This document shows, piece after piece, positions 1-64,000 of a stretch of 64,000 nt of DNA. Position numbers and translations under genes: made by a program. The DNA is from an uncultured Planctomycetaceae bacterium (GTDB lineage Bacteria > Planctomycetota > Planctomycetia > Pirellulales > Pirellulaceae), in contig CAIPEB010000587.1 of NCBI GenBank assembly GCA_903863885.1, positions 1 to 64,000 on the forward strand, read 5' to 3'. Positions within the stretch are counted from its first letter, which is position 1; each line of letters starts with the position of its first letter. Below the pieces are notes generated by a model that worked only from the letters and a program-made list of their open reading frames with translations, had not been told where the DNA came from and made no database searches.

Positions 1-89
1 GCCGCAAAGCGATGCCGGCCCGCTGAAAGTTCGCGCCGACTTTTTCGCGCGACCCGCCCGAAAACTAACATCGGCCTTCGCTTGTTTAA

Positions 90-200
90 GGTCTAGGGCC
101 GGCCTTTCTGGTTCGCCAGGAAAGTCAAGAGAACTGCCTGGCCGTTAGAATCGTGCCGTATCACGAGTCGGCGGAGTCCCGTACCCTCCGCTTTGAATGC
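90..200 (+). ncRNA. candidate structured RNA or structured 3' UTR
   Basis: No convincing reading frame covers this stretch, but it folds into consecutive hairpins just before an intrinsic terminator. Bases 104-124 form an eight-pair stem with one bulged G, closed by a TTCG tetraloop (CTTTCTGG / CCAGGAAAG). Bases 171-176 (GCGGAG) pair perfectly with 186-191 (CTCCGC). This arrangement is typical of the 3' part of a small RNA or of a structured 3' UTR on the + strand. I do not recognise the family (not tRNA, tmRNA, RNase P or SRP by eye). The 5' end may lie left of the window. Confidence 0.3.
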
Positions 201-236
201 AAGCCGTCGCCGTAAATGGGCGACGGCTTTCGTTTC
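201..236 (+). terminator. rho-independent terminator
   Basis: An 11-bp perfect stem (201-211 with 219-229, arms AAGCCGTCGCC and GGCGACGGCTT) with a 7-nt loop is followed by TCGTTT. It would end a + strand transcript arriving from the left, probably the structured RNA before it. Confidence 0.7.
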
Positions 237-282
237 GCGCGTCGACGTTTTATCACAGGCCGCTGACTTTGCTGAATGCTTG

Positions 283-567
283 CTAGTTTAGCACCCTCAT
301 CTTCACGCTTCCCCCCCCGGTTGGACTTCCGCACAGATCTGTTCCTTTAGATGGGCGTCAGGCATCGTGGGCTGCATCTGTTCCAATACTTTCTTGGTCT
401 CTCTGCCAATGGTCAGTTCCACGAAGTCCCCCCTGCGGGATCACTCGCACCTGCTCGTTCAGGCTGATCGGTGAGAGGACCTGCTTGGATTCACCGCTCT
501 GCGCGTTCAGTTGCGTCAACGTGGTGGCGTTCCCTGATGGGCAGGCAAATAGAATGGCAAACCAAAT
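283..567 (-). pseudogene. frameshifted remnant of a small unknown gene
   Basis: On the minus strand two adjacent frames read as one protein if a single G is added in the run of six C (plus strand) at 428-433. The upstream part reads ...SLNEQVRVIPQGG and the downstream part continues DFVELTIGRETKKVLEQ... to a TAG at 283-285, ending SVKMRVLN. The sequence looks protein-like across the junction, and the break is at a homopolymer, so either a real one-base deletion or a sequencing error is possible. No clear start codon precedes it; a hydrophobic stretch (IWFAILFA) near 565 could be the end of a signal peptide. It lies downstream of the DUF6807 gene in the same orientation. Function unknown. Confidence 0.35.
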
Positions 568-622
568 ACGACGAGTGCTCGCACTGCATCGAAGCCGCCT
601 TTCCGAGAATATCGAACAGGGA

Positions 623-1570
623 TCACAACTGACGGACGAAATCTCCGAACGCGGCGCTGATATCGGGCGAGTCGTCCTTCGGCCCGGCGTGCAGCAATAC
701 GCCGTACCGCAGCCGAAACGATTCACCCGGCTTGACGACTACCTTGCTGGCCGGGCCCTTATGAAACGCCTGCTGCCCGAACGGATTGACCACCAGCGCG
801 CCGTAGTCGCGCGCGTGAAGCCAACTCGGCCGGAAGTTCTGGGGATCGCACATCATCGTGATGCCCGCGTGCCGGCCGTCGATCGTTCCGCTGTAGTCGC
901 ACCAGTCGGCCGCATTGCCCCACACCTCGCGCTCGTTGCGGCGTCCCATGGCATCGACAATCGTCCCGCCCTGCCGGACCGCGATTGGCGTGGCGACGCG
1001 AATTCCCAACCCCATCTCCTCCTGGTCGCCGAACACGATTTCGCCCTGCTCCGACCGAAAGATCGCCTCCCAGATCAAGAGATAGCCGGCCGGACGCGCG
1101 GCCAGCGTCAGACGTGATGTCTGCTTGCAGACCTCCTTGCCGTGGTCAGCCTGGAAAGCGTTCTCCGCCGTGAAGGTGACCCGCCCGTCGCGGACCGTTG
1201 GCGACTCGCTGAATCGCTCGTGAACGATGCTGGCTTTGTTGCGCCAGAAATCATGCCCGCACAAGTCGCCCAGCGCGAGCCACACGCCCGGGTGCATCGT
1301 GTCGTGATCGGTCGCATCCACATTCGGCAGGGGCGGATGGTTGCGCGTGACTTGAATCCCGCCAGGCGCATGGACGTGGGCGAAATACGGCCGCAAGATC
1401 TTGTCGTCGCGAAATACGTAGGTCGCTACCGGCCGCCCGCCGTCGGTGATGATCACCCGATCAGCTTCCTGCTGGACGGCGAAATCGGCCGCAACGATCA
1501 GGCGGTTGGCGGCCAGCGATGCCGCGGTCACGACCAGGATGATGGAAGCCAGCAAGCGATGGTGGTTCAT
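623..1570 (-). CDS. secreted DUF6807 (PmoA-family) protein
   Basis: A 315-aa protein with an N-terminal signal peptide (hydrophobic core LLASIILVVTAASLAA) followed by a DUF6807 fold, the family automatically named 'PmoA' although it is unrelated to particulate methane monooxygenase. Typical features are the early DDKILRPYFAHVHAPGG stretch, the His-rich HPGVWLALGDLCGHDFW segment and the C-terminal LRYGVLLHAG. The family is abundant in planctomycetes and often sits next to Gfo/Idh/MocA oxidoreductases in sugar-degradation loci; the reaction is not known. The ATG at 1570 has a strong ribosome site (AGGAGA, 5 nt before it), and only 9 nt separate it from the stop of the upstream Gfo/Idh gene, so the two form an operon. 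Confidence 0.85.
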   Translation of the reverse strand: MNHHRLLASIILVVTAASLAANRLIVAADFAVQQEADRVIITDGGRPVATYVFRDDKILRPYFAHVHAPGGIQVTRNHPPLPNVDATDHDTMHPGVWLALGDLCGHDFWRNKASIVHERFSESPTVRDGRVTFTAENAFQADHGKEVCKQTSRLTLAARPAGYLLIWEAIFRSEQGEIVFGDQEEMGLGIRVATPIAVRQGGTIVDAMGRRNEREVWGNAADWCDYSGTIDGRHAGITMMCDPQNFRPSWLHARDYGALVVNPFGQQAFHKGPASKVVVKPGESFRLRYGVLLHAGPKDDSPDISAAFGDFVRQL

Positions 1571-1579
1571 GGTCTTCTC

Positions 1580-2884
1580 CTAAACTCCCCGGGGGACGGC
1601 CCAATGTCCGCCTTGACGGTACTTGCGGGACAGCAGCGCATTGGCCTGCTCGTCGCCGATGATCTGCTCGGTGCGCGGGTCGAAGTTCAGCGAGCGTCCG
1701 ACGCGCATGGCTAAGTTGCCCAAATGGATCAGCGTGGTCGAGAGGTGGCCGATTTCGATGTCGGCATTGGGACGCCGCCCGGTCGTGATCGCGTCGAGGA
1801 ATTCGGCCGCGTGACCGAGCATTTGCGGCGGGCTTTTCGGCTGCGCCGTGATGGGTTTGTTGCCCTCGTCCAGTATTTCGAGCTTGCCCCGTTTGCTCAA
1901 GAACATCTTACCCTTGGTGCCGTGGAACTCCGCGCCGGAGTCGACGTTGTACGGGTAGTTCGTGGACCAGATCCGCAACTCGAAGATGAACTGCCGCTTG
2001 TGGCCTACCTTGCCGTCGCCGGGCCACTCGAAGACCACGGTTCCCGTGTCCGGGTACTCCTGGTCGTCGTCGAAGTAGTACTTGCTGCCCAGTCCGGCCA
2101 CGGTTGTGGGATGCGTCTCGACTCCCAGGCCCCAGCGGGCGTAATCGATCTCGTGGGGGCCGTCGCCGCCCAGGCCGCCCACGCCGAAGTTGTACCACCA
2201 GTGCCAGTGGTAGTGAAAACGGTTGGCCTGAAACGGAACGAACTCCGCCGGGCCGACCCACAGATCGTAGTCCACTCCGGGCGGCGGATCGCTGGGCTTG
2301 TCGCGGCCGATATTCGCACGGCGCTGGACGTCCCAGGCCTTGGCCACGAGCACGTCGCCGATCACGCCGTCGCGGAGCATCTGGATGGCCCCGGCGATGA
2401 ACGGATTACTGCGGCTCTGCGTGCCGTGCTGTACCACGCGATTGTTGCGCCGCGCGGCCTCGACCAGCAACCGCCCTTCGCGGACGTTGTGGCTGCAAGG
2501 CTTCTCGACGTAGACGTGTTTGCCCGCGTCGCAGGCCAGGATAGCGGCCGGGGCGTGCCAGTGCTCCGGGGTGGCGATCACCACGGCGTCGACCGACTTG
2601 TCGTCCAGGATCCGCCGCAGGTCGGCCACCGCGTGCCGGGCTTGGACCTTTTCCTGTGCCCGGAGGCGCCGCGACTCGTCGGGATCGCACACGTAGGCGA
2701 CATTGGCAAGGCCGGCGAACTCCTCAGCCAACCCCGCGCCTCGGCCGCCGCAGCCGATGATCCCGACCGTCACGCGCTCGTTGGCCCCCGCGGCGTTGAC
2801 GCCGCCAGTCCAGGACCATGCGGCCGCTCCAACCGAGGCGGCCGCGGTCTTTTTCAGGAACGATCTTCGATTGGAGTCAGTCAT
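1580..2884 (-). CDS. Tat-exported Gfo/Idh/MocA-family oxidoreductase
   Basis: A 434-aa NAD(P)-dependent dehydrogenase-like protein. It begins with a twin-arginine signal (NRRSFLKKTAAAS), then a Rossmann fold with GIIGCGGRG, and the family's EKP motif (HVYVEKPCSHN), whose lysine is usually catalytic. The C-terminal alpha/beta domain carries the substrate site. Sugars, inositols or amino sugars are usual substrates. The open frame runs to 3127, but ATG 2884 is preferred: it starts exactly before the Tat motif and has a GGAGA ribosome site. Tat export implies the enzyme folds with its cofactor before transport and acts in the periplasm. First gene of a two-gene operon with the DUF6807 protein. 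Confidence 0.92.
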   Translation of the reverse strand: MTDSNRRSFLKKTAAASVGAAAWSWTGGVNAAGANERVTVGIIGCGGRGAGLAEEFAGLANVAYVCDPDESRRLRAQEKVQARHAVADLRRILDDKSVDAVVIATPEHWHAPAAILACDAGKHVYVEKPCSHNVREGRLLVEAARRNNRVVQHGTQSRSNPFIAGAIQMLRDGVIGDVLVAKAWDVQRRANIGRDKPSDPPPGVDYDLWVGPAEFVPFQANRFHYHWHWWYNFGVGGLGGDGPHEIDYARWGLGVETHPTTVAGLGSKYYFDDDQEYPDTGTVVFEWPGDGKVGHKRQFIFELRIWSTNYPYNVDSGAEFHGTKGKMFLSKRGKLEILDEGNKPITAQPKSPPQMLGHAAEFLDAITTGRRPNADIEIGHLSTTLIHLGNLAMRVGRSLNFDPRTEQIIGDEQANALLSRKYRQGGHWAVPRGV

Positions 2885-2886
2885 CG

Positions 2887-3060
2887 CTAGTCTCCGTGAG
2901 GTTCGAGCGCGCGAAGGATCGCGATATTGTCGCCATCGCCGCAGCGGGCCGATTTGACCGCTTCGGGCAATTGACGACACAGCTCGGCCTGGGCCGGGCC
3001 CATCAAGCACCATCCGATTGCTTCCACTTGCCCGATGTCCATCGCAATCCCGTTTCTCAT
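2887..3060 (-). CDS. small hypothetical protein (57 aa) upstream of Gfo/Idh
   Basis: An ATG at 3060 opens a 57-aa frame ending with TAG at 2887-2889, two bases before the Gfo/Idh start codon. It reads like a real soluble protein (MDIGQVEAIGWCLMG, then a Cys-containing helix and CGDGDNIAILRALEPHGD). A second in-frame ATG lies six codons in. The close junction would allow translational coupling to the oxidoreductase. There is no strong ribosome site, and no family is recognised, so it could be the tail of a decayed gene. Confidence 0.3.
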   Translation of the reverse strand: MRNGIAMDIGQVEAIGWCLMGPAQAELCRQLPEAVKSARCGDGDNIAILRALEPHGD

Positions 3061-3714
3061 GACAATCCAGCGTACCTGTCGGCGCCGACGGTTTGTAGCG
3101 CAAGGTCTGGAATCTGATGGTTCGCACCTTGCTTATTCACGGTGCCGTCCGGACGAACATCTGACATCAACTCTTGGGCTGTCAACCGCAAGTAGATTGG
3201 TTGGCCGGCAAGACGACCACGCGCCGGCGGCGAGGTACCCGAATGCCACCCTCCTCGGTCAGAATTTCCGGCAACCCCAGTTCAACCCGTGTGGCGAAGA
3301 GCAAACAATACATCCAACCGATAATCTCCACGCCCCTCGCAACAAGCTGCTGTGGCAAGACTCTACGGCTCTCCGCTCCTGTTGATCTCCGTCCGCCCAG
3401 GATCGCCAAGCGATCACGGCTGACTTGTGGCGTCCCCGGTTCGGTGGGAAAAAGAACACGCCCAAGACTGGTAGGTGCTTCACCCTGGCCATGCGAACTT
3501 CCGACTGCGCGGTCTTTTCCCTGTACGGAAACTCCGCCGCCAATACGATGCCCAAGGATTGTGCGTTGTGGTCCGGGGAACTGCAGACTATTACCCCGCA
3601 CGCTGACGCGAGCGTCCCCGCCCACGTTGAAGGAGGAAGGTATACTTGCGCCGGAAGATGCGCAATTATCAGCGGATATCACGGCGCTCGCACGGTCGAG
3701 GGAATGTGCGTTCT
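3061..3714. other. intergenic, no supported gene
   Basis: About 650 bp between divergent genes (Gfo/Idh leftwards, patatin rightwards). Frames are open on both strands but none has a recognisable family, ribosome site or convincing composition. It may hold both promoters or decayed sequence. Confidence 0.5.
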
Positions 3715-5004
3715 ATGAATTTCGCCCTGCGAGTGTCACCCGCTGTTCGCTACCTGCTGCTCTGGATGATCTGCGGGGCGACCTGCGGCTGTAACGCCCC
3801 TCGTCGTGTATGCCTGCCACCTGGAGTGCTGACATCATCCGCCGCCGTCGATCTGAATTCCACTTCCAACCAATACTCGGCGCCCGATCGTGAACTGTTC
3901 GAAGCGTCCCTGGCACGTCTGAAATCCGCCAGTGATGGCGCGGCCGCTGAAAGCACCAGACAGTACAACGTGTTAGCGTTGTCGGGCGGCGGTTGTTACG
4001 GCGCATTCTCGGCGGGCGTACTTGGCGGTTGGACCGCCACCGGACGGCGGCCTGTATTGGACATTGTCACCGGTGTCAGCACGGGCGCACTCATCGCGAC
4101 ATACGCCTTCTTGGGCCCCGAGTACGATCACTTGACGGGCAAAATGTATACCACAATCTCGTCAAGCGACATCTATCGCTCCCGTCCCAAACTGGCGGTC
4201 TTATGGTCGGACTCGGCAGCTACATCGGAGCCGTTGGAGAGGCTGATCGCATCCCATATCAATCCTCAGGTGCTGCAAGCGGTGGCGAATGCGCATTCCC
4301 AGGGCCGGCGTCTCTACGTGGGCACCACAAACCTCGACACCGGCAAACTGGTGATTTGGGACCTGGGTGCTATCGCCTCCAGTGGTCAATGCAATGCGAT
4401 CGAGCTGTACCGCAAGATCATCCTCGCATCGGCATCAGTTCCAGGGTTCTTACCACCGGTAAGCATCGACGTGACAGTCAACGGCCGGCAGTACACGGAA
4501 TTGCATGCCGATGGCGGCGCAACCGCGCAAGTGTTCTTTCGAGCTTCGATGCTAAGCCTTGATGTATCTCAGTTCAGCAACGGTCGGCGCCCGCTTGTCG
4601 GCTCACACATGTATATCATCGTGGCGGGCAAGGCTTATCAGGACCCCGAATGTGTGGAACCACGAGCCATCAAGATCGCCAGCACCGCTCTCAGCTCGCT
4701 AACTTACGCTCAGACGCGAAACGACCTGATCCGTATCTACACGCTGACCATGTTGACGGGCATGGATTTTCATGTGGCGATGATGCCGCAGGACTTTCCG
4801 ATCAATCGAGACAGCATGGCGTTCGATCCTGCCGAAATGCAGCGACTTTACAAGGAGGGGTACCAATTGGCGGCCGGAAACCGCGTTTGGGCGGACGTCC
4901 CGCCTGTTCTGGATGCGTCGCAAGAGAGTATACCGCGTTCGGGTGTGGACTTCTTCGTACCAGACGATGCAGTGATCCGTACAGGCAGCACTCCAGAGTC
5001 TTGA
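3715..5004 (+). CDS. patatin-like phospholipase, probable lipoprotein
   Basis: A 429-aa protein with all patatin marks: the oxyanion-hole glycines (SGGGCYG, residues 90-96), the nucleophile elbow GVSTG (Ser122) and the catalytic Asp in DGG (Asp266). The family hydrolyses acyl ester bonds of phospholipids with a Ser-Asp dyad. The N-terminus (MNFALRVSPAVRYLLLWMICGATCGC) is a short signal ending in Cys26, suggesting a lipoprotein with a non-ideal lipobox, so the enzyme would sit on a membrane outside the cytoplasm. The frame is open from 3646, but ATG 3715 precedes the signal peptide. It faces a convergently transcribed unknown lipoprotein. Phospholipid-specific versus general acyl-esterase activity cannot be told from sequence. 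Confidence 0.88.
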   Translation: MNFALRVSPAVRYLLLWMICGATCGCNAPRRVCLPPGVLTSSAAVDLNSTSNQYSAPDRELFEASLARLKSASDGAAAESTRQYNVLALSGGGCYGAFSAGVLGGWTATGRRPVLDIVTGVSTGALIATYAFLGPEYDHLTGKMYTTISSSDIYRSRPKLAVLWSDSAATSEPLERLIASHINPQVLQAVANAHSQGRRLYVGTTNLDTGKLVIWDLGAIASSGQCNAIELYRKIILASASVPGFLPPVSIDVTVNGRQYTELHADGGATAQVFFRASMLSLDVSQFSNGRRPLVGSHMYIIVAGKAYQDPECVEPRAIKIASTALSSLTYAQTRNDLIRIYTLTMLTGMDFHVAMMPQDFPINRDSMAFDPAEMQRLYKEGYQLAAGNRVWADVPPVLDASQESIPRSGVDFFVPDDAVIRTGSTPES

Positions 5005-5029
5005 ATTCCGCACGACTCGCCTCCCCTTT

Positions 5030-5299
5030 GCACCCCCTCACGTCATTTTGCCCGAATGCCACGAAGTCTTCCGGTGGTCGGGAGAAAATAGCGAACGCGC
5101 TCGCATCAAGGCGGGGCGGGAGTTGCTGGGGTGCTTGGAGTCCCTCGAAGAAAAGGGACAGGATTATCACTTGGTCGGGCACAGTCACGGTGGTTCGGTG
5201 ATCTGGAACACCCTGCAACTGGCGACGTCAAGGCGGAAATCGCTGGAACATCTACGCAGTTGGACAACCGTCGGGACGCCCTTCAGCCGTTCGATTTGA
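5030..5299 (+). pseudogene. relic of an alpha/beta hydrolase
   Basis: An 83-codon frame from a TTG at 5048 (similarity seems to start slightly before it) contains FRWSGENSERAR, the nucleophile motif VGHSHGGS and SWTTVGTPF, which match the middle of alpha/beta-hydrolase (lipase-like) proteins. The N-terminal strands and the C-terminal catalytic Asp and His are missing; a stop follows VGTPFSRSI. Such proteins are normally several hundred residues, so this is a truncated remnant. It lies just after the patatin gene. Confidence 0.55.
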
Positions 5300-5399
5300 C
5301 CGGTGTGGGGTAAGACAGTATCTCCGTGAGCGATTGATATCTTAAATCGTATTCAACCTGCTCCCGAATTGACCGCCGGGCTACACTCGCGGGATGCGC

Positions 5400-6515
5400 T
5401 CAGTTGGCCCGGATCGTCAACGCCGGCGCGGCATCTTTCTGTTTTGTGTCGGCCAACGCCAATAGGATCTTCAGATAGATCATCGTCCGCTTGGAGCAGA
5501 AATCACGTTGGTCGATCCAGAACCAGCACCCCTGATAGCAGGTCGCGGCATAGGTTTCGGCGGGCTTCTCGGTTCCGCTGAAGACTGTAAGTTGAGGCTG
5601 CGTTGCCGAATCGTTCAGCCCAAGGTCCGGCGCCTGGCCCGTCGCAAGGTGGCATTCCGGCACTTGGACATTGAGTGCCAGAAAGGTCAGGATGCGAAGC
5701 ACGGAACGTGTCCGAAATGCGATCTCGTCGTTCGCCTTGGGAAGCGTTCCATAGGCAATCTTGAACTCCTTCACCGCCGGGTCCAAACGGAGAATTCTCC
5801 GCATTTGATCAAGTTCGGCCGCCAAGGCGGGCGAGATGTCCTTGTCTCGAATCCCCATGACTACATCGGGGCTCGATTTCTCGGCGCCGGGCATGACGCG
5901 CAAACTGACGTACCCCGATGCCTGGGCTTTGGCCATGCATTGGATCACTTGCTGAAACTCGGGATCTGCCTCCTGCAAGGTGCCGGCATACCCGCGATTG
6001 CGAACGCCATTGATCGATTCGACCGCCAGTTCCATCACGACGTCGGCCGGAGTGCCGCTTTCAATCAAATTCAGGATCGATACCGGCGGGATCGGATTGG
6101 TCAGATTGCGGGTGAACTCCGAACTGGTCTGCGGCGCGTAACTGATGGTGGGCCGATCGATCAACGTGCGAGTTTCGCGCAAGTCGCCCGTCAGCGAATT
6201 AAAGATGAACCCGTTCGGATTGATCTGTGTGCCGATACCTCCGCTCGATGTATGGCCCTGTTCATAACCATTGACAATCGACGAGACGTCCACAAACTCG
6301 GGCACGTCCAGATAGCGGAGACGCACGATATTGAGAAGGGTCTGCTCTTTCCACGACGTGGCGATCGCATCGTTATACGGAATGCGATCGTCCATGATCG
6401 TTTTCGGACCGATGTGTTGGCAGCCTGTAAAATCGAGCAGAGCCAGCAGGATGACGAGATTGCCAAACCTCGCCGGCGTCATGATCGAAGCGGCCAGGAT
6501 TGTGGTGTGCCCCAT
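5400..6515 (-). CDS. lipoprotein of unknown function
   Basis: A 371-aa protein with an N-terminal membrane segment (GNLVILLALLDFTGC) ending in a likely lipidation Cys32, followed by an exported domain beginning IPYNDAIATSWKEQTLLNIVRLRYLD. The C-terminus (IYLKILLALADTKQKD...ALTIRAN) is amphipathic. I recognise no catalytic motif. Two starts are possible: ATG 6515 has a good ribosome site (AGGGAG, 6 nt away), while ATG 6482 gives a more compact signal peptide but lacks one; 6515 is used here. It converges on the patatin lipoprotein gene with the hydrolase relic between them. Confidence 0.75.
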   Translation of the reverse strand: MGHTTILAASIMTPARFGNLVILLALLDFTGCQHIGPKTIMDDRIPYNDAIATSWKEQTLLNIVRLRYLDVPEFVDVSSIVNGYEQGHTSSGGIGTQINPNGFIFNSLTGDLRETRTLIDRPTISYAPQTSSEFTRNLTNPIPPVSILNLIESGTPADVVMELAVESINGVRNRGYAGTLQEADPEFQQVIQCMAKAQASGYVSLRVMPGAEKSSPDVVMGIRDKDISPALAAELDQMRRILRLDPAVKEFKIAYGTLPKANDEIAFRTRSVLRILTFLALNVQVPECHLATGQAPDLGLNDSATQPQLTVFSGTEKPAETYAATCYQGCWFWIDQRDFCSKRTMIYLKILLALADTKQKDAAPALTIRAN

Positions 6516-6999
6516 CCCGGGCTCCCTGGCACACTTCGGTTCATCATGAATCATGGGCCTTTGCACCACGAAGCGGTACCGTCAACAAACGCGGACGCCC
6601 AAAAAGTCGAGAGAAAGTACTCATAGACCCGGTTACAGACAAGACCAAAATTTTCCCCGCCACCACAGACTATCCGTTCGACGCAGCCCTCCCAACTCCC
6701 GCAGAACGATCGCAGCCACATCCACCGGTGAAATCCGCGCAGGGTGCTTGCCCCCGCCCGCACGAGAGTAACAGCCACAGCCGTAAGCAAGTTGCGGGCG
6801 ATGCCGCCGAATCGCATGCTCCAACTGGATCCCGATGCTCTCAAAGCAACGCACGTGTTGATCTGACGATGTCGTTGGCTTCGAGCGAACCTCGCAGCGG
6901 TTCGATGGCCGGTTAGTCGTCGCTGGCTGATTGGCACACCCGACGCGCCTGGAAATCGACTACCCCGGGAACCGCTGCCAACTGTCTGTGATCCGCGTT
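6516..6999. other. intergenic, no supported gene
   Basis: Only low-quality overlapping frames are found between the lipoprotein start and the GH63 relic. It probably contains the lipoprotein promoter and decayed sequence. Confidence 0.5.
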
Positions 7000-7277
7000 C
7001 AGCGCGGACGACCGAATCGAACAATGGAATGTTCGGCGGCAATCCCAACTGGCGCGGTCCGGTCTGGATGCCCGGTGAACGCGATGATCCTCCGCGACCG
7101 ATGATCCTCCGTGACCTTTTGCCGTTCTGCCTTTACCACGGCGACAACTTTGAGGTCGAACGCCCGACGGGGTCAGGCCGGATGATGAATCTCTTCGAGG
7201 TGGCCAAATTCATCCGACTCTTCGTGTGCCTGGACTCCACGCGGTTGTCGGAGGCGGGCAAGCGGCCGCGTTCCTGA
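7000..7277 (+). pseudogene. relic of a GH63-type glucosidase C-terminus
   Basis: The frame reads TESNNGMFGGNPNWRGPVWMP and later YHGDNFEVERPTGSGRMMN, then LFEVAKFI. This is the signature near the C-terminus of GH63 glucosidase-type (alpha/alpha)6 enzymes (MFGGNSNWRGPVWFP ... YGDDF-VE-PTGSG). The stretch between the two blocks is scrambled by a one-base insertion after the MP codons plus a 17-bp tandem duplication (7082-7115). Together they add 18 bases, so the frame is restored. Everything upstream, hundreds of residues, is missing. This is a gene fossil. Confidence 0.6.
7082..7115. repeat. 17-bp tandem duplication inside the GH63 relic
   Basis: The unit CGATGATCCTCCGCGAC (7082-7098) is repeated with one change at 7099-7115. 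Confidence 0.85.
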
Positions 7278-7391
7278 AGGGTGCCGCAATCCACAAGACG
7301 TAGAAGTAACGTCACCCGCTCCGTACCGCGAAGCCCCGTGATATCAACTATTTGAAAATGACAGTTACGCCGGTGCTACAGCCGCGCCGGC

Positions 7392-7414
7392 AAGTTACAA
7401 TTGCACTGTAACTT
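7392..7414 (+). promoter_or_regulatory. inverted repeat and possible -10 box upstream of the secreted 507-aa gene
   Basis: Perfect 7-bp arms AAGTTAC / GTAACTT are separated by 9 nt. A further AGTTAC half-site lies about 40 bp upstream, and TACAAT within the first arm resembles a -10 box but lacks a good -35. It could be an operator or a 5' UTR hairpin; the start codon is 36 nt downstream. Confidence 0.25.
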
Positions 7415-7449
7415 CACACGTCGACCGCTCCCTTCAGGAGTCCCACTCG

Positions 7450-8973
7450 ATGAAGACGCTCTCATTGGCTGCTGTTCTCGTGATGTCTGCGCTGGCCTGC
7501 CTCACTCCGCCAGTTCAGGCGCAGTTCCAGGAACTCGTGCGGCGTGTGCCTTCGAGTGCGAACGCTCTGGTGCTCATTAACGCGGATAAGATTTTCAGTA
7601 GCCCGATCGCCAAGGGTGAGAAATGGGAAGCGGACCGCGCCAAGCGATTTAGTTCCGGCATGACCAGCCTCCCGTCGGAGGCAAAACTGACGGTGCTTGC
7701 CTCGCAGCTCGATCTGGAGTTCATGCAGCCCATATGGGAAGCGGCGGTGATCCAGATGGTGGCGGTACCTTCGCTGGACACTGCGGCAAAACAGTTGGGT
7801 GGCACAGTCGATGAGGTCGCCAAGTGTCCGGCAATACGTCTCTCGGACGATAGCTATGTGATGCAGCTCTCCGAAACGGTTGTCGGTGCTCTGACGCCGG
7901 CAAACCGTCAGTTGGCCGCTCGCTGGGTGCGCGAGCCTGCCGGAACCCTCTCACCCTACCTGCAGAAGGCTGCATCGTTCAGCGATGGGTCCGCGGGCGT
8001 CATTATGGCTCTTGATCTGACCGATGCGTTAACGCTCGAGGACGTACAGGCACGAATCCAGTCTTCGGAAAGTGAACTCCTCAAGGGCGACACGGTGGAC
8101 AAAGCCGTGCTCGCGAATACCCTCGCAAGCGTTCAAGGCGTCATCCTGGGTATCACGTTTGGCGAGAAAGTTTCCGGCAAAATCATCGTGGATTTCGGCG
8201 TCGACGCGACCCCTATCGCGACTACGGCGCGTCCGCTGCTGCTGGAGATTCTGGGTAACCGTGGCGTGATGATCGACGAATTCGCAAGTTGGTCCACGTC
8301 CGTCCAGGGCACGCGGCTTTCGTTCGGAGGCGATCTGACCGCCAGCGGCCTGACCCGTCTTTCCAGTCTGATTGAACTGCCCACCCAGGCCGTATTTGAG
8401 GGCCAGAAGCCAGGCTCGGCCGCCAACAAGCCGGGACAAGAAACCGCTCCAGCCAAGCCCCAGGACATGGCACAGGCGACGCAGCAGTATTACAAGTCCA
8501 TCGAGCACTTGGCCGCGGATCTCAAAGGTCAGAAAGGCGAAGCGAAGACCATCGGCCAGAACGGGCAGTGGTTCGACAATTATGCACGCAAAGTTGACAA
8601 GCTCCCGATCTTGAATGTCGATGAGACAATGCTCGAGTATGGCGCGTACGTCGCCTCTCAACTTCGCAATGCGTCGATGGCGATTAAAGGCGTGGGTATC
8701 CGCACGCGCGTCGGAGAAGTGAACGCGGTGTCCTCCGGAGTGACCAACAGCGGAGGAGCGGTCGGTAGCTTCCGCTACGGAGGCTACGGCGCTTACGGGT
8801 ACGACTACACCCGCGGAATGACGCGGCGCGAGCAACAATCCGCGCGGACCCAGGTCCGTGCGAATGAGAAATCCACGGGAGCTGCGTCCGTCCAGCAGAT
8901 CCGTCAGCAGATGCAGGAAGCTTCGGCGCAAATCCGCCGTGAGATGACGAAGAAGTATCAGATCGAGTTTTGA
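7450..8973 (+). CDS. secreted protein of unknown function, planctomycete type
   Basis: A 507-aa protein with a clear signal peptide (MKTLSLAAVLVMSALACLTPPVQAQ). The mature part starts FQELVRRVPSSANALVLINADKI, alternates alpha and beta segments to about residue 320, then has a Pro/Gln/Lys-rich linker, a Gly/Tyr-rich patch (FRYGGYGAYGYDY) near residue 440, and a basic, Gln-rich, helix-prone tail. No catalytic motif is recognised. ATG 7450 has an AGGAG ribosome site 9 nt upstream. It stands alone between a gene fossil and a convergent nuclease-fold gene. Confidence 0.8.
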   Translation: MKTLSLAAVLVMSALACLTPPVQAQFQELVRRVPSSANALVLINADKIFSSPIAKGEKWEADRAKRFSSGMTSLPSEAKLTVLASQLDLEFMQPIWEAAVIQMVAVPSLDTAAKQLGGTVDEVAKCPAIRLSDDSYVMQLSETVVGALTPANRQLAARWVREPAGTLSPYLQKAASFSDGSAGVIMALDLTDALTLEDVQARIQSSESELLKGDTVDKAVLANTLASVQGVILGITFGEKVSGKIIVDFGVDATPIATTARPLLLEILGNRGVMIDEFASWSTSVQGTRLSFGGDLTASGLTRLSSLIELPTQAVFEGQKPGSAANKPGQETAPAKPQDMAQATQQYYKSIEHLAADLKGQKGEAKTIGQNGQWFDNYARKVDKLPILNVDETMLEYGAYVASQLRNASMAIKGVGIRTRVGEVNAVSSGVTNSGGAVGSFRYGGYGAYGYDYTRGMTRREQQSARTQVRANEKSTGAASVQQIRQQMQEASAQIRREMTKKYQIEF

Positions 8974-9136
8974 ATCCGCTCCTGCACAGAATCTCAGCCG
9001 ACTCGCAACTGGTGTCTCGACGTCTGCAACCTCGGCCCAGTTCGAGGACGTAGAGGATCGCGAGGACTCCGCATCAGCCCACTCCCAATTACCAAAAACT
9101 CCTCCGCCGACTGCGTCAAAGGCCAGGTGAGTTTCG

Positions 9137-9988
9137 TCAGTCTTTTCCAGACGCCGTTGCGTTGCTCCACTTGAGGACAACGAGCAGCGGACGATGGTCC
9201 GAGGCGACAGACTCGTCAATGACCTTTTGCTCAACGACTTGCCAGACTCCTGTGGGCCGGAACAGCACGTAATCGATCTTCGAGCGAGGCTTGTCGGACG
9301 GCCAAGTGGGGTCGGGTTGGTCCGCAGTGGCATCCGACCAATGCCGCTTCAGAATCATCATTACCGGACTGTCGGGAACGTCGTTGAAGTCCCCCGCCAG
9401 AATCGCAGGCCCCGAATCACTGACCGCAAGGGCCGGGCTGATCTTGCTCGACTGACATAGCCGCTGGACGGCCTTGGCGTGTTCGAGGTGAGTGCCGGCA
9501 AATAAGATCTCCGGTCCGGTTTCGCCGACTTTTACGCGTGCCGCAAGTACACAGCGGGGTTCGCAGCCATCGGTGTAGGGCAGGTCGAGAACTTTGACGG
9601 TCTCCAGCGGGTATCGCGACAGCAGCGCTTCGCCATACGCGCCGCCGCCGAAATCCATCGCTTTGCCAAAAGCCGAGTGCATCCCGGTCAGTTTCGCTAA
9701 TTCGGCTGCCTGGTCCACGCCGCGCGATCGCGTCGTCTTCCGGTCCACTTCCTGCAGCGCCGCCACATCGGGCGCAATCCGCTTGATCACATCGGCCGTG
9801 CGCTGCAGGTCAATCTGGCCGTCCGTGCCTTGGCCGTGCTGGATGTTGTAGGTCAGCACTCGAATCGTGAGCGTCTCCGCTCCGAACCCTGCCGTACCGA
9901 ACAGGATGCAAGCCAATAGAACCGGCGACAAAAGCCTTCGACTGGCAACGCAATTAAACAACTTTCGCATCATTCGATTTGCCCACAT
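9137..9988 (-). CDS. secreted endonuclease/exonuclease/phosphatase-family protein
   Basis: A 283-aa protein with signal peptide (LLSPVLLACILFGTAGFGAE) and a complete EEP fold: TYNIQHG (metal-binding Asn), LQEVD (metal-binding Glu), GDFND (catalytic Asp/Asn) and the terminal SDHRPL (catalytic Asp-His). The family cleaves phosphodiester or phosphomonoester bonds in nucleic acids, inositol phosphates or sphingolipids in a Mg2+-dependent way. The short length and export suggest an extracellular phosphodiesterase, but the substrate cannot be named. The first ATG (9988) is favoured by AGAGGAT 6 nt upstream. Confidence 0.88.
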   Translation of the reverse strand: MWANRMMRKLFNCVASRRLLSPVLLACILFGTAGFGAETLTIRVLTYNIQHGQGTDGQIDLQRTADVIKRIAPDVAALQEVDRKTTRSRGVDQAAELAKLTGMHSAFGKAMDFGGGAYGEALLSRYPLETVKVLDLPYTDGCEPRCVLAARVKVGETGPEILFAGTHLEHAKAVQRLCQSSKISPALAVSDSGPAILAGDFNDVPDSPVMMILKRHWSDATADQPDPTWPSDKPRSKIDYVLFRPTGVWQVVEQKVIDESVASDHRPLLVVLKWSNATASGKD

Positions 9989-10054
9989 TTCGGATCCTCT
10001 TCCGGCAATTCGCTCGTCCTCGCGCGGCCCATCTCCTATCGATCGCGTCGAAAG

Positions 10055-10264
10055 TCACGGGCCGTCGCCCGGGCGAACAACTGCAGGCTCCCGGGGCGGC
10101 GTCTCGGCGTCGCGCCGCTTGGCTTCCAACCTCTGCTGCCACGGCACAGCGAACCTGGAGTTGCCGAAGAGTACGCATCCAGGCCGCCCGGGAACGCAGA
10201 AATCGCCGATGCGTTCACAAGCATCGCGATTGCTGTCGTAATGCGGACACGAAAACGATGTCAT
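10055..10264 (-). CDS. small Cys-rich protein (69 aa)
   Basis: An ATG at 10264 with a clean ribosome site (GGAG, 7 nt upstream) opens a 69-aa protein. It begins MTSFSCPHYDSNRDACERIG and has Cys6, His8, Cys16, Cys23 and Cys30 in the first 30 residues, followed by a positively charged, Pro-rich tail. The Cys/His spacing (CPH-x7-C-x6-C-x6-C) suggests a small metal-binding fold. Similar short CPHYD... proteins occur in planctomycetes, but I know no function. No signal peptide, so probably cytoplasmic. The longer frame from 10408 lacks support. Confidence 0.6.
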   Translation of the reverse strand: MTSFSCPHYDSNRDACERIGDFCVPGRPGCVLFGNSRFAVPWQQRLEAKRRDAETPPREPAVVRPGDGP

Positions 10265-10777
10265 CGCTCGACTCCAAGTTCCAACCTCCAGGTTCCGGCC
10301 CCGAATTTCCAGTGCCTCCCGCCGCACCGGACCGCATAGCAAAGCCGCAAACGGCTTTCCTCGCCCAGCCCAGGTGTTTTTTCTGCCCATGCCTGCAACG
10401 TAAGGCATATTGTTGACCGGCAGATGGCGCAGGAATATATTGTCGCGTCGCGGAATCGGCCGGCATCCAACTCGGCAGGTTCCCTGCCGGGAATTCCGAA
10501 GTTCTGTCTGGAATTATTGCAGGTTGCTTGTCTTCTCGTAACGCCTGCTGGATGGCAAATCAAGCGTCGGCAGCAAACTCTTGCGCGCCCGCAGCACAGG
10601 AGAACTCATCACGCACTCAAGTGCGTCGACTAATTCCCTATCAGCCAGTCCGTCAAATAAGGCTCGGAAACACTGCATCAAGTGCGGCCTCGATCGTACT
10701 TGCGGTTTATTTGCAGGATCCTGGATTCGATCTGGAGCGTCGAGTAGCGGAAGCCAATTCCCATCACAGGAGCAGCC
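10265..10777. other. intergenic, no supported gene
   Basis: About 510 bp between divergent genes (small Cys protein and GNAT protein). I see no RNA gene, strong promoter or coding frame. Confidence 0.5.
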
Positions 10778-11455
10778 ATGACTTCACGAACCGTACACAA
10801 ACACGACTTCCCGATGCGGATTGGACTCAAGGGACGAGTAATCGATCTGCGTCCGCTGCAGGCAGGCGACGAGAAGGCCATGGTCAGTTTCGCGCAGTCG
10901 GTGCCCAAACATGATCTGCTGTTTCTGCAACGCGACATCACCGACCCGGCCGACGTGGATTGGTGCATTGCCGAATCAATTGCCGGACGGCTGATCACGA
11001 TCGTTGCCAAGGCCGGCGACAAGATCGTTGGTTATGCAACGTGCGACCGGGGAAGCGTGCGGTGGACCCGCCACGTCGCTGAGGTTCGTCTCATTGTCGC
11101 GGAATCCGCCCGCGGCATCGGCGTGGGGCGTCTCCTGCTGGAACTCGTCTTCGAGATGGCCCTCGACGAGGGGGTCACCAAAGTCATCGCTCGCATGACG
11201 CCGGACCAGACCGAAGCGGAACGCCTGTTCCGCAGGCTTGGCTTCGGTCCGGAGGCCGTCTTGCGAGACCACGCCATGAGCGAAAACGGCCAGACACACG
11301 ACCTGATCGTGCTCAGCTTCCACACGAAGCAGCACCCGAATGATCGATGTGTTTCCTGCGGCGCTCCGGTGCTATCCGCACTCTTCCTCGACGGTGCCCG
11401 CTTTTGCTCGCAGTGCTACGAGGATACCTTTCAGGAGTTGGGCGGTGGCGGTTGA
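10778..11455 (+). CDS. GNAT N-acetyltransferase with C-terminal zinc ribbon
   Basis: A 225-aa protein. Residues 18-180 form a GNAT fold with the acetyl-CoA loop ARGIGVGRLL (111-120) and AERLFRRLGF (147-156). After it comes a 35-residue tail with two CxxC knuckles (Cys191, Cys194, Cys210, Cys213), a zinc ribbon absent from ordinary GNAT enzymes. GNATs transfer an acetyl group from acetyl-CoA to an amine; the acceptor cannot be inferred. The ribbon may bind a protein or nucleic-acid partner. ATG 10778 has a good ribosome site (AGGAG, 5 nt). No signal peptide: cytoplasmic. The GH13 gene follows on the same strand after about 50 nt. Confidence 0.87.
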   Translation: MTSRTVHKHDFPMRIGLKGRVIDLRPLQAGDEKAMVSFAQSVPKHDLLFLQRDITDPADVDWCIAESIAGRLITIVAKAGDKIVGYATCDRGSVRWTRHVAEVRLIVAESARGIGVGRLLLELVFEMALDEGVTKVIARMTPDQTEAERLFRRLGFGPEAVLRDHAMSENGQTHDLIVLSFHTKQHPNDRCVSCGAPVLSALFLDGARFCSQCYEDTFQELGGGG

Positions 11456-11505
11456 TATTCGAGCGAATTACCGCCGCTCACGAACTCCAACCAGATGATC
11501 CGCAT

Positions 11506-14205
11506 ATGCGAGCCAACTGTGTCTGTTCGTTTGTATCAACTCGTGAACCTCAACTGAAAATAAGAAAGCGGCCGACACAGCTCGGCCAACTTTTAATGGC
11601 AATTGGTGCGGTCTGGTTGTTCGCCGCCGGACCGACCATTGCCGATGATGCGGCTCTTGTCCTGGAAAACAGCCGATTGCGACTCGCGTTCGACTCGGCA
11701 ACCGGAGCCTGGACGAGCTTCGTCGACAAGCAAACCGGCGACGATCTCATCGCCTCGCCGAAGGAACCGGTCACGGTTGCTCCAGCCAGCCTTCCCACGA
11801 TCAACACAGCGAGGCTGGATCGAGCGATCTCCGATGGCCGGGCCATCCGGCTCACCGGGGAATGGCTTTTCACTCCTCAGGCGGTTTCCGCGAGCGAGAC
11901 TGCGAGACTGCTGTCCGGCAACTTCGACGACGTCAAATGGACAACCACGCCGGTACCGAGCCAGCGGGGACAAGGCGACGACAAACTGCATGATCGACTC
12001 GGCGATTTCTGGTATCGCCGTGAGTTCGTCCCGCCGGCCGAGTGGAGCGGCAAGGACCTGGCGCTGATCATCGGAGCAATCGACGACCTCGACGTGGCCT
12101 ACATCAACGGCACGCAGATCGGCTCGACCGGGCAGCACAAACCGCACCACTGGGAGACGCCTCGCCTCTATCAAGTTCCAGCCCGCATTCTGCGGCCAGG
12201 CCAGCCGAATGTGCTGCTCTGCAGAATCACCAACGGCCTCGGCGACGGAGGCATCTCGGGCCCGGTCGTACTCGGAAATGCGAGCGACCTTGACGTTCTT
12301 GAATCGCATTCACCTGCGCTCACTCAGCACGACATTAAGAACGTTGGCGTGCACACAGAGCTTCAATTGAAGGCCCGCGCCGAATCCTTCGAGTACACCT
12401 CCTCGTTCACAGTGCCGGCGCTTGCCCCGGTTGTATTTCGCCAGATCACAATAAAGAACATCAGCGACAAACCGCAAATCTACCAGACGGCCACGTACGC
12501 AACTCCTCCGCTGAGCGTCGGGCCGACGCAGGTCCGCATCTTTCCGGGATCCCTGCCCGTGGGAGATGCGCCGACGGTTTCGCTCACCGCGAATCAAGCA
12601 GTGCGTTCGCGCAGCGAGGATCCGCTGGCCGTTCTCTGGGATGCGAGCAAGCAGCGAGGACTGGGAACATGGTTCGCTTGCGAGGATGAGTTCTCGCCGG
12701 TTTCCGTCGAACGCGTGCAACCCGATGGTGCGGTGATTTTGCGACATACGCAGAACATCGTTGCGAGTCTGGCCCCCGGCGAGTCAGTGACCCTGGGCCG
12801 CCAGATCCTCTGGCTGTCGCACGGTTCGCGCGATGCGGCGCTGGCGGTCGTTCAGGACGTGTATCGAGCCATCGACCTGCGGGCACCTTCGAAAGGCCTA
12901 TCCGGACTGCGGGGCATGATCGTTTATTGCGGCCATCCCGGCGGCCCCCCCGAACTCGATTTCCGGCGTTACGGCGGTTTCCGCGCCCTGTCGGCGTACA
13001 TCCCCACGCTGAAGAAGCTCCAGGTCGATCTGCTTTGGCTTCTACCCATCTGGGAGCACGGCGAAGATCCGAAATGGAATCTGTACTCGCCATTCGATCA
13101 CTTCCGCATCAATCGGATATACGGCTCGGACGATGAACTCAGGCAACTCGGCGCCGACTGCGGAAATCAGGGAATCCGGCTCATTTTCGATCTCGTACCG
13201 CACGGCCCGCCGGACTTTACGCCGCTCGCGAAAGACCATCCGGAATGGGTGGCAAAGGACCGAGAAGGCAAGCCGGTTTATGCGTGGAATCAACTGGCAT
13301 TCGACAACCATCACCCGGGCTGGCAGGATTACATGCGACGAGCCGCTGAATGGGGGGCCCGCCAGTTCGGAGCCGTTGGCGCGCGAGTGGACTGCGCCGC
13401 AGGCGGACCATTGAACTGGAACCCTGAAGTTACCAAGCGGCCGTCACTCTCCTCGCTCGCGGCAGGGCTGGGAATGTGCCGGGCGATCCGCGAAGGCTAT
13501 CTCCGCGCACATCAACAAGTGTGCCTGCTGCCTGAGGAATACACCGGCGCGAACATCTATTATCGTGTCGCGGACCTGACATACGACGCGCAGTTCTATT
13601 ACCTGCAGTCCGACCTTCTCGAGCGAAAGGCTCCGCCCGAAGAGTGGGCCCGCGACCTCCAGCAGTTTCTGCACGACCAGCAGCAGACTCTGCCGCCCGG
13701 GGCGCTGAAGATGCGCTGGATCAGCAACCACGACACCGTTTCCTGGACGTTCCAGAAACAGCGTCCGGCGAAGGCCTATGGGACAGAACGGATGCGGGCC
13801 CTCTTGGCTATGTGCGCGTTCATCGAAGGCGTGCCCATGCTGTACCAGGGGGATGAAGACCCGGCCGTGTACGGGCAGCCCGGCGCATCGAACATCGACT
13901 TCCTGGCCAAGGTGTATGGGTTGCGCAAGAAACTGCCGGCCGTCCGAGAAGGATCCGCCGACTACGCTGCCGCCACCGCAACGTCGGGCGTGTTTGCCTG
14001 CCTTCGCGAATCGAAGGAACAGCGAGCTTTGGTTCTCATCAGCTTCAATCCTCAGGCCGTTTCCAGCACGATCACGTCAAGCCGCGACTTGTCGGGCGAG
14101 TGGACCGACGAACTTTCCGGCGAGAGCCTATCGACGGCGAAGTCCAAGTCCGTTTCCATGCAACCGTATCAGGTCCGCGTGTTCGTGCAGCGATCGGGAT
14201 CGTGA
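11506..14205 (+). CDS. secreted GH13 alpha-amylase-family enzyme with jelly-roll N-domain
   Basis: About 899 aa. After a signal region (AIGAVWLFAAGPTIADD) comes a beta-sandwich/jelly-roll section (roughly residues 110-260, with DFWYRREFVPPAEW and VAYINGTQIGSTG as in glycosidase sugar-binding domains). Then follows a beta-rich linker and a GH13 (beta/alpha)8 barrel from about residue 465. All four GH13 regions are visible: DLVPHG (~562-567), GARVDC with nucleophile Asp629, LLPEEY with acid/base Glu677, and NHDT (~741-744). The enzyme should act on alpha-glucosidic bonds; exact specificity is unknown. The start is uncertain: ATG 11506 is used, ATG 11596 also gives a signal peptide, neither has a good ribosome site. 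The 3' end overlaps the convergent MFS gene by 37 bp. Confidence 0.88.
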   Translation: MRANCVCSFVSTREPQLKIRKRPTQLGQLLMAIGAVWLFAAGPTIADDAALVLENSRLRLAFDSATGAWTSFVDKQTGDDLIASPKEPVTVAPASLPTINTARLDRAISDGRAIRLTGEWLFTPQAVSASETARLLSGNFDDVKWTTTPVPSQRGQGDDKLHDRLGDFWYRREFVPPAEWSGKDLALIIGAIDDLDVAYINGTQIGSTGQHKPHHWETPRLYQVPARILRPGQPNVLLCRITNGLGDGGISGPVVLGNASDLDVLESHSPALTQHDIKNVGVHTELQLKARAESFEYTSSFTVPALAPVVFRQITIKNISDKPQIYQTATYATPPLSVGPTQVRIFPGSLPVGDAPTVSLTANQAVRSRSEDPLAVLWDASKQRGLGTWFACEDEFSPVSVERVQPDGAVILRHTQNIVASLAPGESVTLGRQILWLSHGSRDAALAVVQDVYRAIDLRAPSKGLSGLRGMIVYCGHPGGPPELDFRRYGGFRALSAYIPTLKKLQVDLLWLLPIWEHGEDPKWNLYSPFDHFRINRIYGSDDELRQLGADCGNQGIRLIFDLVPHGPPDFTPLAKDHPEWVAKDREGKPVYAWNQLAFDNHHPGWQDYMRRAAEWGARQFGAVGARVDCAAGGPLNWNPEVTKRPSLSSLAAGLGMCRAIREGYLRAHQQVCLLPEEYTGANIYYRVADLTYDAQFYYLQSDLLERKAPPEEWARDLQQFLHDQQQTLPPGALKMRWISNHDTVSWTFQKQRPAKAYGTERMRALLAMCAFIEGVPMLYQGDEDPAVYGQPGASNIDFLAKVYGLRKKLPAVREGSADYAAATATSGVFACLRESKEQRALVLISFNPQAVSSTITSSRDLSGEWTDELSGESLSTAKSKSVSMQPYQVRVFVQRSGS

Positions 14206-15494
14206 TTATCCTCTTCGTCGGGCATCATGCAGGCCGAGGCCGCCACACCCGATGTGACCTCCGGCAGGACGCCGATGCGCTGATAGATGGGCCGCACAAT
14301 CCGCCGTATTGCAGGTAGTTTGCTCGCAAACCACAGCGCACTGAAAACGCTTGCCGCCCCTGCGAGTTGCACGGTGAGCACTTCTCCAAAGTGACTTGCC
14401 AGGCTTCCCGCCAGCAGGCTTCCGAGCGGAGCCATCCCGAGCAGTGCCGTCGCATACAGACTCATTACTCGCCCGCGCTTGTCATCGTCGACAACGGTCT
14501 GCAGGACGGTGTTGCTGGCCGAGGTAGCAAGCATCACGGCAAAGCCCGTGATCACCAGAATGATCAGCGAGACCCACAGCAGGCGAGAAAGTGAAAAGGC
14601 GATCAACCCCAGTCCGAACACCGCATTGGCAATCGCAATCTTGCGGCCGAGTCCTACAACGGTCTTGCTTGAAGCGAGAAACAAAGCCCCGCCCAGTGCC
14701 CCCATTCCGACAGACGCAGTCATCACACCGAGCGTCCCCGGACCGCCCAGAAACAGCTTGTTGGCGAAGATCGGCATGAGCACGCTCAGCGGCATCGCGG
14801 CAAGACTCAGCACGGAGAGCAACACTAGGATCGCGCGGATCGGTGAAAAACCCGCCGCATAGCGCAGGCCTTCCCACAAGCCGCTGAGCACAGGCTGGGA
14901 TTTCGGATTCGCGGTCCGCGGAGGCACGGATATGCGCAGCAGCGCGCCCAGGACCGCAACGTAACTGACTGCGTTGAGCAGGAAACAGAACCACTCTCCC
15001 ACCGCTGCGATCAGGAATCCGGCCACCGCCGGCCCGACAAGTCGCGCCGCGTTGAACATCGATGAATTCAGACCAATCGCGTTGGTAAGCGACTCGCGTC
15101 CCTCCACCAGTTGTATGAGAAATGACTGCCGCGCCGGCATGTCGAAGGCATTGATCAAGCCGATGAACAGACTGAGACCTATGACCTGCCAGGTCGCGAT
15201 GACGCCGGAAACGGAGAGCGCGGCCAGCACGGAGGCCTGAAGCATCGACAGGAACTGGGTTATCACGATGACGCGGTGGAGGTTCCAGCGATCCATGAAC
15301 ACGCCCGCCACGGGCGCGAAAAACAGGATCGGCAACTGGCTGCAAAAACCGACCAGCCCCAGCAGGAAAGCCGAGTTGCTCAGTCGATAGACCAGCCACA
15401 CCATGGCGACCTGCTGCATCCAGGTGCCGACAAGCGAGACGCACTGGCCCGCAAAAAACAGACGGAAATTCCGGTGACCTAAAGCTCGAAGCAT
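14169..15494 (-). CDS. MFS exporter (MFS_3, enterobactin-exporter-like)
   Basis: A 441-aa membrane protein with about twelve transmembrane helices. It begins MLRALGHRNFRLFFAGQCVS and contains the cytoplasmic loop signature GVFMDRWNLHRVI between helices 2 and 3, and DDDKRGRVMSLYATA in the second half. These match the MFS_3/EntS-like drug and siderophore exporters that use the proton gradient. The open frame extends to 15623, but ATG 15494 fits the family N-terminus and has a GGGA site. Its C-terminal tail ends in an acidic, hydrophilic stretch. Substrate unknown. Convergent with the GH13 gene. Confidence 0.88.
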   Translation of the reverse strand: MLRALGHRNFRLFFAGQCVSLVGTWMQQVAMVWLVYRLSNSAFLLGLVGFCSQLPILFFAPVAGVFMDRWNLHRVIVITQFLSMLQASVLAALSVSGVIATWQVIGLSLFIGLINAFDMPARQSFLIQLVEGRESLTNAIGLNSSMFNAARLVGPAVAGFLIAAVGEWFCFLLNAVSYVAVLGALLRISVPPRTANPKSQPVLSGLWEGLRYAAGFSPIRAILVLLSVLSLAAMPLSVLMPIFANKLFLGGPGTLGVMTASVGMGALGGALFLASSKTVVGLGRKIAIANAVFGLGLIAFSLSRLLWVSLIILVITGFAVMLATSASNTVLQTVVDDDKRGRVMSLYATALLGMAPLGSLLAGSLASHFGEVLTVQLAGAASVFSALWFASKLPAIRRIVRPIYQRIGVLPEVTSGVAASACMMPDEEDNHDPDRCTNTRT

Positions 15495-15744
15495 TTTCCC
15501 ATCACAACGATGTCGCGTCGCTGATCCGCCAACGTGCCAGCTAATATCGCGGACGCGGTCTCCCACGCGTCTCCAATTGAAGATCGTAGCATGCCGGCGA
15601 CTTTCTGTGGCGGGTTCCCACAACCTACTGATGGCTGCCGCACTGCAGTTTTAGAGCTTGCCCTACTTGAATGCGATGTCCGCTGCGGTGATCCTGTTTG
15701 CAGATTTCCGGACCGTCAGTTCTCGATCACAAAGAGGTGAAGCC

Positions 15745-17100
15745 ATGAGCAAAGCGACTGCGGGGGTACGACGCCGCGATTTCCTGAAGACCGCCGGTTC
15801 CGCGGTGGCAGTTGGTGCTGCTGCGCCGTGCATCATTCCTTCAGGCGTGCTGGCGGCTGACGGACGGCCGGGTGCAAACGAGCGTTTGACATTTGGCCAC
15901 ATCGGTGTGGGCGGCATGGGCGGCTACCATCTGGACGACATGGTCGGCCGCATGAAACGCGGAGAAGTGAACATCGCGGCAGTCTGCGATGTTGACGAAA
16001 AGCGATTGGCTAATGCGTCGCGCACGGCCGGTCCGCAGGCGGACTGTTTCCGCGACTATCGCTACGTGCTGGACCGAAAGGACATTGATGCCGTTGTGAT
16101 CGCCACGCCGGACCACTGGCACGCGGTGCAGACGGTGCACGCCGCTGAGCGCGGCAAGCACGTGTACGTGGAGAAGCCCGCATGTTGCACGGTCGAGGAA
16201 GGCAAGGCCATGATCTCCGCGGCCAAGAAAGCCGGCATTGCCGTTCAAGTGGGTTCGCAAGGCCGCAGCCAGCCCGAGGCTTACCTGGCTCATCGATATC
16301 TGGTCAATGGCAACATCGGCAAGATCACGCAGGTTGACTGCTTCCACTATCTCAGTCCCGTCGGCGCGTTCTCGCCGGACAGTGACCCGCCTCCCGAGTT
16401 GGATTGGGACGCCTGGCTCGGACCGCTGCGTTGGCGTCCGTACAATCGCGGTTACTGTCACGGGACGTTTCGATGGCTGATGGAATCGGGCGGCGGACAG
16501 ATTCGCGACCGCGGCGCACACGTGATGAGCTGCGCAATGTGGTGGATGAACGCGGACGGCACAGGGCCCGTCGAAATTGAAGCCACGGGCGAGGCTCCGG
16601 AGCGCGGATTGTGGGACTCGGCCGTGAAGATCAGCGTGAAATACACGTTCAAGAACCCCGATTGGGTGCTCACCTGGAATCAGCCGGGCGAACCGGCCCC
16701 GCCCGAGGAACGCACGGGTAACGAACCGGGAGGTCCGATCACCCGCCCCGGTTACGGCGCTGTTTACCGCGGCGACAAGGGCACCTTCACGCACTGGGGC
16801 GGTGATGGCGGAACGTGGGCGGAACGCAAGGCGCGCGAGTGGCAGCCCGGCCCGGGAGCCAAAGACGTCTACAAGAGCCCGGGACACAAAGAGGACTGGT
16901 TCGAGGGGATCAAGACCGGCAAGAAGACGATTATGAATGTCGAAGCCGCCGCAGACGTGGCGATCCTCACGGTGCTCGGCAATCTCTCCTTCCTTCTGGG
17001 CCGCAAGCTCCAGTGGGATCACAGCAAGCGAGAGATCGTCGGCGACGAGCAGGCCCGCCGCTTGATGGGCCGTCCGCAGCGCTACCCGTACGCGGTCTAG
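15745..17100 (+). CDS. Tat-exported Gfo/Idh/MocA-family oxidoreductase
   Basis: A 451-aa protein starting with a twin-arginine signal (RRRDFLKTAGSAVAVG), then a Rossmann fold (FGHIGVGGMGGYH) and the catalytic motif HVYVEKPACCT. The C-terminal half has the family's GGGQIRDRGAHVMSCAMWW segment around the substrate site. It is a second, distinct paralogue of the one at 1.6-2.9 kb. ATG 15745 lies right before the Tat motif with a good ribosome site (AGAGGTGA). It is followed after 40 nt by a HEAT-type protein gene. Likely periplasmic NAD(P)-linked oxidation or reduction of a sugar derivative; substrate not predictable. Confidence 0.92.
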   Translation: MSKATAGVRRRDFLKTAGSAVAVGAAAPCIIPSGVLAADGRPGANERLTFGHIGVGGMGGYHLDDMVGRMKRGEVNIAAVCDVDEKRLANASRTAGPQADCFRDYRYVLDRKDIDAVVIATPDHWHAVQTVHAAERGKHVYVEKPACCTVEEGKAMISAAKKAGIAVQVGSQGRSQPEAYLAHRYLVNGNIGKITQVDCFHYLSPVGAFSPDSDPPPELDWDAWLGPLRWRPYNRGYCHGTFRWLMESGGGQIRDRGAHVMSCAMWWMNADGTGPVEIEATGEAPERGLWDSAVKISVKYTFKNPDWVLTWNQPGEPAPPEERTGNEPGGPITRPGYGAVYRGDKGTFTHWGGDGGTWAERKAREWQPGPGAKDVYKSPGHKEDWFEGIKTGKKTIMNVEAAADVAILTVLGNLSFLLGRKLQWDHSKREIVGDEQARRLMGRPQRYPYAV

Positions 17101-17140
17101 CGATCAACATCCCGACCAACCCAAGACAAGGAATAAATCG

Positions 17141-17710
17141 ATGGAAGAAATCACACTCGAACTCTTGCTCGAACGCATCAAGAGCGCCGACGACGCGACC
17201 CGCGCCTCGGCTCGTGATCATGCGGGTTCAGTGGGAGCGGCCGCCGTGGCCCCCCTGGCCAAAATCGCCGCCACGGGAGAACTGGAAATCGCCCGGGCAG
17301 CCAATCACGCGATCCAGAATATCGTCTACCACGCTGGCCGCCCCGGTGCTCAAGCCGAAGCCGCGGCCGTGGCAGCCGAGTTGCTCAAACTGCTTGACAA
17401 TTCCCTCCCCCTGCAACTGCGCCGCGACGTGCTGTGGATGACCTGGCAGATCGCGGGCGAGGAAGCAGTCGATACGGTCGCCGCGCTATTGTCCAATGCC
17501 GAACTGAACGAGTCCGCGCGAATGACACTGGAGCGTCTGCCCGGCGAAAAGGCAACGGCCGCGCTGAAGGCGGCCCTGGCCGCTGCTCCCGACGACGCTA
17601 AACCCGCACTGGCACATTCGCTCCAGGTCCGTGGTGTCGACACACCCGGAGTGCCCGACCTCCGACTGAAACCGACGAAGGCGACAGCGGTCAAGCCTGT
17701 TGGCCGCTGA
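17141..17710 (+). CDS. HEAT-repeat-like helical protein
   Basis: A 189-aa, Ala/Leu-rich, all-helical protein. Segments such as RASARDHAGSVGAAAVAPLAKIAATG and QLRRDVLWMTWQIAGEEAVDTVAALL follow the helix-turn-helix spacing of HEAT/PBS-lyase repeats, typically scaffolds for protein-protein contact. There is no signal peptide. ATG 17141 has an AAGGA site and lies 40 nt after the Gfo/Idh stop, so the two are probably co-transcribed; it could be a partner or assembly factor for that enzyme, though this is only context. Confidence 0.75.
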   Translation: MEEITLELLLERIKSADDATRASARDHAGSVGAAAVAPLAKIAATGELEIARAANHAIQNIVYHAGRPGAQAEAAAVAAELLKLLDNSLPLQLRRDVLWMTWQIAGEEAVDTVAALLSNAELNESARMTLERLPGEKATAALKAALAAAPDDAKPALAHSLQVRGVDTPGVPDLRLKPTKATAVKPVGR

Positions 17711-17848
17711 ACAAACTGCGCCTCCGGGCAGCAGACGGCAACAACGGCGGCGACATGAGTCCAACGCGCAGGTTGGAAGTTCGAATCCGACTGGGTGATT
17801 GGTGCCATGGAAACATGGCCTGCACTGCGTTTTCAGGAGTGGGACGAA

Positions 17849-19189
17849 ATGAAGAAACGGCCGCGGATGTTGTGCCTTGTGTGTGCGATCCTCGTTGCGG
17901 CGGGGTGCTCGCCGAAGTCCCCGACGAACACCCCTCCGCATTCAACAACCTCCAAGACCCCACCCGCTGCCGGTTCGCCGTCTGCGGCGTCACCCAAAGC
18001 CGACCCTCCTTCCAGTCCGCTGCTGGATCAAATCAGGCAATGGGGCGGCACGGTCGAACTCAACGAACAGCAACAGGTTGTCAGCGTTGATTTGCTGCCA
18101 GCCAGCCTCAAGGACTCCGACGTCGAAATGCTTGTCGGACTGACCGATCTCCGGCAATTGAAGTTGAAAGGGGCCGGGATAACCGACGCTTCGATGCAGT
18201 TGGTTGCCGGTTTCTCGCACCTGACGAGCTTGACTCTCGATACCGTCGGCGTCACGGACGCCGGTGTAAAATCGCTGACCGCATTGAAGAACCTCACGGT
18301 GCTGCAACTGCACCGCCTGGCTCGCGTCACGGACGCCGCCACTGGCTGCTTCAAAGACCTGCCGCGACTGGAGCATCTGGTCCTCACCGACTGCTACATC
18401 AGCGACGGGGGACTGCTCGCTATCTCCCGGCTCCAGAGTCTGAAGACGCTGGATCTGGAAGGCAGCGATTTGATCGGCGATGCCGGTCTGGAATCACTCG
18501 CCGGACTGAAGAGCCTTCAGACGCTCCGGGTTCGCAGTCGATCGATCAGCGACAGCGGATTAGAGTATCTCGCGTCCATGTCTCAACTGCGTACCCTGGC
18601 GATCGAGGACAGTCTGGCGATCAGCGACGCGGGCATGGAATCCATCGGTCGATTGACGAATCTCGAGGACTTGTCGGTGGCGCAGGCCTTTCAGGCGACC
18701 GATGAAGGTCTGTCCCATCTTGCCGGCCTGACAAAACTCCGGCGTCTGGACCTTCGCCGATGGGCGATCAACGGCAGCGGCTTGGCCCACCTGAAGAATA
18801 TGGCGGAAATGGAATCGCTCGACCTGGGCGGCTCGCCAATCAGCGACCAGAGCCTGCTGCATCTCAAGGCGCTGCCCAAACTGGCGACACTGAACGTCAT
18901 GGCAACGCCGCTGACCGATGCCGGCATGAAGACGCTGGGAGAACTCAGCGGACTTCGCACGCTGATCCTCCGCGACGCGAACATTACGGATGCGGGTCTG
19001 CCGCACTTGACTGCAATCACCGAACTGAGGCGTCTGGAACTTCGCAAGGTGCCGCTCACCGACGCTTCCGTGCCGCACTTGGCCCGTTTTGCAAAACTCA
19101 AGGAACTGGATATCCGCCAAACCGGGATCACCGCAGCCGGCGCAACCGAACTTCACAACAAGCTGCCCCAGACCAAGATCCTTAATTGA
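17849..19189 (+). CDS. leucine-rich-repeat lipoprotein
   Basis: A 446-aa protein. A short signal peptide ends in a good lipobox (LVAAGC, Cys20), followed by a Pro/Ser/Thr-rich linker to about residue 55. From about residue 80 to the end run roughly a dozen 24-residue LRRs with the pattern L..L..L.L....ITDAGL..L, of the ribonuclease-inhibitor-like type common in planctomycetes. These form a curved solenoid for protein binding. ATG 17849 has an AGGAG site 9 nt upstream. A clear terminator follows the gene. Partner unknown. Confidence 0.88.
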   Translation: MKKRPRMLCLVCAILVAAGCSPKSPTNTPPHSTTSKTPPAAGSPSAASPKADPPSSPLLDQIRQWGGTVELNEQQQVVSVDLLPASLKDSDVEMLVGLTDLRQLKLKGAGITDASMQLVAGFSHLTSLTLDTVGVTDAGVKSLTALKNLTVLQLHRLARVTDAATGCFKDLPRLEHLVLTDCYISDGGLLAISRLQSLKTLDLEGSDLIGDAGLESLAGLKSLQTLRVRSRSISDSGLEYLASMSQLRTLAIEDSLAISDAGMESIGRLTNLEDLSVAQAFQATDEGLSHLAGLTKLRRLDLRRWAINGSGLAHLKNMAEMESLDLGGSPISDQSLLHLKALPKLATLNVMATPLTDAGMKTLGELSGLRTLILRDANITDAGLPHLTAITELRRLELRKVPLTDASVPHLARFAKLKELDIRQTGITAAGATELHNKLPQTKILN

Positions 19190-19276
19190 GTACGTTAGTT
19201 GATGCCGCAATTGAGCATTGGAACCAAGGCCCCGTCGGTGCGACTTTGCGCGACGAGGCCCATTTCTTCAGGCTGG

Positions 19277-19300
19277 CCGGAACGATCATTCCGGTCTTTT
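19277..19300 (+). terminator. rho-independent terminator after the LRR gene
   Basis: Stem CCGGAA/TTCCGG with a 6-nt loop (CGATCA), followed by TCTTTT. A second hairpin lies just before it (19228-19237 with 19251-19260, one mismatch in ten pairs). It separates the LRR gene from the convergent DUF3748 gene. Confidence 0.65.
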
Positions 19301-19343
19301 GCGCGGTTATCCGCTGAAGCGGACGGTTGCGTGCCGCGGCCGA

Positions 19344-20771
19344 TTACTCGACAGGCACGGAAACGATGAAGATCTGGTTGTGAGATTCGCCCGCCGGTGT
19401 CGCCACGGTGCGAACATACGCAATCGCGAGGCCGTCCGGCGAGAAGACACACGCTTCGGGACGCGGAGCAAGCGAATCCGACGAACGCTGCGTCAGCCGC
19501 ACGCTTTTTCCGGTTTCAACCTCCGTGACAAAGACGCTGTTGTCCATAATATGAGCCAACCGCTTTCCATCGGGGCCCCAGCTGAACGCCGACGCTATGC
19601 CCATCTCGCCACGCGTGATCTGCACGGGACTCCCTCCCAGCGGCGAGACCGTATAAAGCTGTACGACGCCTGCGTCGTCCTTCATCAGGATCGCGATGCG
19701 GGTCCCATCGGGTGAACTGCGCAGCCAATGACGCGGGCCCTGCAGTCCGGGGTGCTTGCGATTTGTCGTGTAAGTCAGGCGCCGCTGGACCGTCCCTGCG
19801 GGCGGAAAGGGGCGCAGCGTCTCGGTTCCTTCAAGCGGCCCATCGCCGGCGCGGGTCACGTCTTCGGGAATGTCGACTATAAACGCCTCGGCCACGGTGC
19901 GTCCGTCGCGCGTCAAGACATGCCCCTGAAAAGCGAGCGCACGCTTCTGCCACCCGCCGTCGGAGCGGCGATAGCCGTTGCTGCCCACCCAGGCATCCTC
20001 GAATGCTTTGCTGATCTCGTCCGAGCCCGGCTCGGGATGCGCCGTGGTCTTGGTGACAAGCACCGAAAAGCAGCTGCCGTCGTGGTTGCGGACATGGTCT
20101 TTGGAAACCAGCACCGGCTGGACCGGCACACTGACGCCGACGTTCCGCAGATCGATGTGCCGGGCCGCCGATTCTTCCGCGAACTTCGCCAGCACATGAT
20201 CCTGATAAGTGAAGCTGACCCAGCGACCGTCGCCGCTGAAAACGTGCACGTGACTTCCGCCACGCAGCGCGCCCGGTGTGAACGGCGGTGTAATGTCGCG
20301 CGCGTCAAGCAGGGCCGCCCTGCCCGGAGCGGATGCGTCAACGACGACCCCCTGCCGATGGTTGGGCGCGTACTGCCAATCGGCGGTCGGATGCTCCGGC
20401 CCGAGAATGAACACCACTTTGTCTTCCACCGGACTGCAGGTCGCCACGCCGCACCCGGCGCCGTTTCTCGATTCGTACAGCACGACAACTTCGCGTGTGG
20501 CAACGTGCACCTTTTCGATGCGAGTACCGTCAAAGACAGCCCCTTCGGGATCCGAACGCACGTCGTAGACGATCCACTGACTGTCGGGTGTCCAGACTCC
20601 GACGTTCGTCAGAATATGCCCGCCGGGTTTGAAAGTGAGCTGTCTTTCCGCCATGGTTTCCGCCGCAGTGGGAACTTGATCGTTGAGCAATAGCGACTGA
20701 GAGCGAGCCTCCCAGCAACACACGAATGAGGCGAGCCCGATCAGTACCGAATTGAACCCGACATTCCGCAT
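19344..20771 (-). CDS. secreted DUF3748 (YidR-like) beta-propeller protein
   Basis: A 475-aa protein with signal peptide (VLIGLASFVCCWEARSQS). It matches the DUF3748 family (E. coli YidR; TolB-type propeller): QLTFKPGGHILTNVGVWTPD near the start, HPTADWQYAPNHRQG in the middle, and repeated blades with SPDG or WGPDGKRLAH. Blades of this kind usually mediate binding; the biochemical role of the family is unknown. The frame is open to 20927, but ATG 20771 precedes the signal peptide and follows a GGGGGAA stretch. Divergent from the 821-aa secreted protein gene. Confidence 0.85.
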   Translation of the reverse strand: MRNVGFNSVLIGLASFVCCWEARSQSLLLNDQVPTAAETMAERQLTFKPGGHILTNVGVWTPDSQWIVYDVRSDPEGAVFDGTRIEKVHVATREVVVLYESRNGAGCGVATCSPVEDKVVFILGPEHPTADWQYAPNHRQGVVVDASAPGRAALLDARDITPPFTPGALRGGSHVHVFSGDGRWVSFTYQDHVLAKFAEESAARHIDLRNVGVSVPVQPVLVSKDHVRNHDGSCFSVLVTKTTAHPEPGSDEISKAFEDAWVGSNGYRRSDGGWQKRALAFQGHVLTRDGRTVAEAFIVDIPEDVTRAGDGPLEGTETLRPFPPAGTVQRRLTYTTNRKHPGLQGPRHWLRSSPDGTRIAILMKDDAGVVQLYTVSPLGGSPVQITRGEMGIASAFSWGPDGKRLAHIMDNSVFVTEVETGKSVRLTQRSSDSLAPRPEACVFSPDGLAIAYVRTVATPAGESHNQIFIVSVPVE

Positions 20772-21078
20772 AGGCCAGTTCCCCCGCGCTCGAAGTCTCC
20801 CTCCCGCCACGACAGCCCTCCCCCGGCCGCGAGGCAAGGCGTGTCGTGTCGTTACAGAATACGAATCGACTGCCGTCGGCAACATGCCGGGTTGAAACTG
20901 CAAACCGACCTTGGAGTCCGCGGTCATCGTTACTACCGATCGTGCGAGTTCATCTCAGCAACAGGCAACTCTCTTGGCAAGACGGCACTGCCCGTTCTTT
21001 TCGAGGGGGTCGCCTGTCCAAGTACATGCGTCTCTGGTGAAATGGAGCGGAATGGCCCGGTTCGAAGGCGCAATCGCG
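20772..21078. other. divergent intergenic region
   Basis: About 300 bp between two divergent secreted-protein genes; it must hold both promoters, but I cannot pick out a convincing -35/-10 pair or operator. Confidence 0.4.
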
Positions 21079-23544
21079 ATGAAGGAGACCACCGTGCGGA
21101 ACTTCCTCGTATTCCTGGCGGCGACCATTTACCTTGGCGCATTTGCAGAAGCTTCAGAAGAAGCTGCACGTCGACCAATCGAATTCTCGGGCGTCTATCC
21201 GCACCTGGCATACTTCAACAATGAAGGCGAATGCGGCACGGGCGCCGTCGTCCCCTGGGCTGGCAGACTCTGGACAATCACTTACGGCCCCCACCTGCCG
21301 CAAGGTTCGTCCGACAAACTGTATGAGATCTCTGATGATCTCACCGTGGTCGAGCGGCCCGAGAGCATCGGCGGAACTCCCGCCAATCGGATGATTCACC
21401 GCGAATCGAATCAGCTGTTCATCGGTCCCTACGCAATTGACGCGCAGCGCAACGTGCGAGTAATTCCCTATGCTGCGATGCCCGGGCGGCACACGGCCAC
21501 CATGCGGCACCTGACGAACCCTGCCGGAAAAGTGTATTTCGCGACCATGGAAGAAGGCCTCTACGAAGTGGATGTGGCAAGCCTGGCCGTGAACGAACTC
21601 TACCCCGACGCCAACAGGGACAAGAACGGCGTCGGCGGAAAACTGCTGCCTGGATATCACGGCAAAGGCGCCTACAGCGGTCAGGGACGCGTCGTCTACG
21701 CCAACAACGGCGAGTACTCTCCCGATGCGAGGAAGCGGCCCGAAATCGCTTCAGGCTGCCTGGCCGAGTGGAACGGCAAGGACTGGTCGGTCGTTCGGAG
21801 AAACCAGTTCTGCGATGTGACGGGGCCAGGCGGAATCTGCGGCAATGCCGACCCGGAGAAGGACCCGATCTGGGCCATCGGGTGGGATTACCGTTCGCTG
21901 ATCCTGATGCTGCTCGACGGTGGAACGTGGCACGCATTCCGACTGCCCAAGGCCGCGCACACTTATGACGGCGCTCACGGATGGAATACGGAATGGCCCC
22001 GTATCCGGGACATCGGCCAACAGGACCTGCTGATGACAATGCACGGAATGTTCTGGCGATTTCCACGGACATTTTCAATTGCCAACACCGCCGGGATCCG
22101 TCCGCGATCAACGTACCTGAAAGTGATCGGCGACTTTGCCAACTGGAATAGTCAAATCGTCTTCGGGTGCGACGATGCGGCCAAGAGCGAGTTCCTGAAC
22201 AAACGCAAGGCCAAGGGCGAACTGGATGGCCCGGGCCAATCCCAGTCAAACCTCTGGTTCGCAAAGCCTGAAATCCTGGATCACTTGTTGCCCTCGATCG
22301 GGCGCGGTGCAGTGTGGATGGACGAGTCCATCAATGCCGGCACCTGGTCGGATGCGTTCCTGTTTGCCGGATTTGAAAGGCGCGGAGCACATCTCGCCAC
22401 GGGCGAAACCAGTCCGGTGACATTCGAGTTCCAGGTGGATGCGAATGGCAACGGACGATGGCAAGACCTGCGCAAGGTGACCGTCAACGGCTACGCATGG
22501 GTCGATTTTCCGGAACACGAAAAGGGAGAGTGGCTGCGTGTCCGGACAGACAGGGACTGCGCAAAGGCTACGGCGCAGTTCATGTACAGCAATGCCGACC
22601 GACGTCAACCGGCAGCCGATGCCTTGTTCGACGGGTTGGCAAGGACGTCCGACGCGATCGCGCTGACGGGACTGGTGCGGGCGCGGGGAGAAGACAAGCG
22701 GACTCTGCAATTGGCCGCGTCGAAACTCGAAAGAAACACGTCGAGCGACGTTGGCTACTACGAACTGGACGCTTCAATGACGCTGACCAGGGTGGACGAC
22801 TCGAAGTCCCATGACTGGCTGAAGCAGCACGCCGCGATTCCCCGCGGAATTGTCAGCGTGGATGCGGCGTCTGTGGTGTATATCGACGACGCGGGCAGAC
22901 GATGGCGACTCCCTCGCGGAGAAGCGGCGTTTGACGAACTGTCCGGGCAGGGCCTGCTGCGGATCGACCGAGAGGTTGTTACCGAACGCGATCTGTTCAA
23001 TTGCCACGGAACGATGTACGAACTTCCGGCGGAAAATGCAGGCGGTTTCGCCAGGATCCGGCCGATCACCACGCACAACCGCAAAATCAGTGACTACTGT
23101 TCGTATCGTGGACTGCTTGTGATGACTGGACTGATTCCCGGCAATGAAAACGGCGGCGTCAACCGTCACATCATCCGCTCATCCGACGGCTGCGCCGCTG
23201 TATGGGTCGGCGTTGTCGATGATCTATGGCGACTCGGCAAGTCAGTCGGGCACGGAGGGCCGTGGAAGGACTCGACCGTAAAGGCCGATGCGCCTTCCGA
23301 TCCGTACCTGATGACAGGCTACGACCGCAAACGTCTGACGATATCCCACAATGGCAACCGGAGCGTGATTTTCCGCATCGAAGCGGACATCACGGGCACC
23401 GGCCAGTGGATGCTCTATCAGACATTCGACGTCCGCGCCGGCGCGAAGCTGGAGCACGATTTCCCGGTCGGGTTCGCAGCGTACTGGATCCGTGCAGTGG
23501 CGGAACAGGACTGCACCGCCACCGTCTGGCTCGATTACGAGTAA
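21079..23544 (+). CDS. large secreted protein of unknown function with duplicated beta-module
   Basis: About 821 aa with a signal peptide (FLVFLAATIYLGAFAEA). The N-terminal half reads like a beta-propeller (WAGRLWTITYGPH, GRVVYANNGEYSPDA, IWAIGWDYRS). Two copies of a ~58-residue beta-module occur at about residues 447-505 and 762-820; each has FEF/FRIEAD, then GxGxWxxLxxxxV, then WIRV/WLRV, an acidic/Cys pair DC and a final aromatic. This looks like an internal duplication, perhaps a sugar-binding beta-sandwich. No catalytic motif is recognised. Context: carbohydrate-active genes on both sides. Start uncertain: ATG 21079 is used; ATG 21052 is an alternative with GGAG 4 nt upstream. Confidence 0.75.
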   Translation: MKETTVRNFLVFLAATIYLGAFAEASEEAARRPIEFSGVYPHLAYFNNEGECGTGAVVPWAGRLWTITYGPHLPQGSSDKLYEISDDLTVVERPESIGGTPANRMIHRESNQLFIGPYAIDAQRNVRVIPYAAMPGRHTATMRHLTNPAGKVYFATMEEGLYEVDVASLAVNELYPDANRDKNGVGGKLLPGYHGKGAYSGQGRVVYANNGEYSPDARKRPEIASGCLAEWNGKDWSVVRRNQFCDVTGPGGICGNADPEKDPIWAIGWDYRSLILMLLDGGTWHAFRLPKAAHTYDGAHGWNTEWPRIRDIGQQDLLMTMHGMFWRFPRTFSIANTAGIRPRSTYLKVIGDFANWNSQIVFGCDDAAKSEFLNKRKAKGELDGPGQSQSNLWFAKPEILDHLLPSIGRGAVWMDESINAGTWSDAFLFAGFERRGAHLATGETSPVTFEFQVDANGNGRWQDLRKVTVNGYAWVDFPEHEKGEWLRVRTDRDCAKATAQFMYSNADRRQPAADALFDGLARTSDAIALTGLVRARGEDKRTLQLAASKLERNTSSDVGYYELDASMTLTRVDDSKSHDWLKQHAAIPRGIVSVDAASVVYIDDAGRRWRLPRGEAAFDELSGQGLLRIDREVVTERDLFNCHGTMYELPAENAGGFARIRPITTHNRKISDYCSYRGLLVMTGLIPGNENGGVNRHIIRSSDGCAAVWVGVVDDLWRLGKSVGHGGPWKDSTVKADAPSDPYLMTGYDRKRLTISHNGNRSVIFRIEADITGTGQWMLYQTFDVRAGAKLEHDFPVGFAAYWIRAVAEQDCTATVWLDYE

Positions 23545-23586
23545 GCAACGCAGGCCCCGAGCCTGCCGAAAACAGCCGAGGCGCTT

Positions 23587-24504
23587 TCAGCGCACCTTGA
23601 CCGCTTTGCCAATCTGCCCGTTCAGGTCCATGAAGATCAGGTCGTTGTCTGAAATCGACCGCACCATGACCGGAACGCTTCGATTGACTCGATCGCGCGC
23701 CACCGATGACGTGCATTGAAACGTCAACTGCCCGTTCTTCAGTACCCAAGTCCCCGAAGATATCGGAGCACGCACGAAGACCTGCTGGAACGAGCTGTTC
23801 TGCAGCGTCTCTCGAAAAGTATTGAACGTATTATTGTTGTTCAGCGTGAGGAACAGATCGCCGTACGCATCGCGGTACTTCCAGTTCCCGCAGAGCATTC
23901 GCACAACCTCGGCGTCGCTCAACATCTTTCCGGTGTTTCCGGCCGGCGCCCGCAGATCAGGAGGCGGCGGCAACTTGGACAGGTCCTGCGAAAAGTCCTG
24001 CGGTGCCTTGGCGGGAGCCGCACCGGCGGCAGGGGCAGGCGAGTCCGACGCTCGGCTCAAGACCATGAGTACGCGCCGCGACCCTCGAGTTGCCGAGAAG
24101 TCGGTCGGCCGCGGTGCGAGGTCGGGCGGTGCGGCACAGATTACGATTTGCCCCTGGTCGAGTCGGCAAATGCCGTAACCGGTCAGCTTGCCTTCTTCAC
24201 GCACATTGAGCTCACGCGGGTAACGCGTGGCGTCGACCTCAAACGTCTTGGCATGTCGCTGGCCATCGAAGGTCGATGTGAAAACAAACGTATTATCGAT
24301 CACCTCAATCTTGCCGCCCGAAGGAATCCACAAGTGAATCGCATCCTTGGGAATGACCCGCCCGTCGTCAACCAGATCGACCACTTCCCAACGACCGCGA
24401 ATCTGCGAGTAGAATCCATCCTCCGCGGTCACCGCGGAAGGAGACGCCGCAGTCAGCCCCCATCCACCAAACACCAGAAAGCAAGCGAGAAGACGCTTAA
24501 CCAT
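23587..24504 (-). CDS. secreted TIGR03067-like protein
   Basis: A 305-aa protein with signal peptide (MVKRLLACFLVFGGWGLTAA). Residues ~38-155 resemble the TIGR03067 domain of planctomycetes (IRGRWEVVDLVDDGRVIP ... IEVIDNTFVF ... GICRLDQGQIVIC), a lipocalin-like barrel. A Pro/Ala linker follows, then a second barrel-like section (GNWKYRDAYGDLFLTLNNNNTF) to the end. Function of the domain is unknown. ATG 24504 has an excellent ribosome site (GGGAGG, 7 nt). Its 3' end is 42 nt from the convergent unknown gene. Confidence 0.75.
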   Translation of the reverse strand: MVKRLLACFLVFGGWGLTAASPSAVTAEDGFYSQIRGRWEVVDLVDDGRVIPKDAIHLWIPSGGKIEVIDNTFVFTSTFDGQRHAKTFEVDATRYPRELNVREEGKLTGYGICRLDQGQIVICAAPPDLAPRPTDFSATRGSRRVLMVLSRASDSPAPAAGAAPAKAPQDFSQDLSKLPPPPDLRAPAGNTGKMLSDAEVVRMLCGNWKYRDAYGDLFLTLNNNNTFNTFRETLQNSSFQQVFVRAPISSGTWVLKNGQLTFQCTSSVARDRVNRSVPVMVRSISDNDLIFMDLNGQIGKAVKVR

Positions 24505-24882
24505 CGCCAGGCCTCCCTTGAACATGTTGCCCTTCAATATGTCCAATCCGTTTAATGTCTCCGCCGGAAGACAGCCCCCTGCCCTCCCCGATCTGACCAA
24601 TCCAGACTGACCGCACGAACATCTTCCGCGACAAATATCGCGTTGAACCAGATGACGTTAGAATCATCCACCGACAAGCGTCCGGAATTGTGACTGGCGT
24701 GTGCGGCACCGGTCAAGAGAGAAAGCGATGCCATCGCCTGCAAACAGGCCGTTTTGGGCCGAACCGCAAAGTCCGTTCGCGGCAGGCAGCGTGTCGCTCC
24801 ACAGCAGTTTCGGCAAGCCGCGGCGCGCAGTTCACGAGTCAATGGACGTCCGCAACGACGGCCCCCACCCAGGAAATCCCCC
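24505..24882. other. divergent intergenic region
   Basis: About 380 bp between the divergent TIGR03067-like and DUF4838 genes. I see no RNA gene or firm promoter. Confidence 0.4.
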
Positions 24883-27840
24883 ATGTCAGCACTCCGCATC
24901 GTCGGCCTCTGCACGATAGTCTTTTTCGGCTGGGCTTCGTACGGCCAGTGCGAATCGGCGCCGCGCAATATGGGTGTGACGTTTAATGGCGAGAGAGACG
25001 CCGTCGCCCCCTTGGCCATCGACCAGTGGCAGACAATCACGGCAACCTACCGATACGAAGGCAACACGGGAATCGTCACGAATACGTACCTGGTCATCGC
25101 GCGAGGCGGCGATCTGCTGCACGGACTCGACCTGGGCTACCACGTGCCCACGGACATGCTGAACATCGTCAAGCACGGATTCTGGAATGCAACAGAAGCG
25201 ACCGGTCGCCCCGGCGAGCCGGGCAAGGTCATCGAAAATGACCAGGCTTACCTGGATTGCGAGGGCACGAAGGTAGTTAAGACTTCCGATGAAATCCGCG
25301 TTGCTTACCGCATCAAGTTCAAGCCGAACTCGCTCCGGGGAATCTACACCGTTCACCAGTACATCGAAGACAAGAACATCCGGTACGAAGGCTTTTCCGT
25401 GATGGGCTCCGTCACTGTCGGCGACGAAGGGATGGTGCACCGCACCGACATGCCTTCGGATTGGCGAAATTCGCTGAAACCGCAGGGCACTGCCGCAACT
25501 CCCCTTTTGCTCGCGGAAAACGGCAAGGCTCGATATTCGCTTGTCGTCCCCGGCAAGGCAAGCAGCGCGGAACAAAAGGCAGCGGCCGACCTGCGCCGCA
25601 CACTCCAACTCATCAGCGGTGCAGACTTCGCCGTCATCGCCGAGGAGCAACTCGCCTCGCACGCAGGACCGTTTATCAGTGTCGGACGTACCCAACTGCT
25701 GGCAAATGCACCGTGCCTGTGGAAGACGACCGACCTGAAAGCAGAAGGGTATGCGATCGAAGTTGCCGGCACGACCATTTTCCTTTACGGCGGAGGCGGC
25801 CGGGGCCTGCTTCACGGTGTCTATGCGATGCTCGAGGAAGACCTGGGCTGCCGGTGGTACTCCCTCAACTCGGTTGACACACCCCGCAACGAGCGTCTGG
25901 AAGTGAGCCTGGTACCGCGAAAGTTCGTGCCCGTTCTCGAATTGCGCGACCCGTACGTCTTGAAAATGCACGATCCGATGTGGTCGCTTCACAACCGTAC
26001 CAACACGCCCCATGCGCGCATTCCCGCTTCATGGGGCGGCAGTATCCGGTACCACCAGATGGGCCACACGTACGCTTCATATTTCCCGCCAGACAAGTAC
26101 TTCGCGGATCATCCGGAGTACTTTGCGCTGGTCAACGGCAAGCGTCAGCCAAGTCAACTTTGCTGCACCAACAAGGACGTGGTCCGCTTGAGCATCGAGA
26201 AGACTTGCGAGATTTTCCGCAATCACCCCGAAGTCACGATCACCGGAATCGGCCCGAATGACGGCCGAGGCTTCTGCGACTGCGCCGAATGCAAACAACT
26301 CGACGACGCCAACGGCGGCAGGTCTGGCAGCTACTTCCGCATGATCAATCTCATTGCCGAGGGCGTTAAGAAGGAATTTCCGAACAACCACCTGATCGCA
26401 TTGACCTACCTGGACTATGCGAAGCCTCCCACACAGTTCAACGTGGATGACAGCGTCATCCTCCAACTCTGCACGGATTCCCATGCGTGGAAGTATCAGT
26501 TCTGCCCCGTCTCCGAATCCGATGAATTCCAGGGAATCATCAAGGCGTGGCACGCCCGCAAAGCCAGGATTTTCATCTGGGACTACACAACCGACTACGT
26601 TCATTACCTGCTGCCGATGCCGAACTGGCCCGTTGTCGCCGAGAACACGCGGTTCAATGTCAGCAACGGCGCCACGGGAATCATGTACGAATCCGAGATG
26701 AACGACTGCGACGAAATGCGCGCCTGGGTTTGGGCCAAACAGCTTTGGAATCCTGAACTCGACACGAAGTCCCTGCTGCGCGACTTTGTGTTCGGATACT
26801 ACAAGGAGTCCGCCGAGCCGCTGTGGCAACTGCAGACCGCCATGTGGGATTACTGGGAGCACTGGCACTCTCGCCCGCACAAGTGCGGCGTCGGATCGGC
26901 CAACCCGCTGCTGAACAACCTCCAGTGTTCCTATGCCCCCGACGGCCCCATGTTCACCCCCGAATTCATGGCACGGATGAAACGGTGCTTCACCGATGCG
27001 GAACGTCTTGCAAAGGACGATGTGATTCGTGCTCGCGTAAAACGGGCGAGACTCTCGCAGATGTACCTCGAGCTGTGCCAGAGCCTCGGCTACTTCACCG
27101 AGTTCGGAGATTTTGTTTACGGCCGGAGCATCCCCCTGCCCCGTTCCGAAAGAAAGTCACTTCAGCCGGAACTCGACGAATTCGCTGCGATATGCAAACA
27201 GTCCGAAATATCGCAACTGGGAATTGCGGGCTCCCCCGAGAAGATCGTGGCCAAGTGGCAGGCATGCATCGATGCCGAGACAGCCGGGCAACCGCGTGTC
27301 TTTCTTCCCGCGGAGTGGATCTTTGCCGCCGACCCCCGGGATGCGGGCGTCAAAGACCGATGGTTCGACAATCAACGATACTTCGACGCAACGGCCAAGC
27401 TGACGGTGGGCGAGGACGTGCCTCTGCCTGACGGATTAGCGAGAGTTCACATCAACCGCGGCGCGGGCTGGGAACAACAGGGATTCCCCGGGTTGGAGAG
27501 CTACGGCTGGTACTTTCAGACTGTACAGGTCCCCGCGGATATCGCGGGCAAGAAACACCTTTATCTTTACATGCGAGGCGTCAACGAACAGGCGTGGATT
27601 TACATCAATGGACAGATGGCAAATCAGCGCACTTATGCGTCAACTGGAAATGGCCCGTCGGAATTGATCGGAACCCCCATCGCCTTCGACGCGACGCCGT
27701 GGCTCAAGCCGGGCTTGCCCAATCGAATCGCCATACGCGTCGCGCACACGACCGGACTCGGCGGCATTTCCTACCCCGCCATGCTGATCGGTACCGACGC
27801 AGCCTCCACTCCCGAACAACTCGATGCGTACCGCCAGTAA
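24883..27840 (+). CDS. secreted DUF4838 glycosidase-like protein (glucuronidase-related)
   Basis: A 985-aa protein with signal peptide (IVGLCTIVFFGWASYGQC). An N-terminal beta domain (to ~200) precedes a segment like the N-domain of GH67 alpha-glucuronidases (SSAEQKAAADLRRTLQLISGADF ... GRGLLHGVYAMLEEDLGCRWY, ~225-330). Then comes a DUF4838 barrel (HPEYFALVNGKR, GIGPNDGRGFCDCAECK, LTYLDYAKPP, ~410-620). The last ~140 residues form a jelly roll (LYLYMRGVNEQAWIYINGQ). Acidic residues in the barrel would serve catalysis, but the reaction of DUF4838 is not established. ATG 24883 follows AGGAAA; upstream in-frame codons give no signal peptide. Acts outside the cytoplasm. Confidence 0.87.
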   Translation: MSALRIVGLCTIVFFGWASYGQCESAPRNMGVTFNGERDAVAPLAIDQWQTITATYRYEGNTGIVTNTYLVIARGGDLLHGLDLGYHVPTDMLNIVKHGFWNATEATGRPGEPGKVIENDQAYLDCEGTKVVKTSDEIRVAYRIKFKPNSLRGIYTVHQYIEDKNIRYEGFSVMGSVTVGDEGMVHRTDMPSDWRNSLKPQGTAATPLLLAENGKARYSLVVPGKASSAEQKAAADLRRTLQLISGADFAVIAEEQLASHAGPFISVGRTQLLANAPCLWKTTDLKAEGYAIEVAGTTIFLYGGGGRGLLHGVYAMLEEDLGCRWYSLNSVDTPRNERLEVSLVPRKFVPVLELRDPYVLKMHDPMWSLHNRTNTPHARIPASWGGSIRYHQMGHTYASYFPPDKYFADHPEYFALVNGKRQPSQLCCTNKDVVRLSIEKTCEIFRNHPEVTITGIGPNDGRGFCDCAECKQLDDANGGRSGSYFRMINLIAEGVKKEFPNNHLIALTYLDYAKPPTQFNVDDSVILQLCTDSHAWKYQFCPVSESDEFQGIIKAWHARKARIFIWDYTTDYVHYLLPMPNWPVVAENTRFNVSNGATGIMYESEMNDCDEMRAWVWAKQLWNPELDTKSLLRDFVFGYYKESAEPLWQLQTAMWDYWEHWHSRPHKCGVGSANPLLNNLQCSYAPDGPMFTPEFMARMKRCFTDAERLAKDDVIRARVKRARLSQMYLELCQSLGYFTEFGDFVYGRSIPLPRSERKSLQPELDEFAAICKQSEISQLGIAGSPEKIVAKWQACIDAETAGQPRVFLPAEWIFAADPRDAGVKDRWFDNQRYFDATAKLTVGEDVPLPDGLARVHINRGAGWEQQGFPGLESYGWYFQTVQVPADIAGKKHLYLYMRGVNEQAWIYINGQMANQRTYASTGNGPSELIGTPIAFDATPWLKPGLPNRIAIRVAHTTGLGGISYPAMLIGTDAASTPEQLDAYRQ

Positions 27841-27896
27841 TGCCGGGATAGAGGATCATCACCGGATTTGAACGACAACAACGAAAACGCAACCCG

Positions 27897-30302
27897 TCAC
27901 TGTTTGCCCGGCACACTCTCCGCAGCAAAGAAGCTTACATCCGGTCTCGCATCCACGGGGCCGAATCGACGCGGCTCAACCCACGAATCACGGTCGGCGG
28001 GTGCCTGCGCGGCAATCCACGAACCGAGCCGATACCGCACACTCTCGAGGCTTTCCGCAGAGAGACGGTCGTAGCTCATCGTCCCGCTGTCCTCTTCCGA
28101 GGTGCGAGTGAGCAACCCGTCGAGTTTCAAGTCACGCCGCAACGCTTCCGCGACCGATCGCCGGTCGTGCCCGGAAATTCGCGTGAAAATCGTGAGATAC
28201 TCGACAAGCTGTTGGCCGTGAAGAAACGCCTTGAGCCTCAGGCTTGGGAGCGGCCCTTTCGGCGTCGGATAAAACAGGCTTGTCTGGTCCGGTTCCGTCC
28301 AGGAACGAGACGTGCCAATCGTGTTCCAAGGCACGACGCCATCGGCGCCCAGGCACCAGGCATCCAGACACCAGGCGGAACTTTGAATGTTCGGCGTACC
28401 GATCTTATTCGGACTGCCGTAAAGGAACACCTTCTGGCCGAATCGCGACTGGCGAGCGAGAACGCGATCCGAATAGGTCCTCAATGCTCCGCTCACGACC
28501 TCTTCGCCACACACGCCGTCGAGCAAATCTCGCTGCCACTCCGGCCGCGAAATATCGCAGCGAAACACGAGGTTGGCAGCACCGTTCGTGGCCGAAAGAA
28601 ACTCGCGGCCGAATCGGCGCAGTGCCCAGAAATCCTGCGTATTGACCGGCTCGTCGAAGATCCAGGGCGCCGAGCATTTCGACCACGATCCCCGCTCAGC
28701 TTTGAAGTAGACCTTGTTGTTGAGATAGAACTCGAACGCCGTGCGTTCCCATTTCTTTTCGGCAATGTGCCGCGCGAATCGAGTTGCGGCATCGCGGAAC
28801 TCGGCCCAGTAGCTTTCCGGATAAGCCTTCTCGATCCAATAGCCGCCACGGTAGGCCTTCTCGTGATCCATCGGCCAGTTCTCGTTCAGCGGCAAGTAGA
28901 AGTTGTCGACCGGCACTCGACCTCGCGGTAGATCGGCAAAGGCCGATCCATCGAGCAGCGGCCCGAAGCGTTGATCCCATTTTGACCAGTCCCAAGATCC
29001 CCCCGACTGCAGCTGGGGAGCACAGCCATCGGTGACCCGCCCCTGCCACGAGTACCTCAGGCAATTCAGACAGCTGCGATGTTCATGAGCCAGACGATAG
29101 TAGTCCGTCTCTTGCGAGTCCGGCAGTCCGTACGCGTTCATCTGCGGCACAAAAGACAATTGGTCGGGGAGCGCAAATCTCCACACTTCAAGCGGCACCT
29201 TGCAGCCCGCTGCAATCTCGATTTCGTATCGCCCCGCCTGCGCCGATTTGGGAATGACCACCTCGGCGAGCCACTGACCTGCCTTTGGCTCCGACTCTGC
29301 GATTCCGGCAAACAGGTTCTTTCCGGAAGAATCACACGGCAGCAGAGCGTCGCCGTTGGCGGCAACCGCAAACAACCGGGACGAGAATCCTGTTGGCACG
29401 CTCAGTTTGAGATTGGTCGCAGACTTGGAGCGAATCACCAGGACCGCAGTTTCTCCGCGGGCGGCAAAAAGCACTGACAACGGCCGTCCGAATAGATCTT
29501 CAACGAGCATCGATCGCTGCGGCGTCTTCGCGTCATCGGAACTTGCGATCCTCGGCAGGTCGATCTTCTTGGGTTCGGGCAACAGCGGAACCGACGGAGA
29601 TTCAGGAATGGCGACTGCGTCGCCGTCGGCGACCCAAACCTCGAACCGCGGCGCCACAGAGGAATTCTGGTCCTTTGAGAAAAAGAAGCGGTTGGGGAAC
29701 AATCTCCACTGAAATGCATCCCCGTTGCGGGTCCATTCGTTGCCCGCATCGTCGACGAGGGCGAAGCCGTGGCTGCGGCCCTCGATACGCGCCTCGATGA
29801 GAGCAGGGTCAATCGGTATCGCCTGCCAGCCCTCCTTGTCCGGCTCGGATGCGTCGGCAAAGCGCCAGATCGAACCGCCGTTTCCGAGAATGACCGCCGT
29901 AATGTCCGGTGAAACTCCCGGTAATCGGAAACAGGCCGCTCCAGGCACGCGGGCATAATTCGTTCCCGTGCCTTCCTCCCAGGGCGCGGCAATCGTCGAG
30001 GCAGTGACCCGGCCCAGTTTCTCCTCGGACGCCATGCGCACGCGAAGCACAGCCCGTTCAATGTGCCGGTGCTTCAGCGCCGAGAAGTCCCCGTCCACGA
30101 GGCTGAATTCCTGAATGCCTTTCAGCTTGATTCGCGGCGATGCTCCGTTGTTTCCCTCGCGTTCGCTTCCCACCGCCGAAACCCACGTATCTCGGGTCAC
30201 GGGCACGGTCACCCGTTTTGCTTCTGCCCGCGCAGCTGCAAACGGCGTTGCGAACACAACCATCACGAAACACATCGACACGCGTCCGGTTATTCGTCGC
30301 AT
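27897..30302 (-). CDS. secreted DUF4091-like glycoside-hydrolase-type protein
   Basis: An 801-aa protein with signal peptide (VSMCFVMVVFATPFAAARAEA). Residues ~28-200 resemble DNRLRE/CBM96 beta-sandwich modules (TRDTWVSAVGSEREGNNGAS). The middle and C-terminal parts resemble DUF4091/GH123-like enzymes: LPDQLSFVPQMNAYGLP, PWIFDEPVNTQDFWALRRFG, and LPSLRLKAFLHGQQLVEYL near the end. GH123 enzymes act on N-acetylgalactosamine; activity here is inferred only from distant likeness. ATG 30302 lies before the signal peptide with GGGAG 9 nt upstream. It converges on the DUF4838 gene. Confidence 0.72.
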   Translation of the reverse strand: MRRITGRVSMCFVMVVFATPFAAARAEAKRVTVPVTRDTWVSAVGSEREGNNGASPRIKLKGIQEFSLVDGDFSALKHRHIERAVLRVRMASEEKLGRVTASTIAAPWEEGTGTNYARVPGAACFRLPGVSPDITAVILGNGGSIWRFADASEPDKEGWQAIPIDPALIEARIEGRSHGFALVDDAGNEWTRNGDAFQWRLFPNRFFFSKDQNSSVAPRFEVWVADGDAVAIPESPSVPLLPEPKKIDLPRIASSDDAKTPQRSMLVEDLFGRPLSVLFAARGETAVLVIRSKSATNLKLSVPTGFSSRLFAVAANGDALLPCDSSGKNLFAGIAESEPKAGQWLAEVVIPKSAQAGRYEIEIAAGCKVPLEVWRFALPDQLSFVPQMNAYGLPDSQETDYYRLAHEHRSCLNCLRYSWQGRVTDGCAPQLQSGGSWDWSKWDQRFGPLLDGSAFADLPRGRVPVDNFYLPLNENWPMDHEKAYRGGYWIEKAYPESYWAEFRDAATRFARHIAEKKWERTAFEFYLNNKVYFKAERGSWSKCSAPWIFDEPVNTQDFWALRRFGREFLSATNGAANLVFRCDISRPEWQRDLLDGVCGEEVVSGALRTYSDRVLARQSRFGQKVFLYGSPNKIGTPNIQSSAWCLDAWCLGADGVVPWNTIGTSRSWTEPDQTSLFYPTPKGPLPSLRLKAFLHGQQLVEYLTIFTRISGHDRRSVAEALRRDLKLDGLLTRTSEEDSGTMSYDRLSAESLESVRYRLGSWIAAQAPADRDSWVEPRRFGPVDARPDVSFFAAESVPGKQ

Positions 30303-30614
30303 CGCAGGAGACTCCCGTCCAGGACTTCGCCAAGAAACAACGCCCGCTCGCACGATTTCCGATCACGCCGTCAGAGAATTGCGGCGACTCAATGGGGACA
30401 TTCGACTGTCTGCCCGCTCTTCTTTTCGCCTGACCGCAACACAGCCGTCCTCGTTGATTCGGCAATTCATCTTGGTAGACTCCATCTCGTCAGCGGCCCG
30501 TATTGCAGTGGTAATTCAGCGTCCGCGCGCAAAAGGTCGAGCAGACTAACTTACGATTCTGACAATCAGTAATACAGCGGGCAATTGAATCCGGATCGAA
30601 TTCCGCCGCCCTCC
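30303..30614. other. divergent intergenic region
   Basis: About 310 bp between the DUF4091-like gene and the beta-helix/SGNH gene. It holds one promoter-like pair for the rightward gene, listed separately. Confidence 0.4.
30454..30481 (+). promoter_or_regulatory. possible promoter of the beta-helix/SGNH gene
   Basis: TTGATT, 16 nt, TAGACT: five of six and four of six matches to sigma70 boxes. The leader to the start codon would be about 130 nt. Confidence 0.25.
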
Positions 30615-33600
30615 ATGAAGCGAAGGAACACTCCCGTGTGCCCGCGATGGTTCATCGTGACGTTCTTCCTGCTGTCCGGCACGTGCCGCTATTCTCCGGC
30701 AATTGACCTGTTTGTCGCCCCCAACGGCAACGACAACTGGTCCGGCACGCTTGCCGCTCCCGACAAGGAAGGCAGCAACGGCCCGTTCGCCAGTCTGGTG
30801 CGTGCGAGAGACGAATTGCGACGTCTCAAGTCCGCCGGGAAACTCGAGCAACCGGCGACCGTCCACTTGCGAGCCGGTGTTTACCGACTGACCAATGCGG
30901 TCTCGCTGGGCCCCGAAGATTCCGGCACTCCGCAGTCGCCGATTGTATGGCGATCGTTCGAGAACGAGAAAGTCGTCATCACAGGCACGCAGGCCGTGAC
31001 CGGATTCGAACCGTGGAAGGACCGGATTGTCGCCGCCAACTTGAGGGGCACTGCATTGGAGAACGCAGTTTTCCGGCAGTTGTTCTTCGGAGGCGAGCGT
31101 CAGGTGATGGCGCGCTATCCGAACGTCGACGCCGCCGACCCGCACTTTGGTCAATGGGCCTACGTTCTCGCAACAGACGCCGCCGACCCGACCAATCAGT
31201 CGGTCTCGGACAACGTACCGCACGTGAAGGACCACTTCACAGCCACCGGCGACGTCATCAAATCCACGTGGGAAAAGGTCGAGCGTTGCGAAATCGCCAT
31301 CCATCCCGCCTATGGATGGGCCTGGGATACCCTGCCCGTGAAGTCCGTGGACAGAGAAAACAACATCATCCGGCTGGGAAGGCCGGCCAGTTACGGCCTC
31401 ATGATCGGCGATCGTTACTTCGTGCAGAATCTGCTGGCCGAACTCGATGCGCCCGGCGAGTGGTACCTCGACCGCGACGAAAAGAAGCTCTATTTCTGGC
31501 CGCCGGGAGATGTCGCCTCCGCCGAGATCTGCGCTGCGGTGTCCGAGTCGTTGTTCGTTGCAGACCGGGTGAACTCGCTGACCTTGCAAGGCCTGACGTT
31601 GGACGGTTGCGGCGGAAATGCCGTCACGCTGAAGAATTGCGAAGGCACACTTGTCGCTGCCTGCACGATCCGCAACACGGGCCTGTGGGGCGTTGCGATC
31701 CAGGGCGGACACAACACGGGGGCAGCCGGCAATGACATTTACTGGACCGGCGCAGGCGGAGTCAGCATCGACGCGGGCAACCGGACGACCCTGACGCGAG
31801 GCGACTGCTACGCGGACAACAATTACATCCACCACATTGCAGCCTTCGAACGGACGTACAACACCGGAGTGAACCTGACCGGCGTCGGAAATCGAGCGAG
31901 CCATAATCTGATTCACGACTGTTACCATCAGGCTCTGCTCATCGGCGGCAATGACCAACTCGTTGAGTACAACATCGTCCACCACACGAACCTGGGCTCC
32001 GAAGATACGGGCGGACTGTACATGTCCTCGCGCGACTACACCCAGCGCGGCACGATCATCCGCTACAACGTGTTTCACCACATCGGGGGTTTCGGGAAGA
32101 GCAATTCGTGGAGTCCGGTTCGCAACGGACAGGTGGAATATCACTATCCCGGCTTCACGTGGGGAATCTATCTCGATGCGCCCGAAGTCGGCTGCACGAT
32201 CTTTGGCAACGTGCTCTACAGCCTCCCGGTCTGCGGACTGTTCAATCACGAAGGCCGAGACAACCGCTGGGAGAACAACGTTATCGTTGACGCTCCTGCA
32301 TTCCGAGTGAGCACCGGCGGTTACCCGGATCTCGACATGCAGTCGTACAAGTACATCCTGGATTTGCGCAAGACCGATCATTATGCCCAGTACCTGCAGC
32401 ACTACCCGGAACTCGCAAGCTATACCGACGACCAGTCAACTCACCAGACTTGCGCCCCCGGCACCTTCTCGCACAACATCATCTATTACACGACGGACGG
32501 CGGCCGGATGATCCGCGAGCAGAACAAGGTCAACTGGGGCGGCGCTCAACTTGTCTGGACGTTCAGCGGCAACGAACAGTCGTTCAAAGGCTTTGACTTT
32601 GATCGGAACTGCTTGTATGCGCCACCCGAATTGCCGCTGAAATTCAGTCTGACGTTGCGGCCGAAAGCCGAACAGATGCTCGATTGGGCGCAGTGGCGGG
32701 ATCAGGGAAAAGATGGACACTCACTGCTGGCCGATCCCCAATTCGTTGACCCGGCCCACCACGACTATCGGCTGAAGCCCGACTCGCCCGCGTTGAAACT
32801 CGGCTTTCAGCCGATCCCGTTCGACAAGATCGGGCCCTACCAGGACTCGCTGCGGGCAACCTGGCCTATCATCGAAGCACCCGGCACCGCGGCACTGGGA
32901 GACTTCACTACTCAACGTTTTTTTAAACTCCCCGGACGCGATCCCGTTCCGGCCGCAGAGGTCCAGCCGCGGAACGGCCTGGGGAATTTCGCCGCAAAGG
33001 TCAAGAGCGGCCAACAAGTCACGGTGGCGGTGTTCGCAGGCGGCAACCATGCCCAAGGCCAGTGGACGCCGGCCGTCGGCGAGTGGCTGAAGGCCCGATT
33101 CCCGAGTGCCAGGCTGAACATCATCAACTCGCCGATCGACGGCGGGTTTCGTGGTTCCGGACACAGCGTCTTTCGCCTCGGACACGACGTGCTGCAACAC
33201 CGCCCCGATCTGCTGATCGTGGATTTCGCGGCCGACGATTTCGAGAGCAACGAAGAGTCGGTACAAGTCAACGCCGAGGGCATGGTACGACAGGCATGGA
33301 AAACCGATCCCAATATCGACGTGCTGTTTGTTTACGCCCTTCGCCTTGAATACGAAGAAGATTACGCAAAGGGCGTCTGCCCGAGCGCTGTCAGCGCCTA
33401 CGAACGCGTTGCGGCCCATTACGGAGTGCCCGCAATCAACATGGGCTATTGCCTGGCATTGATGGCACGCGACCAGAGACTGCTCCTGAAGTCGCCGCCC
33501 GCGAACTCGGCACCAAAGTCCGAACTACCTGTGTTTACCAAGGACGGGGTCTATGTCACTCCTGCGGGAGTCGAACTGTACACTCAGATTATCCGAGATC

Positions 33601-34139
33601 GTCTGGCTGGATTATTGGAGACCAACTCAATCGGTCCTCACTTGCTGCCCAAACCGCTCAGCGCCCGGAACATGGAAGGTGCGATCCAGAAGCCGATTAC
33701 GCGCGAGATGCTGACCGGCGACTGGCAGGAAGCACTGCCGCCAAATGTCGGAAACGCCAGTTTTTCAGGTCATTTCGATCGTTTGTGGGTTACACGAACT
33801 CCAGGCGCCAGACTTACGTTCACATTCAATGGATCGCGAGCATGGCTGTTCAATGTGTTCGGCCCGGCGACCGGACGGGTCAAAGTTACGATCGACGGAG
33901 TCGACAAGGGCGAGCGCGAGCAGGTGGACCAGTGGTCGCATTACTACCGATTGGGCAGCATAGAAATCGGCGCTAACCTTCCGCGAGGCGAACACACCGC
34001 CACCGTCGAATTGCTCGCTGATCCGCCGAATCGTTCTGCGCCGATCGAATCCGCCAAAAAGCTTGACCGTTATAAACCTGAGGACTTCGAGGGGACGATG
34101 CTCCACCTGGGAGCAATCTGCGTGCAGCAAGATCCCTGA
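30615..34139 (+). CDS. secreted right-handed beta-helix enzyme fused to a degenerate SGNH domain
   Basis: A 1174-aa protein. After a signal peptide, residues ~35-745 form a parallel beta-helix of GH141/pectate-lyase-like type (DLFVAPNGNDNWSGT, HLRAGVYRLTNAVSLGPEDSGT, then repeated N/H-rich turns such as NYIHHI, NLIHDC, NIVHHT, NVFHHI). From ~795 to ~1010 comes an SGNH-hydrolase-like domain: AGGNHAQG near 808 where GGS/GDS is expected, DFAADDF near 870, and KDGVYVTPAG near 977 where DGxHxTPxG is expected. The Ser and His of the catalytic set appear replaced (Asn and Tyr). The C-terminal ~130 residues are another beta domain. ATG 30615 precedes the signal peptide; a TTG at 30585 is possible. 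Confidence 0.85.
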   Translation: MKRRNTPVCPRWFIVTFFLLSGTCRYSPAIDLFVAPNGNDNWSGTLAAPDKEGSNGPFASLVRARDELRRLKSAGKLEQPATVHLRAGVYRLTNAVSLGPEDSGTPQSPIVWRSFENEKVVITGTQAVTGFEPWKDRIVAANLRGTALENAVFRQLFFGGERQVMARYPNVDAADPHFGQWAYVLATDAADPTNQSVSDNVPHVKDHFTATGDVIKSTWEKVERCEIAIHPAYGWAWDTLPVKSVDRENNIIRLGRPASYGLMIGDRYFVQNLLAELDAPGEWYLDRDEKKLYFWPPGDVASAEICAAVSESLFVADRVNSLTLQGLTLDGCGGNAVTLKNCEGTLVAACTIRNTGLWGVAIQGGHNTGAAGNDIYWTGAGGVSIDAGNRTTLTRGDCYADNNYIHHIAAFERTYNTGVNLTGVGNRASHNLIHDCYHQALLIGGNDQLVEYNIVHHTNLGSEDTGGLYMSSRDYTQRGTIIRYNVFHHIGGFGKSNSWSPVRNGQVEYHYPGFTWGIYLDAPEVGCTIFGNVLYSLPVCGLFNHEGRDNRWENNVIVDAPAFRVSTGGYPDLDMQSYKYILDLRKTDHYAQYLQHYPELASYTDDQSTHQTCAPGTFSHNIIYYTTDGGRMIREQNKVNWGGAQLVWTFSGNEQSFKGFDFDRNCLYAPPELPLKFSLTLRPKAEQMLDWAQWRDQGKDGHSLLADPQFVDPAHHDYRLKPDSPALKLGFQPIPFDKIGPYQDSLRATWPIIEAPGTAALGDFTTQRFFKLPGRDPVPAAEVQPRNGLGNFAAKVKSGQQVTVAVFAGGNHAQGQWTPAVGEWLKARFPSARLNIINSPIDGGFRGSGHSVFRLGHDVLQHRPDLLIVDFAADDFESNEESVQVNAEGMVRQAWKTDPNIDVLFVYALRLEYEEDYAKGVCPSAVSAYERVAAHYGVPAINMGYCLALMARDQRLLLKSPPANSAPKSELPVFTKDGVYVTPAGVELYTQIIRDRLAGLLETNSIGPHLLPKPLSARNMEGAIQKPITREMLTGDWQEALPPNVGNASFSGHFDRLWVTRTPGARLTFTFNGSRAWLFNVFGPATGRVKVTIDGVDKGEREQVDQWSHYYRLGSIEIGANLPRGEHTATVELLADPPNRSAPIESAKKLDRYKPEDFEGTMLHLGAICVQQDP

Positions 34140-34185
34140 TAGGTTGTTTCAAAGAACGTGTTTCGGACTTCAATATCCCCGTGGG

Positions 34186-34367
34186 GGTCGTGCAGTTTAG
34201 AAGTGGTTGCACCGTCGTGAGTCATGCTTCACTCTCCCTCTGGGAGAGTCGGGCCGAAGGCTCGGAGAGGGCTACCGCGCCGCTAGTCGTAGAATTCACT
34301 ACTGGTTCGGAAGACCCTCCCCGACCGCTACGCGTCCGACCCTTCCGCGCTGCGGGATAGTGACGTT
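34186..34367 (+). repeat. dispersed ~182-bp repeat, copy 1
   Basis: Starts GGTCGTGCAGTTTAGAAGTG and ends near GCGGGATAGTGACGTT. It is nearly identical to 43767-43947 in the same orientation. Inside is a perfect hairpin CTCTCCC-TCT-GGGAGAG and a GC-rich segment CCCCGACCGCTACGCG. It is non-coding by eye, has no obvious terminal inverted repeats, and resembles small dispersed repeats of planctomycete genomes. It fills most of the gap between the beta-helix/SGNH and LamG/beta-helix genes. Confidence 0.85.
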
Positions 34368-34490
34368 GATTTTTCAAACAAATTCCACGAGCGGAACTGT
34401 GGCGTTATTAAGAGAGCCCACTCCCGCCAATCGCTGGACCTGACGCGACAAGGCGAGCATCCGCCGATTCGTACAACAGGAGGAGGTTAC

Positions 34491-37400
34491 GTGAACCGTC
34501 ACGCTTTCGCCGCACTTGCGTGCATTGTTGCCGTCTTGAGTGCGTGCCCGATTTCAGCGGGGGAGCCCGCCTCGGTGGCAGCCTGGGACTTCAACGGCAA
34601 TCTGCTTGATCGCTCGGGGCACGGAAACCACGCGTTTGCCGCAACCGCGAACTTCACCGCGGGACACGACAAGGATGGCCTGCGATGCAGCCCGGACGGC
34701 GTTGTTGTGCCCGCTACTTCGCAACTTCGCCCCGCTCCCGGTCTGCGCATCGAATGCTGGGCGAAACTCGGCAAGATCCCGACTACTTGGCAGACACTGC
34801 TGATGAAGGAGCGTGCCTATCAGCTTCGCGTCGATCCGTCGATCGAAGGAGGACATTACTCGTTCTTCCTGCACCTCGGTCAGTGGGAACCGCGGGTCCG
34901 CTCCAGGACGGTGGCGAAGACCGGCGTTTGGCAGCATTTGGCGGCCGGGTGGGATGGCAAAGAGATCTGGATCGAAGTCGATGGCGAGCGAACCAGCGTG
35001 CCTCGTGCCGGCGAACCCACGAGTTCAGGCGAACCGCTCGAGATAGGTCAATTTGACGGTGTGCTCGATGAATTGCGTATCGAGAACCCGAACGCCCGAT
35101 ATTCGGGCACCGCGCAATGGCTGTTCGAGGGCAGCCTCCGCGACTCCTCCCCGCACGGATACGATCTGCAGGGAACGAATGTCGAGTACTCGTCCGTCGA
35201 CGGAGGGCAGGCGTTGAAGCTGAACAGCGGAAACGTCCAGATCGCAAGCAACCCGGATCTGCAACTTGCTCCGGGACTCTGCATCGATTGCTCTGTCTAT
35301 TTCGACCAGGCACCGACCAATGGCCGCCACATCGCCATGAAGGATGGTGAATACCAACTCCGCGTGAATGCCGCGAACGAAGGCGGGTGCTTTGCCTTCT
35401 TTGTTCATCTCGATGGCTGGGAACCGCGAGTTTCTTCCAAGGAACCCGTGGTGCCGGGCAAATGGTATCGATTGACCGCCCGATGGGACGGTTTTGCATT
35501 GACGCTGGATGTCAACGGCAAGCGAACCCGCGTGACCCGCACCGGCATCGCCAAGCCCGGCAACAATCCTCTCGTGATCGGTCCGCTGGGCGGCGCGATC
35601 GACAACCTGCGGATCGATAATCCGCGGCGTCCGACCTTGCTCGTGCGCGGCACGCGGCAGGAACATGCGATCCTCCGCGCAGGGCGTCCCGAAAAACTGA
35701 TGACATCCGTTCGCAATGTCGGCACTGGAACTGAACAAGTTGCCGTCCATTTCGAACCGACATCCGGCGTGCGATGCATTGGGCAAGCGACGCACGAACT
35801 GGGCGCCATGCCGATGGGAGCCGAAAAGACGATCGAATGGACCGTGGAAGCGGATAAGCCCAGCACCGCCTTCGGCGAAATACTCTTGACCGCAAATGAC
35901 ATGGAATCCGTGAGGGCACGGCATCCGCTGGTCTTCTTCCCGAACGAGTCAGACATGCCCCGCTACATCTCGGAAAAATTCGCGCCCCAGCGCAAGCCGG
36001 ATACTCCGGCAGCGACCTACTACGTTGACAGCGAAAGCGGCGACAACGCCAAGTCCGGCAAATCGCCCGAGGCGGCGTGGAAGGACTTCACAAATGTCAG
36101 CAAGCTGACCCTCGGCCCGGGAGAACGATTGCTCATCCGCCGCGGAAGCGTGATCAACCAGGAACTCACCCTTTCCGCGAAAGGCACCCGAGATAACTGG
36201 GCTGAAATCGGTGCGTACGGCACCGGCGCCCGCCCGATCATTCGTAGAAACCGGGATATCGACGATCGCTGCGCGCTCGTGCGCAATCCCGACTTCCTCC
36301 ACATCAGCAGCCTCGTCGTGTGCTGTGCCGCGAAGGGGTTAATCGTCCATTACACGGAACCGGGCCATCGCGGTTTGCTGATCGAAGACTGCATCGCGCA
36401 CCACATCGAAGGACTGTACCGGCCCAACGCACATGGGATTCCCGAATGGCGAGATCGTCAGGGCGCGCCCGGCGACGGCTTGACTATCTCTGCCGGACTC
36501 GGCATCACCGGCGCTCCGGCCGCGGAACTTGTGCTGCGGAATTGTGAATCGTTTCAGTGCTCATCGGGGTGGTTTGTGCGGGGCGACGATGCAATCGTCG
36601 ATCGCGTCTACTGCCACGACAATATTGCTCACAACACGTCGCCTCATCCGTTTCTGGTCAGTGTTCGCCGCGCCATGCTTCAAAACAGCATCTTTGATGC
36701 CTCGGGATGGCATGCAAGCGCGGGCACCATGGGCATCATGCTGGGCGATACCCACGGCCTGATCATCAGCAACTGCACGTTCCGGAATCAACCCGATTCG
36801 GGAAGCCACGACGAGGGCGGTATCGATTTCGAGAACAGCGGCAACGGGTGTCTCATCGATCACTGCACTTTCCAGAACAATGCGGGAGCCGCAATCGAGA
36901 TGCTGGGCCTGCAGTCGCCTCAAACCACGAACGTCGAGATCCGGAACTCGCGTTTCATCAAGAACAACACCGCCAAGAAATTGGGGCCATCGGAAATCTA
37001 CATCTGGGGACAGGTCCGGGACCCCTCCGTGTGCTGCAGCACGGGTACCATCCGCGACAACGGTTACATCACGCTCCCCGGCATCGAGTTCTACGTCAAC
37101 GAGGCTCCCGAGTTGACATCGTGGAAGCTGGAAAACAACAAGCCGTACGCGACGGTTGACGAACTCGACCGCGCAATGCCCTTCAACCGACCTCCGGTCG
37201 TCAACGCTGGAGTCGATACCCGGACCGACCAGATGAAGGTCGACTTGGCCGGCCAGGCGAGTGACGATGGCAAGCCGGGAAGCAAGCCGCTCTCAACGGT
37301 CTGGGAGGTACTCGAAGGTCCCGGTCCCGTCGCGTTCGACGACTTCAAGTCGCCCGTCACCGCGGCGCGTTTTGAACGACCGGGCGATTACATCCTGCGT

Positions 37401-37970
37401 CTCGTTGCCGACGACGGAGAACTCTGGCTTAGCGATACGGTCGTGGTACATATCCTCCCAGCGGGCGAGTCGGTGACCAAGGCTTGGGAGTTCAACAAAA
37501 ACCTGGATAAGGAGGGTTGGACGGAAGTTAATCCCGGCACACGAGTGCGCAACTGGCCCAACCCGGACTGGCCCACAACGTCGCATCCGGTGCAACTGGT
37601 TGCCGGCGGCAATTATATTCTTGCCATCGAAGACAGTGCCGATGCGGGACTTGTCTCGCCCGATCATCTCGGGATGGACCTGGATGGACGCGAGAAACTC
37701 GTCATCCGGTTCCAGAACCATACCCCCGCAACGCAGATGCGAATTCGGTTCACAACCGAAGGCGATGGAACCTGGGACGATGCCAAGAGCCTGGCATTCG
37801 ACGTGACTCCCAACGACAACGCCAACCGCACTTATTCCGTCGATTTGTCGACGGTCCCGGCGTGGAAAGGCAAGTTGCGGCAGTTGCGACTCGACCTGGC
37901 CACAGGGAAACCGCTCACTGGGACCTGCCGTTTCGACTACGTGTGGATCGCTCACGCGCCATCCAGGTAG
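34491..37970 (+). CDS. secreted protein with two LamG-like domains, beta-helix and PKD-like domain
   Basis: An 1159-aa modular protein with signal peptide (FAALACIVAVLSACPISAG). Two concanavalin/LamG-like domains follow one another (~28-200 and ~205-375), clearly duplicated (VAAWDFNGNLLDRSGHGNHA / QWLFEGSLRDSSPHGYD; PGLRIECWAKLG / PGLCIDCSVYFD; YSFFLHLGQWEPRV / FAFFVHLDGWEPRV). Then a CARDB-like stretch, a parallel beta-helix (~505-880, YYVDSESGDNAKSGKSPEAAW), a PKD-like module (~905-990, NAGVDTRTDQMKVDLAGQASDDG) and a final CBM-like beta-sandwich. This is an adhesion or carbohydrate-binding design, possibly with lyase activity. The GTG start at 34491 has a strong AGGAGGAGG site 4 nt upstream. 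Confidence 0.85.
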   Translation: MNRHAFAALACIVAVLSACPISAGEPASVAAWDFNGNLLDRSGHGNHAFAATANFTAGHDKDGLRCSPDGVVVPATSQLRPAPGLRIECWAKLGKIPTTWQTLLMKERAYQLRVDPSIEGGHYSFFLHLGQWEPRVRSRTVAKTGVWQHLAAGWDGKEIWIEVDGERTSVPRAGEPTSSGEPLEIGQFDGVLDELRIENPNARYSGTAQWLFEGSLRDSSPHGYDLQGTNVEYSSVDGGQALKLNSGNVQIASNPDLQLAPGLCIDCSVYFDQAPTNGRHIAMKDGEYQLRVNAANEGGCFAFFVHLDGWEPRVSSKEPVVPGKWYRLTARWDGFALTLDVNGKRTRVTRTGIAKPGNNPLVIGPLGGAIDNLRIDNPRRPTLLVRGTRQEHAILRAGRPEKLMTSVRNVGTGTEQVAVHFEPTSGVRCIGQATHELGAMPMGAEKTIEWTVEADKPSTAFGEILLTANDMESVRARHPLVFFPNESDMPRYISEKFAPQRKPDTPAATYYVDSESGDNAKSGKSPEAAWKDFTNVSKLTLGPGERLLIRRGSVINQELTLSAKGTRDNWAEIGAYGTGARPIIRRNRDIDDRCALVRNPDFLHISSLVVCCAAKGLIVHYTEPGHRGLLIEDCIAHHIEGLYRPNAHGIPEWRDRQGAPGDGLTISAGLGITGAPAAELVLRNCESFQCSSGWFVRGDDAIVDRVYCHDNIAHNTSPHPFLVSVRRAMLQNSIFDASGWHASAGTMGIMLGDTHGLIISNCTFRNQPDSGSHDEGGIDFENSGNGCLIDHCTFQNNAGAAIEMLGLQSPQTTNVEIRNSRFIKNNTAKKLGPSEIYIWGQVRDPSVCCSTGTIRDNGYITLPGIEFYVNEAPELTSWKLENNKPYATVDELDRAMPFNRPPVVNAGVDTRTDQMKVDLAGQASDDGKPGSKPLSTVWEVLEGPGPVAFDDFKSPVTAARFERPGDYILRLVADDGELWLSDTVVVHILPAGESVTKAWEFNKNLDKEGWTEVNPGTRVRNWPNPDWPTTSHPVQLVAGGNYILAIEDSADAGLVSPDHLGMDLDGREKLVIRFQNHTPATQMRIRFTTEGDGTWDDAKSLAFDVTPNDNANRTYSVDLSTVPAWKGKLRQLRLDLATGKPLTGTCRFDYVWIAHAPSR

Positions 37971-38044
37971 ACCGCGAGGTTCAGGGCCGTGTTTGTTTTC
38001 ATCGCCGGCATATCGCTTCAACAATTTGTTTCACGGTGACCACC

Positions 38045-39376
38045 ATGCGACGCGTACTATTAATTGCATACCAGTTTCCGCCGGTCGGAGGCGCTGGCGT
38101 CCAGCGTGCAGTAAAGTTCACCAAATACTTGCCGGAACATGGCTGGGACGTTTCGGTGCTGACGGTCTCGAATCCCTCGGTGCCCCTCAACGACAACAGC
38201 CTGTTGGCGGACATTCCGCCGCAAACGGTGATCCGCCGCGCAAAGACGCTCGAACCCGATTATCGAACGAAACAAAGCGTTTCCACCACGTCGAGTGCAG
38301 GCGGCAAGCAGCGGTTGATGTCCCGCATCAAGCAGAGCATCCGCAAAGCCGCGATGCTGCTCCTGCAACCCGATCCGAATATCCTGTGGGTCCCCCAAGC
38401 CATCCGACAGGGAAAGCAACTTCTTCGGGAAATACCGCACGATGCCATCCTGGTCACGGGCCCGCCGTTCTCGTCGTTTCTCGTCGGCGCCAGTCTCAGT
38501 CGCAAGGCCAAACTGCCGCTGACCCTCGACTACCGGGACGAATGGACGATCAGCAACCGATATTGGGAAAACAAATCCCGCAACCCTTTGGCGGATCGTT
38601 TTCAGCGATACCTGCAGAAACGGGTATTGCGTCAGGCGAGCATGGTGATTGCGACGACGCAGCGGAGCGCAGAGGCCCTTTCGCAAGAGACGCTTGCCGC
38701 TGGCCACGGCATTCCGGTGCGGTGCCTTTACAACGGATTCGACGCCGATGACGGATTCGTCCAACCGACGCACGCAACGAGACCGCCGGACGCGCGATTT
38801 CGGCTTTCTCACGTGGGCACGCTTTGGAATCTGACCACCGTTCGTCCGTTGGTGGAGGCGATCGAGCAATTATCCAGGACACAACCGGATCTGTCCGCGC
38901 AGCTTGAGGTGGAAATGGTGGGACGCTGTACCGAGCAGGAACTGGCGACACTGAACCGACTGCAGGGTCTGCCGTGCACGTTCCTGCGGCGCGAGTACGT
39001 GGACCACACCGCAGCGGTCGAGGTGATGGTCAACGCCGACGAACTGTGCCTGCTTCTGTCGGATGTACCCGGAGCCGAACGCGTCATGCCCGGCAAGACC
39101 TTCGAGTACCTTGCCACCGGTCGCCCCGTGCTTGCCATCGCGCCGCCCGGTGAGATGCGGGACGTACTGCACGGGTTTGCCGGCGTTGCTGAGTTTTCCC
39201 CCCAGGACGTCGACGGCATACGTGCTCATCTTGCCCGTCGCATCACGGCCCGTGCCGTGGGTGAACACTACTCCCGCGACGTTTCCCGCTTTGACCGACA
39301 GCAACAGGCCGGCGAACTTGCCGAAGCGCTCGACTGCGTCGCCGCATCATCGGAAACAAAAGGACGTGTTCAGTAG
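38045..39376 (+). CDS. GT4-type glycosyltransferase
   Basis: A 443-aa cytoplasmic protein without signal peptide. The N-terminal Rossmann domain opens MRRVLLIAYQFPPVGGAGVQ, the usual start of GT-B/GT4 enzymes. The C-terminal domain has the nucleotide-sugar region RVMPGKTFEYLATGRPVLAI with the Glu that contacts the donor. Such enzymes transfer a sugar from a nucleotide donor to lipid, protein or glycan acceptors, often for exopolysaccharide. ATG 38045 matches the family start; the ribosome site is weak (ACGGTGA). It stands about 75 nt after the LamG protein gene on the same strand, an uncommon neighbour for degradative enzymes. Confidence 0.9.
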   Translation: MRRVLLIAYQFPPVGGAGVQRAVKFTKYLPEHGWDVSVLTVSNPSVPLNDNSLLADIPPQTVIRRAKTLEPDYRTKQSVSTTSSAGGKQRLMSRIKQSIRKAAMLLLQPDPNILWVPQAIRQGKQLLREIPHDAILVTGPPFSSFLVGASLSRKAKLPLTLDYRDEWTISNRYWENKSRNPLADRFQRYLQKRVLRQASMVIATTQRSAEALSQETLAAGHGIPVRCLYNGFDADDGFVQPTHATRPPDARFRLSHVGTLWNLTTVRPLVEAIEQLSRTQPDLSAQLEVEMVGRCTEQELATLNRLQGLPCTFLRREYVDHTAAVEVMVNADELCLLLSDVPGAERVMPGKTFEYLATGRPVLAIAPPGEMRDVLHGFAGVAEFSPQDVDGIRAHLARRITARAVGEHYSRDVSRFDRQQQAGELAEALDCVAASSETKGRVQ

Positions 39377-39578
39377 TACGGTTCGAGGTGAAAACACGGT
39401 CGGCAAACGGGCCAACTCTCACATATTCGAGTTCGTGCCACGGTTGAGTTGTCCCTCGTAGTGCGGTCGTTTCCTCGCACCCCACTTCATCCGGGACGAT
39501 CAGTGCTCATCCGTGGCCTCTTCTCCTTGCGGGAAAATCAACGGAATGAACCCGACCGATCGGCCGACAAGCCGTGCG

Positions 39579-40886
39579 TTACTGCCCGCTGCCGGTGATC
39601 CACACGGGCGCGGACCAAATGACGTTGCCGTCAGCTTGCTTGACCTTTGCGAAGTAGTAGTGTTTGCCGGGCTTCACCGGCCGATTAAGTTCCCATTGGT
39701 GCTTCGCTGCGTTGGGTTCGCAACGATCCGCCGCATTTCCATCCTCGAAAACTTCAATCAACGAAATATTGTCGCCCGCATCGGGGTCTTCGACATGGAT
39801 CGCCAATTGAACTGACGAGCAAGGCTCTTCCAAAACGCTGCCCATCGCGGCCCGGTTGACCTCGAAGCCGAGTCGGCAGTTGCGGTCCAGCGTGGAGTAC
39901 GTACGGCGATTCTTCAGTGCATCCAGCACATTGCGCTCGCTCAGTCCCGGAACGAGAATGCCGGTCCAGGTCTTCACGTTACCCCAGTTCGGTGAATGGG
40001 TATCGTCACTCCCGTCCGGAGCGATGTGCCAACCGTTGTTCAACGCGCGGATGAAAGCCTTCTCTTCCACGTCGCTTCGCACTTCCATCAGTTGCATGGC
40101 CTTGTCGCCCGCTTCCGAGTACGCAAGACCGTCGTGCGTTACCGTTCCGTCGCCCGGGTGATTGAATTTCAACACGACGCCGGCGTCGGCCGCGGCCTTA
40201 TAGAATTCCGCAGGATCCTCCGGCCAGACGCGAGTCTTGGGATCGTAGATGTTGATGTGCCCCCATTTCTTCGTCCATTCCAGACCGGGAAACGACACGA
40301 ACTTGCCGTCTTCGTTGGCTGCAAAAGCCACTCGCCGCATGTCCAGCCATTCATCGTCGCTCACACCCTCCAGATGATCCGTCAGACAGAAGATATCCAG
40401 CTTTGACGTATTCCGGGCGTAATCGTGTGCGACGGCGGGAGCCAGCGTTCCGTCCGAATAACTGGTGTGGCTGTGCAGATCCCCGAAGAAAACCTGGAGC
40501 GGATTGGAAACCACCACGTCGATTGAGATGTTTGCCCGTTTGTTGTCGGTCAATACGATGAGCTTCTGCGGCCCGTTGGGAACGAGCGTGCTGTTCAACT
40601 GACCAGCCCACTCGCCGGTATCGCCCTTTTTTGCCAGCGGCGTCCACGGAGCGCCGCCCAACCCGACCAGCATTGCCACCGGCATCGACGCGCCGTCGGG
40701 CAATTCGGCCTTGATGCAAACGTCGATGCACCCCGAAACGGTCTGCTGCGCCGCAGGTTGTGCGACGGTCAGTTTCGCAAACGGAGGCACCTTCTTGGTC
40801 GCAGCTTCCTTCTTTGCCGCCGGTTCGGCGCCTGTAACGCATTGAACGATCAGTAATGCGAAACAGATCGCGAAAATACGTGCCAT
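39579..40886 (-). CDS. secreted PHP-domain metallohydrolase (CehA/McbA type)
   Basis: A 435-aa protein with signal peptide (MARIFAICFALLIVQCVTGAE), a beta-sandwich (~35-128), a PHP domain (~133-370) and a C-terminal beta extension. Metal ligands are visible: GDLHSHTSYSDGT (His138, His140, Asp145), LTDH (Asp170, His171), a Glu in FPGLEW, HPGDGT and GSDDTH. PHP enzymes of the CehA/McbA group hydrolyse ester or phosphoester bonds using a metal cluster; the substrate is unknown. ATG 40886 has a strong AAGGAG site 7 nt upstream and only 11 nt separate it from the rhamnosidase stop, so the two are one operon. Confidence 0.88.
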   Translation of the reverse strand: MARIFAICFALLIVQCVTGAEPAAKKEAATKKVPPFAKLTVAQPAAQQTVSGCIDVCIKAELPDGASMPVAMLVGLGGAPWTPLAKKGDTGEWAGQLNSTLVPNGPQKLIVLTDNKRANISIDVVVSNPLQVFFGDLHSHTSYSDGTLAPAVAHDYARNTSKLDIFCLTDHLEGVSDDEWLDMRRVAFAANEDGKFVSFPGLEWTKKWGHINIYDPKTRVWPEDPAEFYKAAADAGVVLKFNHPGDGTVTHDGLAYSEAGDKAMQLMEVRSDVEEKAFIRALNNGWHIAPDGSDDTHSPNWGNVKTWTGILVPGLSERNVLDALKNRRTYSTLDRNCRLGFEVNRAAMGSVLEEPCSSVQLAIHVEDPDAGDNISLIEVFEDGNAADRCEPNAAKHQWELNRPVKPGKHYYFAKVKQADGNVIWSAPVWITGSGQ

Positions 40887-40897
40887 GGCAAAACTCC

Positions 40898-43624
40898 TTA
40901 GCGACTCGAGGGAATCCGGCTGGTGAAACGATAAGTGCCCGATGCGAGTTCACAGCGGAACAGGCCCTTCTCCAACGCTGCCTGCGAAACCCCGGGCTGC
41001 CCGCTCACGGGTTGTCCGCTTTCCTTGATCGCCCCAATCTCCGTGGCCGGTATCGTGGCCCCGGCTGTCGTGTTCGGCGGGACGGTCAGTTCCCACGTCA
41101 GTGTATCCCCATCAACACGCCATGCGCTGACGATTTTTCCGTAACCGGTCATCAGGGAGACGTCCACTCTTTTCAGCCCGCTCTCGATCCCCGGCGTTAC
41201 CGTGAAATGTTTGAATCCGGGCGACTGCTCGTCGTAGCGGATGCCGCCCAGTCCCTCGATAAACCACAGTCCGACCGAGATCATCGTATTGTGAATCTGA
41301 GAATTGTCGCCGTCCCATTCTTCCCAGATCGTCGTTGCGCCGTTGCGGAACATGTTTCCGAAACTGGGAAAGTCCTCCTTCGTGTGCATCAGCGCCATGA
41401 GGTCATTGCGCCGCTGGGCGATCAGATACTTGGACATGAAGTAATTGCCGTGCATGCCCGTATTCAGATGTCCCTTGCGAGTGACCGTGATATCGTGCTC
41501 CAGCGCTGCCATGACTTTGGAAGCGGCGTCGGAGGGCGTGATGCCGAAGAGCAGCGGCATCGCGAGGTAGGTCTGCTCGCCATTTGCATAAGTCGCGCCG
41601 TCGGGGTTCAGGAAACGCTCGTGCAGGCGCCCGGCAAGTTCCTTGGCGCGAGCCGCGTAGACTTCGGCCTGAGCATCGTCCCCCAACACATGGCCGATCT
41701 TGCCGGCAAGCTGCAGGCAGTAGACGAGGTAACAGTTGTTGAAGAAAAGGGTCGAGCGATCGTCGACGCGATCGCTGCCCTGCTTTCGTCCCGGCGGCAC
41801 CCAGTCGCCGAGGAAGTTCCACTCCGGTCCACCGGCGCATCCGATACCCACATACTTCTGCAGCAATCCGTCACCCATCTTCGTGTCGATGAACGCGAGC
41901 CACTTCTTCATGACGGGCCATCCCAGTTCGAGCGGCCGCCGGTCTCCGTACGTAATGTAGATCTGCCATGGCATGGTTATGCAGAAACCGCTCCATACCG
42001 GACCGCCACCGGCGTCCTGCGAATAGGGCGCAGTGTAGGGCACGTCCCCTTGATCGTTCTGCGAATCGCGCCAGTCGCCGGCCCACTTGGCGTAGAACGG
42101 GCCCGTGCGGAAGTTGAGCATCCCCATTTCCATCGAAGTGCCCGAGTCGCCGCCGTACCCCAACCGCTCGCGATGCGGGCAATCCACCGTGTATCCGCCG
42201 AGACTCAAACACTTGTAGGTCCAGCACATCGTCTCGTGGATCTTGTTAAGCAGCGGGTTGTCGCAGGAAAACGTCGCAGTGGGCTCGTAGTCCGTAGTGA
42301 CAAGCCAACCTCTGACCTCATCCGGTTTCGGAGCCCGCGGAAGTCCCTTGACGATCGCGAAACGGAACGCGGCGTAATTGAACCGGTTTCGGAACCGCTC
42401 GCCGCCGCCGCCCTTAGCCACGTAGACGTTGCGCTGGCCGTAGATCTGATACTGGCCGTTGGCAAGTTGCTTGTCGGCGAACTCCATCGTGACCGTTGTT
42501 CCCGGCTTCACGTCGTCGGGCAACTTCAATTCAAACCAGCCCGTGTAGTTACGCCCCATGTCGAGCAGCCATCCCTCGCCGAGCTGCTTCACTTCAGCAA
42601 GATGAATCTCGTCGAGCATGCGGTTCGGCTCCATCATCTGCGCAGCAATCACCGGCGTCGGCGGATGATGGACCGCTGCCTGCTTCCAGCCCGAATCGTC
42701 ATAGTCGGCCGCACTCCAGTTGGCGATCTCCTTGGCGGCCTCAACCTGCTCGCCCCCATAACTGCCGCTGGTCCCTTGCCCGAGCGGTGTAATATGGCTG
42801 GGATGAACTTTCCAGCTCGCATCGGTAGCGATCGTCAGCGGCTTGCCGTTCTTGAACGAAAGATTCAATTCGGCTTTCACCATGGGCCCTACGGTACCCG
42901 CGTTCTTCAGCACGCCGGTTGACCAACCGCGGCCCAGCCACAAGCCAATGCAGTTCCTGCCCGCGACGAGACGATCCGTGATGTCGTGAGTCAGATAGAG
43001 ACCGCGCTTTCCGTAATCCGATACTGCCGGAGTGAGCACGTCGCTTCCGACTTTCTCGCCGTTCACGTAGAGCTCGTAGTAACCCAGCGCACAAACGTAG
43101 ATCGTCGCTGCGTCAGGGACCTTCTCAAGCGTGATAGTCTTGCGCAACAACGGAAGCGGTCCCTCGTTGTTCTTCATCCAATCGGCGCCGATCCACTCGC
43201 CGTTCCAGTCGGCAGCGGCAAGCGGCCCCACGGAGAACATCGCAGCATCGCTCCATGGCGAAGCGGCTTCCGACTGATCCCACACGCGGACCTTCCACCA
43301 GCAACGCGAGTTCTTCGACAGCGGTTTTCCGGCGTAAGAAACCCATTGAGATTGGTCCGAGTCTACTTTGCCCGAATCCCAGCTCGCCTCGGCATCCGCT
43401 GCCGCGGGTGACGGAAGGACGACAATCTGAAAAGCCTTCTGGGACAACCCGCGATCGCCGGGCGGAATGGCCCAGGAAAAACGCGGTTGCGCCCGGTCGA
43501 TGCCCAGTGGATTTACGAGCCCCTCGCATCGCAATTGAACCGGTTTGCCCGGAGCGCCTTGCGAAACAGATGACAGGCAGGTCGCACCTGCACACAAAGC
43601 CAGCAGGACAGTCATGATGCGCAT
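40898..43624 (-). CDS. secreted GH78 alpha-L-rhamnosidase
   Basis: A 908-aa protein with signal peptide (MRIMTVLLALCAGATCLSS). Domains in order: an N-terminal fibronectin-like Bac_rhamnosid repeat (~28-135, LRCEGLVNPLGIDRAQPRFSW), the Bac_rhamnosid_N sugar-binding domain (~140-320, YELYVNGEKVGSDVLTP), a beta-sandwich (~325-440), the (alpha/alpha)6 barrel (~450-810), and a C-terminal beta domain. The catalytic-acid region DCPHRERLGYGGD (481-493) and the base region IWEEWDG (766-772) are intact. It should release terminal alpha-L-rhamnose from polysaccharides or glycosides in the periplasm or outside. ATG 43624 has AAGGA 8 nt upstream. Overlaps no other gene; the PHP gene follows at once. Confidence 0.93.
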   Translation of the reverse strand: MRIMTVLLALCAGATCLSSVSQGAPGKPVQLRCEGLVNPLGIDRAQPRFSWAIPPGDRGLSQKAFQIVVLPSPAAADAEASWDSGKVDSDQSQWVSYAGKPLSKNSRCWWKVRVWDQSEAASPWSDAAMFSVGPLAAADWNGEWIGADWMKNNEGPLPLLRKTITLEKVPDAATIYVCALGYYELYVNGEKVGSDVLTPAVSDYGKRGLYLTHDITDRLVAGRNCIGLWLGRGWSTGVLKNAGTVGPMVKAELNLSFKNGKPLTIATDASWKVHPSHITPLGQGTSGSYGGEQVEAAKEIANWSAADYDDSGWKQAAVHHPPTPVIAAQMMEPNRMLDEIHLAEVKQLGEGWLLDMGRNYTGWFELKLPDDVKPGTTVTMEFADKQLANGQYQIYGQRNVYVAKGGGGERFRNRFNYAAFRFAIVKGLPRAPKPDEVRGWLVTTDYEPTATFSCDNPLLNKIHETMCWTYKCLSLGGYTVDCPHRERLGYGGDSGTSMEMGMLNFRTGPFYAKWAGDWRDSQNDQGDVPYTAPYSQDAGGGPVWSGFCITMPWQIYITYGDRRPLELGWPVMKKWLAFIDTKMGDGLLQKYVGIGCAGGPEWNFLGDWVPPGRKQGSDRVDDRSTLFFNNCYLVYCLQLAGKIGHVLGDDAQAEVYAARAKELAGRLHERFLNPDGATYANGEQTYLAMPLLFGITPSDAASKVMAALEHDITVTRKGHLNTGMHGNYFMSKYLIAQRRNDLMALMHTKEDFPSFGNMFRNGATTIWEEWDGDNSQIHNTMISVGLWFIEGLGGIRYDEQSPGFKHFTVTPGIESGLKRVDVSLMTGYGKIVSAWRVDGDTLTWELTVPPNTTAGATIPATEIGAIKESGQPVSGQPGVSQAALEKGLFRCELASGTYRFTSRIPSSR

Positions 43625-43646
43625 CGTCGAATTCCTTCTAATTCGT

Positions 43647-43666
43647 TCCGTCTTACGGAGTTTTTT
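43647..43666 (+). terminator. intrinsic terminator on + strand in the GH78 leader
   Basis: TCCGT-CTT-ACGGA, one G, then six T. No + strand gene ends here, so it may stop antisense transcription into the rhamnosidase start region, or act as a leader hairpin in the minus transcript. Confidence 0.4.
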
Positions 43667-43766
43667 ACAGATTTGAGAGACCGTTCACGTTTTTCGATTG
43701 CACTATCCCGCCATGTTACCAGAGCGGATGCGGCCTTCCAGTCGGCTCGCGGCTCCCGCCAAAGGA

Positions 43767-43947
43767 GGTCGTGCAGTTTAGAAGTGGTTGTACCGTCGTG
43801 ATTCATGCTTCACTCTCCCTCCGGGAGAATCGGGCCGAAGGCCCGGAGAGGGGTACCGCGCCGCTCGTCGTAGAATTCAACACTGGTTCGAAAGACTCTC
43901 CCCGACCGCTACGCGGCCGACCCTCCCGCACGCGGGCGGGTGAAGTT
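43767..43947 (+). repeat. dispersed ~182-bp repeat, copy 2
   Basis: Second copy of the repeat at 34186-34367, same orientation, about 88-90 percent identical by eye. The internal hairpin is CTCTCCC-TCC-GGGAGAA and the end is GCGGGCGGGTGAAGTT. It lies upstream of the GH78 gene, 120 bp from its start. Confidence 0.85.
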
Positions 43948-44087
43948 AACTCGTTATGTCCAAATGGTTCCTAAACCGCACGACCTCAAAGCGAGAGACG
44001 GCAGCATGCCGCTACCTGCCCGGCGACAATCGAGATTCCGGCAGCCCGAAACCGCGCGTTGGAACGCACAGCGGCACTGAGGCAGAA

Positions 44088-45926
44088 TCAACGGGAGTCC
44101 TCCGGATAAAACACCTTAATCGCAGTGCGAGTCAGCGGGCATTGTCGCGCCGCATCGTAAATCTCATCGGAACGACTCCCGGAAGCGGCCCAAAGATGAT
44201 AAGCCGCCAACGCCTCGAAACTCGCATTCAGCGACCCGATCATCGGCAGCGATTCGTCCAGATCCACGGTCACGTTCTCGACCAATCCCCACGGCGGAAA
44301 AAAGCCCATCTGCTCGAGCCTGTCCAGCCGGGCGAGTGTGCCCGTCGCATCCAGTACGCCGGTCATCAGCATGTAGTGCGGATGAAGCAGCCTCAATCCA
44401 GGCACATCAGTTCCATCCGCCACGTATCCTACGCCACCGGGCCCCTCCCCCGCCGACAGACCGAAGAACCCCGCCTGCGCCGCCGCCGATTCGGGCCAGT
44501 TGCTCTGAACGTATTCGCGTTGTTCCCGCAGCAACTGCCTGCGCGCAGCACTCCAGTCGATCCGAGTGACTTGATCCGCGGCGCTCGAAGAGAACTGCGG
44601 ATAGAACAGGCTCTGAATTTCCGCGATGAAACCCGTTCCACGATGTACGCGACCCGTGGCGTTCATCTTCGGTTCAAAGCGGCCATCAGCAGCCATGCGT
44701 TGCAGAAGAAGAACCAGCGCAGTCTCTCCGCCCCAGTCCCGCCAAGCCGACTCCAATTTCGTGCGACCGTCGTCCTTCAAGCCATGAATCACGAATCCCT
44801 CGGCGTCGCGAAGTTCCGAGAAGCCGATTTCCTTGATGTTGAATTCCAGCTGTCTGAGCAATTCGTGATCGCCCATCAGCTGTGCGGCGAGCAGCATGCT
44901 GTGGTAATACAGGCTCGTATCGATCGTGCTGTATTCCGTGCCGGGGTGAATCCCGTACGCCCCATCCGCCTTGCGCAGGAAGTGAGGCAGCAAACCATGA
45001 CTTCGCGGCAATTGCGATATCCGGCGATGCACACCGTGCAGTGTTTCCGATGCCAAACTGCGTTCGACGATTCCGATGGTCGATGCTGCACAGGTAACAA
45101 GGCAGAACATGCCCGTGGCTGGAACCGATTCAAACTGCCCGGCGCTCCAGTTTGCCCGATCCTTGACCACGAGATCATCGGGAAGGTAACAGCGGGCAAG
45201 TTTCGCATAGGACTTCAGAAACAAACGCTCGTCCAGCGGCAAACGGGGACCGTCCAACACAAGGCGAACCGCGTCAATCGTCACGTCCGACGACGGCAAC
45301 ACCAGCCAATTCAGAAACTTGACTCCCTTCAGTTCGCGCAATTGGACGGGATTGAATGCAAACTCCAGGCACTGAAACTGCGACGGACTCTTCAACTCGC
45401 GAGTTTCCTGCCAGAGCATCTCTTCGGCGGTCGACTTCAGTTCCAGCCGAAGCTTTCCCGATCCTCTCGCGATCACGTGCACGCCAACGCACTGCAACTG
45501 AAAGCGCGGGTGGATTAACGCCGGATAACACGCTGAGGCGTTGAAGAGGCGATCCGTTTCCCGTGCGAGCCCCTCGAGGCTGTGCCACATCCCCGTTGTC
45601 TGGTCAGTTCCCGTGACTGCTCGAACTTGCCCGCTGCGCCACGAGAGGCGGCCGCCCCCTGTCTTCAGCGGTCCGTAGTCGGTGCCCAAATGGGAATAGT
45701 GCCGCGCGGGATTGAGCTCAATCGTCTTGCCGTCCTGTTTCTGCAGACGCTCTTCAAACGACTGCTGATACTCCTGAACGGGCTGCACCCAGACGTCCGA
45801 TTCGCCGCGATCCGCGCTGAAGACGATCTGCACCAGCGCGAATACCTGCGCGACCACAAGGGCCGGCGAAGCATGAGGACGCGACCGGCGGCCTGTGTGC
45901 CTCGAGCCCCACGAATCGCGATTCAA
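44088..45926 (-). CDS. secreted, mostly helical protein of unknown function
   Basis: About 612 aa. The N-terminus has a signal-like segment ([20 protein letters not shown]). Residues ~75-230 look like a beta-sandwich ([25 protein letters not shown], then [23 protein letters not shown]). The rest is helical with repeated aromatic/His motifs ([72 protein letters not shown]). This resembles (alpha/alpha)6-barrel glycosidases, but I cannot name the family. The start is uncertain: a TTG at 45926 overlaps the stop of the upstream TM2 gene (TTGA), suggesting coupled translation; a GTG at 45974 is the longest alternative. Confidence 0.65.
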
Positions 45927-46327
45927 AGCGCTGCTCGCATGTTGATCTCGCTCACTTGGCCGTTCAGCGTCCACAGATCATAAAGCAGGCCGAAGCCGAA
46001 CAGACCGAGTGTGAGCAGGTAGATAATCCCGGTGCCCACTTTGCCCATGTAAAAGCGATGAATGCCAAGACCACCCAGGAACGTCAGCAGCACCCATGCC
46101 ACGGTGTAGTCGAGCCGCCCAGCCTGGTAACGAAAGTCGGCTTTCCGCGCCATGCCGGGAATCAAGAACAGATCGATAAACCAGCCAACCAAAAACAGAC
46201 CGAGCGTGAAGAACCAGATCGTTCCGCTGATCGGTTTCCCGTAATAAAAGCGGTGCGCGCCCATGAACCCGAAGATCCACAGGATATAACCGATCAGCAC
46301 TGAATGTGTTTCTTGTCGTTGCTCCAT
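45923..46327 (-). CDS. TM2-domain membrane protein, two TM2 modules
   Basis: A 134-aa integral membrane protein with four hydrophobic segments. It contains two TM2 units, each with the G.HRFY.G motif ([16 protein letters not shown] and [16 protein letters not shown]) followed by a helix pair. TM2 proteins are small bacterial membrane proteins of unclear role. ATG 46327 follows a GGAG-containing stretch; the longer frame to 46381 has no better support. Its TGA overlaps the TTG that probably starts the next gene, so they are likely one operon. Confidence 0.85.
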
Positions 46328-46728
46328 GGCTCCGCCCCGCATAACAGGTCGTCGAATTGCAGTACATGTCGGATCAGTCACAACGTCACGGTAACCGTCT
46401 AGAATTCACGGTGCAAGCCGCGTTCGCTGCCCGCAGATTTCGAATGTGGCAATTGAGCCCGCTGCACGACGCCAGACTTTTCGTACGATGTCACTCAGGC
46501 CCAACGGCCGGGTGATTTCTCCTTGCTCCCCGTGTCTCTGTGAGAGACCTTCCCAGTGTGTCGATCGAATCGTCGCAGCATCCGCCTGCGACACGGTTGG
46601 ACGCGCGGGCCGTGCCACAGGGGGACACGGGCCGTGGTCTTAATGTCGAGTGAAGCTCATAATGTCCGGACTCGCAAGTTGAACAAAGCGACCCGTTCCG
46701 ATGGCCATCGCAACGACGAGCCAACGCC
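46328..46728. other. divergent intergenic region
   Basis: About 400 bp between the TM2 gene and the purine permease gene. No riboswitch core (purine or otherwise), RNA gene or clear promoter was seen. Confidence 0.4.
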
Positions 46729-48192
46729 ATGAATTCCTGCGATGCGACACAGCGCCCTTTACACAAGAAGTTCTTCGATCTGGACGGGCGCAAGACGAAC
46801 GTCAGAACTGAATTGGTTGCCGGGGCCACGACGTTCATGGTCATGGCCTACATCATCTTCGTGAACCCCACGATTCTATCGTTTGCCAATGTTACGGAAT
46901 GGAAGGGGTCGGGCCCGCCCTTCGCTCAGACGATGGTGGCGACTTGCTTTGTCTCGGCGCTGATGACCCTGCTGGCGGGCCTGCTGGCAAACCGCCCTTT
47001 CGCGCTGGCGCCGGGCATGGGACTGAACGCAGTCGTCGCTTATCAACTCGTGATTGGGATGAAACTCTCGTGGCAGGAGGCGATGAGTGTCGTGGTGGTC
47101 GAAGGGCTGGCGATCACATTCCTCGTGATTATCGGACTTCGGGAGGCGGTGATGAACGCCGTCCCTGCTTCCCTGAAGCACTCGATCGCTATCGGTATCG
47201 GCTGTTTCATTTTTTTCATTGGCTTGATCAACGGCGGCCTGGTGCGGGTTCCGGTGGAAACCATCGCGATCATTCAGGACGTTCCGGCGGGCCAACCGGC
47301 AACGCCGTTGACACTCGGCGCATTACACACCATTCCGGTCGGAATAACGATCGTCGGCCTCGCGTTGACCACTATTCTGTACGCGCGAGGCTGGCAGTCG
47401 GCCTTGCTGCTCGGCATGCTGCTGACCACCGTTCTGTCGGTGGCAGTGAACTGGGTGACCGATGGCAAAGCATTGACGGTCGGCGCCACGCTACCGGAGT
47501 CGGTCTGGAAACTCCCCGACATGAGTTTCCTTGCGTTGCCGGGGCTGCACGGCATCGCGGGCATGTTCAGCAAGCTCGGCGTGCTGGGCAGCGTGCTTGT
47601 AGTTTTCTCGCTGATGCTGACCGACTTTTTCGACACGATGGGGACCATCCTCGGCGTGTCGAGCCAGATGGGGGACGTGGACTCAGCAGGCCGCGTGGAA
47701 AAACTCCGTCCCTTGCTGCTCGTCGATTCCGTGGCGGCGGCAGCTGGCGGAGCGGTGGGAGCGTCGTCGGTGACAACTTATATCGAGAGCGCTGCCGGCG
47801 TCGCTGCCGGTGGACGAACGGGTTTGACATCCGTCGTCACCGCAGCATTGTTTGCGTCCGCCATGTTCTTCGCCCCGCTCGCAGGAGTTGTTCCGCCACA
47901 GGCGACCGCGCCGGCGCTGCTGTTGGTCGGGTTCTTCATGGCACAGGGACTGCGAACCATCGATTGGAACGACTTTGGCGAAGGCTTCCCCGCGCTGGTG
48001 ACGATTCTCCTCATGCCGATGACTTATTCGATCACCAACGGCATCGGCTGCGGTTTCATCTGCCACGTCGGAATCAAGATCTGCCAGGGGCGAGGCCGCG
48101 AAGTCCACCCGCTGCTGTGGTGCATCGCCACGGCCTTTCTGCTTTATTTTGTGCTGCCCTGGCTTGAGAGGCTCTTCGCCGCGGTGACGTAG
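46729..48192 (+). CDS. NCS2-family purine permease (AzgA-like)
   Basis: A 487-aa inner-membrane protein with about 12-14 hydrophobic segments. It has the AzgA-type marks: TTFMVMAYIIFVNP near the start, APGMGLNAVVAYQL, LTDFFDTMGTILG and TTYIESAAGVAAGGRTGLTSV near the substrate site. AzgA-type NCS2 carriers import adenine, guanine or hypoxanthine with protons. Which purine cannot be read from sequence. ATG 46729 gives the family N-terminus; the ribosome site is weak. The next gene starts 19 nt after its stop, so they may be co-transcribed. Confidence 0.92.
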   Translation: MNSCDATQRPLHKKFFDLDGRKTNVRTELVAGATTFMVMAYIIFVNPTILSFANVTEWKGSGPPFAQTMVATCFVSALMTLLAGLLANRPFALAPGMGLNAVVAYQLVIGMKLSWQEAMSVVVVEGLAITFLVIIGLREAVMNAVPASLKHSIAIGIGCFIFFIGLINGGLVRVPVETIAIIQDVPAGQPATPLTLGALHTIPVGITIVGLALTTILYARGWQSALLLGMLLTTVLSVAVNWVTDGKALTVGATLPESVWKLPDMSFLALPGLHGIAGMFSKLGVLGSVLVVFSLMLTDFFDTMGTILGVSSQMGDVDSAGRVEKLRPLLLVDSVAAAAGGAVGASSVTTYIESAAGVAAGGRTGLTSVVTAALFASAMFFAPLAGVVPPQATAPALLLVGFFMAQGLRTIDWNDFGEGFPALVTILLMPMTYSITNGIGCGFICHVGIKICQGRGREVHPLLWCIATAFLLYFVLPWLERLFAAVT

Positions 48193-48211
48193 AAAGGACG
48201 CTTCGGACACG

Positions 48212-49522
48212 ATGAGAATCCGCGAACTGCTGAACTGTGTCCCCGCAGCGGCTCGCTACATTCGCGAGCCTATGCCGGATTCCCGCAACTCGCTCTGGTA
48301 TTGGAGCGAGGCAGCGGAAAAATCGACTCCGATCGATTGCGACCTCTGGGAGCGCTGTGTCGCCGACAATGCGGAGCTTGAGGCCGGACAGCGGCGCAGA
48401 ACACCGCCTCTGGACGAAGCAACGACTGCTGCCCTTCGAGAGGCTATTGACCGCAATACGGAGGCCCTTGAACTGCTTCGACAGGGCGTCGCCTGCGGAC
48501 AAGTTCAGTTCCCGGAAATGACCGGCGAAGGAGGCAGCGTCTCCGAACATGCTGATTCCATCGATCCGCTTCGGCAACTGTCGAGAATCTGGTGGGCACG
48601 GGCGAGACTGCTGTTGGCCGATGGCCGAACAGACGAAGCCGCAAGCGACCTGATCGGACTGGGCGACATGGCACACCTGGTCTGCTGCGGCGAAAGCCTC
48701 GTAATGCACTATCTCGTCGGCTGCATCGTGCAGGCCCTTCCCCTGTACGGCATCAAGATGCTGGCAGCGGAACCGGTCGTCGCGGCAGATACGCGGCGAC
48801 AGGTCCGCGAAGCCCTGGAGCGATGGATCGACGAAGCGGATCTGTCCAGCCGCTGTCAATGCGTTGATCTGTGCAGTTACGCGATTCCCGAAATGGCACG
48901 AATCGCCGAGGCGGGAAATCCCGAGGCAGTAATCGATCGATTCCTGGAGCGGCATTACACCATTCGGCCGCAGATGCCCGAGTCGGAAGAAAAAGAAGTC
49001 GCTTCGGCACCTGACGGCCGCGTTGAATGGCGACGGGACGCGATTCGCCATCTGCTCAGCGATCATCCGCAACCGTTCGACTTGAAGCCGCTGGTGGAAC
49101 CCATGGGTCGTGTGATTGCCGATCGCGTGGAGCGGTGGCAGGAACCCTCCGCGTGGAGCATCGCACGATCATGGCGGCGTCTGAAGAGGACGTATCGCCT
49201 CAAACGGTTTGAGTCTCGCAGACGTCTTTGGCCCGCCCAATTGACGCCGCACTTTCCGTTCGAGTGCCTCGGCCCGAGCGACTCGGCGAGGCACGAGTTG
49301 GCCGATATGCGGCCGCTCGTTTCCCCGACCGAGTGGAAGTCCATGCAGGTCCCGTCGCCCTCTGAACTGAAGCAGATCAAAGAGAAGATGCGATGGACGC
49401 CCAATGCTCTCGGATGGCTGATTGCCCAGTCGCTGCTGCCGATGGACGTCAGCGGCACTGAAATGCAGAGGCGGGCAAGACTCGACGCCGCGCGTCGTTT
49501 TCTGGCGGACACGGAACGTTGA
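48212..49522 (+). CDS. hypothetical soluble protein (436 aa)
   Basis: A 436-aa, charged, helix-rich protein without signal peptide. It starts MRIRELLNCVPAAARYIREP and contains many Arg/Glu/Leu helices (LDEATTAALREAIDRNTEALELLRQG; IWWARARLLLADGRTDEAASDL) that look like TPR-type or similar helical pairs; two Cys-rich bits are LVCCGESLV and SSRCQCVDLCS. No enzyme motif is recognised. It follows the purine permease by 19 nt, with AAGGA upstream at slightly long spacing, so an operon is likely. Similar proteins are, to my memory, planctomycete-specific. Confidence 0.7.
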   Translation: MRIRELLNCVPAAARYIREPMPDSRNSLWYWSEAAEKSTPIDCDLWERCVADNAELEAGQRRRTPPLDEATTAALREAIDRNTEALELLRQGVACGQVQFPEMTGEGGSVSEHADSIDPLRQLSRIWWARARLLLADGRTDEAASDLIGLGDMAHLVCCGESLVMHYLVGCIVQALPLYGIKMLAAEPVVAADTRRQVREALERWIDEADLSSRCQCVDLCSYAIPEMARIAEAGNPEAVIDRFLERHYTIRPQMPESEEKEVASAPDGRVEWRRDAIRHLLSDHPQPFDLKPLVEPMGRVIADRVERWQEPSAWSIARSWRRLKRTYRLKRFESRRRLWPAQLTPHFPFECLGPSDSARHELADMRPLVSPTEWKSMQVPSPSELKQIKEKMRWTPNALGWLIAQSLLPMDVSGTEMQRRARLDAARRFLADTER

Positions 49523-49665
49523 CAACTGGACGGAGCCGAGGTGACTGAATTCTGCCGCGCGGATTCCGAGATGCCAGGGTAAGGAAATCGGAAAAAAGAA
49601 GGCGGGGGAGGCCACGGATGAAACACGGACGGCAATTGCCGTTCTCCGGCCTCGGTCTTCCGCCG

Positions 49666-50892
49666 CTACAGCGAATACTGCGGTATCTTCATCGTTTCGC
49701 CGTCTTTCATCGAAGACAGATGCGCATAGTAACCGGGAACCGTCATGTTCAGCGCATCGATCACGTCGACCGCCGGCTTGCGTCCCCGGAGAATCGAATC
49801 GATGAAATCGTCGCCGAGGTACCCGTGAGATCCGCCATGGCCGCCCGGCTGAACTCCCGGCGGCAACGCGTATTTCTGCAGCTGCAGGCCGTTCTTGAGC
49901 GCCTCGTTGTAACGTTTCTTGCCGGTAGCGTCGCCGACGAACGTCTGATTGAAGCCGGCATACTCCCCGCGCACCCGCCCGGCCTCAAGATATTCGCCCT
50001 GCGACGCGCAGATGATCATCCGCGAAATGCCCCCCTCAGCCGTCCGGAACAAGCCGACTTCCGAGTTGAAGATGTTCCCGATCCCGTTGGGAACCCTCTT
50101 GGATTTGTCAAACAGCGCAGTCCCCTGGCACGAAACGTCCACAAAACTCTTGTGAGTCACGCCGACGTAGTAGGCCGTGGCATGGGTCGGATACCACATC
50201 GGGCAGCCGTTCTCTCGCCAGTTCTTGTACGATCCAAGCGTCGGAGCGCCGAGCGAATGAGGATGGCAGTACTCGCCTTCGGAATAAACGAGACGGCCGA
50301 ACACGTCCGCCGCATAGAGCTTTTCCATTGCGTAAAGGTCGTCGTGAAATCGCGATGTCTCGAACATCGCATACACGAGCCCCTTGTGTTTGCGACAACA
50401 TTCAAGCAGCTGCTCGGCGTCATCGATATCGCCCCGAAATGCCGGAACCGCCGTTGCAACGTGCTTGCCATGCTCCATGCACAGCACCGCGTGCTTGGCA
50501 TGCGACGGCGCATCGGTCGCGCAATAGATGGCTTCGATCGAATCATCCTTGACCATCTCTTCCAACGAAGGATACGTCTTCTTGCATTTTGCGATCTTGG
50601 CCATGTCCGCACAGCGGTCGGGAAACAGGTCGCTGACCGCAACCAATTCGACGTTCGGATGGTTCTGGATGTCGAATGCGAGGCCGAACTGGCAGACACC
50701 GTGGCCGACGATACCGACGCGGACCTTGCGGTCACTGAACGGCTTCCAAGTCTTGGTCCGATCGTAGTCGGTCTTCGTCTGGTCGAAACCCGGAATGCCT
50801 TCGGCAGCACCTGCTGCACCGCACAACGCTTTGCCGGCGGCGGCGGTCGCCATCGAAGCAGCCAGAAACGAACGGCGGGAAAATTGAGTCAT
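49666..50892 (-). CDS. Tat-exported Gfo/Idh/MocA-family protein without the EKP motif
   Basis: A 408-aa protein with a twin-arginine signal (FSRRSFLAASMATAAAG) and a Rossmann fold (VRVGIVGHGVCQFG, VELVAVSDLFPDR). Where other family members carry EKP, this one has HVATAVPAFRG: the usual catalytic Lys is absent. It may use other residues or have lost dehydrogenase activity. C-terminal features such as PTHATAYYVGVTHKSFVDVSC are well kept. ATG 50892 has GAGGA 8 nt upstream. It is 39 nt after the RND pump gene on the same strand and could be the last gene of that operon. Confidence 0.9.
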   Translation of the reverse strand: MTQFSRRSFLAASMATAAAGKALCGAAGAAEGIPGFDQTKTDYDRTKTWKPFSDRKVRVGIVGHGVCQFGLAFDIQNHPNVELVAVSDLFPDRCADMAKIAKCKKTYPSLEEMVKDDSIEAIYCATDAPSHAKHAVLCMEHGKHVATAVPAFRGDIDDAEQLLECCRKHKGLVYAMFETSRFHDDLYAMEKLYAADVFGRLVYSEGEYCHPHSLGAPTLGSYKNWRENGCPMWYPTHATAYYVGVTHKSFVDVSCQGTALFDKSKRVPNGIGNIFNSEVGLFRTAEGGISRMIICASQGEYLEAGRVRGEYAGFNQTFVGDATGKKRYNEALKNGLQLQKYALPPGVQPGGHGGSHGYLGDDFIDSILRGRKPAVDVIDALNMTVPGYYAHLSSMKDGETMKIPQYSL

Positions 50893-50931
50893 GTCCGGGT
50901 CCTCATTCAGTTGGAGTCACTCGACCGAAGA

Positions 50932-53900
50932 CTACTGAGCCAGTTCCGCGATTGCTTCGCGGGACTGCTTCTTGGAGAACAGCCTGCAGATCAGCACATA
51001 GAACAGCGGCGCGAACAACGTAACCAGGAATGTCGACGTCACCACGCCGCCCAGGATGCCTATGCCGATTGCGTTCTGAGCGCCGGCACCCGCGCCCTTG
51101 GAAATCGCCAGCGGCAACACGCCAAATCCGAAAGCGAGCGAGGTCATGAGAATCGGTCGAAGCCGCAGTTTGGCGGCCTCGAGAGTGGCCGGTATCAACT
51201 CCATGCCTTCCTCGACGCGGCTCTTGGCGAACTGCACGATCAGGATGGCGTTCTTGGTGGTCAGGCCGAGCGTGGTCAGCATGCCGATTTGGAAATACAC
51301 GTCGTTCGGCAGTCCGGCCATGCTGCACGCGATCACGCCGCCGATTGCTCCCAGAGGAAGGCCGAGCAGAACCGAGATCGGGACCGGCCAGCTTTCGTAC
51401 AGCGCCGCAAGGCAGAGAAAGATAACGAGCACCGAGAATGCGTACAGGATTCCGGTCTGGGAGCTGGACATACGTTCCTGATATGAAAGACCGGTCCAGT
51501 CAAAACCGACTCCTTGCGGGAGTTGGCCGGCCAGTTCTTCCATCGCCACCATTGCCTCGCCGGAACTTCGCCCGGGCGCAGGTTCTCCTTGAATATTGAT
51601 GGACGGGAACGCGTTGAATCGTTCGAGCTTCGGAGACCCGACGGTCCAGCGGCCCGATGCAAACGACGTGAAAGGCACCATGTTCCCCGCACCATTGCGA
51701 ACGTAGTACCGATCGATATCGCTGGGCAGCATGCGGTACGGCGCATCCGCCTGGACGTAAACCCGCTTGATGCGGCCGCCCTGCACAAAGTCGTTCACGT
51801 ACGCGCTGCCGAAGGCGGAACTGACCGTGTTATGGATCAGTGTGATGGGCTGCCCTTCCGCCCCGGCCTTGGCCCAGTCCACGTCGAGCCGGTACTCGGG
51901 CACGTCGTCCATGCCGTTGGGCCGGACCTTCGTCAACCGAGGATCCTGCGAGGCCATGCCCATCAACAGGTTGCGGGCCTTCATCAATTCATCGTGGCCG
52001 ACACCCCCGCGATCCTGCAACTGAAAATCAAACCCCTTGGCCGTCCCCAGTTCGAAAACTGCGGGCGGGGCAAAGGCAAAGACCATTGCCTCGCGATATT
52101 TGGAAAACTCGCCCATGGCTTTCCCCGCCACCGCCGAGCAGCGGAGATCGGCCCGCGTGCGGAGATTCCAGTCCTTCAGTTTCACGAACCCCAGTCCCAT
52201 GTTCTGGCCCCGTCCCGCGAAACTCGTCCCGACCACCGTCATGCAGGATTCCACGGCGTCCTTCTGAGTGATCAGAAAGTGGTCCCGGACCTTGTCCATG
52301 ACCGCCTGCGTCATTTCCAGAGTCGCATTGGCGGGCAGGATCGCCTGGACCATGAGGATGCCCTGGTCCTCGTCCGGCAGGAAGGCCGTGGGCATGCGGC
52401 GGAACAGGAAGGCAAAAGCCCCGGTAATCAGGCAGAAAATGACCAGATACCGGAAGCTGCGAGTCAGCACGCGATTGACCTGGCCCACATACAGGTCGCG
52501 TCCCCAGAAGAACAGCCGATCGAACCAGCGGAAGAAAGGCCGCAGGAACCAGACGCCGGCCTCGGCCGGTTCGTGGCCCATCGCCACCGGCTTGAGCAGC
52601 GAGGCACACAGCACCGGGGTCAGGATCAACGCCACCAGCACCGACAACATCATGGAGGCAATGATCGTGACGGAGAACTGCCGGTAGATGATGCCGGTAG
52701 AACCGGTCATGAATGCCATCGGCCCGAACACCGCAGAGAGCACCAGCCCGATGCCGATCAGCGCGCTGGTAATCTGCTCCATGGACTTGCTGGTGGCCGC
52801 ACGCGGTGAAATGCCTTCTTCGCTCATGATGCGTTCGACGTTTTCCACCACGACAATTGCGTCGTCCACCAGCAGACCGATCGCCAGCACCATGGCAAAC
52901 ATGGTCAGCATGTTGATGCTGAACCCGAAGATCCCCAGCACGCCGAACGTGCCAAGCACGACGACCGGAACAGCAATCGTGGGAATCAGCGTGGCTCGCA
53001 TGTTCCCCATGAACAGATACATGACCAGGAACACGAGCACCACGGCCTCGAACAGCGTCCGGACCACTTCGGTGATCGCGACCCGCACGAACGGCGTCGT
53101 ATCGTAGGGATAGACGACCTCCATCGCTGCCGGAAAATATCGGCTCAATTCGTCCATCTTGGCCTTGATGGCGTCGGCCGTTTCCAGCGCGTTGGCACCG
53201 GGAGCCTGGCGAACCGCCAGGATCGCCGCCGGCTTCCCGTTGAAGTAATTGACGATGTCGTAGTACTCAGTGCCCAATTCCGCGCGTCCCACGTCACGGA
53301 TCCGCACGATGGAACCGTCCGGATTGGTGCGAACGGGAACAGAGCCGAATTCCTCCGGCGTCTTCAGCAGGTTCTGCACGATGATCGAGGCATTGAGCCG
53401 CTGTCCTTCGATCGACGGAATACCGCCGAACTGCCCCGCAGAGACTTCGACATTGTAGGTCCGCAGCGCGGACGTGACGTCGGCCATCGTCAGCCCGTAA
53501 TTGATGAGCTTTTCGGGGTTGACCCAGATCCGCATCGCGTATTGCGACCCAAAGGCCTCCACTTCTCCCACGCCGGGCACGCGGGCCAGCGCCTGCTGGA
53601 TGCTGGACACTCCGTAATCCCGCAGGTCGTAGCCGTCCATGCTCCCGTCTTTGGAGACGAGTCCCACCATCAGCAGGTAGTTGCGAGTCGACTTGCTGAC
53701 TTTCACTCCCTGGCGCTGGATCACCTCCGGCAGACTGGCCATCGCCAGTTGCAGTTTGTTCTGCACCTGGGACCAGACCAGATCCGGGTCGGTCCCCGGA
53801 GCAAACGTCAGTTCGATGCGGGAAGCGCCGGAGGAACTGCTGTTGGCCGACATGTACAGCATCTTGTCGAAGCCGGTCATCTTCTGCTCGATGATCTGCG

Positions 53901-54087
53901 TCACGCTGTCTTCGACCGTCTTGGCGGATGCCCCGGGATAAAAGGAGTCGATAGCAATCGACGGCGGCGCAATGGGAGGATACTGCGATACCGGCAGGTT
54001 GTAGATGGCCAGACCGCCCGCCAGCATCATGATGATGGCGATCACCCAGGCGAACACCGGCCGGTCCAGGAAGAATTTCGAAAGCAC
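50932..54087 (-). CDS. RND efflux pump, inner-membrane transporter (HAE1/AcrB type)
   Basis: A 1051-aa inner-membrane protein of the hydrophobe/amphiphile-efflux RND family. It opens MLSKFFLDRPVFAWVIAI and keeps the proton-relay Asp pair in GLLVDDAIVVVENVERIM (~405) and the porter-domain start PVSQYPPIAPPSI. Twelve transmembrane helices and two large periplasmic loops are expected. It exports drugs, detergents and other amphiphiles with the proton gradient through an outer-membrane channel; none is encoded nearby. The start is GTG 54087, matching the family N-terminus. A tandem repeat fills the gap to the adaptor gene upstream. Confidence 0.95.
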   Translation of the reverse strand: MLSKFFLDRPVFAWVIAIIMMLAGGLAIYNLPVSQYPPIAPPSIAIDSFYPGASAKTVEDSVTQIIEQKMTGFDKMLYMSANSSSSGASRIELTFAPGTDPDLVWSQVQNKLQLAMASLPEVIQRQGVKVSKSTRNYLLMVGLVSKDGSMDGYDLRDYGVSSIQQALARVPGVGEVEAFGSQYAMRIWVNPEKLINYGLTMADVTSALRTYNVEVSAGQFGGIPSIEGQRLNASIIVQNLLKTPEEFGSVPVRTNPDGSIVRIRDVGRAELGTEYYDIVNYFNGKPAAILAVRQAPGANALETADAIKAKMDELSRYFPAAMEVVYPYDTTPFVRVAITEVVRTLFEAVVLVFLVMYLFMGNMRATLIPTIAVPVVVLGTFGVLGIFGFSINMLTMFAMVLAIGLLVDDAIVVVENVERIMSEEGISPRAATSKSMEQITSALIGIGLVLSAVFGPMAFMTGSTGIIYRQFSVTIIASMMLSVLVALILTPVLCASLLKPVAMGHEPAEAGVWFLRPFFRWFDRLFFWGRDLYVGQVNRVLTRSFRYLVIFCLITGAFAFLFRRMPTAFLPDEDQGILMVQAILPANATLEMTQAVMDKVRDHFLITQKDAVESCMTVVGTSFAGRGQNMGLGFVKLKDWNLRTRADLRCSAVAGKAMGEFSKYREAMVFAFAPPAVFELGTAKGFDFQLQDRGGVGHDELMKARNLLMGMASQDPRLTKVRPNGMDDVPEYRLDVDWAKAGAEGQPITLIHNTVSSAFGSAYVNDFVQGGRIKRVYVQADAPYRMLPSDIDRYYVRNGAGNMVPFTSFASGRWTVGSPKLERFNAFPSINIQGEPAPGRSSGEAMVAMEELAGQLPQGVGFDWTGLSYQERMSSSQTGILYAFSVLVIFLCLAALYESWPVPISVLLGLPLGAIGGVIACSMAGLPNDVYFQIGMLTTLGLTTKNAILIVQFAKSRVEEGMELIPATLEAAKLRLRPILMTSLAFGFGVLPLAISKGAGAGAQNAIGIGILGGVVTSTFLVTLFAPLFYVLICRLFSKKQSREAIAELAQ

Positions 54088-54096
54088 CGTGACACC

Positions 54097-54145
54097 CCGT
54101 CAGTTCAGTAACACTCCGTCAGTTCAGTAACACCGCGTCAGTTCA
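54097..54145. repeat. 19-bp tandem repeats between adaptor and RND genes
   Basis: CCGTCAGTTCAGTAACACT (54097-54115) is repeated at 54116-54134 with one change, and a third partial unit (54135-54145) overlaps the adaptor stop codon. On the coding strand each unit contains a GAACTGA stop context and a GTG. It apparently arose by repeated copying of the end of the adaptor gene. Confidence 0.85.
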
Positions 54146-55451
54146 ATTTCGTCGCGGACTGGATCGCGCTCACACGATTGGCCGCAGCGGCCGACTTCTT
54201 GTCCGGCAGGACCACTTTGACTTCCGCGCCGGGCCGGACTTTCTGCAAGCCGTCCACAATCACGCGGTCACCCTGGGAGACGCCCGACGACACGAGCCAC
54301 TTGTCTCCAATCGCCCGGTCGGTAGCGAGTATCCTCTGCTCCACCTTTCCCGCAGCGTTCACGATCAGCGTCGTCGGATGCCCTTTGGGGTCTCGGGACA
54401 CGGCCTGCTGCGGCACGAGAATCGCCTCCTCATCGATCCCCTCGTCGATCGTGGCACGCACGAACATTCCGGGCAGCAGAATGCCGTCCGGATTGGGAAC
54501 GACAATCCGCAGAATCACCGACCCGGTGGTCGGATCTACCGTCACGTCGCGGAACTTGAGCGATCCTTCCTGCGGATACGGGGTGCCGTCCTCGAGCGTG
54601 ATCTTCACTCGATCGGTTCCGTTCTCTTTGAGACCTCCGCCCGCCAGGCTGCGTCTGAGGCGGTTGATTTCCGCAGTCGACTGCGGCACGTCCACGTAGA
54701 TCGGGTCGTATTGCTGAATCATCGCCAGAGGCGCGGCCTGATAGGCGGTGACAATGTCGCCCTCGGTGACGATGGATCGGCCGATGCGCCCCGAAATCGG
54801 AGCGTGGATCTTGGTGTAATCCAGATTGATTCGAGCCGTCATCACCGCTGCGTCCGCCTGCTTGATCGCTGCGTCGGCGGCCCCCACCGCCTGCCGGTCG
54901 CTCTCCACCTGGGCTTCGGCAGTGCGCAACGAGGCCTGGGCCACCTCGACATCGGTTGCCGCCTGGTCGCGCTGCATGCCCGAAGCAGCCTGAGTCTTGA
55001 GCAGGTTGCTGTACCGCTCGAAGTTCGTCCTGGCCAGTTCCAGAATCGCCTGATGCCGCTTGAGGCCCGCAATGCTCGCGTTCAACGAAGCCTCGGCTCG
55101 ATCCGCCGCTTTCTTCGCGGCGAGTTGGTTTGCTTCGGCGCTGTCCAGAGCCGCCTGATACGGCGCGGGGTCGATCTGATAGAGCAGATCCCCGCCCTTT
55201 ACCTGCGCACCTTCGGTGAACAGCCTTTTCTGGAGCAGCCCGTTCACCTGCGGACGTATCTCCGCACAAAGGAAACCCGACGTGCGACCCGGCAAATCGC
55301 AAGTCAGCACCACAGGCTCGCGTTTCATCGTCACCACGGTCACTTCGGGAACGGAAGGCGGAGGCGGCGACTCGTGCTGACGACAGGCTGACAAGCAACT
55401 CGTCGCCAACAGACACATCGCTGCGAACGATTTTCCCTTACGACTATTCAT
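54138..55451 (-). CDS. RND efflux periplasmic adaptor (membrane-fusion) lipoprotein
   Basis: A 437-aa AcrA/MexA-type adaptor. The signal peptide ends in a lipobox LSAC with Cys23. Then come the lipoyl half-motifs, a coiled-coil hairpin of heptads (AANQLAAKKAADRAEASLNASIAGLKRHQ is part of it, split here to short pieces: AEANQLAAKKAAD, AEAQVESDRQAVG), the second lipoyl half (INLDYTKIHAPISGRIGRS) and beta-barrel plus membrane-proximal domains. It bridges the RND pump and an outer-membrane channel. ATG 55451 has AGGAG 7 nt upstream. It lies between the TetR and RND genes, same strand. Confidence 0.94.
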   Translation of the reverse strand: MNSRKGKSFAAMCLLATSCLSACRQHESPPPPSVPEVTVVTMKREPVVLTCDLPGRTSGFLCAEIRPQVNGLLQKRLFTEGAQVKGGDLLYQIDPAPYQAALDSAEANQLAAKKAADRAEASLNASIAGLKRHQAILELARTNFERYSNLLKTQAASGMQRDQAATDVEVAQASLRTAEAQVESDRQAVGAADAAIKQADAAVMTARINLDYTKIHAPISGRIGRSIVTEGDIVTAYQAAPLAMIQQYDPIYVDVPQSTAEINRLRRSLAGGGLKENGTDRVKITLEDGTPYPQEGSLKFRDVTVDPTTGSVILRIVVPNPDGILLPGMFVRATIDEGIDEEAILVPQQAVSRDPKGHPTTLIVNAAGKVEQRILATDRAIGDKWLVSSGVSQGDRVIVDGLQKVRPGAEVKVVLPDKKSAAAANRVSAIQSATKLN

Positions 55452-55532
55452 GAAGAAGCTCCTGTTCGTCGAAGCCGGTGAAACCATGGATGAACCGCTG
55501 CGCCCCGGAAGTTGAAACCGGGACGCGACGCT

Positions 55533-56153
55533 TCAGATGACCCGCCCGGCGTCCGTGGCAATTCCATGCAGGAATGTCCCGAGAATTAAGAGGTAGACCG
55601 CCTCCCGCTGTTCGGGTCCGCTGAGATCAGGCTGACTGTGCAGCACGGCGCGACAGACTCCGAGATACATGTTCGCAAGCAGCTGCGGGTCAGCACTGCG
55701 GAAAACGCCTTCCGCGATGCCCTGCCGGAATACGCCCGCCAATCGCTGACTGGCCGCCTGGATCGTCCTGCGCTTCGATGAGTGCAGCAGTTTGAGCGCC
55801 GCATCGTCCTCGAACAGCAGTCGGTGCACCTGAGCGTGGCGAGCCACGTGCTCCAGCATCGAGCGAAGCTGCCCCGACAGCTTCTCCAAGGCGGGCAGGT
55901 CTTTCGCCTCCAACCCATCCAGTTCGACGAAGATCGGATCCACCAGCTTGGCGTGAATGAACTCCAGCAGCTCCTGCTTGCTGCGGAAGTAGCGGTACAG
56001 ACTCCCCTTCGCCATGCTCGCCGCCAGCGCCACCCGATCCATGGTCATCCCTTCGGCGCCATGCTCGCTCAACACGGCCACGGAGGCCTCGAAGAGCGCG
56101 TTCTTCATCATCTCGTCGAGCGCTTGCTTGCGGATTGCGGTGAGCCTCGGCAC
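55533..56153 (-). CDS. TetR/AcrR-family repressor of the efflux operon
   Basis: A 206-aa regulator. The N-terminal helix-turn-helix is clear (EGMTMDRVALAASMAKGSLYRYFRSK), with the recognition helix around KGSLYRYF; the C-terminal ligand domain is typical in length. The start is GTG 56153, with AAGGAG 7 nt upstream; the longer frame to 56204 lies on the promoter itself and is unlikely. It should bind the inverted repeat in its own promoter and repress itself and the adaptor/RND genes until an inducer, probably a pump substrate, releases it. Confidence 0.93.
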   Translation of the reverse strand: MPRLTAIRKQALDEMMKNALFEASVAVLSEHGAEGMTMDRVALAASMAKGSLYRYFRSKQELLEFIHAKLVDPIFVELDGLEAKDLPALEKLSGQLRSMLEHVARHAQVHRLLFEDDAALKLLHSSKRRTIQAASQRLAGVFRQGIAEGVFRSADPQLLANMYLGVCRAVLHSQPDLSGPEQREAVYLLILGTFLHGIATDAGRVI

Positions 56154-56182
56154 GCGAATTCTCCTTTGCGGGGTGACTTGGA

Positions 56183-56211
56183 ATAATACAGACTGACCAG
56201 TCACTTATCAA
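56183..56211 (-). promoter_or_regulatory. sigma70-type promoter of the TetR-RND operon
   Basis: On the minus strand: TTGATA, 17 nt, TATTAT, with optimal spacing and five of six matches in the -35 box. The -10 box (plus-strand 56183-56188) lies about 30 nt before the TetR start codon. The spacer contains the palindromic operator. Confidence 0.75.
56191..56202. promoter_or_regulatory. TetR operator 1 within promoter spacer
   Basis: GACTG-AC-CAGTC, a perfect inverted repeat with 2-nt centre between the -35 and -10 boxes, where a bound repressor would exclude RNA polymerase. Such palindromes are common at TetR genes of RND operons. Confidence 0.65.
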
Positions 56212-56410
56212 TACGATGCAGTACCGCTTAAGGAACCAATGTACACTTAAAGCGACCACGGGAGTCCGATTTCGCAGAAACCCAGGCCCATCCCGACTCC
56301 GCTCGAAACGGTTTAATCCGCTGGCAGAACAGAGGTTCACAGCCACTTCAGTGCGTGAAGACGGCGACGAGTGCATCTTTGAGCGGCGAGCGACCTGTCA
56401 GACCGAAAAA
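56212..56410. other. intergenic region without gene
   Basis: Between the efflux promoter and operator 2; with the rest of the gap to 56581 it contains no supported coding frame. Confidence 0.4.
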
Positions 56411-56426
56411 CGAACTGGTCAGTTCG
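56411..56426. promoter_or_regulatory. possible TetR operator 2
   Basis: CGAACTG-GT-CAGTTCG, 7-bp perfect arms with a 2-nt centre. It shares the core ACTGGTCAGT with operator 1 read on the minus strand, and lies about 210 bp upstream of it. No gene starts right beside it. Confidence 0.45.
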
Positions 56427-56550
56427 CTATTCCGACGAAGTGATGCCTTCGGGACCCTCAGAGTGAAAACGCGGATGCATTCAGGCCTTGGCGGGAGAAC
56501 CGAGAGAGAGACGATCCGTGTCTTGTCCGTGCCAATCCGCGGACTCTTCC

Positions 56551-56578
56551 CTCCGGACTCCAGACTCCGGACTCCAGA
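56551..56578. repeat. 14-bp tandem repeat after the EutBC gene
   Basis: CTCCGGACTCCAGA occurs twice in tandem three bases beyond the EutBC stop codon. A simple low-copy repeat. Confidence 0.8.
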
Positions 56579-56581
56579 CTG

Positions 56582-58891
56582 CTACCGCGCCGGCTGCGCC
56601 ATCGTCTTCAGCGTGCGCACCGTTTGAAGTGCACCGTCGATTGGCGGGAGCGCCGTTACGGCAATGCCCGATACGACCTTGGTGATGTTGTGGTCGACTC
56701 GGTCGGGCTCCGCCCAGACGGATCCCTCGGGAGTGGAGATGTAGACCGAAAAAGTGTGGTGCCCCGTCCCGGGCCGCTCGCCGATAACGTGCACGATCGC
56801 ACGTTTGCCGGGCAGATCCGCGAACAGCGTCTCGCCGATGCGGTAGCCCGCTCGCACGCGTCCCGAAGTCAACACGATATGGTCCGGCGACGGCCGGTAG
56901 CCCTCGTTCGTCAACAGCCGTCGCAGTTCGGCGAGGAATGGCAGAAGTTGCCCCGGATCCGTGATCGCCAGCGCATTCAATCCGTCGGAGATTACGATCT
57001 GCACGTCGTACTGCCCCGCCTGCCGATCGCGGAGTTGCCGGAGCAGCTGCCGAGTCGCTTCGGACAACCGCTCGCCTGTTGCGGGATGCAGGATATAGTC
57101 GGAGCGGTCTTTGGATTGGGTGGACATCGGCATCGCGCGCGGAATGGTCTTCACAAAACGCGGATCCAGTTCCGCCCAAAGGCTGTGTTTCGAGTCGCTG
57201 TAGACGCGCTGAATGGTTGCGGCAAGCTCCGGTTCGAGATCCCACGGCCGGCCGCCATTTCCCTGGGCGATGAAGACGCCGCGGCTGCGCACCTCTTTGA
57301 TCTGAGCCTTTCCGTCTTCAATGATCTCCGATTCGCTGCGGGCATCACCTTTCTTGCGGCGGTACTGCAGGTACACCCAAAGCGGATCTCCGAAATGCGA
57401 AGTCGGGCGTCCTTCCTGATCGATCACGCCGAGCTGCTGAAAGAACTGCCACATCCGGTCACTGACCCGGTAACCGTATTTCTCGCGCAACCGGACGTGG
57501 TCCTGGAAACCGGTCGTCATGATGGCCAGCATCGGATCGATTTTGGTCGGAAGCGCCATCAGGTATCCGGGATTGGCCGGCATCACCTGATCCAGGCACC
57601 AGTCGAGATCGCCCAGCGAGATATCCATGTGCAGCGTCGCGCAGACATCCAGGCCGATGGGCAGATCGTGCAGTTTGCCCATGACCAGATCCTCGAGGCA
57701 GGTCCGGACCAGTTGTTCGCGAGTCCGGAACACTTCAGGGCCGATGAATCCGGCAACGTCGTTCACGTGCACCCACGGCGCCGCGGCGCGGCCCGCCTTC
57801 TCCTGCGCCTCGGCCACCTTGCGGGTCAGCACGCGGGCAAAGCCGTACTTGCGAGACTCGTGAATGACCATGTCGAAACCGTGGCTGTGCCCATTCGTGA
57901 AATCGGCCCCCTGGCCGGTCTCGAAATAGAACCCGAACTGACCCGTGCGCCGGGCGGCATACGCCAGCATCTTGTCGACGCTGACATCAAAAGTCGCGTT
58001 TGCCGTATCGCTGCCGGCGATGCTCTGAAACCAGAGCGCGGTGCTGCCCGGTTCGTTCTTCTCGACTTCCGCCTGGACGTCGATGTGCGCCAGGACGCAG
58101 TGCGGCAAGAGCTCCGACACGCCGAACGTTGCGAGCAAGTCCTTGAGCGTCAGTTCAACCGCGGCCACCGACTGGGGATCGCTCGACACGGGATTCGTGC
58201 CAAGCACCACGTCGCCGACGGCGTAGGACCAGCCGTCAAACACCTGCCAACGTATGTCATCCACATTGTCCGTGGGCGAGTTCGGCTGAATGCGGCCGCT
58301 GAGATAGCCCTTGGCCCCGATCTTGCTTCCCGGCAGCGGATGAAAGACCTTCGCGCTGACGGCGACGAGTTCGTCGTTGCTCATCAATTTGACGATGCAG
58401 CCGATCACCTCGCTCGACAAACCGGGCGTCAGCGAGTGAATGGCCGCTTCGTCCTGCGACAGCAGCAACTGTTTCAACTCGCCGAGAGTCATGGCCGCCG
58501 TCTGTTCGGCCGCACGTTTGTCACGGTTTTCCGCAAGCAGTTCAGAGAGGCGATCTTCCAGAAGCGGGTGCGCATCGAGATCCTTGACGCGGGTATTGGC
58601 GAGCAGCTTGCGGGCGCGTTCGCGCGAAGCGTCGTCGGCCGCGGCCACGCCGATCGCCTGATCACCCTCCTTGAACGCGTTCGCGGCGCCCAGCACCTGC
58701 CGATACAACGCCGCATCGAAGCGGCCGGCGACGCGACTGACATAACCAAAAACATCCTCGCCCGCGACGGGCTCCTGGATCGCAACGCCGGCCGGCGCCG
58801 CGCCGGCTTCGGCGGCCCCGCAATGAACGCGAACAGCCAACGCAGCCGCACTTCCCGCCACCATCCCTAGAAAACCGCGTCGTCTCATCAT
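56582..58891 (-). CDS. eutBC: Tat-targeted ethanolamine ammonia-lyase, EutB-EutC fusion
   Basis: A 769-aa protein joining both subunits of the B12-dependent enzyme that splits ethanolamine into acetaldehyde and ammonia. EutB part, ~45-560: GRIQPNSPTDNVDDI (Arg200, Asn204), YAVGDVVLGTNP (224-234) and FETGQG (Glu324), all active-site regions. EutC part, ~598-765: VQIVISDGLNALA and HVIGERPGTG, which bind cobalamin. The N-terminus is a twin-arginine signal (MMRRRGFLGMVAGSAAALAV) not found in normal EutB. Subunits are separate genes in enterobacteria. No reactivase (eutA), transporter, microcompartment or B12 riboswitch is seen. Start ATG 58891 (or 58888) directly precedes the Tat motif. Export with adenosylcobalamin bound would be needed for periplasmic activity. 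Confidence 0.9.
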   Translation of the reverse strand: MMRRRGFLGMVAGSAAALAVRVHCGAAEAGAAPAGVAIQEPVAGEDVFGYVSRVAGRFDAALYRQVLGAANAFKEGDQAIGVAAADDASRERARKLLANTRVKDLDAHPLLEDRLSELLAENRDKRAAEQTAAMTLGELKQLLLSQDEAAIHSLTPGLSSEVIGCIVKLMSNDELVAVSAKVFHPLPGSKIGAKGYLSGRIQPNSPTDNVDDIRWQVFDGWSYAVGDVVLGTNPVSSDPQSVAAVELTLKDLLATFGVSELLPHCVLAHIDVQAEVEKNEPGSTALWFQSIAGSDTANATFDVSVDKMLAYAARRTGQFGFYFETGQGADFTNGHSHGFDMVIHESRKYGFARVLTRKVAEAQEKAGRAAAPWVHVNDVAGFIGPEVFRTREQLVRTCLEDLVMGKLHDLPIGLDVCATLHMDISLGDLDWCLDQVMPANPGYLMALPTKIDPMLAIMTTGFQDHVRLREKYGYRVSDRMWQFFQQLGVIDQEGRPTSHFGDPLWVYLQYRRKKGDARSESEIIEDGKAQIKEVRSRGVFIAQGNGGRPWDLEPELAATIQRVYSDSKHSLWAELDPRFVKTIPRAMPMSTQSKDRSDYILHPATGERLSEATRQLLRQLRDRQAGQYDVQIVISDGLNALAITDPGQLLPFLAELRRLLTNEGYRPSPDHIVLTSGRVRAGYRIGETLFADLPGKRAIVHVIGERPGTGHHTFSVYISTPEGSVWAEPDRVDHNITKVVSGIAVTALPPIDGALQTVRTLKTMAQPAR

Positions 58892-59045
58892 CGGGTTTCA
58901 CGCCTTAATTGCGTCACGAGACCGATCCACCGCTGCCGGGAGCCAGTTTACACGCCCCCGCGATTTGCGTCCAATTGAGTTCGCTCAAGCCACGACCTGA
59001 ACCTGCCGCAACGTTGAACGTGCCCCCAAACCAAGGCATTCCTCG

Positions 59046-61529
59046 ATGCGTCCGCCGATCTCCATCCTCAACACGCTGGTCTTGATTCTGTCATTTACAT
59101 ACGCAGCACCGGGGGCGACACCGCGGCTCCGAGTCGCCTCGGTCTCCGCTCAACTGAATCTCAATACCGTCCACTGGAGGATCGTGGCCGTAGCCGATGG
59201 CGATACAACGAAGATAGATCGCCTTACGCCGGAGGTCCGACTGGAAGGGGCCGCGCTGGTCCACACGTCGGCACGCCCTCCGCTGTTTTTTATCGAGGCA
59301 GCGGCGGAGGGACCTCGATCGGCTCCCAAGCTGAGCCTCCGGTTGGCTGAATACCCGAATTGCTCGGTCGATGCTGCCCTGCCCTTGTCCTTGAATCTGG
59401 CCGACTTGCCGTGGCAGGCACGATGGCTCGGAAAAGACTCAAAGCTGGACAGTATTCACGTCAGCCCCGAATCGTCTGGAACATGGAATACGATTCGCCT
59501 GCCCAAAGAGTGGCAGGAGACCGGCATCACCTGGGTGCGCACGCGAGTGACCGTTCCGGAGGCATGGAAGGACCTCGGACTTCACCTGAACCTCGGACCC
59601 GTCGACGACCGCGACATCACGTTCTTTAACGGCAAAGAGATCGGCCGCACGGACGGCTGGAACAAGCCTCGCAGTTACGCGATTCCAAACGAGGCGGTTG
59701 CGTGGGGGAGTGAGAACGAGATCGCGGTGGCGGTGGACAACGGATTTGCCGGCGGCGGAATGTACAGCGGGCCGCTGGAAATCACGGCCGGCGATTCGCA
59801 TTCGATCCGACTATCGTTTGCCGACCGGACCACTCAGGCCGAGGCACAGCGAGCCAGGCCGGAACCGACCGCCAAGCGACTGCCGTTGCGCCCCATGGCC
59901 GTACAGAACGGCGTATTGCGATATGCCGACGGCGGCGAAGCGGCGCTGTGGGGCGTGAATTACTATCCGCAAAGCTGGGAACAATTTCAGTCGCTGAAGA
60001 AGCTCAACGTCGACCCTCGCCGATCGATCGACGAGGACTTCGAGGACTTCGCAGCGATGGGCCTGGACATGATCCGTATTCATGTCTTCGACACCGAGAT
60101 CACCGACGGCGCCGGAAACCTCGTAAATAACGAGCACCTGGACCTGCTCGACTACCTCGTCGCTCAGTGCAATCGACGGGGAATCTACCTGATGCTCACT
60201 CCGATTGCCTGGTGGAACAGTCCCGGCGCAAGGCCCGACTCGTTTTCACGCAACACTCCCAAACAGGCGATGAGCATGTGGCCGGCGATGTGGCCGGTCC
60301 AATCCAATTACCTCCGCCAGTTTCTCGGCCACACCAATCCGCACACGGGGAGGCGATTGGCGGACGAGCCCTGCCTGGCTCTGCTGGAGATCATCAACGA
60401 ACCGGACTACTGGAATTACGGCAATGTGATTTCCGGCGATCCGGGCGAGACGTTTCTGAACCGCGATGTCTCGCAGCGGGCACTTGCAGGCGTGGCCGAG
60501 CAGTGGCGGCAGTTCCTTCCGGCACCCGAATGGGATTCGGCCGCCACGTTTGCCTGTTTCCGTTATCAGCTTCTGCGGCGATACATTGACACGATGATCG
60601 AGACAATCCGCCAGACCGGCGCCAGGCAGCCGATCGCCTACTTCGCCAACCGCTGGGGCGAAGTCGACGACGTGTTCCAGGGGATAGCCGACAGCCGCTG
60701 CGATGCGATTACTCTCGGAGCCTACCCGGGCGGATTGCCTCAAGACCCGCGAAACGACACGGTGAATCTGCTCGGCGAGGCGGGCAATGTCGCCCTGGAG
60801 GCCCGCTTCGCCTCCAAAGCGAGATTGGTCTACGAGTTCGATGCGGCCGGAACCCGCGATTCGGTCTGCATGTTCCCCGCGATGGCTCGCCACTGGCGCA
60901 ACGCCGGAGTGCAGGCCGCCTGTCAATTCCAGTACGATGCGAGGTCGCTCGCACACCTGAACTGGGATTGGCCGCAGCACTACCTGAACCTCTGGCACGT
61001 GCCCGGAAAGACGGCCAGTTTCCTGATCGGCGGCGAGGTCTTTCGAAATCTGCCGCGCGGAGCCGATCTTCCCACGCCTGCGGACGACCAGGTCTTTCCG
61101 CCAGCCGCGGTGAGCTTCCAGCGCAACGCAGCCCTGTTCGCCTCGGATGACTGCTTCATGCAGGCCCGGCGAACCGACTGGCAGCCGCTGATTCTGCCCG
61201 AGCATCCGCGGAGAATCCTCTCGGTGGGCAGTTGCCGTTATTTCGATTGGGACGGCACCGGGATCGTGGATATGCGGATCGATGCGAAAACGGCCACTCT
61301 GCACATCTACCCGGACGTGGACCGCATCCGCGAAGGCCTTCGCGGAACCGTTGAGCAACCGCTGACGAAGCTCGCAGCCCGGGAACACACCTTTCGCCTT
61401 CGCTTGCCCGAATGGGCCGACGCCAAGGTCAGAAGAAAGGATGGCGACACGTGGGTCGACATGCCCGATCGCGCCGGACAATTCTCTGCGAGCGCGGGGA
61501 TTTACCAACTCAATCGCGGGAGTCAATAA
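59046..61529 (+). CDS. secreted GH5-like glycoside hydrolase with jelly-roll domain
   Basis: An 827-aa protein with signal peptide (LNTLVLILSFTYAAPGA). Residues ~30-255 form beta domains, including a jelly roll as in beta-galactosidases (WVRTRVTVPEAWKDLGLHLNLG, DITFFNGKEIGRTDGW). From ~295 to ~650 comes a (beta/alpha)8 barrel of clan GH-A: LWGVNYYPQSWEQF, the acid/base Glu452 in IINEPDYWN and the nucleophile Glu597 in LVYEFDAAG. The tail is beta-rich. Clan GH-A fits GH5 mannanase/cellulase-type enzymes; substrate not predictable. ATG 59046 is preceded by AAGG at long spacing. Its 3' end overlaps the convergent propeller gene by 20 bp; it diverges from EutBC. Confidence 0.85.
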   Translation: MRPPISILNTLVLILSFTYAAPGATPRLRVASVSAQLNLNTVHWRIVAVADGDTTKIDRLTPEVRLEGAALVHTSARPPLFFIEAAAEGPRSAPKLSLRLAEYPNCSVDAALPLSLNLADLPWQARWLGKDSKLDSIHVSPESSGTWNTIRLPKEWQETGITWVRTRVTVPEAWKDLGLHLNLGPVDDRDITFFNGKEIGRTDGWNKPRSYAIPNEAVAWGSENEIAVAVDNGFAGGGMYSGPLEITAGDSHSIRLSFADRTTQAEAQRARPEPTAKRLPLRPMAVQNGVLRYADGGEAALWGVNYYPQSWEQFQSLKKLNVDPRRSIDEDFEDFAAMGLDMIRIHVFDTEITDGAGNLVNNEHLDLLDYLVAQCNRRGIYLMLTPIAWWNSPGARPDSFSRNTPKQAMSMWPAMWPVQSNYLRQFLGHTNPHTGRRLADEPCLALLEIINEPDYWNYGNVISGDPGETFLNRDVSQRALAGVAEQWRQFLPAPEWDSAATFACFRYQLLRRYIDTMIETIRQTGARQPIAYFANRWGEVDDVFQGIADSRCDAITLGAYPGGLPQDPRNDTVNLLGEAGNVALEARFASKARLVYEFDAAGTRDSVCMFPAMARHWRNAGVQAACQFQYDARSLAHLNWDWPQHYLNLWHVPGKTASFLIGGEVFRNLPRGADLPTPADDQVFPPAAVSFQRNAALFASDDCFMQARRTDWQPLILPEHPRRILSVGSCRYFDWDGTGIVDMRIDAKTATLHIYPDVDRIREGLRGTVEQPLTKLAAREHTFRLRLPEWADAKVRRKDGDTWVDMPDRAGQFSASAGIYQLNRGSQ

Positions 61530-64000
61530 CGCTCGTCGGAACGCACGCCATCGAAACCGGCGCGTAATTGCAGGTGCACCCTAATGTAAGATTAGGAATG
61601 TTCAGCACTCCGTCGGCCGGGTACAGATTGTTATTGACGGAACAGCCCGGTCGGATTCCCAATAACGGCGTGATCTTGCGGCTCTCGAGATCGACCCAGG
61701 CCGAATTCCCGAGAAATCGCGTGGTCAGCAGGTGCACGCTGGCGCGGGTGCCCGTGCAACCGCGACGGAACCACTTGAGCGGATCGAGGGATGGCTGACC
61801 GGTGGGAAGATCGTAGACCACGAGGTTCTCTTCGTTGCCGGTGAGCAGTCTCCGACCGGCCACGTACCCCGGCAGTCCCGTCTTTGGCAAGCCGTTGCCG
61901 GTGATCACCAGCCGCTTCTTGAATTCGTCGGATTGCTGGGGAACCGGTTGCCCGTCGAGTCCTCGAAAGCACCCGGTGGGCGTCACCACCACATCGAGCA
62001 ACGGGCTGTACCGCAGTACGGATCCGCCGGCTCTCTGCCAGACCCGTTCGCCGGTAGCCAGGTTCAACGCGAAGATACTTCCATCGCGGGTGTCATCCTC
62101 GCCCCGCCGCGCGTCGGCCAGTTCCGCACAGAACACCTTTCCCGCGCCCACCACAACGCGCAGCTGATCGCGTGCCGCGTCCATGCGCCACTGCAGCTTG
62201 CCGGTGTGACGATTCACGCACAGCACCGTGCGACCGCTGGTCCCCACCAGACAGTCGTCCGAAACGCGGAGATTCGCCCAGGGATCCGGGAGATCGTCGG
62301 GCAGCGGGACGGCACCCGACTGTTTACCCGCAACCGGATCATAGACGAGACACGTCTTGCCCGTGCTGACATAGATCGCGTCCGGAACGACGACGAATTC
62401 CGTCGATGGCGACAGGGTCGGAGCGGGGCCCCATTGCCGGTGCAGATCGTGATGGATGCGATTTCTGTCGATCGGTTCCTTCGACAGTTCCGCCTCCCAC
62501 ATCATGCGGCCCGTAAAGACGTCGGACACCCGCAAGCGACCGTTTTCCAGAAGCACCACCCGTCCCTCAACGACGCGGACCTGATTCTGACCGGGAAACT
62601 TGTGCCAGCGCTGCGCCGCATCGAACCAGAGCATCGACATGGGAGACCGGATGAATTGATCTTCCGATGCCCCGGTGCCGGCGGCGTTCGCTTCGGCGTG
62701 CGACCAATCCGCGGCGCCGGGCAACGGTCCGGTACGAGACACCAACAGCAAGCCGCCCGCCTTGCGCACCTGTGCGCCGGGATACGCGCCGTCTTTCGCA
62801 AGCTCTTCAATTCGACTCTGCTCGACCGGCAGTTCCCACGCGCAGGCCACGCCTCCATAAGGCCGCAACGTATGAAACACTGCGTCCATCAACGCACGCT
62901 GTCCCGCCTGAGCCAGTTGTCCTGGCTTTTCCGAGACAACGAGACTGGCCAGGAAGGGCGGGAGAGGATACGAGACCGGATTGCCCACGTGGGCGCTGAC
63001 GCGGGTGCCATACAGCCCTGCGAGGTCCAGCCTTCGGCGCAGCGTCGCGATCTTATCGGCGTCTTCATCCACGACTATGACCCGCAGGGTCGATTGCGTC
63101 GCGAGTTCTTCAGCCAGGCGCCCAGTGTCAATGCCAAGCACCAGCGCATAGCCGTCGTGCACTCCGGTTGCGGTGATAATATCCGCAGCCCGTTGGGTCC
63201 ATTCGTCTGCGACGGGCGGGGGCGACACCGGTTCATCGCGGCGAGTCGCTTCGCCGGACGCCGGCGCTCCGAACGCGAAGACCTTTCCTTCGACGCTCAC
63301 GACAAACAGCTTGTCATCGGCGGCGAGCATGCGCTGCGGGGTGCCTTCGATGTCTGCGTGCCACACGACTGCGGGCGGCTTGCCCGGTGTCACGTCAATT
63401 GCTTCGACGGCGCCCGGTCCGCCGGTGTACAACCGCGAACCGGCCTTGATGTGGACGTCGAGCGCTGATGGCAATTCCCAAAGCTGGCGGAGCACGCCGC
63501 CAAGATTGTCAGGCACCTCGTCCTTGGTGCGATGCGCGGGGAGGTTTTCCTTAGTCCACTGTTTCATTTCATACGATGTCAAGTCGCGGGCCACGATGCG
63601 TCCGTCGCTTTCGTACATCACATCGGGCGTCAGCACCGGCTGGCGAAAACGATCGAGTTCGCGCTGGTTTGAGCGTTCGATATCCAAACGCATCCAACCG
63701 CCCGGATAGAGCATGGACTTGAAGTCCCTGTCGCCGGGCTTGACCGACTGGAGTTTTTCTTCACTCGGGCGAGTAATATCAAACAGATCGCCGCCATGGC
63801 TGAGATATTTGCCGGTGGCCGCGACGAACCAGCATCCCTTTGGCAACCCCAGGCGTCCGCCCCAACCCGTCGTGTATTTCTGGAGGCTGCCCGTCTTGAG
63901 ATCGAGAAATGCGGGCAACTGCGCGCCGCAGGGAACGATCAGACGATCTCCGTCGATCGCGATGTAGCCTTGAGGCGCCAACCCCGCTTCACCACCGACG
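61510..64000 (-). CDS. PQQ-type beta-propeller protein with embedded methyltransferase-like domain (5' end missing)
   Basis: At least 829 codons; the frame is still open at the window edge, so the N-terminus (signal and first blades) lies outside. Blades carry WD/PQQ-type repeats (FLDLKTGSLQKY, CVNRHTGKLQWRMD, FALNLATGERVWQR). Between two propeller halves, roughly residues 265-415 of the visible part, sits a class I SAM-methyltransferase-like Rossmann fold: ALVLGIDTGRLAEELA (motif I region), VIVVDEDADKIATLRRRL (acidic residue after strand 2) and HVGNP. The motif I glycines are poor, so SAM binding is uncertain. The C-terminus has clustered Cys (GCTCNYAPVSMACVP). Such hybrids are known from planctomycetes; no function is established. 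Confidence 0.85.
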   Translation of the reverse strand, partial: VGGEAGLAPQGYIAIDGDRLIVPCGAQLPAFLDLKTGSLQKYTTGWGGRLGLPKGCWFVAATGKYLSHGGDLFDITRPSEEKLQSVKPGDRDFKSMLYPGGWMRLDIERSNQRELDRFRQPVLTPDVMYESDGRIVARDLTSYEMKQWTKENLPAHRTKDEVPDNLGGVLRQLWELPSALDVHIKAGSRLYTGGPGAVEAIDVTPGKPPAVVWHADIEGTPQRMLAADDKLFVVSVEGKVFAFGAPASGEATRRDEPVSPPPVADEWTQRAADIITATGVHDGYALVLGIDTGRLAEELATQSTLRVIVVDEDADKIATLRRRLDLAGLYGTRVSAHVGNPVSYPLPPFLASLVVSEKPGQLAQAGQRALMDAVFHTLRPYGGVACAWELPVEQSRIEELAKDGAYPGAQVRKAGGLLLVSRTGPLPGAADWSHAEANAAGTGASEDQFIRSPMSMLWFDAAQRWHKFPGQNQVRVVEGRVVLLENGRLRVSDVFTGRMMWEAELSKEPIDRNRIHHDLHRQWGPAPTLSPSTEFVVVPDAIYVSTGKTCLVYDPVAGKQSGAVPLPDDLPDPWANLRVSDDCLVGTSGRTVLCVNRHTGKLQWRMDAARDQLRVVVGAGKVFCAELADARRGEDDTRDGSIFALNLATGERVWQRAGGSVLRYSPLLDVVVTPTGCFRGLDGQPVPQQSDEFKKRLVITGNGLPKTGLPGYVAGRRLLTGNEENLVVYDLPTGQPSLDPLKWFRRGCTGTRASVHLLTTRFLGNSAWVDLESRKITPLLGIRPGCSVNNNLYPADGVLNIPNLTLGCTCNYAPVSMACVPTSVIDSRD

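Follow-up and report, generated by a model that had tools for sequence, protein, structure and literature searches.

The window, which is the whole 64,000-nt stretch of DNA that was analysed, contains a minus-strand gene whose 769-aa product carries a Tat-type signal peptide and joins a complete EutB to a complete EutC on one chain. This product is probably a periplasmic, EutA-independent, AdoCbl-dependent, single-chain ethanolamine ammonia-lyase (EAL) that is exported by the Tat system, with its location, cofactor state, substrate and turnover being what we infer from the sequence. The reading frame (56582..58891, minus strand) starts with an ATG that is directly adjoined by a second ATG, as seen in the list of open reading frames and the translation. 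The plus-strand reading frame over 56582–58891 was rejected as an antisense shadow of eutBC and not a gene of its own. The features of the gene are as follows.

56582..58891, minus strand: fused eutBC gene, 769 aa; an open reading frame matched only by the EutB and EutC families, with an AlphaFold2 model (pLDDT 89.8) that resembles E. coli EAL chains
58808..58891, minus strand: predicted Tat signal peptide, residues 1–28, its end after AEA being a guess; read from the sequence, disordered in the model (1–31), with equivalents across the clade
58868..58885, minus strand: twin-arginine motif RRRGFL, residues 3–8; read from the sequence, with an RR-type motif in 55/64 clade members
57398..58705, minus strand: EutB domain, residues 63–498; PF06751, 3.3e-133; 3abo_A, TM 0.88 by target length
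57272..57397, minus strand: EutB–EutC linker, residues 499–540; lies between the Pfam matches, modelled confidently and as mostly helical
56597..57271, minus strand: EutC domain, residues 541–765; PF05985, 1.9e-28; TM 0.69–0.74 by target length to the EutC subunits of E. coli EAL
58292..58294, minus strand: Arg200 codon (E. coli Arg160), invariant in 64/64
58193..58195, minus strand: Asn233 codon (E. coli Asn193), invariant in 64/64
57920..57922, minus strand: Glu324 codon (E. coli Glu287), invariant in 64/64
57647..57649, minus strand: Asp415 codon (E. coli Asp362), invariant in 64/64; Ala in the cytoplasmic clade cytfus

The fused protein, its predicted fold and its active site

Both Pfam matches of the window protein exceed the cut-off, which bears out the claim of an earlier note on this DNA that EutB and EutC lie on one polypeptide. 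With the NCBIfam models the EutB part was accepted (582.8 bits versus a cut-off of 554), while the EutC part, at 77.8 bits, was far below the equivalog cut-off of 230; hence, as judged from sequence scores, EutC is genuinely present, though divergent. The AlphaFold2 model, which was built from 48 clade members, had a mean pLDDT of 89.8 and a pTM of 0.88, and the segments with pLDDT below 50 were the signal (residues 1–31) and a loop (residues 327–335). The significant fold matches of the model were to EAL and to diol/glycerol dehydratases. In the PDB it was best matched by 3abo_A and by the EutC subunits of E. coli EAL. A reductive dehalogenase identity was ruled out, because only the EutB and EutC families match and the fold matches those of EAL and diol/glycerol dehydratases. 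Among solved structures, the relatives of the window protein are EAL chains from E. coli and Listeria. The EutBC enzymes of E. coli (PDB 3abo) and Listeria (2qez) have both domains, the fold and the substrate-site residues in common with the window protein, but they are encoded by two genes, have no signal, are accompanied by EutA and often by microcompartment genes, and are only about 30% identical to it.

The alignment of 64 exported proteins showed that the positions equivalent to E. coli Arg160, Gln162, Asn193, Glu287 and Asp362, which we take from the E. coli structure to be the substrate-binding residues, are invariant in 64/64 proteins, and so are those of Phe258 and Phe329. The equivalents of the five residues in the window protein (P0001) are Arg200, Gln202, Asn233, Glu324 and Asp415, and thus both residues that had been named earlier, Arg200 and Glu324, are present. 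The earlier description of the motifs as intact holds for these five residues, but it does not extend to the Tyr404 column, where the window copy alone among the 64 has Ile, nor to residues 397–398, where it has Thr-Cys in place of the Cys-Cys found in 63/64. The mature exported proteins contain on average 8 Cys, and depletion of Cys as a signature of the periplasm was not seen, as the Cys count was no lower than in the cytoplasmic relatives.

A fused, probably exported clade and its signals

The fused EutBC of the window, with its export signal, is not a one-off. A scan of genome contigs gave 62 loci, further ones were obtained from 60 relatives and from 244 genomes within the phylum, and the clade members were 51–72% identical to the window protein across nearly the full length. 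They span Planctomycetota, Verrucomicrobiota, Bacteroidota, Myxococcota, Thermodesulfobacteriota and Rhizobiaceae, with others in MAGs labelled Aminicenantes and Riflebacteria; this taxonomy follows the record labels, many of them those of MAGs, which makes individual placements unsure. The clade is also represented on numerous megaplasmids of S. meliloti and S. fredii, among them Sinorhizobium meliloti pSymA. The database records that annotate clade genes label them plain “EutB”, and the recognition of the exported fused clade corrects this annotation. On pSymA, eutBC follows genes for a GH94-domain glycosyl transferase and a glucoamylase-family protein in the same orientation, with a phosphoketolase gene further up (L083:2606-10313).

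In two trees built on the EutB part, a branch with support of 100 and 99, respectively, sets the exported proteins apart from split EutB and from the signal-less fused clade cytfus (Methylocystis MJC1, L014, L016, L017, L019). A second signal-less fused clade, cytfus2 (L139-L144), which comes from the class of Geobacter and is 38–40% identical to the Geobacter-type protein, is the sister of the exported clade if the root is placed on the others. Both cytfus and cytfus2 resemble the window protein in having EutB and EutC in one chain, but they have no signal and form separate clades. At the active site, Phe258 is replaced by Leu in cytfus2 (L139-L144), and Asp362 is replaced by Ala in 5/5 cytfus members (L014, L016, L017, L019, L087), which may point to another substrate. 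Fusion may have arisen a single time or repeatedly, as the groups meet on long branches. The existence of the two signal-less fused clades, together with the fusions reported in P. carbinolicus in 2012 (PMC3543383), also means that the earlier statement that known enzymes are two-gene is not quite accurate.

Signals were called from the motif together with hydropathy. The N-terminus of the window protein, MMRRRGFLGMVAGSAAALAVRVHCGAAEA, contains a twin-arginine motif, then a hydrophobic stretch and then an AEA cleavage-like site, and TatC is encoded in the same genome, so that all the Tat-substrate features looked at are present. The twin-arginine signal claimed earlier was thus recovered, with equivalents across the clade. 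An RR-type motif ahead of a hydrophobic stretch was found in 55 of the 64 aligned exported proteins, among them L040, which reads MLHRRRFLALGLAGG. RK, RQ or RN variants of the motif occur in 5/64, all from Bacteroidota, and Sec-type signals in 4/64 (L052, L063, L065, L082), for example MKRFIAITAMIALGVFAFSTYSSA; many more Sec-type members were found in the class of Geobacter. In L034 and L047 the RR signal runs into a lipobox-like LxGC, and L048 is similar. Among 12 further planctomycete members 10 have an RR signal, while the other two, L107 and L108, have no signal upstream of the match. The survey of genomes for the fusion plus a signal, which the earlier note had suggested, thus gave a clade in about six phyla with an export signal on nearly all complete members; the signal is absent from the fused sister clade and from split EutB.

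When Sec and Tat were mapped onto the tree, two changes were needed, and well-supported branches force two. The letters of the signal N-terminus are poorly conserved, while the signal features are kept throughout the clade. Because the signal loses its letters and switches the export machine, yet is kept, selection for export is the best explanation, and export looks to be under selection in this clade. The earlier note had also held that AdoCbl would have to be bound before Tat export. As a general rule this finds no support in view of the Sec-type signals of the Geobacter- and Pelobacter-type orthologues, which imply unfolded export and loading outside; hence loading of the cofactor before Tat export is apparently no general requirement.

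EutA, cobamide supply and gene surroundings

The source assembly (G000; 11 Mb in 789 contigs, 96% complete) contains a single copy of EutBC, with no second EutB or EutC, and a search for EutA in the whole 11 Mb gave none. No eut gene was found in the flanks examined; the earlier observation that no further eut gene is visible is thus borne out for the flanks and, as regards EutB, EutC and EutA, for the whole assembly. The neighbouring eutA or other eut genes that would mark a microcompartment or eut-operon enzyme are thus missing from around the window gene. A PduO-type adenosyltransferase is encoded in G000. Within Planctomycetota, EutA was found in 0/21 genomes with only the exported form versus 5/17 with other EutB/EutC forms (Fisher p 0.012); the association is modest, and related genomes are not independent. 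G015, which has both forms, was counted with the other forms. EutA adjoins the cytoplasmic fusion in G015 and G004; in some genomes, then, the cytfus proteins differ from the window protein in this respect as well as in Ala at Asp362. EutA matches in six exported-form genomes were rejected, as they covered 44–151 of 475 positions at 27–37 bits in frames of about 420–460 aa; they would fit ATPases that share the EutA fold, for example FtsA or PilM.

The loci of Pelobacter and Geobacter type are more informative about cofactor supply. For P. carbinolicus two eutBC fusions have been described that share 70% identity and enclose cobalamin genes; a corrinoid-type ABC transporter lies close by, eutA is lacking, and strains of this bacterium reportedly grow on ethanolamine, which they split (PMC3543383). 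Export is unmentioned in the ethanolamine section of that paper. These genes, eutBC1 and eutBC2 (Pcar_0491, Pcar_0467; PMC3543383), resemble the window gene in being fused and in having no eutA. In genome G351 one contig contains two exported-clade copies about 28 kb apart, and the agreement in the layout of the copies suggests that G351 is P. carbinolicus. Both copies are placed inside the exported clade in the EutB-part tree, are roughly as similar to the window gene as the remaining distant members are, and carry export signals, which are of the Sec type (MLQKGKFVAGITGALVMTFLASMAGA and MRLRSKFLYGITFGLALTFVASLAGA) and not of the Tat type as in the window gene. They also differ from it in sitting among cobalamin genes: around them are cobS, the corrinoid adenosyltransferase gene cobA, cobB and cbiD, as well as genes for a porin of the TorF type and a binding protein that resembles PotD. 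The Geobacter-type loci share the porin and the binding protein, and add a BtuC/BtuD/BtuF-like transport set. Given these cobalamin and transport neighbours, the exported clade is, as far as gene order is informative, linked to cobamide supply. At L082:3766-11992 and in L152/L153 the exported lyase is accompanied by the TorF-type porin, the PotD-like protein and a conserved membrane-type protein, for which (L082:8328-9110) no Pfam or NCBIfam family match was obtained. Neighbourhood clustering and a Pfam scan of 71 flanking ORFs of relatives gave no shared partner family more than three times, and none outside the Geobacter/Pelobacter-type loci. Rfam scans of 21 loci gave no cobalamin riboswitches.

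Proposed function and its alternatives

The fusion, the predicted fold, the substrate-site residues, the export signals, the switches of route and the absence of EutA can all be read from the sequences, and a mechanism may be proposed on this basis. The Tat system would carry the single-chain lyase across the inner membrane to a work site outside the cytoplasm, where it would cleave ethanolamine to acetaldehyde and ammonia through the radical mechanism typical of EAL. For AdoCbl binding and ethanolamine deamination, the P. carbinolicus-type locus lends indirect support. The cobalamin site sits between EutB and EutC, so fusion makes sense for export, as one signal peptide would take both halves of the pocket out together. 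In the Tat members the chain could be exported folded, perhaps with its cofactor, while in the Sec members folding and cobamide uptake would necessarily take place outside. Ethanolamine ammonia-lyase is thought to depend on ATP-driven reactivation, and the periplasm has no ATP. The weak point of the exported-lyase reading is therefore cofactor damage, since EAL is inactivated during use and rescue by EutA requires ATP (PMC5821096). With neither EutA nor ATP outside, the inactivated enzyme would probably be given fresh cobamide or be replaced, and slow turnover is also possible. Counted against this reading are also the Cys content that is not reduced, the divergent EutC, the Ile at Tyr404, the absence of conserved partner genes beyond the Geobacter/Pelobacter-type loci and the lack of a B12 riboswitch. 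Respiratory reductive dehalogenases (RdhA/PceA) provide a precedent, as they are corrinoid enzymes exported by Tat (PMC10624902), as is proposed for the window protein, but they are not homologous to EutBC, have an unrelated fold and use Co(I) chemistry with FeS clusters and no adenosyl radical.

EAL also accepts 2-amino-1-propanol, and an exported, AdoCbl-dependent enzyme could have as its natural substrate another small amino alcohol or an ethanolamine-like compound outside the cell. The long branch that parts the clade from known EALs, its differences at conserved EutC positions and beside the active site, and the solved complex of EAL with 2-amino-1-propanol (5ysr) would agree with this. 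However, all five substrate contacts, including Asp362, are kept in 64/64, and P. carbinolicus strains reportedly split ethanolamine (PMC3543383), which makes another substrate rather unlikely. The lack of both ATP and EutA outside the cytoplasm, and the BtuC/BtuD/BtuF-like genes that adjoin the Geobacter-type copies, could instead be explained by an exported protein that is not used as an enzyme at all and serves as a periplasmic binder, store or sensor of cobamides or ethanolamine. We consider this improbable, because a clade of great depth has kept the catalytic Glu and every substrate contact unchanged, which cobamide binding alone would not demand, and because the fused P. carbinolicus genes are the EAL genes reported for a species that includes strains growing on ethanolamine (PMC3543383).

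The N-terminal stretch could also be a non-working signal, with the enzyme cytoplasmic or anchored to the inner face of the membrane. To our knowledge, all EALs characterised to date are cytoplasmic; codon 10 is an in-frame ATG, and a start there would drop the twin arginines, the Cys content is not reduced, and L107 and L108 lack a signal upstream of the match. Against these points stand signal features that are kept clade-wide despite poor conservation of letters, at least two switches between Tat and Sec, the lipobox-like LxGC that ends the signal in some members, and the absence of an N-terminal signal from the sister group of fused proteins and from the split enzymes, and a non-working signal is thus very improbable.

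On the exported-lyase reading, a chemistry known to date only from the cell interior probably takes place outside the cytoplasm as well. We know of no AdoCbl-dependent radical enzyme with demonstrated activity outside the cytoplasm. The wider proposal, that a class of such enzymes works there in roughly six phyla and does so with no reactivation driven by ATP, being loaded before export in the Tat lineages and taking up cobamide outside in the Sec lineages, appears to us evenly poised between right and wrong. The fusion itself has already been described (PMC3543383), while no report of an exported EAL, or of export of an AdoCbl enzyme, was found in searchable papers, including work on Planctomycetes, Sinorhizobium, secretomes and metaproteomes. 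As the clade has members on pSymA of S. meliloti and in the presumed P. carbinolicus genome, the assumption of ATP-driven reactivation becomes testable in organisms that can be grown. If the reading is true, extracellular cobamides would gain an added role, and the turnover of membrane-lipid ethanolamine an extracellular step, with phosphatidylethanolamine as a plausible, putative source of ethanolamine for the exported lyase.

As for the other genes of the window, translations suggest downstream of eutBC, on the same strand, a TetR-type regulator (55533-56204) followed by an RND efflux set (54138-55487 and 50932-54087), the whole (50932-56204) comprising the regulator, a membrane-fusion protein and a pump. 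The opposite strand encodes a large protein (59046-61529) with a weak, sub-cut-off match to a GH5 cellulase. Together with an alpha-L-rhamnosidase (40898-43624) and an alpha-amylase-type protein (11347-14205), this GH5-like protein makes up the carbohydrate-active genes seen in the window.
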